Assembly: GCA_007694935.1 (NCBI GenBank)
Contig: REES01000080.1
Span: 1-38,453 of the forward strand
Source of the DNA: Rhodospirillales bacterium
GTDB lineage: Bacteria; Pseudomonadota; Alphaproteobacteria; Rhodospirillales; Defluviicoccaceae
Length of the DNA stretch: 38,453 bases
Direction: 5' to 3'
In this document: positions 1 through 38,453 of the stretch, piece after piece
Layout: the number at the start of each line of letters is the position of its first letter
Position numbering within the stretch: the first letter of the stretch is position 1
The notes under the pieces: generated by a model
Told to the model about the DNA's origin: nothing
Databases searched by the model: none
Seen by the model: the letters and a program-made list of their open reading frames with translations, nothing else
Position numbers and translations under genes: made by a program

Positions 1-1034
1 CCGTCGCCTGCGTGCAGAACGACATCAAGCGGGTGATCGCCTATTCCACCTGCTCCCAGCTCGGCTACATGTTCTTCGCGCTCGGCGTCTCCGCCTACTC
101 CGCCGGCATCTTCCACCTGATGACCCACGCCTTTTTCAAGGCACTCCTGTTCCTGGGGGCTGGCGCGGTGATCCATGCCATGTCCGATGAGCAGGACATG
201 CGCAATATGGGCGGCCTGTGGCGGTTGATCCCGGTCACCTATGCGTTGATGTGGATCGGCTCCCTGGCGCTGGCCGGCATATGGCCGTTCGCCGGCTACT
301 ACTCCAAGGACATCGTGCTGGAATACGCCTTCGCCGCGGATACCCCGGTCGGGTATTTCGCCTTCTGGGTCGGCATCGTCGCGGCCTTCCTCACCGCGTT
401 CTATTCCTGGCGCCTTCTGCTCATGACCTTTCACGGCGCGCCGCGGGCCGACGAGAAGGTGATGGCCCACGTCCACGAATCGCCACGGGTGATGCTCCTG
501 CCCATGGCGGTGCTCGGCGTCGGCGCCATCTTCGCCGGCATGGCGGGCTACCACGCCTTCGTCGGCGCCGGTTCCGGGCCGTTCTGGGGAGCGTCGATCT
601 TCGTCCTGCCCGAACACGACGTCTACGAGGCGATCTATCAACTGCCCGCCTGGGTGCCGATCCTGCCGATGCTGGTGGGTCTTGCCGGCATCGCCCTTGC
701 CGTGTTCCTGTACGGCATCCGGACCGAGCTTCCCGGTCTGCTGACGGCGCGCTTCCAGGGGCTCTACCGCTTCCTCCTCAACAAGTGGTACTTCGACGAG
801 GTCTATGACGCGCTGTTCGTGCGACCGTCTTTCCGTCTCGGCCGCAGCTTGTGGAAATCCGGTGACGGGGCGGTGATCGACGGGATCGGCCCGGACGGGG
901 TCGCCGCGGTGACGGTGGACGTGGCCGGCTGGGTCCGCCGGATCCAGACCGGCTACATCGTCCATTACGCGTTCGCCATGTTCATCGGCCTGGTCCTGCT
1001 GGTCAGCTTCTACCTGATGTTCGGCGTGCGCTAG
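1..1034 (+). CDS. nuoL: NADH-quinone oxidoreductase subunit L, C-terminal part (5' end outside window)
   Basis: This is the C-terminal 343 residues of NuoL, a proton-pumping antiporter-like subunit of respiratory complex I in the inner membrane. The reading frame is open to the left edge (codons from base 3). The GTG at 12 lies inside the conserved stretch [20 protein letters not shown] and is therefore an internal valine, not a start. Other family marks are a histidine-rich helix ([18 protein letters not shown]) and, near the C-terminus, [10 protein letters not shown], followed by a final hydrophobic helix from the long lateral arm. Full-length NuoL is usually a little over 600 residues, so nearly half is missing. 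The TAG stop is 10 bp before nuoM, consistent with one nuo operon. Identification is very secure. Confidence 0.97.
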
Positions 1035-1044
1035 GGAGCCGGCG

Positions 1045-2559
1045 ATGAGCGACCTGCCTATTCTGTCGCTGATCACCTTCCTGCCGCTGGCAGGGGCGGC
1101 GTTCATCCTGATGATCCGCGGCGAGCCGCAGGTGGTGGCGCGGAACGCCCGCTGGGTCGCGCTGTGGACGTCGCTCACCACCTTCCTGCTTTCGCTCGGC
1201 CTGTGGGCCGGGTTCGATTCCACCACGGCGGAGTTCCAGTTCCGCGAACAGGCGGAGTGGATGCCGGAACTGGGCATCGCCTACCACCTGGGGATCGACG
1301 GGATTTCGCTGCCGTTCGTGCTGCTGTCGACGCTGCTCACCCCGATCTGCGTGCTGGCGAGCTGGGAAAGCATCCAGTCGCGCGTCAAGGAATACATGGT
1401 CGCCTTCCTCGTCATGGAGACGATGATGGTGGGGATGTTTTCCTCGCTGGACTTGGTGCTGTTCTTCGTCTTTTTCGAGGGCGTGCTGATCCCGATGTTC
1501 CTGATCATCGGGATCTGGGGTGGCCCCCGCCGGGTCTATGCCGCTTTCAAGTTCTTCCTTTACACACTGGTCGGCTCGCTGCTGATGCTGCTGGCGATGT
1601 TGGCGATGTTTTTCACCGCCGGCACCACCGACATTCCGACCCTGCTGCAGTTCGACTTCCCGCGCTCGATGCAGGTGTGGTTGTGGTTTGCCTTTCTGGT
1701 CGCCTTCGCGGTCAAGCTGCCCATGTGGCCGGTGCACACCTGGCTTCCGGACGCCCATGTCGAAGCGCCGACCGCCGGCTCCGTCATCCTGGCCGGGGTG
1801 CTGCTGAAGTTCGGCGGCTACGGCTTCCTCCGGTTCTCCCTGCCGATGTTCCCCGAGGCGTCCATCGAGTTCGCGCCGCTGATCTTCGCGCTCAGCGTGG
1901 TGGCGGTGATCTACGCCTCGCTGGTGGCGCTGGCCCAGGAGGACATGAAGAAGCTGATCGCCTATTCATCCGTTGCGCACATGGGATTCGTCACCGTCGG
2001 CGCCTTCTCCATGACCGTGCAGGGCGTGCAGGGTGCGGTGTTTCAGATGCTGAGCCACGGCATTGTGTCGGCGGCATTGTTCCTCATCGTCGGCGTGGTC
2101 TATGACCGCGTCCATTCCCGCGAGATCGCGATGTACGGCGGCCTGGTTCATCGCATGCCGGTGTATGCGGCGGTGTTCATGCTGTTCATGCTGGCCTCGG
2201 TGGGTCTGCCCGGGACCAGCGGCTTCGTCGGCGAGTTCCTGGTGTTGCTTGGGATCTTCCAGGTGAACTCCTGGGTGGCGGCATTTACCGCGACCGGTAT
2301 CGTGCTGGGGGCCGCCTACATGCTGTTCCTCTACCGCAGGGTTATCTTCGGGGTGCTGAGCAAGGATCACCTGAAAAAGATCAGCGATCTGTCGCCCAGG
2401 GAGGTGTTGGTGTTCCTGCCGCTGGTCGTCCTGGTGCTGTGGATGGGCGTCTACCCGTCGACTTTCCTCGACATGATGGATGCCTCCGTCACCAACCTGG
2501 TGGATCGGCTGGAGTTGGCGCGGGCCGGCATGGCGGCCATCGACGTGGCGGGTCGGTAA
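1045..2559 (+). CDS. nuoM: NADH-quinone oxidoreductase subunit M
   Basis: NuoM (504 aa) is an antiporter-like, proton-translocating subunit of complex I with about 14 membrane helices. The pumping-channel residues expected in the family are visible: a helix glutamate at about residue 145 (FFEGVLIPM) and a lysine at about 224 ([18 protein letters not shown]). The [18 protein letters not shown] motif shared by the NuoL/M/N family is also present. Length matches the family norm of about 500. The ATG follows a GGGAG ribosome site and sits 10 bp after nuoL. The stop is 15 bp before nuoN, so the three genes are almost certainly co-transcribed. Confidence 0.98.
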
Positions 2560-2574
2560 GGGGGACGACGGAGC

Positions 2575-4071
2575 ATGGAGACCACGAGCGCCGGCGACAT
2601 CCTCATCCTGGGGCCGGTCCTGCCGGAAATCTTCCTGGCTCTGACGGGGATGGCGCTCTTGATGGTGGGTGTCTTCACCCGGGATCCGGAAGGCGACGTG
2701 GCCGATCAGGCGATGGCGGCCCGGCTCGTCAACCGGCTGGCAGTGGGGGCGCTGCTGGTCGCCCTGGTGCTGGTCGTCGCGGTGTCGCCGGAGGCGCGGG
2801 TCACCACGCTCGGCGACATGTTCGTGCTCGACGGTTATGCCGTGTTCTTCAAGGTATTGGTGCTGTTGGCATCGATGCTGTCATTGCTGATGTCCAGCCA
2901 GTACCTGGAGCTGGTCCGGTCGGCCCGGTTCGAGTATCCGACTCTGGTGGTGTTTGCCACCGTCGGCATGCTGATGATGATTTCGGCCAACGATTTTCTT
3001 GCTCTCTACATCGGCCTTGAGCTGCAAAGTCTGTGCCTTTACGTTCTGGCAACTTTTCAGCGTGAAGATGTTCGCTCGTCAGAGGCCGGCTTGAAATACT
3101 TCATTCTCAGCTCACTCGCGTCGGGCATATTGCTTTACGGTATCTCGCTGATCTATGGCTTTACCGGCACGATCAACTTTGATCTTTTGGGGCAGGTCTT
3201 CGTCGGCTACGGCGGGGAGGTGCCGCCCCTCGGCGTCCTCACCGGCCTCATGTTCGTCCTGGCCGGGCTCGCCTTCAAGATCTCCGCCGTGCCCTTCCAC
3301 ATGTGGACGCCGGACGTGTACGACGGCGCGCCGACGCCGGCGACCGCGTTCTTCTCGGTGGGACCGAAAATCGCCGCCGTCGCCTTGCTGATGCGGGTGA
3401 TGATGGAGCCGTTCGTCGGGCTGGTGGATCAGTGGCAACAGGTGATCGTGCTGATCTCCATCGCCTCGATGCTGGTCGGCGCCTTTGCCGCGATCGTGCA
3501 GACCAACATCAAGCGGCTGATGGCCTACAGCTCCATCGGCCATGTCGGCTATGCCCTGATGGGTTTGGCGGCAGGATCCGAGGCGGGTGTGCGCGGCGTC
3601 ATGGTCTACATGGCGATCTATCTCTTCATGAACCTCGGGGCGTTCGCCTGCATCCTGTCCATGCGGCGGCGGGATACCATGGTGGTGGGTATCGGCGACC
3701 TTGCCGGTCTGTCCAAGACCCAGCCGGCGCTGGCGGCGGCGCTGGCGATCTTCATGTTTTCCCTGGCCGGTGTGCCGCCGGTCGCCGGGTTCTTCGCCAA
3801 GCTCTACATCTTCGTTGCCGCGGTGGATGCGGGTCTGTTCGTGCTCGCCGTGATCGGGGTTCTGAGTTCGGTGGTGGCGGCGTACTACTACCTCCGGATC
3901 GTCAAGATCATGTACTTCGACGAGGCCACCCAGCCGCTGGATCGGGCGGTCGGCCGCGAGGTCGGGTGGGTGATGCTGGGCACCGGCGTTCTCGTTCTGC
4001 TGTTCTTCCTCTACCCGGAGCCCTTGCTGGCCAACGCCGCAAGTGCGGCCACGGCGCTTCTCGGCAGCTGA
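2575..4071 (+). CDS. nuoN: NADH-quinone oxidoreductase subunit N
   Basis: NuoN (498 aa) is the third antiporter-like membrane subunit of complex I. It has the family helices and motifs: a membrane lysine at about residue 235 ([19 protein letters not shown]) and the [21 protein letters not shown] segment. It ends the nuo operon in the usual order L-M-N. The chosen ATG follows a G-rich purine tract (GGGGGACGACGGAG). birA begins only 5 bp after the stop, a linkage widely seen in alphaproteobacteria. Nothing is unusual in length or motifs. Confidence 0.98.
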
Positions 4072-4076
4072 CAACG

Positions 4077-4874
4077 ATGGTGCCAAGGGGGCCGCAGGCG
4101 GCCGTTGCCGAAGATCCTGGCGGCTTCGTTCATATCGTGCTGTTGGACCGGGTGGACTCCACCAGCGCCGAGGCGGCCCGACGGGCCGCCGCCGGCGCAC
4201 CCGCCGGCACCTTTGTGGTGGCCGGGGAGCAGATCGCGGGACGCGGCCGGCGGGGCCGGACGTGGCAGTCGCCGCCCGGCAACTTTTACGGCTCGCTCCT
4301 GCTGCGCCCGGGCTGCCGGCCGGCAGATGCGGCGCAGCTCGGCTTCGTCGCCGGTGTGGCGCTGGCGGAAACCCTGGAGGATGTGCTGCCATCGCCCGCC
4401 GGGGTGCAGTGCAAGTGGCCCAACGATCTGCTGGTGGCCGGACGCAAGGCGGCGGGCATTCTGCTGGATGCCGCGACCACCGGGGCCGGCCGGCTCGACT
4501 GGGTGATTGTCGGTCTGGGAGTCAATCTCCGTTGGTGCCCGCCCGACCGGGACGGGCAGTTTCCGGCGACTACGGTCCGGGCCGAAACCGGCGGCGGTGA
4601 TCTTGACCCACCCGGCTTTCTTGCCCGGCTGGCGCCGACCCTCGTGGCTTGGCTCCGCCGCTGGGAGCGGGAGGGCTTTTCCCCCATCCGTACGGCCTGG
4701 CTTGAGCGCGCCTACTGTCTGGACGAGGCGGTCCGGGTGGTGCTCGGTGACAATGAGACGCTGAACGGCAGTTTTACCGGGATCAACGGGTCCGGCGCCA
4801 TGATTCTTGCCTGCGATGGCGGGATCCGGGTGATTTCGGCCGGCGACGTGGTTTCCGCCCGTCCGCTGGTCTGA
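4077..4874 (+). CDS. birA: Biotin--[acetyl-CoA-carboxylase] ligase, group I without HTH
   Basis: This 265-aa protein attaches biotin to the biotin-carboxyl-carrier domains of carboxylases through biotinyl-AMP. The adenylate-binding loop GRGRRGRTW is at about residues 55-63 and the conserved KWPNDLL at 113-119, followed by a C-terminal SH3-like region. It lacks the N-terminal winged-helix domain of E. coli BirA, so it is a plain ligase rather than a biotin-operon repressor. The open frame extends far upstream through nuoN, but similarity to ligases begins only after the nuoN stop. The ATG at 4077, 5 bp beyond that stop, is the first reasonable start, though its Shine-Dalgarno is poor and translational coupling to nuoN is likely. 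Confidence 0.93.
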   Translation: MVPRGPQAAVAEDPGGFVHIVLLDRVDSTSAEAARRAAAGAPAGTFVVAGEQIAGRGRRGRTWQSPPGNFYGSLLLRPGCRPADAAQLGFVAGVALAETLEDVLPSPAGVQCKWPNDLLVAGRKAAGILLDAATTGAGRLDWVIVGLGVNLRWCPPDRDGQFPATTVRAETGGGDLDPPGFLARLAPTLVAWLRRWEREGFSPIRTAWLERAYCLDEAVRVVLGDNETLNGSFTGINGSGAMILACDGGIRVISAGDVVSARPLV

Positions 4875-4893
4875 CGATGGGATCGGGATAGCC

Positions 4894-5679
4894 ATGCTGC
4901 TGGCCATCGACTGTGGCAATACCAACACCGTCTTCGCCGTGTTCGACGACGCCGGGACCATCGTCGGGGAATGGCGGGCTTCCACCGCTACCAACCGCAC
5001 CGCCGATGAGATCGGCGTGTGGCTGTTGCAGCTTATGCGGATCGGCCGGATCGACAGTGCCCATATCGATGCCGCGATCATCGCCACCGTGGTGCCGGCG
5101 GCGCTGTTCAGCCTGCGCCTGATGTGCCGACGCTACTTCGAGTGTCAGCCCCTGGTGGTCGGCACGCCCGACGTGGCTCTCGGACTGGAAGTCCACCTGG
5201 ATCGTCCGGAAGAGGTCGGCGCCGACCGCCTTGTCAACGCGGTGGCGGCCAAGGCGGAGTACGGCGGCCCGCTGATCATCGTCGATTTCGGCACCGCGAC
5301 CACCTTTGATGTCACCGATGCAGCCGGCGACTACCTGGGCGGGGCGATCGCTCCCGGCGTCAATCTGTCGCTGGAGGTGCTGCACAAGGCCGCGGCCCAG
5401 CTTCCCCGGGTCGCCGTCGGCCGGCCGGAGCGGGTGATCGGGCGTAACACCGTGCAGGCCATGCGCTCCGGCATCTTCTGGGGCTATGTCGGCCTGATCG
5501 AGGGCATGATCACCCGCATTCGCGGGGAACTCGGACAGGAGGCCCGGGCCATCGCCACCGGCGGGCTCGCCACCCTGTTCAGCGGCGCCACGCCATTGCT
5601 GGAGCACGCCGACCCGGACCTGACGCTCAAGGGTCTCCTGATCCTGCACCGTCGCAACGGCCGCCCGGCCGAGGCCTGA
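4894..5679 (+). CDS. coaX: Type III pantothenate kinase
   Basis: CoaX (261 aa) phosphorylates pantothenate, the first step of coenzyme A synthesis. It belongs to the ASKHA acetate/sugar kinase fold. Visible motifs are the phosphate-1 loop DCGNTNTVFAVFD (residues 6-18), GADR with the proposed catalytic aspartate at about 111, and the second phosphate loop DFGTATTFD (131-139). Length is normal for the family (about 255-260). It starts 19 bp after birA and is very probably co-transcribed. In many relatives the next gene is RNase J; here none follows. Confidence 0.96.
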   Translation: MLLAIDCGNTNTVFAVFDDAGTIVGEWRASTATNRTADEIGVWLLQLMRIGRIDSAHIDAAIIATVVPAALFSLRLMCRRYFECQPLVVGTPDVALGLEVHLDRPEEVGADRLVNAVAAKAEYGGPLIIVDFGTATTFDVTDAAGDYLGGAIAPGVNLSLEVLHKAAAQLPRVAVGRPERVIGRNTVQAMRSGIFWGYVGLIEGMITRIRGELGQEARAIATGGLATLFSGATPLLEHADPDLTLKGLLILHRRNGRPAEA

Positions 5680-5759
5680 CCAGCGGGGCTGGCCTGACCA
5701 CCGCGGGCGACCGGTGCCGCTGCGGAATCAGGGGAAATCCATCGACGCACGTCCCAGGG

Positions 5760-5786
5760 GACTCTATATATCTGCTATCAATAATG
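5760..5786 (+). promoter_or_regulatory. AT-rich candidate promoter element before the DUF1467 gene
   Basis: A short run of A/T (CTCTATATATCTGC...ATCAATAATG) stands out in otherwise GC-rich DNA between coaX and the DUF1467 gene. It could supply a -10 element for that gene, but I see no matching -35. It lies where other genes are missing relative to related genomes, so it could also be residual junction sequence. Confidence 0.25.
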
Positions 5787-5837
5787 TATGGCCGTGGCGG
5801 TGACGCAGCCGCAGGGCCGCCATCGTCGCAAGCTCCC

Positions 5838-6077
5838 ATGGGTTGGCTCACCGGTATTGCCGTCTTCATCGTTGTCTGGTGGATCGTCATCTTTGCGGTG
5901 CTGCCCTGGGGGGTGCGCCCGGTGGAAGCCGATGACGTCGCCAAGGGCCATATGCACGGCGCGCCGCAACGGCCGCGCCTTCTGCTGAAGATGGCCCTGA
6001 CCACCTTGGTTGCGGTAGTGGTCTGGGCCATCATCTATGTGATCGTGGTCTACAGCGGCCTCACGTTCCGTACCTGA
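5838..6077 (+). CDS. DUF1467 family small membrane protein
   Basis: This is a 79-aa protein of unknown function with two predicted membrane helices (about residues 4-24 and 54-75). They flank a short loop containing the family-typical run from the first helix into AVLPWGVRP and a PRLLLKMALTTL segment. DUF1467 proteins are typical alphaproteobacterial neighbours of proS and the Lol transporter genes, and it sits in that order here apart from the antisense gltA. The frame also has an ATG at 5784. I chose 5838 because family members begin right at M-G-W-L-T-G, while the extra 18 upstream residues are low-complexity. Neither start has a clear ribosome site. It converges on gltA with an 18-bp gap. 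Confidence 0.85.
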   Translation: MGWLTGIAVFIVVWWIVIFAVLPWGVRPVEADDVAKGHMHGAPQRPRLLLKMALTTLVAVVVWAIIYVIVVYSGLTFRT

Positions 6078-6095
6078 GGGGGGCGTTGGCGGGCC

Positions 6096-7430
6096 TCAGC
6101 GCTGGTCCACGGGTACATAGCTCCGCACCGGGGCGCCCATGTAGCGCTGGCGTGGCCGGTCGATCCGCTGGGCGGGCGACTCGATCATTTCCTTCCACTG
6201 GGAGATCCAGCCGATGCTCCGACCGAGCGCGAACAGGGCGGGGAACATCGGGGTCGGGTAGCCCATCGCCCGCAGCATGATGCCGGAGTAGAAGTCGACG
6301 TTGGGAAACAGCTTGCGCTCGACGAAATAGCTGTCCTCCAGGGCGATCCGCTCCAGCTCCATAGCCAGTTCGAACAGCGGCTCATCCTTCTTGTCCAGTT
6401 CGTCGAGGACCTCATGGCAGGACTCGCGCAGCACCCGGGCGCGCGGGTCGTAGTTCTTGTACACCCGGTGACCGAAGCCCATCAGGCGGAATGGATCGTT
6501 CTTGTCCTTGGCGCGGGCAATGAACTCGGGGATGCGATCGCGATGGCCGATCTTTTCCAGCATCGCCATCACAGCGGCGTTGGCGCCGCCATGGGCCGGC
6601 CCCCACAATGAGGCAATCCCGGCCGCGATGCAGGCGTAGGGTGTTGCCCGGCTGGACCCGGCGATGCGCACGGTGGCGGTGGAGGCGTTCTGTTCGTGGT
6701 CGGCGTGCAGGACCAGGAAGCGGTTCATCGCGCGGGCCTGGACCTTGGTCACATGATACGGTTCGGCCGGCACCGCGAAGCACATGTGCAGGAAGTTGGC
6801 CGCGTAGTCCAGGTCGTTGCGCGGGTACACGAAGGGCTGACCGAGAGCATACTTGAATGCCATGGCGGCGATCGTCGGCATCTTGGCGATGATTCGGTGG
6901 GTGGCGATCGCGCGGGCTTGCGGGTCATGCACATCCATGTGGGCGGAGTAGAAGGCGCTGAGGGCGCCGACGGTGCCGACCATCACGGCCATCGGGTCGG
7001 AATCCCGACGGTAGCCCTCCAGGAAGCTCTTCATCTTCTCCTGGACCATGGTGTGATAGGTAATGGTGCGGTCGAATTCGGTGAGTTCGCTGTGATTGGG
7101 GAGCGCCCCGTAAAGCAGCAGATAGCAGACCTCCAGAAACGATGCGTTCGCGGCAAGTTCCTCGATCGGGTAGCCGCGGTGCAGCAGGATGCCGCGCTCG
7201 CCGTCGATGTAGGTAATGGTGGAATCGCAGCTGGCGGTGGACAGGAAGCCGGGATCGAAGGTGAAGTATCCGGTGTCGCGATACAGGCGCTGGACGTCCA
7301 CGACCTTCGGACCATGGGTGCCGGCCAGAACCGGCAGGTCATAGGTGCGGCCGTCCTCGTGAAAGGTCAGGGTGACGCGTCCCGCCTCACCGGGTTGCAG
7401 GGTTTCCAGTTGCGGTAGCTGATACGCCAT
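6096..7430 (-). CDS. gltA: Citrate synthase (type II, hexameric class)
   Basis: This 444-aa enzyme condenses acetyl-CoA with oxaloacetate at the entry of the TCA cycle. The catalytic triad is present: His280 in [12 protein letters not shown], His321 in [14 protein letters not shown] and Asp379 in NVDFYSG. These lie 16-17 residues beyond the E. coli GltA positions. Length and the N-terminal beta domain ([16 protein letters not shown]) fit the Gram-negative, NADH-responsive type II class. The ATG at 7430 has a strong GGAGG six bases upstream. The frame stays open for about 106 further codons, but that stretch has no citrate synthase character. In many Rhizobiales gltA follows lpxB; here it lies antisense between DUF1467 and proS. 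Confidence 0.97.
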
Positions 7431-7508
7431 CGATGTCCTCCCTCCGTTGGGCCGGTGCAGTGGCACTCGGCGAGGCGCCGATCGCGCTGCCGAGCTCGAC
7501 CGGGCACC

Positions 7509-7525
7509 CTTTAGTGATGTTAAAG
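7509..7525. promoter_or_regulatory. Small AT-rich dyad upstream of gltA
   Basis: CTTTA and TAAAG are inverted around a 7-base spacer, about 80-95 bp upstream of the gltA start, in locally AT-rich sequence. It could be an operator or part of the gltA promoter. The arms are short, so chance occurrence is quite possible. Confidence 0.25.
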
Positions 7526-7690
7526 ATAGGGGGTTGTCCGCGAGGCGGCCACGGCAGGGATCAGTCGAAAGGCCGCCGGCGGCATCCTGTGGTCGGTTAT
7601 CGAGAGCCGCAGCGGCCGACCCGACCGGAGCCGGAACCCTGCGACAACCACGGAAGACGGCGTCCTCCGGCGGTGTCCAACCAACCAAAA

Positions 7691-7727
7691 CAGAAGGCAA
7701 GACCTTGCGATCTTGCCTCGTCTTCTG
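7691..7727 (-). terminator. Terminator-like hairpin on the minus strand, 260 bp upstream of gltA
   Basis: An 8-bp perfect stem (AGGCAAGA/TCTTGCCT, 7695-7702 with 7711-7718) encloses an 8-base loop. CAGA/TCTG can pair outside it across a bulge. Read on the minus strand it is followed by TTCTGTTTTGG, a U-rich tail, as in intrinsic terminators. It lies upstream of gltA in the gltA direction. It could be a leader attenuator, the end of a short transcript started near 7800, or a structured 5' UTR element. Confidence 0.45.
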
Positions 7728-7756
7728 TTTCAGCGTTTGCTCATGCACGCTTTGGT

Positions 7757-7786
7757 AGAAGGTATTGCTCTTATTATTTACCTTCT
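7757..7786. promoter_or_regulatory. 8-bp inverted repeat flanking an AT-rich core, gltA/proS region
   Basis: AGAAGGTA (7757-7764) and TACCTTCT (7779-7786) are perfect inverted repeats separated by 14 bases that are almost all A/T apart from GCTC. This is one of the most AT-rich spots in the window. A spaced dyad over a potential -10 region suggests a regulator site for the divergent gltA/proS promoters, but no known motif is recognised. Confidence 0.4.
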
Positions 7787-7840
7787 TGGTGTTCCCCCTA
7801 AACCCGGGCCGACAGCTTGCTGAAGGTCAGCACTGTTTCT

Positions 7841-7869
7841 GATCCAAGTAGAAAAATACTACCAGGATC
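7841..7869. promoter_or_regulatory. 29-bp compound palindrome in the gltA/proS region
   Basis: The order is GATCC, two bases, GTAG, a 7-base A/T core, CTAC, two bases, GGATC. Nine of eleven positions on each side pair symmetrically. It may be an operator or a stem-loop. No match to a known regulator motif is claimed. Confidence 0.4.
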
Positions 7870-8081
7870 GAAACCCATCGTCACCCACTTTGTGCATGGC
7901 CGCCAGCATTTTATGACGGTCTCTTGACGCCGTGGCGACGGCGGCGGCAGGTAGTCGCCTGGCGAAGCGCCGGCGCCGTGACAACCATCGACGGTTGCCG
8001 TGGCAGCGTTCACGGGCTGCCATTGGCGTTTGATGTTGTTTCGCCCATGACCTACAGTCCGCGACGCTCGCGGGTACCACC

Positions 8082-8133
8082 GTTTCTCGTGCCCGTTTGT
8101 TCTGCCGGTTTGTCCTGCCCGTTTGTCCTGAAA
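8082..8133 (+). repeat. Four tandem 13-bp repeats immediately upstream of proS
   Basis: Four head-to-tail copies of a 13-mer with consensus GTTTGTCCTGCCC lie at 8082-8094 (two mismatches), 8095-8107 (two mismatches), 8108-8120 (exact) and 8121-8133 (ends AAA instead of CCC). The array ends 9 bp before the proS ATG, so it lies in the promoter or leader. Thirteen is not a multiple of three, so it is not a protein repeat. It could be a variable-number tandem repeat or a set of binding sites. Confidence 0.75.
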
Positions 8134-8142
8134 GTCTGCCAT

Positions 8143-9456
8143 ATGCTGTTGTCCCGTCTGCTGCTGCCGACCCTCAAGGAAGTCCCGGCGGAGGCCCAGG
8201 TCGCCTCCCACCGGCTGATGCTGCGCGCCGGCATGGTTCGCCAGTCGAGCGCGGGGATCTACTCCTGGCTCCCGCTGGGGCTGCGCGTCTTGCGTCGGAT
8301 CGAGGCGATCGTGCGCGAGGAGCAGGATCGGATCGGCTGCCAGGAGATATTGATGCCGACCATCCAGCCCGCGGAGCTGTGGCGGGAAAGCGGCCGCTAT
8401 GATGCCTATGGCCCGGAAATGCTCCGGATCACCGACCGGCATGACCGGGACCTGCTGTATGGTCCCACCAACGAAGAGCAGATCACCGATATTCTCAGGG
8501 CCAGCCTGAAGAGCTACCGGGAGTTGCCGAAGCTGCTCTATCACATCCAGTGGAAGTTCCGCGATGAGATCCGCCCCCGGTTCGGGGTGATGCGCGGGCG
8601 CGAGTTCCTGATGAAGGACGCCTACTCGTTCGATATCGATGCCGCCGCGGCGCGGGTATCGTACGAGACGATGTTCGTGAGCTATCTCCGGACCTTTGCT
8701 CGCCTGGGCCTGAAGGCCATCCCGATGAAGGCGGAGAGCGGCCCGATCGGCGGCGACATGAGCCACGAGTTCGTGGTCCTTGCCGAGACCGGCGAGAGTC
8801 AGATCGCCTACCATCGGGATCTCGCGGCCGGGGACTGGAGCGGATTGCCGGTGGACGACGACGCGGAACGTCGCCGGGTCGTCGCCGAATTCACCGGCAA
8901 GTATGCCGCCACCGACGAGGAGCGCGACCCTGAGGCCGAACGGGTCCTGGGCGATGCCCTGGTGCAGGGGCGCGGGATCGAGGTCGGCCACATCTTCTAC
9001 TTCGGCACGAAGTACTCCCGACCGATGAACGCAGCCGTGCAGGGGCCGGATGGTCAGGCTATATGTTTCGAGATGGGTTCCTATGGGATCGGCGTGTCGC
9101 GCCTTGTGGGGGCCATTATCGAGGCATCCCATGACGAGGCCGGCATCGTCTGGCCGGACAGTGTGGCCCCTTTTCGGGTCGGACTGATCAACCTCCGGCC
9201 GGCGGATGCGGCGTGCGACGAGGCGTGTCGGCACCTCTATGCGGGGTTGTGCGGTGCGGGTGTCGAGGTGCTGTTCGACGACCGTGACGATCGTGCCGGG
9301 GTGAAGTTCGCCGAGATGGATCTGATCGGCCTGCCGTGGCAGGTGATCGTGGGACCGCGCGCCCTCAAGACGGGCCAGGTCGAGCTGAAATGCCGGCAGA
9401 CCGGTGAGCGGGCGGAGATCAGCATGGAATCCGCGTTGGCCCGGCTGACGGCATAG
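8143..9456 (+). CDS. proS: Proline--tRNA ligase (short alphaproteobacterial type)
   Basis: ProRS (437 aa) charges tRNA-Pro. Class II motifs are visible: motif 1 around [20 protein letters not shown], motif 2 in [21 protein letters not shown] and motif 3 in [16 protein letters not shown]-terminal anticodon-binding domain follows from about residue 345 (FRVGLINLR to [14 protein letters not shown]). It lacks the about 180-residue YbaK-like editing insertion of E. coli ProRS, as is usual in alphaproteobacteria (about 440 aa). The frame is open further upstream (ATG at 8047), but the protein family starts at the M-L-L-S-R...LPTLKE segment, so 8143 is chosen even though its Shine-Dalgarno is weak. 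lolC follows after 13 bp. Confidence 0.96.
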
Positions 9457-9469
9457 GAGTGGAACAATC

Positions 9470-10711
9470 GTGTTGTCATCGTTCGAATGGCTGATCGCCA
9501 TGCGCTATCTGAGGGCCCGGCGGAGCGAGGGGTTCATCTCGGTGATCGCCTGGTTCTCGCTGCTGGGCATCGCGCTTGGCGTCGCCACGCTTATCATCGT
9601 CATGTCGGTGATGAATGGCTTCCGCCAGGAGTTGCTGGGCCGGATCCTGGGCCTCAACGGCCATATCAGCGTCTATGCCGAGGCGGGCGGTTTCACCGAC
9701 TACGACGATCTCGCCGCCGCCATCCGCGACCTGCGCGACGTGACCGCCGTCTACCCCATTGTCGAAGGCCAGGTGATGGTCACCCACCGGGGTTCCACCC
9801 GCGGCGCGGTGGTGCGCGGCGTCCGGATGGCGGATCTGAGGCAGAGACCGATCCTGGCGGACAACATCAACCTCGGCACGCTCGACAACCCCGACGAGGG
9901 CTTGGTCATCGGCCAGCGGCTGGCGGAGCAGATGGCCGTCACCGTGGGGGACGAACTCTCCATCATCTCACCCCAGGGACGGGTGACCGCGTTCGGCTCG
10001 GTGCCCCGGGTCGGGACCTTCCCTGTGGCGGCGATCTTCGAGGTCGGCATGTATGAATACGACTCGAGCTTCGTGTTCATGCCGATCGAGATGGCGCAGG
10101 CGTATTTCCAGTTCCCGGGCGCGGCTTCGGCCCTGGAGGTGTTCCTGACCTCCCCGGACCGGGCGCCGTCCCTGGTGCCGGACCTCTATCGGGTGCTGGG
10201 TGACCGGGGCGGACGCATCCTCGAGTGGCAACGCGCCAACGCCGGCTTCTTCAACGCCATTCAGGTGGAACGCAACGTGATGTTCCTGATCCTGACGCTG
10301 ATCATCCTGGTGGCAGCGTTCAACGTCATCTCCAGCCTGATCATGCTGGTCAAGGACAAGGGCCGGGATATTGCGATTCTCCGCACGATGGGGGCCACGC
10401 GCGGGATGATCATGCGGGTCTTCCTGATCGCGGGTGCCAGCATCGGCGTGATCGGCACGACTCTCGGATTCGCCATCGGCCTTGCCATTGCCAACAACAT
10501 CGAGGTGATCCGCCAGTGGATCCAGGGGATGACCGGCACCGAGCTGTTCGCCGCGGAAATCTACTTCCTGTCGCAGCTTCCGGCGGAAGTGGACCCGGCT
10601 GAAGTGGCGATGGTGGTGATGATGGCCCTGGGCCTGTCGTTCCTGGCCACGTTGTATCCGTCCTGGCGGGCAGCGCGGATCGATCCGGCCGAAGCGTTGC
10701 GTTATGAATGA
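9470..10711 (+). CDS. lolC: Lipoprotein-releasing ABC transporter permease LolC/LolE family
   Basis: This 413-aa inner-membrane permease works with LolD to extract mature lipoproteins from the inner membrane and hand them to LolA. It shows the family layout: a first helix after a short cytoplasmic N-terminus ([35 protein letters not shown]), a large periplasmic domain (about residues 50-265) and three C-terminal helices of the FtsX type. The C-terminus ends with the typical [17 protein letters not shown]. The start is GTG at 9470 with GGAG upstream. Many alphaproteobacteria have a single permease here that serves as both LolC and LolE, so the choice between those names is open. Its stop overlaps the lolD start by 8 bp. 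Confidence 0.93.
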
Positions 10712-11390
10712 AGCGGTGTTTCGCGCCGAAGGCATTGTTCGCACGTATCGGCAGGGTCGCAAAGAGCTTCAGATCTTGCGCGGTCTTGACCTGGCCGTGC
10801 AAGCCGGGGAGATCGTCGCCCTGGTCGGGCCGTCCGGCGCGGGCAAGTCGACGCTGCTCCATGTCGCGGGCTTGCTGGAGCGTCCCGATGCGGGGGAGGT
10901 GCTGATCGACGGCCAAGCCTGCGGCGGCCTCGGCGACGCTGGCCGAACCCGGATCCGCCGGTCCAGCATCGGCTTCGTCTACCAGTATCACCACCTGCTG
11001 CCGGAGTTCTCGGCGGTGGAGAACATCGCCATCCCGCAAATCATCGCCGGGCGGTCGCGACGGGAAGCGACGGAACGGAGCCGAGAGCTGCTGAAGTGCC
11101 TCGGCCTCGAGGATCGGGCGACCCATCGTCCCGGCCGCCTGTCGGGCGGGGAGCAGCAGCGGGTGGCGATCGGCCGGGCCCTGGCCAACGTCCCCAAGGT
11201 GCTGCTCGCTGATGAGCCGACCGGGAACCTGGACCCGCACACCGCCGATGAGGTGTTTCACATGCTGCTGGCCCTGGTTCGCAGCGCCGGCTTGGCCGCC
11301 GTGGTCGCCACCCACAACGTGGCGCTCGCCGAGCGGATGGACCGCATCGTCCTGCTGGAGGATGGGGTGCTGGTGCCGGTGGAACCCTGA
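10704..11390 (+). CDS. lolD: Lipoprotein-releasing ABC transporter ATP-binding protein
   Basis: LolD (228 aa) is the ATPase of the LolCDE lipoprotein exporter. Walker A is GPSGAGKST (residues 45-53), the Q-loop is [17 protein letters not shown], the ABC signature is [15 protein letters not shown], and Walker B is [12 protein letters not shown], followed by the H-loop VVATHN. The reading frame starts inside the last codons of the permease gene (8-bp overlap), a sign of translational coupling. Length is standard for the family. Confidence 0.96.
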
Positions 11391-11419
11391 GAGCCTCAGC
11401 GTAGGGAGGATCGACAGGG

Positions 11420-14400
11420 ATGCCGGCAACGTTCGTCCATCTCCGTGTGCATACGGCCTATTCGCTGTCGGAAGGGGCGATCCGCATCCGCGACCTGCCG
11501 GAGTTGTGCCGGCGCCACGGCATGCCGGCGGTGGCCATCACCGATACCGACAACCTGTTCGGCGCGCTCGAGTTCTCGGTCACGATGGCGGGCGCCGGAA
11601 TCCAGCCGATCATCGGCTGCCAGCTCGCGGTTGCCCGAGAACAGGCGGACGACCGGGCCGGTCAAGGGCCTGCCGGCGGCCCGGTTGCCGAGCCGATGGT
11701 TCTCCTCGTCCAGAATGCTGAAGGCTACCGCAACCTGTTGGCGTTGCTGGCTGCCGCCCACCTGGGGTCCGGCCGACCGGACCCGGAACCGGGCTCCGGT
11801 GCCGGCGGTTTCGTCGGCATCGCCGATTTGGCGCGCCATGGCGACGGGCTGATCGCCTTGACCGGGGGGCCCGACGGGCCGGTCGGTCGACTGTTGGCCG
11901 ATGGCCAGGTCGACCGTGCGGATGCCCTGCTCGAACGGTTGAAGGCCGCGTTCCCCGGCCGGCTCTACGTCGAGGTGATGCGTCATGGTGCCAGGGAGGA
12001 CTCGGATGGGGCACGGGTCGAGCCCCTTCTGCTTGACCTGGCCGAGCGGCATCGCCTGCCGCTGGTGGCAACCAACGACGCCTACTTCCCCTCGACCGAC
12101 ATGTTCGAAGCCCACGATGCGCTGATCTGCATCGCCGAGGGTACGTTGATCGCCAATGATCAGCGCCGGCGGCTGACCCCGGACCATCACTTCAAGAGTG
12201 CCGAGGCGATGGCCGAACGGTTCGCCGACCTGCCGGACGCCATCGACAACACCGTGCTGATCGCCCGGCGATGCGCGTTCTTCCTGGAGCCGGTGAAACC
12301 GATCCTGCCGGCGTTCGCGACCGGTACCGGCCTCGATGCCGAAGCGCTGTTGCGCCAGGAAGCCCATGACGGCCTTGCCCGGAGGCTGGCCAGCCAGGCC
12401 GCCGCTCAACCGGCCGCTGATGACGGGGTGGCGAGCGGTGACCGGGACTCGGCCGAACGGCACTATCGCGAACGCCTGGATTACGAACTGGGCGTCATCT
12501 GCGAGATGGGATTTGCCGGTTACTTCCTGATTGTCGCCGAATTCATCCAGTGGGCGCGTCGCCATGGCATTCCGGTTGGGCCCGGTCGCGGCTCCGGTGC
12601 CGGCTCGGTGGTCGCCTGGTCGCTCACCATCACCGATCTGGACCCCTTGCGTTTCGGCCTTTTGTTCGAGCGGTTCCTCAACCCCGAGCGGGTGTCGATG
12701 CCCGATTTCGACATCGATTTCTGCCAGGACCGCCGCGACGAGGTGATCCATCATGTGCAGGAGCGGTATGGCAGCGACCGGGTGGCGCAGATCATCACCT
12801 TCGGCAAGCTGCAGGCCCGCGCCGCGCTTCGCGACGTCGGCCGGGTGCTGGGCATGGCCTATGGCCATGTGGATCGAATCTGCAAGCTGGTGCCCAACAA
12901 CCCCGCCAACCCGGTGACTCTGGCCCAGGCGATCGAGGGGGAGCCGCAACTTCAGGAGATGATCCGGGCGGACGAGAACGTGGCCCGGCTGGCGGATATC
13001 GCGCGCAAGCTGGAGGGACTCTACCGCCACGCGTCGACGCACGCAGCCGGGGTGGTGATCGGCGACCGGCCGCTGCACGAACTGATCCCGCTCTATCGCG
13101 ATCCTCGCTCCGACCTGCCGGCCACCGGCTTCAACATGAAATGGGTGGAATCCGCCGGCCTGGTGAAATTCGACTTCCTCGGCCTGAAGACCCTTACTGT
13201 CCTGGCCATGGCGGTCGACCTGGTGGCGGAAGCCACGGGAACCCGGCTCGACCTCTCCAACCTGCCGCTGGATGACGCCAACACCTTCCGCCTCTTGGGT
13301 GAGGGCAACACCGTCGGCGTGTTCCAATTGGAAAGTGCCGGCATGCGCGATGCGCTGCGCAAACTCAAGCCCGACAAGTTCGAGGACATCATCGCCGTCG
13401 TGGCACTGTACCGGCCGGGGCCGATGGACAATATCCCGAGCTACATCCGGCGCAAGCACGGCGAGGAGGAGCCGGACTACCTCTATCCCACGCTCCGCCC
13501 GATCCTGGAGGAAACCTACGGCATCATCATCTACCAGGAACAGGTGATGCAGATTGCCCAGGAACTCGCAGGATATTCCCTGGGCGCCGCCGACATCCTC
13601 CGGCGTGCCATGGGCAAGAAGAACAAGGAGGAGATGGAGCGCCAGCGGGCGGTGTTCGCGGAAGGTGCTGCCGGACGCGGGGCGCCGCCGGCGCGGGCGG
13701 CGTTCATCTTCGACCTGGTGGCCAAGTTCGCCGGCTACGGATTCAACAAGTCTCACGCCGCCGCCTACGCCCTGGTCGCCTACCAGACCGCCTATCTCAA
13801 GGCCAACCACCCGGTGGCCTTCATGGCGGCGTCCATGGCCCTCGAGGTGGGGCATCCGGAGAAGATCAGCACCTTCCGGCAGGAACTGACCCGCCTCGAC
13901 GTCACCCTGCTGCCGCCCGACGTCAACGCATCGGCCGCCAACTTCACGGTCGCGGATCCCGGTTCCGGGGACGGCCGCGGCGGTGCCATCCGTTACGGCC
14001 TCGCCGCGGTGAAGAACGTCGGCCAGGCAGCGATGGAATCGCTGGTGGCGGAACGGCAACGGAGCGGCCCGTTCGCCGATCTTGAGGATTTCTGCCGGCG
14101 CATGGAGCCGCGACAGGTCAACAAGCGGCAGATCGAAAACCTGGCAAAGGCCGGTGCTTTCGATTCCCTCGAGCCTAACCGGAGGCGGGTGTTCGAAGGG
14201 GCGGAAGCCATCGTCCGCCATGCCGCCCAGGTCGCGCGCGAGCGCGAGAGTGGGCAGATGGGGCTGTTCGCAGCCGCTCCGACGGGCTCGGAAAGCTGGC
14301 TGCGCCTGCCGGACGTGCCGGATTGGCCGATGGTTCAGCGCATCCGGGAAGAATTCCTGGCGATCGGGTTCTACCTCTCGCAGCATCCGATCATGGTGCA

Positions 14401-14947
14401 CGAGAAGGCGTTGCGCCGGCTCGGAGTGACCCCGATCGCCGAAGCAGGCCGTCGCGTCGGCAACGGCGCACTGCTGCTGGCCGGCACCGTCACCGGCAAG
14501 AAGGAGCGTACCTCGGGTCGAGGCAGCCGTTATGCTTTCGTGGATATGTCGGACGCCTCGGGTGTATTCGAGGTGACGGTGTTCGCGGAACTGCTGGCTT
14601 CATGCCGGGAATTGCTGGAAGTCGGCAACGCGCTCCTGGTGCGGGTGGCGGCCCGTGTTGACGGCGAGCTCATGCGGCTCACGGCGCAGTCGATCGAGCC
14701 GCTCGAAGCCGCAGCGGCCCGGACGTCGGGAGGTGCGATCGTCCACCTCTACGGTGCCGAGGGGGTGGCTGCGATGCGCGAGCAGCTGCTGGCACGGCCC
14801 GGCACGGGGTCCGTGGTCAAGGTTCTGTGCTGGGTATCGGCGGTCGGCGAGGTGGAGATCGAGCTGCCGGGCCGATACGCCGTCGGCCCGGAAGCGCTGG
14901 CCCGCCTGCAAGCGATGCCCGGGATCAGCGCCGTGGAGGAGCTGTGA
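11420..14947 (+). CDS. dnaE: DNA polymerase III alpha subunit
   Basis: DnaE (1175 aa) is the replicative polymerase subunit. An N-terminal PHP domain starts at once (FVHLRVHTAYSLSEGA). The polymerase palm carries PDFDIDF with aspartates at about 431 and 433, and the third carboxylate in VKFDFLGL at about 585. Also visible are PGRGSGAGSVVAW, the ASTHAAGVVI region, YRPGPMDNIPSYIRRKHG and a C-terminal OB-fold (LLAGTVTGKKERTSGRGSRYAF). Size matches DnaE1 enzymes. The ATG has a strong GGGAGGA 12 bp upstream and follows lolD by 29 bp. It closes the nuo-to-dnaE block, and a strong hairpin follows. Confidence 0.98.
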   Translation: MPATFVHLRVHTAYSLSEGAIRIRDLPELCRRHGMPAVAITDTDNLFGALEFSVTMAGAGIQPIIGCQLAVAREQADDRAGQGPAGGPVAEPMVLLVQNAEGYRNLLALLAAAHLGSGRPDPEPGSGAGGFVGIADLARHGDGLIALTGGPDGPVGRLLADGQVDRADALLERLKAAFPGRLYVEVMRHGAREDSDGARVEPLLLDLAERHRLPLVATNDAYFPSTDMFEAHDALICIAEGTLIANDQRRRLTPDHHFKSAEAMAERFADLPDAIDNTVLIARRCAFFLEPVKPILPAFATGTGLDAEALLRQEAHDGLARRLASQAAAQPAADDGVASGDRDSAERHYRERLDYELGVICEMGFAGYFLIVAEFIQWARRHGIPVGPGRGSGAGSVVAWSLTITDLDPLRFGLLFERFLNPERVSMPDFDIDFCQDRRDEVIHHVQERYGSDRVAQIITFGKLQARAALRDVGRVLGMAYGHVDRICKLVPNNPANPVTLAQAIEGEPQLQEMIRADENVARLADIARKLEGLYRHASTHAAGVVIGDRPLHELIPLYRDPRSDLPATGFNMKWVESAGLVKFDFLGLKTLTVLAMAVDLVAEATGTRLDLSNLPLDDANTFRLLGEGNTVGVFQLESAGMRDALRKLKPDKFEDIIAVVALYRPGPMDNIPSYIRRKHGEEEPDYLYPTLRPILEETYGIIIYQEQVMQIAQELAGYSLGAADILRRAMGKKNKEEMERQRAVFAEGAAGRGAPPARAAFIFDLVAKFAGYGFNKSHAAAYALVAYQTAYLKANHPVAFMAASMALEVGHPEKISTFRQELTRLDVTLLPPDVNASAANFTVADPGSGDGRGGAIRYGLAAVKNVGQAAMESLVAERQRSGPFADLEDFCRRMEPRQVNKRQIENLAKAGAFDSLEPNRRRVFEGAEAIVRHAAQVARERESGQMGLFAAAPTGSESWLRLPDVPDWPMVQRIREEFLAIGFYLSQHPIMVHEKALRRLGVTPIAEAGRRVGNGALLLAGTVTGKKERTSGRGSRYAFVDMSDASGVFEVTVFAELLASCRELLEVGNALLVRVAARVDGELMRLTAQSIEPLEAAAARTSGGAIVHLYGAEGVAAMREQLLARPGTGSVVKVLCWVSAVGEVEIELPGRYAVGPEALARLQAMPGISAVEEL

Positions 14948-15013
14948 ACCGGTCCTGAACCGCCTGACGGTACCTCCCGTCGAGGCGAAGATCGACGGGG
15001 ACCCCGCCGGGGT

Positions 15014-15046
15014 GCACGCCGCCCTCGTGCCGCGACGGCGGCGTGC
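15014..15046 (+). terminator. Strong GC-rich hairpin after dnaE
   Basis: A perfect 10-bp stem, GCACGCCGCC with GGCGGCGTGC, encloses a 13-base loop. It is directly preceded by a smaller ACCCC/GGGGT stem with a three-base loop (15001-15013). There is no U-tract, so it is not a textbook intrinsic terminator. It may mark the dnaE 3' end, protect it, or be part of the rpsB upstream region. Confidence 0.45.
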
Positions 15047-15056
15047 GGCGGCATGC

Positions 15057-15085
15057 TTGCAAAGCACGGTTCTGGACGGTATCTA
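15057..15085 (+). promoter_or_regulatory. Candidate sigma-70-type promoter for rpsB-tsf
   Basis: TTGCAA (15057-15062) and TATCTA (15080-15085) are separated by exactly 17 bp, placing a start near 15092 and giving a leader of about 117 nt before rpsB. The boxes match the consensus only partly (4/6 and 3/6). The position, after the dnaE hairpin and before the leader stem-loop, is what makes it attractive. Confidence 0.35.
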
Positions 15086-15112
15086 ACCGTCAGACTTCGC
15101 ACGCGGGCATGC

Positions 15113-15139
15113 GGCGCTCGACTTCTTGAAGCCAGCGCC
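15113..15139 (+). promoter_or_regulatory. Stem-loop in the rpsB leader
   Basis: An outer stem GGCGCT/AGCGCC and an inner stem CTTC/GAAG stack into an interrupted hairpin, 69 bp before the rpsB ATG. In E. coli, S2 represses its own rpsB-tsf mRNA through the 5' leader. A similar role here is inference only. Confidence 0.4.
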
Positions 15140-15208
15140 GTCTCCGGTGTTCACACCTTGGTCGTGGACAAGCCCGCGGAGGCAAAACCGGAACAGGAAA
15201 CCGACACC

Positions 15209-16069
15209 ATGGCGCCACCGACCTTTACCATGCGCCAGCTTCTCGAGGCTGGCGTTCATTTCGGCCATACCACCCGCCGCTGGAATCCCAAGATGGAACC
15301 GTACCTGTTTGGGGTCCGGAACGGGATTCACATTATCGACCTCGGTCAGACGGTGCCGATGCTGTACCGGGCGCTGACGGCGATACGCGACGTGGTCGGT
15401 CACGGCGGCCGGGTTCTGTTCGTCGGCACCAAGCGCCAAGCCGGCGACGTCGTTGCGGACGCGGCAAAACGCTGCGGCCAGTATTATGTCAACCATCGCT
15501 GGCTCGGCGGCATGCTCACCAACTGGCGCACCATCTCGCACTCCATCCGTCGCCTGCGCGATCTCGACGGCCGCCTGGCCGAAGGCGTGGCGGGGCTGAC
15601 GAAGAAGGAAATGCTGCAGCTTCAGCGCGAGCGAGACAAGCTGGAGCGGGCGCTGGGCGGAATCAAGGAGATGGCGGGCTTGCCCGACATCCTGTTCATC
15701 ATTGACACGAACAAGGAAGGCATCGCTGTCGCTGAGGCCAACAAGCTCGGCATTCCGGTCGTCGCGGTGCTGGATTCCAACAGCGATCCCAGCGGAATCA
15801 ATTATCCGATCCCCGGCAATGATGATGCCCTACGGGCCATCCATCTTTATTGCGATCTCGTGGTCGGGGCTGTTCTTGACGGATTGCAGCAGGAGATGCA
15901 GGCGGCCGGCGGCGACGTCGGTGCTTCGCCCGAAGCGAGAGAGTTGCTGATCGAAGAGGATCTCGTCGGCGTCGATGAGGGTGGACAGGAAGAGGTTGCT
16001 GAGGTTCGGCGGGAAGTCGCTGATTCGGATGAGGCAGAGCGGACGTCCGAGCGCGTGGATTCGGTCTGA
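15209..16069 (+). CDS. rpsB: 30S ribosomal protein S2
   Basis: S2 (286 aa) is a small-subunit ribosomal protein. Signature stretches are [24 protein letters not shown] at the N-terminus, [26 protein letters not shown] and the terminal domain [28 protein letters not shown] coiled segment ([24 protein letters not shown]) precedes [12 protein letters not shown]. An acidic tail of about 45 residues after about 240 is longer than in E. coli S2 but common in alphaproteobacteria. The frame is open to an ATG at 15053, but the family begins near 15209, where A-G-G-A-A-A precedes the ATG. It begins the rpsB-tsf-pyrH-frr group. Confidence 0.97.
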
Positions 16070-16169
16070 GTGGGGGCTGTTTCCGGCTGAAGACGGCGCG
16101 CTCAGCGCTTCGTTAAGGACGATCCGCTGAAGATCACATCAACGCATGCCGCCGCGCCGTCTGGCGATC

Positions 16170-16186
16170 GCCGGGCCGGTCCCGGC
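16170..16186 (+). terminator. GC-rich hairpin between rpsB and tsf
   Basis: GCCGGG and CCCGGC pair around a five-base loop about 20 bp before the tsf start. There is no U-tract. It could tune tsf expression relative to rpsB, as partial termination does in other bacteria, but the stem is short and the region is GC-rich, so it may be incidental. Confidence 0.3.
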
Positions 16187-16206
16187 ATGGGTGGGGAGAA
16201 CAGGTC

Positions 16207-17133
16207 ATGGTCGAGATTACCGCCGGCGAGGTGAAAGCGCTTCGCGAGCGCACGGGCGCCGGGATGATGGACTGCAAACGTGCCCTTCAGGAGACCGCGG
16301 GCGATGTCGAGGCCGCGGTCGACTGGTTGCGAACCAAGGGGCTGGCTGCCGCGGCCAAGAAGGCCGGCCGCATCGCCTCGGAGGGACTCGTCGCGGTGTC
16401 CGTGCGGGGACCCCTTGGTGCGGTTGTGGAAGTCAATACCGAGACCGACTTCGTCAGCCGCAATCCGGACTTTCAGACGTTCGCGGCGACCGTGGCCAGC
16501 CTCGCCAAGGACGCCGGTGGCGACCTGGAGGCCCTGAAGGCAATGTCCTATCCGCCGTCCGGGCGGACGGTGGCGGACGAGATCACCCACATGATCGCCA
16601 CGATCGGGGAGAACATGAGCGTCCGGCGGACCGCCTTGGTCACGGTCGAGGTCGGGATCGTCGGTTGGTATGTGCATAACTCGCTTGCGCCCGGCATCGG
16701 CAAGATCGCCGTTCTGGTGGGCCTCGAATCGGAAGCACCGGCGACCAGGCTGGAAGAGCTCGGGAAGCAACTGGCGATGCATATTGCGGCGGCCAATCCC
16801 ACCTACGTGTCCCGGGACGACGTGGACTCCGAGGCGCTCGGCCGCGAGCGCGCCGTGCTGAGCGAGCAGGCACGGGCGACCGGCAAGGCGGAGGCGATCA
16901 TCGAGAAGATGGTCGACGGACGGTTGCGCCGCTTCTATGAGGAGGTTTGCCTCCTGGATCAGGTCTTTGTCATGGATGGGGAGAGCCGAGTCGCCGATGT
17001 CATCGATCGGGTCGCGAAGGAAAGCGGCAACGTCATCCGGGTAACGGCGTTCGAGCGGTATGCGCTGGGTGAGGGCTTGGAGCGGCGCAACGAGGATTTC
17101 GCAAGCGAAGTCGCCAAGACTGCCAAGGTGTAG
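16207..17133 (+). CDS. tsf: Elongation factor Ts
   Basis: EF-Ts (308 aa) exchanges GDP for GTP on EF-Tu. The N-terminal UBA-like domain reads VKALRERTGAGMMDCKRALQE, followed by DWLRTKGLAAAAKKAGR. The EF-Tu-contacting motif is NTETDFVSRN (about residues 78-87). The core ends with FYEEVCLLDQVFVMD. Length matches the alphaproteobacterial form of about 300-310 residues. It follows rpsB by 137 bp, the universal pairing. Confidence 0.97.
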   Translation: MVEITAGEVKALRERTGAGMMDCKRALQETAGDVEAAVDWLRTKGLAAAAKKAGRIASEGLVAVSVRGPLGAVVEVNTETDFVSRNPDFQTFAATVASLAKDAGGDLEALKAMSYPPSGRTVADEITHMIATIGENMSVRRTALVTVEVGIVGWYVHNSLAPGIGKIAVLVGLESEAPATRLEELGKQLAMHIAAANPTYVSRDDVDSEALGRERAVLSEQARATGKAEAIIEKMVDGRLRRFYEEVCLLDQVFVMDGESRVADVIDRVAKESGNVIRVTAFERYALGEGLERRNEDFASEVAKTAKV

Positions 17134-17142
17134 CCGCGACTG

Positions 17143-17160
17143 GCCCGTCTTCGGACGGGC
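17143..17160 (+). terminator. Perfect cUUCGg tetraloop hairpin between tsf and pyrH
   Basis: GCCCGTC-TTCG-GACGGGC forms a 7-bp perfect stem closed by a C(UUCG)G tetraloop, one of the most stable RNA hairpins known. It starts 9 bp after the tsf stop. No U-tract follows, so it may be a 3'-end stabiliser or processing boundary for rpsB-tsf mRNA, or a weak terminator that lets some transcription reach pyrH. Confidence 0.55.
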
Positions 17161-17266
17161 GGCCGGCGGACCGTCGGTTGTGCCGGCTCGTGCTTGAGAG
17201 AGAGTGACATCGGCGTACCGGCGGCGAGGGGGTGCGGTGTCGAGAAGGGCGGTGCTGGAGAACGCA

Positions 17267-18037
17267 ATGGATGAGACGTTGACGGCACAGCCGCTCGTGC
17301 TCCCGCGGGTCCTTCTCAAGGTTTCCGGTGAGGCCCTGATGGGGCCGAGAGGGTATGGCATAGACTTGGCGGCGATGCAGCGCATCGCCGAGGAGATCAC
17401 GGCGGTGCATCGGCTCGGTGTCCAGGTGTGCCTGGTCATCGGCGCCGGGAACATCTTCCGCGGTGTCTCGGACGCAGCGACGGGGATCGAGCGGACCAGC
17501 GCGGATCACATGGGCATGCTGGCGACGGTCATGAATGCCCTTGCGGTGCAGAGCGTTCTTGAGAAACTCGGTGTGCAGACGCGGGTGCAGTCGGCGATTC
17601 CCATGGCGGCCGTCTGTGAGCCATACATCCGTCGGCGGGCGGTCCGCCACATGGAAAAAGGCCGGATCGTTATCTTCGCCGCCGGCACCGGCAATCCGTT
17701 CTTCACGACGGACACAGCGGCGGCGCTCCGGGCGGTGGAGACCGGCTGCGACGTGCTGCTGAAGGGTACCCAGGTTGACGGTGTCTATGATGCCGATCCC
17801 AAGGTCGTGCCGAATGCCGTTCGCCACGATCATCTGACCTATCAGGACGTCGTGTCGCGTAATCTCAAGGTGATGGATACGGCAGCCATTGCGCTCGCCC
17901 GCGACAATCGCCTTCCGATCATCGTCTTTAACATCCACAAGCCGGGCGCGTTTGCCGAGGTCGTCCGCCGCACCGGAACGTTTACCGTGATCGACGAGGG
18001 AGGGCGTTCGTGGACAAGCTCGACATCACTGAAGTAA
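17267..18037 (+). CDS. pyrH: UMP kinase
   Basis: UMP kinase (256 aa) makes UDP from UMP in pyrimidine synthesis. It is an amino-acid-kinase fold enzyme. Motifs: [13 protein letters not shown] near residue 15, [10 protein letters not shown], the [15 protein letters not shown] helix, [20 protein letters not shown], and [17 protein letters not shown]. The frame extends upstream to a GTG at 17204. I chose the ATG at 17267 because GGAG lies 7 bases before it and family similarity starts soon after. The last 9 codons overlap frr by 28 bp, adding a short non-conserved tail (WTSSTSLK). Confidence 0.94.
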
Positions 18038-18579
18038 GGCGCGACGCCGAACGGCGGATGCAGGGGGCCCTGGACGTGCTGGCGAAGGAACTCGGTGGCC
18101 TTCGTGCCGGCCGCGCATCGGCGAGCCTGCTGGAGCCGATCGTCGTCGAGGCGTACGGATCGCACATGCCGTTGTCCCAGGTGGGGACGGTGGGCGTCCC
18201 GGAACCCCGCATGCTCACCGTGCAGGTGTGGGATCGCAGCGTCGTCAAGGCGGTCGAGAAGGCGATCCGGGAATCCGATCTCGGACTGAACCCCGCCGTC
18301 GACGGCCAACTCATCCGCATTCCGATCCCGCCGTTGACCCAGGAACGGCGTACCGAGCTGTCCAAGGTGGCGGGCAAGTACGCAGAGGAAACCCGGATTG
18401 CGCTTCGCAACATCCGTCGCCACGTGATGGACGAATTCAAGCGCGCTGAAAAGGAAAGCACCTTGTCGCAGGATGAGCACCGGGACTACGCCGGCGAGAT
18501 ACAGGCCCTCACCGACAAGTACGTGAAGAAGGTTGACGAGGCGCTGAGCCGCAAGGAACAGGAGATCATGCAGGTCTGA
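18010..18579 (+). CDS. frr: Ribosome recycling factor
   Basis: RRF (189 aa) splits post-termination ribosomes with EF-G. Visible are the three-helix-bundle segments ([22 protein letters not shown]), the beta domain with [27 protein letters not shown], and the conserved [24 protein letters not shown] and RNIRRH stretches. Length is typical (about 185). The start is GTG with a strong GAGGGAGGG, lying inside the end of pyrH (28-bp overlap), so translation is probably coupled. uppS begins 4 bp after its stop. Confidence 0.97.
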
Positions 18580-18583
18580 CGCC

Positions 18584-19318
18584 ATGGAAGCCGCTGTCCT
18601 CACCACGTCCGCGCCAGCGTCGCCGACCCACGTCGCCATCATCATGGATGGGAATGGCCGGTGGGCCCGGGCACGAGGCCTGCCGCGCACCGCCGGTCAC
18701 CGACGGGGTGCGCAGGCAGTGAAGACCGCCATCGAGAGCGCCATCCGCAGCGGCGTGCCCTACCTGACGCTGTTCGGGTTTTCATCGGAGAACTGGCGGC
18801 GTCCGGCGGAGGAGATCGGCGATCTCATGGGGCTCTTGAAGCACTATCTCAAGACCGAAACGGACGCTCTCAACCGCCAGGGCGTCCGGCTCCGGGTGAT
18901 CGGGGATCGACGCCGGTTCGGGCCGGACATCGTCGCCATGATCGAGCGCGCCGAACGTCTCACCGAAAGCAATTGCCGACTCAATCTGACCATCGCGCTC
19001 AGCTATGGCGGCAGGGCCGAGATCGTCGAGGCGACCCGGCAGATCGCTCGTGAGGTCACGCTCGGCCTGCTCGATCCCGCCGCGATCGAAGAGGGCGTGT
19101 TCGCCCGTCACCTGTTCACCGCCGACATCCCGGACCCCGATCTGCTGATCCGCACCAGCGGCGAGAAGCGCATCAGCAATTTCCTGCTCTGGCAGTTGGC
19201 CTATGCCGAACTGGTGTTCCTGGACACGCTCTGGCCGGACTTCTCCAGCGACGATTTCGCCGCTGCCCTCGGAGAATTCCACCGCCGTGAACGGCGCTAC
19301 GGCACTGCCGGCGTGTAG
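18584..19318 (+). CDS. uppS: Undecaprenyl diphosphate synthase (cis-prenyltransferase)
   Basis: This 244-aa enzyme builds the C55 lipid carrier for peptidoglycan and O-antigen from FPP and IPP. The catalytic motif IIMDGNGRWARARG holds Asp22. Next come GHRRGAQAV, LTLFGFSSENWRRP, ALSYGGRAEIVEA and the C-terminal DPDLLIRTSGEKRISNFLLWQLAYAEL and WPDF signatures. It lies between frr and cdsA in the standard cluster order and supplies envelope synthesis together with dxr two genes later. Confidence 0.97.
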   Translation: MEAAVLTTSAPASPTHVAIIMDGNGRWARARGLPRTAGHRRGAQAVKTAIESAIRSGVPYLTLFGFSSENWRRPAEEIGDLMGLLKHYLKTETDALNRQGVRLRVIGDRRRFGPDIVAMIERAERLTESNCRLNLTIALSYGGRAEIVEATRQIAREVTLGLLDPAAIEEGVFARHLFTADIPDPDLLIRTSGEKRISNFLLWQLAYAELVFLDTLWPDFSSDDFAAALGEFHRRERRYGTAGV

Positions 19319-19325
19319 TACCGCC

Positions 19326-20120
19326 ATGGCGACCGGGGTGCTGCGGCTTCGCATCGTCTCCGCGACCGTGCTCGCGGTCCCTGTGTTGCTCTGCGTCGTC
19401 GCCGGAAGCCCCTACTTCGACATCCTGGTTGCCGTGGGTGCGATGGTGATGGTGTGGGAGTGGTTTCGCCTGTGCTCGGAGTCGTTCCCGATGACGGAGG
19501 CCGCCGCAGGCGGAATCAGCGTGCTGGTGGCCCTTGTCCTCACCAGTCTGGGCGAGCCGCGCACCGCCCTTGTCACCCTGGCGGGGGGTGCTGTCGTCTT
19601 GGCGCTGCTCAGTCGCGGTCAGTGGTGGCTGAGCGCTGGGCCGCTCTATATCGGTCTGCCCGCGGTGGCGCTGGTATGGTTGCGCGCCGATCCGGCGCTT
19701 GGGCTGGAGACGGTGATCTGGCTTCTGGCCATGGTGTGGGCGTCGGACGTCGGCGCCTACGCTGCCGGTCGTGCCATCGGCGGCCCCAAGCTGGCGGCGA
19801 CCTGGAGCCCCAACAAGACATGGGCAGGCCTGATCGGTGCCACGGCCTCCGCCGGCGCGGTGGGAGCGGTGACCGCCGGGTTGCTGGCGATGGCTTCGGT
19901 ATGGCCCCTGGCGTTGGCGAGTGCCGCACTCGGTGCCGCGGCACAAGGTGGTGACCTGTTCGAATCGTTTGCCAAACGACGGTTCGGCGTGAAGGACACC
20001 AGCACCCTGATCCCCGGCCACGGCGGCCTGCTGGACCGTGTCGACGGTCTCGTTGCCGCCGTGGTGCTGACGGCATTGATCGGGGCTATCGGCAACGGCA
20101 GTATGCTTGCATGGATATGA
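19326..20120 (+). CDS. cdsA: Phosphatidate cytidylyltransferase
   Basis: CdsA (264 aa) makes CDP-diacylglycerol, the precursor of all phospholipids, in the inner membrane. It has about seven hydrophobic helices and the family signature FAKRRFGVKDTSTLIPGHGG followed by LLDRVDG near the C-terminus. A second conserved stretch is WLLAMVWASDVGAYAAGRAIGG...LSPNKTW-like (here WSPNKTWAG). The frame is open into uppS, but the ATG at 19326, 7 bp after the uppS stop, gives the expected N-terminus (LRLRIVSATVL). Its end overlaps dxr by 10 bp. Confidence 0.95.
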   Translation: MATGVLRLRIVSATVLAVPVLLCVVAGSPYFDILVAVGAMVMVWEWFRLCSESFPMTEAAAGGISVLVALVLTSLGEPRTALVTLAGGAVVLALLSRGQWWLSAGPLYIGLPAVALVWLRADPALGLETVIWLLAMVWASDVGAYAAGRAIGGPKLAATWSPNKTWAGLIGATASAGAVGAVTAGLLAMASVWPLALASAALGAAAQGGDLFESFAKRRFGVKDTSTLIPGHGGLLDRVDGLVAAVVLTALIGAIGNGSMLAWI

Positions 20121-21325
20121 GCACATCAGACCCGTCGGCGCCGGATGCTCGCCGGAGCGTCACCGTTCTTGGCTCCACGGGTTCCGTCGGTGTCAACACC
20201 GTCGACCTGCTGCTGCGCAATCCGGGCCGATTTCGTGTCGAGGCCCTGACCGGCAATCGCAATGTGACCTTGCTGGCCGAGCAGGCTCGGCGGTTGCGCC
20301 CGCAGCTCGCGGTGGTGGCGGATCCGGCCGGCTATCTCCCGCTGAAGGAAGCGTTATCCGGGGCCGGTATCGAGGTCGCGGCAGGCCGGGAGGCGGTGAT
20401 CGAGGCCGCCGGCCGGCCGGCCGAGGTGGTGATGGCCTCGATCGTCGGTGCGGCAGGGCTGGCCCCCACGCTGGCGGCTGTCCGTCGCGGCGCCATCATC
20501 GGCCTTGCCAACAAGGAATGCCTGGTTTCGGCGGGCGATATCATGGTGGCGGAGGTGGCGCGGTGCGGCGCCCGTATCCTCCCCGTCGATTCGGAACACA
20601 GCGCCATCTACCAGGTCTTCGACTTCGCCAATGCCGATAAGGTCCGTTCCATCGTGCTGACCGCATCGGGCGGGCCGTTCCGCGGCCGCGACCGCGCGGC
20701 GATGGCGTCGGTGAGTCCGGCCGAAGCGGTCGCCCATCCGAACTGGAGCATGGGGGCCAAGATATCCGTCGATTCGGCAACGATGATGAACAAGGGTCTG
20801 GAACTGATCGAGGCATACCACCTGTTCCCGGTCGACCAGCACCAGATCGAGATTGTGGTGCATCCGCAATCGGTGATCCATGGCATGGTCACCTACGCCG
20901 ACGGGTCGGTTCTGGCCCAGCTTGGTGCGCCCGACATGCGCACGCCCATCGCCGTTGCCTTGGCGTGGCCGGAGCGCCTCAGCGCACCGGTGCCGAAGCT
21001 GGATCTGACGGAGATCGGCCGACTGACGTTCGAGGCGCCCGATGAGGTCCTGTTCCCGGCCCTGCGCCTCGCGCGTGCGGCGCTTGCCTCGGGCGGATCC
21101 GCGCCCACCATCCTCAATGCCGCCAACGAAGTGGCGGTCCACGGTTTCCTGGCCGGCCGCATCGGCTTTCTTGACATAGCCAGGGTGGTTGAGGAGACGC
21201 TTTCGGCGATTCCGGTCCGCCCCCTTGAAACCCTTGCCGACGTCGCAGACATTGATAGCGCAGCACGCGAAATGACTGAAGGCTATGTCGCCCAGTCCGT
21301 CCCGCGGGCGGTGAGCACCGGCTGA
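20111..21325 (+). CDS. dxr: 1-deoxy-D-xylulose 5-phosphate reductoisomerase
   Basis: Dxr (404 aa) commits the MEP pathway of isoprenoid synthesis by converting DXP to MEP with NADPH. The Rossmann loop is VTVLGSTGSVGVNT (residues 17-30). The metal-binding acid pair is in PVDSEHSAIYQ (Asp160, Glu162), and NWSMGAKISVDSATMMNKGLELIEA carries the third acidic site. Length is typical. The start overlaps cdsA. ATGs at 20111 and 20117 are both possible and differ by two residues. Confidence 0.97.
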   Translation: MDMSTSDPSAPDARRSVTVLGSTGSVGVNTVDLLLRNPGRFRVEALTGNRNVTLLAEQARRLRPQLAVVADPAGYLPLKEALSGAGIEVAAGREAVIEAAGRPAEVVMASIVGAAGLAPTLAAVRRGAIIGLANKECLVSAGDIMVAEVARCGARILPVDSEHSAIYQVFDFANADKVRSIVLTASGGPFRGRDRAAMASVSPAEAVAHPNWSMGAKISVDSATMMNKGLELIEAYHLFPVDQHQIEIVVHPQSVIHGMVTYADGSVLAQLGAPDMRTPIAVALAWPERLSAPVPKLDLTEIGRLTFEAPDEVLFPALRLARAALASGGSAPTILNAANEVAVHGFLAGRIGFLDIARVVEETLSAIPVRPLETLADVADIDSAAREMTEGYVAQSVPRAVSTG

Positions 21326-21343
21326 CGCAGGACCAACAAAGCC

Positions 21344-22474
21344 ATGGAAATTCTGGGTTATATTTGGGACTGGGTGATCCCCTTTCTGATCGTGTTCACG
21401 ATACTCGTGTTCGTCCACGAAATGGGACACTACTGGCTCGCCCGTCTCAACAAGGTACGGATCGAGGTGTTTTCCGTGGGCTTCGGGCCGGAGCTCTACG
21501 GATGGAACGATCGCCACGGCACGCGCTGGAAGATCGGTGCCGTTCCGCTCGGCGGCTACGTCAAGATGTTCGGCGAGCACCAGAGCAGCGAGGACGGGGA
21601 AGAACGCCCGCTGACCCCGGAAGAACGGGCCGTTTCCTTCCATCACAAGCGGTTGGGGCAGCGGGCTGCAATCGTCGCTGCTGGTCCGGTGGCCAATTTC
21701 CTGTTCGCGATCGTGCTGTTTACGGGCATGTTCGCGATATCCGGCATGCCGATGCCCCACGCTGCGGTCGGCGCCGTTCAGTCCGAAAGCGCCGCCGCGG
21801 AAGCCGGGCTGGAGCCCGGCGATCGCATCATCAGCATTGAAGGCGAGCCGGTGCGCTGGTTCGACGACCTGCGCGCCGAGGTCAGCGGCAATCCCGGCAT
21901 GCCGTTGCAGCTCGAGGTCCAGCGCGATGGCGAGAGGATTGTCGTAACCGCGACTCCGAAGCCGACCGAAGTCACCGTCGATGGCGAATCACAGGTCATC
22001 GGGTTGCTGGGGATCTCGCCGGATCCGAGCCAGGTTGGATTCGAGCGCCTCAATCCGCTGGCCGCCGCGTGGACGGCGACCGAGCGGACCGCGGTGATGA
22101 CCGGCCAGATCCTCGAGGCGGTGTGGCAGATGATCACCGGGCAGCGGACCGCCGAGGAGCTGGGGGGGCCACTCCGGATCGCGCAGCTTTCAGGCGAAAT
22201 GGCTCAAGGTGGCGTGATCACCCTGGTCTTCTTCATGGCGGTCCTGTCGATCAATCTCGGCTTGATCAATCTGTTTCCGGTGCCGATGCTGGACGGCGGA
22301 CACCTCGCGTTCTATGCCGTCGAGGCGGTGCGCGGCAAACCCCTGAACGAGAAGGTGCAGGAGTACAGTTTTCGGCTGGGGCTGCTGCTGGTATTGATGC
22401 TGCTGGTTTTCGTCACCTGGAACGATCTGGTCCAACTCGAGGTGTTCGACCTGGTACGGAGACTGATCACGTAA
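21344..22474 (+). CDS. rseP: Site-2 zinc metalloprotease RseP (M50B)
   Basis: RseP (376 aa) cleaves membrane-embedded substrates such as anti-sigma factors and signal-peptide remnants. The zinc site HEMGH is at residues 25-29 in the first helix, and the third ligand is in LFPVPMLDGGH at Asp317. A PDZ domain lies around residues 125-200 (AAAEAGLEPGDRIISIEGEPV). E. coli RseP has two PDZ domains in about 450 residues; this shorter form has one, as is usual in alphaproteobacteria. It sits next to bamA, the outer-membrane assembly gene, in the conserved order. Confidence 0.95.
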   Translation: MEILGYIWDWVIPFLIVFTILVFVHEMGHYWLARLNKVRIEVFSVGFGPELYGWNDRHGTRWKIGAVPLGGYVKMFGEHQSSEDGEERPLTPEERAVSFHHKRLGQRAAIVAAGPVANFLFAIVLFTGMFAISGMPMPHAAVGAVQSESAAAEAGLEPGDRIISIEGEPVRWFDDLRAEVSGNPGMPLQLEVQRDGERIVVTATPKPTEVTVDGESQVIGLLGISPDPSQVGFERLNPLAAAWTATERTAVMTGQILEAVWQMITGQRTAEELGGPLRIAQLSGEMAQGGVITLVFFMAVLSINLGLINLFPVPMLDGGHLAFYAVEAVRGKPLNEKVQEYSFRLGLLLVLMLLVFVTWNDLVQLEVFDLVRRLIT

Positions 22475-22499
22475 AGGACGCGCGGGGTGGGGGGACGGA

Positions 22500-24776
22500 G
22501 TGATCCGAAGAGGGAGTCTGCTGCTATGGTTGCTCGGGGTCTCGATCGCACTGGCTTGGCCACTTCCGGCGTCCGGCCAGTTGGCGCCTGTCATCCGGGA
22601 GATTGTCGTTGAAGGCGCGCAACGGATCGATCCCGAGACGGTGCGGTCGTACCTGCTCGTCCGTGAGGGCGATGTCTTCGACCCGGCCCGCATCGATCGT
22701 TCCCTGAAGAGCCTGTTCGCAACCGGGCTGTTCGCCGACGTGGCGATGGTTCGGGATGGCGATCGGTTGATCGTGCGACTTGCCGAGAACCCGATCATCA
22801 ATCGCGTCGCGTTCGAGGGAAACCGCGCCATCGACAATGACGTGCTGGAAGCGGAGATCGGGCTTCGCCCCCGGGTGATTTACACGCGCACGCGGGTGCA
22901 GAGCGACGTGCGGCGGATCCTGACCCTCTACCGCCGCGCCGGTCGCTTTGCCGCAACGGTGGAGCCCAAGATCATCCAGCTCCCCGAGAATCGGGTCGAC
23001 CTGGTGTTCGAGATTGACGAGGGACCAAGGACGCTGGTGGAGAGTATCCGCTTCGTCGGCAACGAGCACTTTTCCGATTCGCGGCTTCGCTCGGTGATTC
23101 GGACACGTGAGGCCGCGTGGTGGCGCCTCCTCACCACCGACGACACCTATGATCCGGATCGCCTGGCCCTGGATCAGGAGTTGTTGCGCCGGTTCTACCT
23201 GTCCCGCGGCTACGCCGACTTTCGGGTGATCTCGGCGGTGGCGGAATTGACGCCGGACCGGCGGGACTTCTTCATCACCTTCACCGTCGACGAGGGGGAG
23301 CGGTACCGCTTCGGCACGGTGGAGGTGGTGACCACGCTGCCGGATCTCGATCCCGATGACCTCCTGCGGGAGATCCGGTTCTCCTCCGGCGATTGGTACA
23401 ATGCGCTGGCGCTGGAGCGGACGGTCGACACCTTGGCCGACTCAGTTGGTGATCGCGGCTTTGCCTTCGTCGACGTCCGGCCCCGGGTCGCGCGAAATCG
23501 GGAAGAGCTTACGATCGATGTGCTGTTCGAGATCGACGAGGGGCCTCGTGTGTTTGTCGAGCGAATCGATATCTCGGGCAACGTACGCACCCTCGACCGG
23601 GTGATCCGTCGGGAGTTCCGGTTGGTGGAGGGCGACCCGTTCAACGTGTCCCGCTTGCGTCGGTCGCAGCAGCGCATTCGTGACCTGGATTTCTTCCAGA
23701 GTGTCGAGATCGATCAGCTTCCGGGCAGCGCCCCCGACAGGGCGGTGATCAATGTCGAGGTGGAGGAGAAGTCCACCGGCAGCATCACGCTCGGCGCCGG
23801 TTTCTCGACCACCAGTGGCGCCATCGGTGACGTGACCATCCGTGAACGCAACCTTCTGGGTCGTGGGCAGGACTTGTCGGCTCGTTTGGTGATCGCGCAG
23901 CGCGACAGTCAGATCAATGTGAGCTTTACCGAGCCGTATTTTCTCGGTCGCCAGATATCGGCCGGCGCCGACGTGTTCCGCATCAGCACCGACCGGCAGG
24001 ATGAGAGCTCGTTCGACGAGAAGTCAATCGGCGGAGCGGTTCGCTTCGGCTATCCTGTGACCGAGCATCTAAGCCAGAGCTGGCGGTATTCGCTCCGGCA
24101 GACCACGATCGAGAATGTTCCGAGCGATGCCTCCATTTTCATCCGCGAGGCCGAGGGTGACACCATCATCTCGGAAGTGTTCCAGGCCTTGACCTATGAT
24201 CGCCGTGACAGCCGCATTCGGCCGCGGGAAGGCTACTTCGGCCGCTGGGGCATCGGTGTGGCCGGGCTCGGCGGTGACGTCCGCTACATGCGCAACCAGG
24301 TCGACGGCGCCTACTTCCTGCCGTTGTTCGAAGAGTCGGTGTTCGGGCTCTCGGCGTCCGCCGGATACGTGTATGGGCTCGGCCAGGACGTCCGGCTGTT
24401 CGAGCGGTTTTTCGTCGGTGGCGATAACCTCCGAGGTTTCGAGACCGCCGGCATCGGCCCGCGTGACTTGTCCACGGATGATGCGCTGGGGGGAGAGTGG
24501 TTCTACACGGTGTCCGCGGAGGTGGCGTTTCCCCTGGGCTTGCCGGAGGAGTTGCCGATCCGCGGACGATTGTTCGCCGATGCCGGCAGTGCCGGCGGCA
24601 TCTCGCCCAGCAGCCCCGTGGTCGCCGACACATCCAGCATCCGGGTCGCCGTCGGTGCGGGGCTTACCTGGGATTCGCCGTTCGGGCCGATCGGCCTTGA
24701 TTTCGGTTTCCCGGTGATCAAGGAAGACTTTGACAAGACGCAGACACTCCGGGTGAACTTCGGGGCGAGATTCTGA
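22500..24776 (+). CDS. bamA: Outer membrane protein assembly factor BamA
   Basis: BamA (758 aa) inserts beta-barrel proteins into the outer membrane. A signal peptide (residues 1 to about 26, ending in PASGQ) is followed by five POTRA repeats to about residue 415 (for example IREIVVEGAQRIDPETV and IDISGNVRTLDRVIRREF), then a 16-strand Omp85 barrel with the RGF-type loop motif (NLRGFETAGIGPRD) and a C-terminal aromatic residue, Phe. The start is GTG with a long G-rich purine tract just before it. Size is standard. skp follows after 3 bp. Confidence 0.97.
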   Translation: MIRRGSLLLWLLGVSIALAWPLPASGQLAPVIREIVVEGAQRIDPETVRSYLLVREGDVFDPARIDRSLKSLFATGLFADVAMVRDGDRLIVRLAENPIINRVAFEGNRAIDNDVLEAEIGLRPRVIYTRTRVQSDVRRILTLYRRAGRFAATVEPKIIQLPENRVDLVFEIDEGPRTLVESIRFVGNEHFSDSRLRSVIRTREAAWWRLLTTDDTYDPDRLALDQELLRRFYLSRGYADFRVISAVAELTPDRRDFFITFTVDEGERYRFGTVEVVTTLPDLDPDDLLREIRFSSGDWYNALALERTVDTLADSVGDRGFAFVDVRPRVARNREELTIDVLFEIDEGPRVFVERIDISGNVRTLDRVIRREFRLVEGDPFNVSRLRRSQQRIRDLDFFQSVEIDQLPGSAPDRAVINVEVEEKSTGSITLGAGFSTTSGAIGDVTIRERNLLGRGQDLSARLVIAQRDSQINVSFTEPYFLGRQISAGADVFRISTDRQDESSFDEKSIGGAVRFGYPVTEHLSQSWRYSLRQTTIENVPSDASIFIREAEGDTIISEVFQALTYDRRDSRIRPREGYFGRWGIGVAGLGGDVRYMRNQVDGAYFLPLFEESVFGLSASAGYVYGLGQDVRLFERFFVGGDNLRGFETAGIGPRDLSTDDALGGEWFYTVSAEVAFPLGLPEELPIRGRLFADAGSAGGISPSSPVVADTSSIRVAVGAGLTWDSPFGPIGLDFGFPVIKEDFDKTQTLRVNFGARF

Positions 24777-24779
24777 GCG

Positions 24780-25340
24780 ATGCAGATGGCTGGCCGCTTG
24801 ATCGGTGCAATCGGGGTTGCCGTCGCCCTGCTGGTGGCGCTGCCGGCGTCGGCGGACCGGGAGGTGCCGCTCAGGATCGCGATCCTTGACGTCCAGCAGG
24901 TGTTTCAAAACGCCGAAGCGCTTCGCTTCCTGCAAGTCAAGATGCGGGAGTATGTGGAAGCGTACCGCGCCGAAACCGAACAGGAGGAGCGGGCGATTCG
25001 CGCGGCTCAGCAGGAGTTGGCGCACATGCGGGAGCGACTGTCGCCTCAGCAGTACGAAGAGGAGCGCCGCTTGCTGGAGCGCCGGCTGCTGCAGGCCCAG
25101 GAGCGGGTTCAGCAGCGCAAGCAAGGGCTCGACCAGACGCAACAGATGGGCCTGAGCGAGGTCCAGGGGGCGCTCAACGTCATCGTGACCGAACTGGCTC
25201 ATGAGAAGTCTCTGACCCTGATCCTGCGCAAGGATCAGGCGGTGCTGAACGCTACCGCGCTAGAAATCACCGACGAGGTCTTGCGGCGGCTCAATGCGCG
25301 TCTGCCCACGGTGGACCTGGATCAACCGGGGACCCACTAG
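24780..25340 (+). CDS. skp: Periplasmic chaperone Skp/OmpH family
   Basis: A 186-aa periplasmic chaperone that would hold unfolded outer-membrane proteins for BamA. It has a signal peptide with cleavage likely after ALPASA (about residue 25), an opening strand [18 protein letters not shown], then a long charged, glutamine-rich coiled-coil (about 55-140) and a closing beta segment ([15 protein letters not shown]). This matches the jellyfish-like Skp fold. It is in the classic place between bamA and lpxD. An ATG two codons later is an alternative start. Confidence 0.9.
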
Positions 25341-25344
25341 GCCC

Positions 25345-26367
25345 ATGGCCGACCCGCGGTTCTATCCTGTCAACGGTCCGTTCTCGCTTGCCCAGTTGGC
25401 GGAGGCCGTCGGGGCGGAGATCGGCGCCGACGCCGACCCCGACCGCCTGTTTGGTGGCGTCGCCGCCCTTGACCAGGCCGGGCCCGGCGAGGTGTCGTTC
25501 CTGGAGGATCGCCGCCTGTTGCCGGCGTTCCGGAATACCCGGGCCGGCGCCTGCGTGGTCCGTCCCGACATGGCGGGGGAGGCACCCGCCGGCACCGCCC
25601 TGCTGCTCTCGACAGAACCGCATCGCGCTTTTGCCAAGCTGGCGGCGGCCTTCCATCCGATGCCGGAATGGGAGGCAGGCGTGCATCCGACCGCGATTCT
25701 GGAAACCGGTGCCCGAATTGGCGACGGGACGCGGATCGAAGCTTATGCCGTGGTGGGCGCCGATGCCGAGATCGGCGCCGGCTGCTGCATCGGTCCCCAC
25801 GTGGTGGTGGGCCGCGGGTGTGTCATCGGTTCCGGGGTCATGGTCGGCGCCGGCGCGTCGCTGCTCTTCTGCAGGATTGGGAACCGGGTGATCATCCATC
25901 CCGGGGTGCGGATCGGACAGGACGGCTATGGCTACGTCTTGGGTTCCGCTGGGCATCTCAAGGTGCCGCAACTCGGTGGCGTGGTGATCGACGACGACGT
26001 GGAGATCGGGGCCAACACCACGGTCGACCGCGGCGCCCTCGGTGACACCGTCATCGGTGCCGGCACCAAAATTGATAATCTGGTCCAGATCGGCCATAAC
26101 GTCCGCATTGGGCGCGGTTGCATGGTGGTTTCTCAGGTGGGAATATCGGGCAGCACGACAATCGGCGATTTCGTGATGATCGCCGGGCAGGCGGGGCTCA
26201 GCGGACATCTCAAGGTCGGGGATGGCGCCCGGATCGGCGCGCAAAGTGGGATCATGCGCGACATTCCCCCCGGGCAGACGGTGTTCGGCTATCCTGCGAT
26301 GCCGTACAAGCAATACATGCGACAGGTCGCCCTGCTGGCGCGGCTCGCTCAGAAGAAAGGCTCATGA
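25345..26367 (+). CDS. lpxD: UDP-3-O-(3-hydroxyacyl)glucosamine N-acyltransferase
   Basis: LpxD (340 aa) adds the second acyl chain in lipid A synthesis, using acyl-ACP in the cytoplasm. An N-terminal uridine-binding domain (to about residue 105, [15 protein letters not shown]) precedes a left-handed beta-helix of hexapeptide repeats ([20 protein letters not shown] onward). The catalytic histidine is expected at His251 in [12 protein letters not shown]. The C-terminal helix follows [14 protein letters not shown]. The ATG is 4 bp after the skp stop; an open frame further upstream is overlap only. Confidence 0.96.
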
Positions 26368-26370
26368 CCG

Positions 26371-26835
26371 ATGGACTCGCGGATCGTTCCCGCCGTGGGC
26401 AATACCATCGATATCGAGCGGATCAAGGAGATGATCCCGCATCGCTACCCGATGCTGATGATCGACCGGGTGATCGACGTGGTGGTCAACGCCCGTGCCA
26501 CCGGAATCAAGAACGTGAGCGTGAACGAGCCGTATTTTCAAGGGCATTTCCCGAGTCAGCCGGTGATGCCGGGGGTACTGATCATCGAGGCGATGGCGCA
26601 GACCGCGGCCGTGCTGGTGGTGGCCACCATGGGACCGGAGAACGAGGGGCGTCTCGTCTACTTCATGACGGTGGATGCAGCCCGCTTCCGCAAGCCGGTT
26701 GTTCCCGGTGATACCATGTACATTCACGTGGAAAAGCAGCGCCAGCGCGGCAGCGTCTGGAAATTCCGCGCTCAGGCCAAGGTGGACGGCGTGCTGGTTG
26801 CCGAGGCCACCTATGCGGCAATGATCCGGGACTGA
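26371..26835 (+). CDS. fabZ: 3-hydroxyacyl-[acyl-carrier-protein] dehydratase FabZ
   Basis: FabZ (154 aa) dehydrates 3-hydroxyacyl-ACP in fatty acid elongation and draws on the same hydroxyacyl-ACP pool as LpxA and LpxD. The hot-dog fold signature is clear: IPHRYPMLMIDRV, then FQGHFPSQPVMPGVLIIEAMAQ with catalytic His59 and Glu73. Length is typical. It lies 3 bp after lpxD and 3 bp before lpxA, so the three lipid A-related genes form a tight unit. Confidence 0.97.
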   Translation: MDSRIVPAVGNTIDIERIKEMIPHRYPMLMIDRVIDVVVNARATGIKNVSVNEPYFQGHFPSQPVMPGVLIIEAMAQTAAVLVVATMGPENEGRLVYFMTVDAARFRKPVVPGDTMYIHVEKQRQRGSVWKFRAQAKVDGVLVAEATYAAMIRD

Positions 26836-26838
26836 CCG

Positions 26839-27639
26839 GTGCCCTCGATCCATCCGACCGCCCTGGTCGCCGACTCGGCCAAGCTGGGAGATCGCTCGGT
26901 GATCGGGCCGTACTGCGTGATCGGCCCCCATGTGGAACTGGCCGACCAGGTGGTGCTGCATTCCCACGTGGTCGTTGACGGGGATACCCGCATCGGCGTC
27001 GGCACCCGCATTTTCCCGTTTGCATCCATCGGTTTGGCGCCTCAGGACCTGAAGTATCGGGGCGAATTGTCGCGGCTCGAGATCGGTTGCCATAACATGA
27101 TCCGCGAACACGTGACCGTGCACCCGGGCACCCGCGGCGGCGGGATGCTCACCCGGATCGGTGACCATTGCCTGTTGATGGCGGGAGCCCATGTCGCCCA
27201 CGACTGTCTGATCGGCGATCACGTGATCCTGGTGAACTGCGCCACCCTAGGCGGCCACGTCCAGATCGGCGATTGGGCGATCATCGGTGGGCTTTCCGCC
27301 GCCCATCAGTTCGCCCGCATCGGCCCACACGCCATGGTCGGCGGCATGTCGGGGGTGGAAAGCGATGTCATCCCGTTCGGGCGGGTCACCGGGAACCGGG
27401 CCAGGCTGGAAGGGCTCAATATCATCGGACTGAAGCGCCGCGGTTTCTCGCGCGACGCGATTCACGCGTTGCGCCGGGCCTATCGGATGCTGTTCGCGCC
27501 GGAGGGAACGATGGCCGAACGGCTCGAGGACGTGGAGGTTGCATTCGCCGACAATGACATGGTGATGGAGATCGTCACCTTCATGCGCGGGGATTCATCC
27601 CGGGGCATCTGCCAGCCCAGTCTTGAAGATGCTGCCTAA
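26839..27639 (+). CDS. lpxA: Acyl-ACP--UDP-N-acetylglucosamine O-acyltransferase
   Basis: LpxA (266 aa) catalyses the first acylation of UDP-GlcNAc in lipid A synthesis. It is a hexapeptide beta-helix protein from its first residues ([32 protein letters not shown]). The catalytic histidine is expected at His121 in [14 protein letters not shown], and the helical C-terminal domain follows [25 protein letters not shown]. The start is GTG, 3 bp after fabZ. The end overlaps lpxI by 11 bp. Confidence 0.96.
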
Positions 27640-28474
27640 GCTCGGGATCATCGCGGGAGCTGGCGACCTGCCGGTTCGTCTGATCGAGGCGTGCCGGGCG
27701 TCGGGCCGGCGGTTTTTCGTTCTCGCTCTGGAGGGGCAGACCCCGGAGGAGACGGTCATCGGGTCCCCCCACGCCTGGGTTCGCATGGGCGCGGCCGGAC
27801 ACGCGCTGAAGTTGCTGCGTCAGGCCGAGGTGGAGGAGGTGGTGCTCGCCGGCCGGGTTCGCAGGCCTTCCCTCGCCGAACTCCGGCCGGACCTGTGGGC
27901 GACGCGGTTCATCGCCAGGGTCGGGCCCAAGGCCATCGGCGATGACGGCATTCTGGGCGTTCTTCTGAAGGAGCTCGAGGAAAAGGAAGGGTTCCGGGTG
28001 GTCGGAGCGGACAGTCTGCTGCCCGATGTCCTGGCCGCCGCCGGCGTCCTTGGCCGCATCAAGCCGGATCAGCAGGCCATGGACGATATCCGGCGGGGGC
28101 TCGAGGTAGCCAGGGCCCTCTGCCGTCTGGACATCGGACAGGCGGCGGTGGTGCAGCAAGGTCTGGTGCTGGCGGTGGAAGCGATCGAAGGCACCGATGC
28201 CATGCTGGAACGCGCGGCTGGTCTTCGTCGCGATGGGCCGGGCGGGGTGCTGGTCAAGGTGGGGAGCGGCAAGCAGGAAGGCCGTGCCGACCTGCCGGCG
28301 ATCGGTGAGGCCTCGGTACGGCGGGCGGCAGAGGCAGGTCTGCGCGGCGTCGCGGTGGAGGCGGGCAACGCCATCGTCATCGACCGGGAGCGCGTGGTCA
28401 CCACCGCCGATGCGGAAGGTCTGTTCGTGATCGGCGTCAGTGCGGAGGATCGGGCTGAAGGCCCGGCATCCTGA
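27629..28474 (+). CDS. lpxI: UDP-2,3-diacylglucosamine diphosphatase LpxI (DUF1009)
   Basis: LpxI (281 aa) hydrolyses UDP-2,3-diacylglucosamine to lipid X. It is the alphaproteobacterial replacement for LpxH. The N-terminal domain starts [20 protein letters not shown], and the C-terminal catalytic domain includes [26 protein letters not shown] and [21 protein letters not shown]. It lies between lpxA and lpxB, the expected place. A TTG two codons upstream (27623) could also serve, but the ATG at 27629 puts the start directly before the conserved LPKLGIIAG. Confidence 0.95.
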
Positions 28475-28481
28475 CGACCCG

Positions 28482-29738
28482 ATGGAGATGGCCTCCTGCA
28501 TGGTGCGCCGACGGCCGCTGATCTTCCTGATCGCCGGGGAGCCTTCGGGGGATGCCATCGGCGCGCGCCTGATGGCGGCCATCAGCCGACAGAGTGGCGG
28601 CGAGGCCGTCTTTGCCGGTGTTGGCGGTGCCGCCATGGAGGCACAGGGGCTCGACAGCCTGTTCCCGATGCATGAGCTGTCGCTGATGGGAGCGGCGGAG
28701 CTGCTGCCGCATCTGCCGCGGCTTCTTCGGCGCATTCGCCTGACCGCCGACACTATCTGCCGGGTTCGCCCTGATGTGGTCGTGTCCATCGACGTGCCGG
28801 GCTTTGCCTTCCGGGTTGAGAAGCGCCTGCAGGGCGAGGGGATCCCGCTGGTTCACTACGTGGCACCCCAGGTGTGGGCATGGAAGCCGGGCCGGGCCCG
28901 AGAGATCGCCGGCTTTCTCGACCATCTCATGGTGCTGCTGCCGTTCGAGCCGCGGTACTTCGAGGTCGAGGGGCTGCCCTGCACGTTTGTCGGCCACCCG
29001 GTGCTGGAGACTGCGTCCGCTTCCGGGGACGGTGCCGGTTTCCGCCGGTGTCATGGTATCGCCGCTGACGCGCCACTGCTGTGCGTGCTGCCGGGAAGTC
29101 GCCGCGGTGAGGTTCGCCGGCTGCTGCCGGCCTTTGCCGGTGCGCTGTCCCGGCTGGCCGACACCCACCCCGGCTTAAGGGTGGTGGTGCCGGCTGTGCC
29201 CCACTTGCAGGCGGAAATCGCTGCACAGGCTGAGACTTGGGCCGTTTCGACCGTGGTCATCGCCGCAGATGACCGTCGCTATGATGCCTTCGTGGCCGCC
29301 GATGCCGCCCTGGCGGCCTCGGGAACGGTGGCTTTGGAACTGGCCATGGCCGGCACGCCGATGGTCATCGCCTACCGGCTCAATCCGGTCACGGGCTGGC
29401 TGGCCCGCCGCGTCCTCAAGATCGAGCATGTCAACCTGATCAACCTGATCCTCGGGCAGGGGGTCATCCCGGAGCTCTTGCAGCAGAACTGCCGGCCAGA
29501 CCGGCTCGCCGATGCGGTCGGGCGCTTGCTTGACGATGGCGAAGCGCGTGCCGCACAGCGCCGGGCGGCCCGGCAGGCCCTGGAGACCTTGAAACCTGGC
29601 GGCGCGTTGCCCAGCGAGCGCGCGGCGGAAGTGGTTCTGGCTCACGTCGGCCGTCCATCCCGCTTTCCGGTCACGCGACCGCAGGCGTTGGCGTTGCCGG
29701 CATATGCCCAAGAACCGACGTCGCCGGCAGCGCGCTGA
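28482..29738 (+). CDS. lpxB: Lipid-A-disaccharide synthase
   Basis: LpxB (418 aa) is a GT19 glycosyltransferase joining lipid X and UDP-diacyl-GlcN into the lipid A disaccharide at the inner membrane. It shows LIFLIAGEPSGDAIGARLM at the N-terminus, MGAAELLPHLPRLLRRI, DVPGFAFRVEK, HYVAPQVWAWKPGRA, FVGHPVLE, LPGSRRGEVRRLLP and AASGTVALELAMAGTPMVIAYR. I chose the ATG at 28482, 7 bp beyond lpxI. A GTG at 28440 inside lpxI and ATGs at 28488 and 28500 are alternatives. It ends the plus-strand cluster and converges on malQ with 45 bp between, where I see no terminator. Confidence 0.95.
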   Translation: MEMASCMVRRRPLIFLIAGEPSGDAIGARLMAAISRQSGGEAVFAGVGGAAMEAQGLDSLFPMHELSLMGAAELLPHLPRLLRRIRLTADTICRVRPDVVVSIDVPGFAFRVEKRLQGEGIPLVHYVAPQVWAWKPGRAREIAGFLDHLMVLLPFEPRYFEVEGLPCTFVGHPVLETASASGDGAGFRRCHGIAADAPLLCVLPGSRRGEVRRLLPAFAGALSRLADTHPGLRVVVPAVPHLQAEIAAQAETWAVSTVVIAADDRRYDAFVAADAALAASGTVALELAMAGTPMVIAYRLNPVTGWLARRVLKIEHVNLINLILGQGVIPELLQQNCRPDRLADAVGRLLDDGEARAAQRRAARQALETLKPGGALPSERAAEVVLAHVGRPSRFPVTRPQALALPAYAQEPTSPAAR

Positions 29739-29783
29739 CAGTGAGGCCGAACGCGCCGGGGATTTGCGGGTTGAACTCGGCGG

Positions 29784-31982
29784 CTACCGGGTCGTTTGCG
29801 TGCGCAGACCTTCCTGGTGGCGCTGCTTGAGCATGTCACGCAACAGCCGCATCGTCGGGGTCAGGCCCAGCTCCTCGACCGGCGCCGACAGCCGCCGGCG
29901 CCAGTTCGGGCGCTCGTCCACTGTGCCCGGCAGGTTGAGCTGCTCTTCCTCCAGGGTGATGTCGTCGATCTGCACCATCATCAGCAGGGCCGGCGACAGC
30001 GCCAAGTAGCCGTGGACGGCGGCGATCAGCGCCGGCGCCATGATGCCGTCGGACAGCGCCGACTGGGCGTCCGCGGGCAGCAGGCCGGCCTCGGTCACCG
30101 CCGTGACCAGGGCGCGGCGGTCACTGATCCGCGCCGACCACTCGCTCTGCTCGATTGCGGGGGAGGGGTAGAGCGCGAGGTCGCGGCGGAGGCCGATATC
30201 GGTGCCCTTCCAGAACCCGGCGAGGGTCGCGAGATCGTGGGTGGTAACGCAGGCGAGGGCCAGCTTCGGGTAAGACTGCGGCTCCTTGAATCGATCGTCA
30301 TCCTTTTCGAAGTAGAGCACGCGATAGGACAGAATGTTGCACTCCGCCATGCGGTCGCGGAACCCCGGCGGTACCGTTCCGAGGTCTTCGCCGATGACCA
30401 TGCAGCCGGCGCGCTCGCTCTCCAGGGAGAGGATGCCCAGCAGATCCTCGAACGGATAGGCGACATAGACCCCCTCCGCCGCCGGTGCGCCGGCCGGTAT
30501 CCAGTAGAGATGCAGGAGACCCATCACATGGTCGATGCGGAGTGCGCCGGCATGGCGCATGTTGGCACGCACCATGGCGATAAAGGGCTCGTATGCCTGC
30601 TCTTCCAGGGTGCGCGGGTTGAGCGGCGGCAGCCCCCAGTCCTGCCCCATCATGTTGAAGGGATCCGGGGGCGCGCCGACGTGGACGGCGCCGACGACCA
30701 CGTCCTGGTCGCTCCACGCATCGGCGCCGCCGGGATCCACCCCGACCGCCAAGTCGCGATAGAGTCCGATCGCGAGGCCGTCACGAACGGCACGCTCCTG
30801 CACCGCGGCGAGCTGAAGGTCGGCCTGCCACTGCAGGTACTCGAAGAACGCCACGCGCTCGCGCTGAGCCTTGGCGAACGTCGCCACCGCCGACGAACAC
30901 GGATCGCGGTAGTCGTCCGGCCACTCCTGCCAGGGCAGCCCGTCGAAATGCTCCGACAGCGCCTGGTAGATCGCGAACCGCCGGAGCCTTTCGGCGCCTT
31001 CGGCGTCCCGGAACTGCCGGAACCCCGGGTCATCCGGATCGCCGTTGCGATCCAGCCGGGTGCGGCGCAAGAAGTCGGCGAAGATGTCCTCGCAGATCTC
31101 GTGCTTGAGGGCGGTGACGCGGGTGTAGTCGACCCGCGGCAGGGCGCGCAGGGTCGCGATCTCCCCCTGCCGTTCCTCCACCCTCTTCCGGGCGGCAGGG
31201 CTGGCGGCCAGGTCCGGCATGCCGGCGACATCCAGAAAGATTTGGTTGAGGAACAGGCGGCTGCTGGGGGAGTAGGGGCTCGCCCGCTCCGGATCATGCG
31301 GGAACAGCGCGTGCAGCGGATTCACCCCGATGGCGGCGGCGCCGAGCGAGGCGGCGCTGTCCACCAGCGTTCGCAAGCTGCCGAAATCGCCGATGCCCCA
31401 GTCGTTGGCGGAGCGCAGCGAGTAGACGTGAGCTGCAATCCCCCACAGGCGCTTGCCCCGGGCGAACGCCTTGGGCAGAAAGCACTGGTGCGGGACGACA
31501 ATGAGGCGCATCGGCTTCCAGTCGATCTCGGTCAGGAAGACCTCGTGGTAGCCGGTCGGCAGAGTCCAGGGGAGTTGCAGCTGCCTCCGCTCTATCCGTT
31601 CTCCCCGGACGGTGCGGCTGCCGCCGACGGGGAGATCCACGGGACGGAACACCAAGCGGTGGTGGTCGCCTTGTTCGGTTTTTAGTTCCAGGGTGACGTC
31701 CTGGCGGACCGATCCGGCGGCAAGCGACATCGTGATGGTAGCGGTCTCGCCCAGCCGGACCACCAGCACCGGCGGCAAAGGCCGCAGCCATGGCCGTTCC
31801 TCGAACGCGTGGATGCTGTCCGCGACTGCCTGATCGTCCTCCGCGTCGATGCCCATGGCGGCGAGGATGGTCCGCTTGGTGGCGTCGCCGGCCTCATGGA
31901 GGTTGCCCCAGATGTCCCAGTATCGCGGCTCGAGGCCGGCCATCTCGGCCAAGTGATGCAGGGCCTCGCTTGATTTCGCCAT
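29784..31982 (-). CDS. malQ: 4-alpha-glucanotransferase (amylomaltase)
   Basis: MalQ (732 aa) moves alpha-1,4-glucan segments between oligosaccharides and releases glucose, reprocessing short glucans left by debranching. It is a GH77 enzyme. The nucleophile region is ALRIDHVMGLLHLYWIP, the acid/base region is CMVIGEDLGTVP, and the third carboxylate is in CVTTHDLATLAGFW. NDWGIGDFGSL and the N-terminal domain typical of the longer proteobacterial form are also present. The ATG at 31982 has GGGAG upstream and is 23 bp after glgX. The frame extends further into glgX, but that part is unrelated. It is the last gene of the glycogen module. Confidence 0.95.
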   Translation of the reverse strand: MAKSSEALHHLAEMAGLEPRYWDIWGNLHEAGDATKRTILAAMGIDAEDDQAVADSIHAFEERPWLRPLPPVLVVRLGETATITMSLAAGSVRQDVTLELKTEQGDHHRLVFRPVDLPVGGSRTVRGERIERRQLQLPWTLPTGYHEVFLTEIDWKPMRLIVVPHQCFLPKAFARGKRLWGIAAHVYSLRSANDWGIGDFGSLRTLVDSAASLGAAAIGVNPLHALFPHDPERASPYSPSSRLFLNQIFLDVAGMPDLAASPAARKRVEERQGEIATLRALPRVDYTRVTALKHEICEDIFADFLRRTRLDRNGDPDDPGFRQFRDAEGAERLRRFAIYQALSEHFDGLPWQEWPDDYRDPCSSAVATFAKAQRERVAFFEYLQWQADLQLAAVQERAVRDGLAIGLYRDLAVGVDPGGADAWSDQDVVVGAVHVGAPPDPFNMMGQDWGLPPLNPRTLEEQAYEPFIAMVRANMRHAGALRIDHVMGLLHLYWIPAGAPAAEGVYVAYPFEDLLGILSLESERAGCMVIGEDLGTVPPGFRDRMAECNILSYRVLYFEKDDDRFKEPQSYPKLALACVTTHDLATLAGFWKGTDIGLRRDLALYPSPAIEQSEWSARISDRRALVTAVTEAGLLPADAQSALSDGIMAPALIAAVHGYLALSPALLMMVQIDDITLEEEQLNLPGTVDERPNWRRRLSAPVEELGLTPTMRLLRDMLKQRHQEGLRTQTTR

Positions 31983-32005
31983 CGGCGTCTCCCGGGTGGT
32001 GGCCT

Positions 32006-34108
32006 TCAGACGTCGTGCAGCAGGACGGTGGATCGATCGGCAGCGCGGAGGGTTTCTCCACCGCCGAAGCTTCCGGTGTCTCCTGCGCTGTCGGGGTTGG
32101 CGGTATCGAGCACGCGCACCCACCGGCCGCTGAGCCGAGGTTCCGGCAGCCGGAACGGAACCGTCCCGTCGTGGGCGTTGAGGATCAGCAGGAAGTGCTC
32201 GTCGATGCCGTCCGGCGACAGCGCCTTGCCGTCGCGGTACACCTCCATGCCGAGGCATCGCAGATGGGGCGACGACCAGTCGGCATCGGTCATCTCGTGC
32301 CCTTCCGACGCGAGCCAGGTGACATCCTTCACGTCGCTGTCGCCGATGGCGGTGCCGGTGAGGAAACGAGCGCGGCGGAAAACCGGATGATCCCGGCGCA
32401 GACGGATCAATTGCTGGGCGAACCGGAGCAAGGCGCGATCGTCGTCGCTATGATTGTCCCAGTGTACCCAGCCGATCTCGTTGTCCTGGCAGTAGGCGTT
32501 ATTGTTGCCGTGCTGGGTGCGCCCGAATTCATCGCCGGCCACCAGCATGGGCGTGCCCTGGGACAACAGCAGGGTGGCCAGAAAATTGCGTTTCTGCCGC
32601 GCACGGAGGGCGTTGATGCCGGCGTCTTGGGTGGGGCCTTCGTGCCCGCAGTTCCAACTGTAGTTGGAGTCGGTCCCGTCGCGGTTGTCCTCGCCGTTAG
32701 CTTCGTTGTGCTTGTGGTTATAGCTCACCATGTCGTTGAGGGTGAAGCCGTCGTGAGCGGTGATGAAGTTTAGGCTGGCCCAGGGACGCCGCCCCTTGTG
32801 CTGGAAGATCTGCGACGAGCCGGAGAGGCGCGAGGCCAGGTCGCCGACGGTGTGATGGTCACCACGCCAGAACCGGCGTACGTTGTCCCGGTACTTGTCG
32901 TTCCACTCCGCCCACACCGGCGGGAAGTTGCCGAGCTGATAGCCGTCGATGCCCACGTCCCAGGGCTCGGCGATCAGCTTGACCCGCGACAGCACCGGGT
33001 CCTGTAGCACCGCATCGAGGAATCCGGAGTAGGGGTCGAAGCTGTGCCCTTCGCGGGCGAGCGTGGTGGTCAGGTCGAAGCGGAACCCATCCACGTGCAT
33101 TTCCTGCACCCAGTAGCGCAAGGAGTCCATCACCATCTGCAGGACGCGCGGATGGCTCAGGTTGAACGAGTTGCCGCAGCCGGTGAAGTCCATGTATTGG
33201 CGCTTGTCCGCCGCCAGGATGTAATAGGCCGCATTGTCGATACCGCGGAACGACACCGTGGGCCCGAACTCGTTGCCTTCGCCGGTGTGGTTGTAGACCA
33301 CGTCGAGGATGACCTCGATGCCGGCGGCATGCAGGCTCGCCACCATGGTCTTGAACTCTCGCGCCGCCCGTTTGCTGTGCAGCCGGTGGTCGGCAGAGAA
33401 GTAGTTGACCGAGTTGTAGCCCCAGTAATTGCCCCGCCCGGTGGCGACGAGATGGGGTTCGTCGACGATGGTCTGGACCGGCAGCAATTCCACCGCGGTG
33501 ATTCCAAGCTTGACCAGGTAGTCGATCACCGGCGGCGAGCCGAGCCCGGCGAAGGTGCCGCGCAGTTCTTCCGGGACGTCCGGATGGAGCTTGGTGAAGC
33601 CGCGCAAGTGCAGTTCGTAGACCACCGTCTGCGACCACGGTCGGTTGGGAAAGCGCTCCTCCCCCCAGGTGAATGCTGGTTCCACCACTCGGCACTTCGG
33701 CATCTGCGGGGCGCTGTCGCGGCGATCGAACGAAACGTCACCCCGGCTGCTGCCCCGCTTGTAGCCGAACAAGGTATCGGTCAGGACCAACTGGCCGTCC
33801 ACGGCGCGGGCGTACGGGTCGAGCAGCAGCTTGTTGGGGTTGAAGCGATGCCCCCGGGACGGGTCATAGGGCCCATGGACCCGGTAGCCGTAGAGCTGGC
33901 CCGGTTGCACCCCGACGATATAGCCGTGCCAGACCTGGTTGGTATACTCGGGCAGGCGGATGCGGTCGGTCTCCTTGTTGCCGGCCGCATCGAACAGGCA
34001 GAGCTCCACGCTGTCCGCGTTCTCCGAGAACAGCGCGAAATTGACGCCGCGACCGTCCCAGCTCGCGCCGAGGGGGGACGGGCTGCCGGGTTCAAGCTTC
34101 CTCTGCAT
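32006..34108 (-). CDS. glgX: Glycogen debranching enzyme GlgX (isoamylase type)
   Basis: GlgX (700 aa) cleaves alpha-1,6 branches of phosphorylase-trimmed glycogen. An N-terminal CBM48 domain ([31 protein letters not shown]) precedes the GH13 barrel. Catalytic regions are [13 protein letters not shown] (nucleophile), [10 protein letters not shown] (acid) and [39 protein letters not shown] is a GlgX hallmark. Length is normal. Its start lies 17 bp inside the end of glgB, so the two are probably coupled. Confidence 0.96.
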
Positions 34109-36422
34109 CGGTCCGCGGGGTTTCGGCGGGCTCCACCTCGGCGGACAGCTCCTCCGTGCCCGCAGCCTCCTCGGCAGTGTCTTCGGCTTCGGGTGTCACC
34201 ACCACTTCCCGATGCGGCTTGAGCACCACGGCGCCAAGCGGGGGAAGCACGAGATCCAATGAGAACGGATGGCCGTGGGCCTCCCGTTCTTCCGCATCCA
34301 CCCGACCCTGGTTGCCGACGCCGCTGCCTTCGTAGCAGGCGGCGTCGGTGTTCAGGATTTCGTCATAGCTGCCACCGACGGGGACGCCGATGCGATAGGA
34401 TTGCCGGACCACCGGCGTGAAGTTGCAGACCACCACCACGAAGTCCTCGGGGTCCTTGGCCTTGCGGATATAGGAGATGATGCTGTTATCGGAGTCGTGG
34501 CAGTCGATCCAGCTAAAGCCCTCGGGGGCGCAGTCGGTCTCATACAGCGCCGGGTTGGACCGGTAGAGCATGTTGATATCCCGGACGAGGTTGTGCAATC
34601 CGCGCTGCAGCGGGTAATCCAGCAGGTGCCAGTCCAGGCTCTTGTTATGGTTCCACTCGTCCCCCTGGCCGAACTCGATGCCCATGAACAGGAGCTTCTT
34701 CCCGGACATCGTGTACATGAAAGTCAGGTAGGTCCGGAGATTGGCGAATTTTTGCCAGCCGTCGCCCGGCATCTTGGACAGGAGCGAGCCCTTCCCGTGT
34801 ACGACCTCGTCATGGGAGAGCGGCAGGATGAAGTTCTCGGTGAACGAGTAGAGCAGCCCGAAGGTAAGCAGATCGTGATGGTAGCGGCGATGAACCGGAT
34901 CCTTGCTGATGTAGCGCAGGGTATCGTTCATCCAGCCCATGTTCCACTTGTAGCCGAAGCCGAGGCCGCCGAGATACGTCGGCCGGCTGACCGCCGGCCA
35001 GGCGGTGGATTCCTCGGCCACGGTCATCACTCCCTCGTGATGGCCGTAGACCAGCTCGTTCATGGTCTTGATGAAGTCGATCGCCTCCAGGTTCTCCCGC
35101 CCGCCGAACACGTTGGGGATCCACTCGCCCTCCTTGCGGCTGTAGTCCAGGTACAGCATCGAGGCGACGGCATCGACCCGGAGCCCGTCGACGTGGAACT
35201 CCTCCATCCAGTACAGCGCGTTGGACAGCAGGAAGTTGCGCACCTCGGTGCGGCCGTAGTTGTAGATCAGGGTATCCCAGTCCATGTGCCGGCCCAGCCG
35301 TGGGTCCGAGTGCTCATAGAGGTGGGTGCCGTCGAAATAGCAGAGGCCGTGGGCGTCGCCGGGGAAGTGTCCGGCCACCCAGTCGATCAACACGCCGAGG
35401 CCTTCCTGGTGGCAGCGATCGATGAAGTATTTGAGGTCGGACGGCTTGCCGTAGCGGCTGGTGGCAGCGAACAGCCCGGTCGGCTGATACCCCCACGAGC
35501 CGTCGAACGGATACTCGTGGATCGGCATCAGCTCGATGTGGGTGAAGCCCAAGTCCTTGACGTAGGCGATCAGGTCATCGGCCAGCTCGCGATAGGTGAG
35601 ATAGCGGTTGCCCTCCTCGGGGCGGCGCTTCCAGGACCCCAGGTGGACCTCGTAGATGGCGACGGGGGCGTCGCGATCATGGGCGTGGGCGCGCCGGCCC
35701 ATCCACGCCTGGTCGTTCCACTTGTAGGGGGTGGGATCATGCACCACCGAGGCGGTGGCGGGCGGATGTTCCGCCTCGAAGGCGTAGGGATCGGCCTTCA
35801 GGGCCATCAGCTCGCCGAAGCCGGCCCGCACCTCGAATTTATAGCGGGCTCCCGGCCCGACGCCGGGCAGGAAGATTTCCCAGACACCCGCTTCGTGCCG
35901 GTTGCGCATGGGGTGCATGCGACCGTCCCAGTTGTTGAAGTCGCCGACCACGCTGACCTTGCGTGCGTTGGGCGCCCACACCGCGAAGGTGGTTCCGGCC
36001 ACACCCTCCATCACGGTCGGGTGCGCCCCCAACTTTTCGAAAATCCGGAGATGCTTGCCCTCGGTGAGCAGGTGCAGGTCGAGCTGGCCCAGGATCGGCG
36101 GGAACCGGTACGGGTCCTCGATCTGGTACTCCTCGGCGGAGTCGCGGGGCAGGATGCTCAGCCGGTACCGGAACGGTGCAGCCTTGTCCTCGATCGGCCC
36201 CATGAAGAAGCCCTGGGGCCGGACGCATTCCAGTTCGCCGACGACGTCGCCGGTCGCCGACTCGATCACCGAAACCCGTCTGGCATCGGGCTGGTAGGTG
36301 CGGACCACGATGGTCCTGGTGTCGCCGCTGACCTCCGTGTGCATGCCGAGGATAGCGAACGGATCGTGATGGTCCGCGTTGAGAATCTTGTCGATGTCGG
36401 CTTGCAGCTTGGCGTGTTTCAT
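34092..36422 (-). CDS. glgB: 1,4-alpha-glucan branching enzyme
   Basis: GlgB (776 aa) creates alpha-1,6 branches in glycogen. It has the two N-terminal CBM48-like modules of long GlgB proteins ([11 protein letters not shown] near residue 18; [25 protein letters not shown] near 145), a GH13 barrel with Asp417 in [15 protein letters not shown], Glu470 in [12 protein letters not shown] and the [13 protein letters not shown] site, and a C-terminal beta domain ending VVLKPHRE. Beyond that it carries an odd 33-residue tail with 13 acidic residues and one arginine. E. coli GlgB is about 728 aa, so the tail is extra. It is the first gene of glgB-glgX-malQ. Confidence 0.97.
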
Positions 36423-36609
36423 GACCTGATCTGTCCCGTCGATTGTCGCCGCGCGTGGCTGTGGATGCCGCCGTTGATGCTTCTCGATCCGTGATGCCGC
36501 TACGAAACCTGCGATCTCCGACGGGTCGACGCTGCGCGCCGGTGCCGGAGCAGGGCCGTCTCGGGCTGGAGGGCGGAGGGGATGCCGCCGCTCGCGGGGG
36601 AAGCGTGAG
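36423..36609. other. 187-bp gap between the DUF2934 gene and glgB
   Basis: No coding potential or clear hairpin is seen. It must carry the glgB ribosome site (ATCAGGTC just before the start) and may carry the glg promoter, but I cannot point to convincing -10/-35 boxes. Confidence 0.5.
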
Positions 36610-37008
36610 CTAGCTCTTCTTCTTGGCCTTTGACTTCTTGGCCGGTTCCTCCTCCTTGGCTTTGGATGCCGTCTTGGGCTTGGCCGCGCTGGTGGATGCC
36701 GGTTTCGTCGCCGGCTTCTCCGCGGGATTTTCGGCGGGCAGGGCTGCTGCAGAAGTGGCAGGCTTTTCGGCCGCCGCCTTCCCGGCCGGGGCGGGCTCCG
36801 CCGGCTTCGGCGGAGTGGCCGGTTCGGCCTTGGCAGCCGGCTTCGGCGGGGTGGCCGGTTCGGCTGCCGGTGCCGCGGCTGCGTCCTCGGCGTTGATCTC
36901 GGCTTCGGCTTGGCGCCAGTTCTCGTCGTCCTGCCCGATGGGGCAGCCCTGCCGCTCCCAGATCTCGTAGGCGCGCCGTTCGATCCGCTGCTGTCTGTGC
37001 TCGCTCAT
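36610..37008 (-). CDS. DUF2934 domain protein with Ala/Pro/Lys-rich tail
   Basis: This is a 132-aa protein. Residues 1 to about 40 form a DUF2934 domain ([28 protein letters not shown]), a small helical module of unknown function often seen near glycogen or stress genes. The remaining about 90 residues are low-complexity Ala/Pro/Lys/Glu, with a 12-residue internal repeat starting PATPPKPA and 9 lysines in the last 22 residues (ending KKSKAKKKS). The tail looks like histone-H1-like or AlgP-like disordered basic tails and could bind nucleic acid or a polyanion. It lies just upstream of glgB on the same strand; a shared promoter is possible. Function is unknown. Confidence 0.85.
36800..36864 (-). 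repeat. Two-copy 29-bp direct repeat inside the DUF2934 gene
   Basis: Two 29-bp copies (36800-36828 and 36836-36864) differ at one base and are offset by 36 bp, exactly 12 codons. They encode the repeated PATPPKPA segment of the tail. The in-frame offset suggests slippage or unequal exchange in a disordered linker. Confidence 0.8.
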
Positions 37009-37094
37009 GAGGTCGGTCCCCCGTCTGCCGTGCGGCGCCTCAATTCCCCGCTTAAGGCGGAATGAATGTTAGGGCAAGTGCCTGCCGGCCGCGA

Positions 37095-37133
37095 GCGCAA
37101 AATGACGCCTTCTACGCGCCGGTCGCTTTGCGC
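37095..37133 (-). other. Dyad between the Rrf2 regulator gene and the DUF2934 gene
   Basis: GCGCAAA (37095-37101) and TTTGCGC (37127-37133) can pair, with a short GAC/GTC inner pairing. It begins 5 bp after the regulator stop (minus strand). It may be a 3'-end hairpin of that gene or an operator for the DUF2934 promoter. There is no U-tract. Confidence 0.3.
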
Positions 37134-37138
37134 CGGGA

Positions 37139-37618
37139 TCACGCGCCCGGGCTTGGGGAGAGTTCCCTGGTCGGGCGGTGATCGCTGTGGATGCCGAGCA
37201 GGGGGGTGAGCGTGTCCGGCTTGGCGATCAGGTCGGCCAGGGTGTAGCGGTTGAGCGCTGCGAAGAACGCCTCGGTGGCTTCGTGCAGGGCGACCCGCAG
37301 CTGGCAGGCGGTGATCAAGGGGCAGGTGTTGGTCGCCGGCTCAAAGCATTCAACCAATGCCAGGCTGCCTTCCGTCTGCCGGATCACGTCACCGATGCGG
37401 ATGGCACCGGGATCGAGCGCGAGACGATACCCGCCGCGGCGGCCTCGCTCGGTGGTCAGGTAGCCGAGGCGTCCCAGTTCCGCCGCCGCCTTCTTGAGGT
37501 GCTCGCCCGAGATGCCATAGGCCCTGGCCATGTTCGCGACCGTGCTCACCTGCCCCTGCCGCAGCGCGCTGTACATCAGCAACCGTATGGCGAAGTTCGA
37601 GAACTGCGACAGCCGCAC
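37139..37618 (-). CDS. Rrf2 family iron-sulfur regulator, NsrR-like
   Basis: A 159-aa winged-helix regulator of the Rrf2 family. The DNA-binding part (about residues 1-75) includes ARAYGISGEHLKKAAAELGRLGYLTTERGRRGGYRLA. Three cysteines with spacing C-x7-C-x5-C (VECFEPATNTCPLITACQLR) fit a [4Fe-4S] cluster as in NsrR (nitric-oxide sensing) or RirA (iron sensing). Overall wording (LALVECFEPATNTCP, YTLADLIA) is closer to NsrR, but residue 8 is Asn, as in RirA, not the Asp ligand of characterised NsrR. The start is GTG with AGGAG upstream. An NsrR-like dyad lies 23-45 bp upstream, suggesting autoregulation and control of the divergent gene. Confidence 0.88.
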   Translation of the reverse strand: MRLSQFSNFAIRLLMYSALRQGQVSTVANMARAYGISGEHLKKAAAELGRLGYLTTERGRRGGYRLALDPGAIRIGDVIRQTEGSLALVECFEPATNTCPLITACQLRVALHEATEAFFAALNRYTLADLIAKPDTLTPLLGIHSDHRPTRELSPSPGA

Positions 37619-37640
37619 GGCTCAGACTCCTGTTGCGAAA

Positions 37641-37663
37641 AACAGGTATTTCATATACCATTT
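37641..37663. promoter_or_regulatory. NsrR-like 11-1-11 operator dyad
   Basis: Two 11-base half-sites (AACAGGTATTT and, read in reverse, AAATGGTATAT) face each other around a single central C at 37652. The 15-bp core has perfect GGTAT/ATACC arms. The central GTATTTCATATAC fits the known NsrR core pattern GYATTTnAAATRC (recalled) at 12 of 13 positions. It lies directly upstream of the NsrR-like gene and could cover its promoter. Binding is inferred, not shown. Confidence 0.6.
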
Positions 37664-37710
37664 TTTGTGTCGGGGCCATACCGGACCCGGTCCCGACCTT
37701 CTCTCCCCAG

Positions 37711-37744
37711 CCGGACACGGCAGTGCCCCCGCTGCCGTGTCCGG
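37711..37744. repeat. 13-bp-stem perfect inverted repeat in the nsrR divergent region
   Basis: CCGGACACGGCAG and CTGCCGTGTCCGG pair perfectly around an 8-base loop, the longest perfect stem I found in the window. Its right end overlaps by two bases a second palindrome, GGTCAC-GG-GTGACC (37743-37756). It lies about 160 bp before the 37902 gene. It could be a leader structure, a transcription stop on either strand, or an extended operator; there is no U-tract. Confidence 0.65.
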
Positions 37745-37901
37745 TCACGGGTGACCGCAGCCGAGCACGACGCTCCGAGGACCGGTGCGAGGAACCCGGG
37801 GGCAAGCTTGGCCGTTGACCTGTCACTGGCCGTCCATGCCGACGGTCGGCCAGCGCGACGCAAAGCGGACGAGACACAAAGCGGGAGAAAAGGGCAAGGC
37901 G

Positions 37902-38288
37902 ATGGAACTGGAAGCTTGGAGAACCGCACTGGTGCGGGAGATCGAGCGGGCCGCGGAATGGCGGGCGGAGAAGGCGGTGGCCGACCCCGAGGATACCCGC
38001 CTCGCCGACAGCCAGCAGGCCCTGTTCAATCTGGCCGAACAGGTGAAGGCACTGCCGCCGGACCATGCCGAACTGAGCGCGCTTCACAAGGAAGAGACGG
38101 AACTCGGTGAGCTTCAGCGGGCCACGGCGGGCGAACCGGAAGCGCGCTACCACGATGCCAAGGAAGACTTGCTGGGCGCCTATGGCATCGACCATCCGCC
38201 GTTCGATACGGTCGAGGGGTTTCTCAAGGTTCTGCGCAATCGGGTGGACGAGACGATCAGCGAATACCGGCTGCGCGCCTGCGCCTGA
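37902..38288 (+). CDS. Conserved-looking hypothetical protein, 128 aa
   Basis: I do not recognise this protein. It is soluble, mostly helical and rich in Glu and Ala. It shows a long first helix (WRTALVREIERAAEWRAEKAVADPEDTRLADSQQ), a proline break (ALPPDHAEL), a charged middle and a compact end (YGIDHPPFDTVEGFLKVLRNRVDETISEYR). It has one cysteine near the C-terminus and no signal peptide or membrane segment. The ATG is preceded by AAGGGCAAGG. The frame is open upstream, but that part lies within the divergent regulatory region. Codon use fits its neighbours. Its place between an NsrR-like regulator and a NifX-like gene suggests a redox or nitrogen-linked role, which is inference only. Confidence 0.75.
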   Translation: MELEAWRTALVREIERAAEWRAEKAVADPEDTRLADSQQALFNLAEQVKALPPDHAELSALHKEETELGELQRATAGEPEARYHDAKEDLLGAYGIDHPPFDTVEGFLKVLRNRVDETISEYRLRACA

Positions 38289-38386
38289 GCCGATCCCAAG
38301 GTAAACCGTGCCGTTCCCGGCCGGCGCTCGGCCATGCTCGAGGTCAGGGAGGGGGCGCCGGGACCGGCTTCCTCCCGACCGCGGCA

Positions 38387-38396
38387 GGAGGCCTCC
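38387..38396 (+). promoter_or_regulatory. Shine-Dalgarno inside a GGAGGCCTCC palindrome
   Basis: The ribosome site GGAGG of the last gene forms the left half of a 10-bp palindrome. It can also pair with CCTCC at 38371-38375 across an 11-base loop. Either pairing would hide the ribosome site. Whether this regulates translation is unknown. Confidence 0.35.
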
Positions 38397-38400
38397 GGCC

Positions 38401-38453
38401 ATGAAATTCGCCGTCGCCAGCCAGAATTTTCGCACCGTCACGGCCCATGCCGG
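38401..38453 (+). CDS. NifX/NifB-like FeMo-cofactor-binding family protein, N-terminal fragment
   Basis: Only the first 17 codons are inside the window: MKFAVASQNFRTVTAHA. This opening is typical of small proteins of the dinitrogenase iron-molybdenum cofactor-binding family (NifX, VnfX and the NifB C-terminal domain), which commonly start M-K-I-A-V-A-S-Q-N-F-R-T-V-T-G-H-A. GGAGG lies 9 bp before the ATG. It is cut off by the window edge, so true NifX and a general family member cannot be told apart. Confidence 0.6.
   Translation, partial: MKFAVASQNFRTVTAHA

Follow-up and report, generated by a model that had tools for sequence, protein, structure and literature searches.

A degenerate 13-bp tandem repeat in the probable 5′ leader of the prolyl-tRNA synthetase gene of a Rhodospirillales bacterium

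What is a short tandem repeat doing directly in front of a housekeeping tRNA-synthetase gene? The question is raised by a 38,453-nucleotide stretch of Rhodospirillales DNA (contig REES01000080.1, Defluviicoccaceae; hereafter the window), in which four 13-bp units stand head to tail at 8082–8133 and end 9 bp before the ATG of proS at 8143. This arrangement had been described in a first-pass annotation, which offered multiple protein sites, a variable-copy expression tuner or a leader RNA element as possible roles. Direct reading and TRF confirmed the array and its position, as well as the divergence of the units described there (2, 2, 0 and 3 changes in units 1–4). The units are as follows.

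8082–8094, plus strand: repeat unit 1, GTTTCTCGTGCCC, two changes relative to the consensus (direct reading and TRF)
8095–8107, plus strand: repeat unit 2, GTTTGTTCTGCCG, two changes relative to the consensus (direct reading and TRF)
8108–8120, plus strand: repeat unit 3, GTTTGTCCTGCCC, which is the consensus and its sole exact copy in the genome (direct reading)
8121–8133, plus strand: repeat unit 4, GTTTGTCCTGAAA, in which the final three bases differ (direct reading; the TRF call extends to 8130)
8134–8142, plus strand: 9-bp spacer from the array to the start codon, forming with the end of unit 4 the place where a Shine-Dalgarno sequence is expected

TRF reported the array at 8080–8130 with a period of 13, 3.9 copies, 84% matches and a score of 74. 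At lag 13, 32 of the 39 positions of the array match, a level that 2000 first-order Markov resamplings of the region 7437–8142 (706 bp; lags 8–25) never reached (maximum 26), nor did 100 resamplings of the window (maximum 29). Arrays of this kind are uncommon, not unique: a genome sample of 269,464 bases, composed of 20 genome stretches and the window, contains seven arrays with at least 2.5 copies and a score of at least 50, among which the proS array is third by score. The highest-scoring array of the sample is a 42-bp unit repeated 2.5 times (L144:15937–16041). Another of the seven, detected by TRF in the window at 36800–36864, is inside a coding frame; the product, a 132-aa protein with a DUF2934 domain (36613–37008, minus strand), ends in a tail rich in Ala, Pro and Lys that is encoded in part by this array.

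The genes around the array are the following.

6096–7430, minus strand: gltA, citrate synthase, the divergent neighbour (Citrate_synt domain)
8143–9456, plus strand: proS, prolyl-tRNA synthetase, 437 aa (class II synthetase core and anticodon-binding domains), with a start that agrees with those of relatives
9470–10711, plus strand: lolC-like ABC permease gene, the next gene (FtsX and MacB_PCD domains)

For comparison, 110 proS loci with at least 100 nt of upstream sequence each were used. A ProS search of 60 genomes gave a match in all 60, some of them weak and resembling other synthetases, and the best 30 loci, including those of the window and of a same-genus genome (G001), constitute the same-order set; the remaining genomes were unused. 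The named set consists of the best 80 of at least 591 public-genome matches, some of which may belong to the same species as the same-order loci. For the relatives, proS starts were projected from the protein alignment. Where the projected position held no start codon in the 80 named loci, it was shifted to an ATG at most 9 nt away; eight of the 80 keep a GTG or TTG start, the position of which may be off. The ATG at 8143 aligned with an ATG in all 30 same-order loci (window and G001 counted). The reading frame is open up to 7924, but an N-terminal extension of ProS was rejected because the start of the relatives aligns with 8143, and an in-frame ATG at 8048 was rejected as the proS start because it lies upstream of the deduced transcription start. 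A lolC match lies downstream of proS in 108 of the 110 loci (80 of them being the best 80 of at least 591 public matches). Citrate synthase is found upstream of proS only in the window genome and G001 (two of the 110 loci), a count limited by the upstream reach of the loci, which is at most 1.5 or 3 kb and in some far shorter. A tRNA search of the window found none. In the region 7430–8300, three terminator-like sites were found, compared with 1.0 expected. A terminator-like hairpin at 7694–7719, with 11 pairs when read on the minus strand and 8 on the plus, lies ∼265 bp before the gltA start, in a possible gltA leader.

The comparison with relatives also suggests a sigma-70-type proS promoter of the form TTGATG-N15-CCTACAGT at 8030–8058, which has two elements.

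8030–8035, plus strand: −35-like TTGATG of the putative proS promoter, which same-order relatives also have before proS at equal spacing
8051–8058, plus strand: extended −10-like CCTACAGT of the putative proS promoter, 15 nt past the −35 element; the relatives have CCTAAAGT- or CCTACAGT-like sequences

Upstream of proS, TTGATG-N15-CCTAAAGT or a close variant of it is seen in many of the same-order loci. When scored with this two-part motif, the window matches at 13 of 14 positions, and a score of at least 12 was obtained in 12 of 28 same-order relatives (the best 30 loci with the window and G001 left out), in none of the named loci, which are for the most part more distant (the best 80 of at least 591), and in none of 550 shuffled sequences, a control that is too favourable because the motif was derived from the same relatives on which it was scored. 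A generic promoter scan of 7430–8300 returned no promoter, the pair TTGATG/TACAGT being reckoned at 8 of 12 against a threshold of 9. Because the promoter shared with relatives lies upstream of the array, the array itself was rejected as a promoter element, and it is most likely located in the transcribed 5′ leader, roughly 16–20 nt past the deduced transcription start. Four head-to-tail units, beyond chance, thus lie between a promoter, as placed by the relatives, and the start codon, which is the anatomy of a degenerate tandem repeat (minisatellite) in a bacterial 5′ leader.

The length of the leader is consistent with expansion. The distance from the end of the −10 element to the ATG is 84 nt in the window and 35–57 nt in the 12 relatives with a score of at least 12; subtraction of three units (39 nt) from the window value gives 45 nt. 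At a looser cut of at least 11, which 8 of the 550 shuffled sequences also reached, 22 relatives have leaders of 35–166 nt with a median of 46. Repeat-free leaders near 80 nt are present at L065 (76 nt, score 11) and at L053 and L064 (81 nt, score 10), and these leaders, together with the 35–166 nt spread, render the length argument suggestive only.

We consider it fairly probable that the array is an ordinary degenerate minisatellite in the proS 5′ leader, most likely a passive one. A 13-bp piece of the leader may have expanded into four copies, replication slippage being the probable mechanism, and the copies would then have accumulated changes. Situated downstream of the proS promoter and upstream of the start codon, the array would belong to the transcribed leader, outside the promoter core, and would lengthen a pyrimidine-rich, weakly structured leader that is nearly devoid of Shine-Dalgarno pairing. 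Initiation at proS probably depends on an open start region. Extra copies would add leader length and leave the predicted access to the start codon unchanged, so that the effect of the array on proS would probably be small.

Nothing in the analysis points firmly to a dedicated regulatory function of the array. The fold of 8058–8200 has a z-score of +1.09, and 177 of 200 shuffled sequences were at least as stable. Rfam gave no match at the gathering score in the window; two sub-threshold matches in 7430–8200 (E values of 0.035 and 0.41) are far below the thresholds of their families, and neither overlaps the array. Thus, the leader shows no known family and no stability beyond shuffles that would mark a T-box, riboswitch, attenuator or other structured leader RNA. 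The earlier idea of a leader RNA element therefore holds with respect to position, given the relatives' promoter upstream of the array, and finds no support as a structured or family RNA. A hairpin at ∼8058–8074 (−9.6 kcal/mol alone) was considered as a 5′-end structure and dropped, because its 5′ arm is probably at or before the transcription start. With the transcription start set at 8062, the predicted openness of the start region (−20 to +15) stays at 0.54–0.56 across 1, 2, 3, 4, 5, 6 and 8 copies. That of the array itself, however, climbs from 0.37 with one copy to 0.48 with four and 0.63 with eight, which speaks against a passive array, as a ribosome landing region would want such a rise.

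This observation bears on the main rival explanation, in which the U-rich, pyrimidine-rich units form an S1/standby landing region that compensates for the missing Shine-Dalgarno sequence of proS, more units providing more open RNA for the 30S subunit. We regard this explanation as possible, though rather unlikely. The proS Shine-Dalgarno duplex is predicted at −0.9 kcal/mol with a presumed 16S tail; this is weaker than in 105 of the 108 other proS leaders (median −4.1), and proS ranks last in this respect among 16 start sites hand-picked from the ORF list of the window. The leader also exceeds 106 of the 108 in the U content of its last 40 nt, 105 in start-region openness, 102 in leader openness and 98 in pyrimidine content. 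It is thus open and U-rich, as an S1/standby region would be, and the weakness of the Shine-Dalgarno sequence, the U content and the open start region, at the 97th–98th percentile of the 108 leaders, are not predicted by a passive array. These values are the only results pointing to a role, and they are correlated measures that were chosen and viewed jointly post hoc. Only 2% of 300 random 52-mers from the window, substituted for the array, match the native array in openness, but 32% of 300 shuffled arrays do, indicating that composition, not order, accounts for it. Moreover, the missing Shine-Dalgarno sequence is located in unit 4 and the spacer and is hence not a consequence of expansion, and the predicted access to the start site is independent of copy number.

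Published systems offer partial parallels to such a landing region. Standby sites are not known to require tandem repetition. As far as the available descriptions go, the proS leader resembles the S1/standby-site leaders of E. coli in being open upstream of the start site, and a role of S1 would be assigned here by analogy. According to the accessible part of PMC4679880, TAACTGA heptamers in marine Beggiatoaceae lie just 5′ of start codons that mostly have no Shine-Dalgarno sequence, some of them preceding genes for translation proteins, including the aminoacyl-tRNA synthetase gene pheS, and S1, Csp or Csr proteins have been proposed as binders. The proS array likewise adjoins a start codon without a Shine-Dalgarno sequence (judged with the same presumed 16S tail), and the naming of S1 among the proposed binders favours a landing region. 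It differs in unit and length and in being a single array, whereas ∼169 sets occur in one Beggiatoaceae genome according to the same part of that source; a dispersal of one unit over many start codons was not found in the present genome. A literature search for repeats at prolyl-tRNA synthetase genes gave no related report, from which we do not claim absence from print.

Among the genomes compared, the array recurs in the same-genus G001. The alignment of the window with G001 contains two identical blocks.

7168–10323, no strand assigned: 3,156-bp block identical to G001 (an exact run in the alignment), spanning part of gltA, the array, the complete proS gene and part of lolC
13496–14445: 950-bp block identical to G001, within a large gene (11420–14947)

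Elsewhere, the window and G001 are ∼80% identical (68–93% in 250-bp bins outside the two blocks). Across 46,960 aligned columns drawn from three further 20-kb stretches, the longest uninterrupted identity spans 74 bp. The blocks represent either very recent DNA exchange between the species or reads of one in the assembly of the other. Third-position GC, compared with a view to the direction of transfer of the 3,156-bp block, gives no direction: the values are 0.805 for the block part of gltA and 0.858 for its remainder in the window, 0.894 for the 5′ part of lolC, 0.837 (window) and 0.891 (G001) for its 3′ part, and 0.843 and 0.808 for lolD. The array of G001 is identical to that of the window, with four units in each, but because it lies inside the 3,156-bp block its four copies do not amount to a second, independent observation, and the array can be claimed to be neither conserved nor variable. 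In a family search of 11 genomes, with G001 as the sole congener of the window genome, eight of the nine besides the window genome and G001 matched in the proS coding sequence only, and one matched nowhere. A more far-reaching proposal combines the landing region with this block: an essential synthetase gene would have given up its Shine-Dalgarno sequence and would initiate from a tandem U-rich ribosome landing unit, the leader and proS having recently passed between two congeneric species. We consider this combination improbable.

Even less credence is given to the idea that the array is a variable-copy tuner (VNTR) whose unit number differs from cell to cell or from strain to strain and controls the expression of proS. 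Imperfect repeat units lower slippage, and the units here are imperfect; an essential housekeeping gene is an unlikely target for phase variation; the sole comparison, four versus four units, falls within the identical block and is hence not independent; and the predicted openness of the start site is unaffected by copy number. What favours a tuner is the likeness of the array, in a 5′ leader roughly 16–20 nt past the deduced transcription start, to the repeats of clbR in E. coli. The clbR 5′ UTR carries, in the part of PMC7364221 available, an 8-bp VNTR, ACAGATAC, of 2–20 copies that begins 16 bp past the transcription start, and reporter light was 2-fold higher with 20 repeats than with 5. 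Both arrays are short tandem repeats of a divergent intergenic region, placed in the 5′ UTR after the transcription start and before the start codon; unlike the clbR repeats as described there, the proS array has a 13-bp unit in four imperfect copies and precedes a housekeeping gene whose transcription start is deduced. The AGAT tetranucleotides of uspA2 in Moraxella catarrhalis, a surface-protein gene (6–23 copies by strain, as cited in the accessible part of PMC4679880), are likewise tandem repeats in a 5′ UTR, the proS array differing from them in its 13-bp unit and in preceding a housekeeping gene.

The unit shows little sign of recurrence. In the 3.09-Mb genome, a two-unit pattern with up to three mismatches has no match outside the array, and a single unit with up to one mismatch has three matches (two of them elsewhere, with one mismatch each) versus five for a reversed control. 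In the last 70 nt of the 108 other proS leaders, the mean best match to the unit is 7.5 of 13 positions (maximum 10), compared with 7.3 in shuffles, and the strongest tandem signal in these leaders is 18 of 26 versus 23 in the window. This genome-wide search leaves the proposal of multiple protein sites unsupported: although four evenly spaced copies just downstream of the putative promoter would suit clustered sites for a DNA-binding regulator beyond the transcription start, we find such sites very improbable, as the two-unit pattern is confined to the array, single units are no commoner than the control, the relatives' leaders contain no good match, no dyad was seen in the unit by eye, and sites 13 bp apart do not fall in phase with the helical turn.

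The identical block shared with G001 is a caution that agreement between two genomes within a genus is not necessarily independent evidence of conservation. If the array were an S1/standby landing region, a tandem unit would replace the Shine-Dalgarno sequence at a housekeeping gene, and the locus would test how much open leader a ribosome needs. If it is passive, as we favour, the proS array would provide a neat example of leader growth by slippage between a recurring promoter and a start codon.
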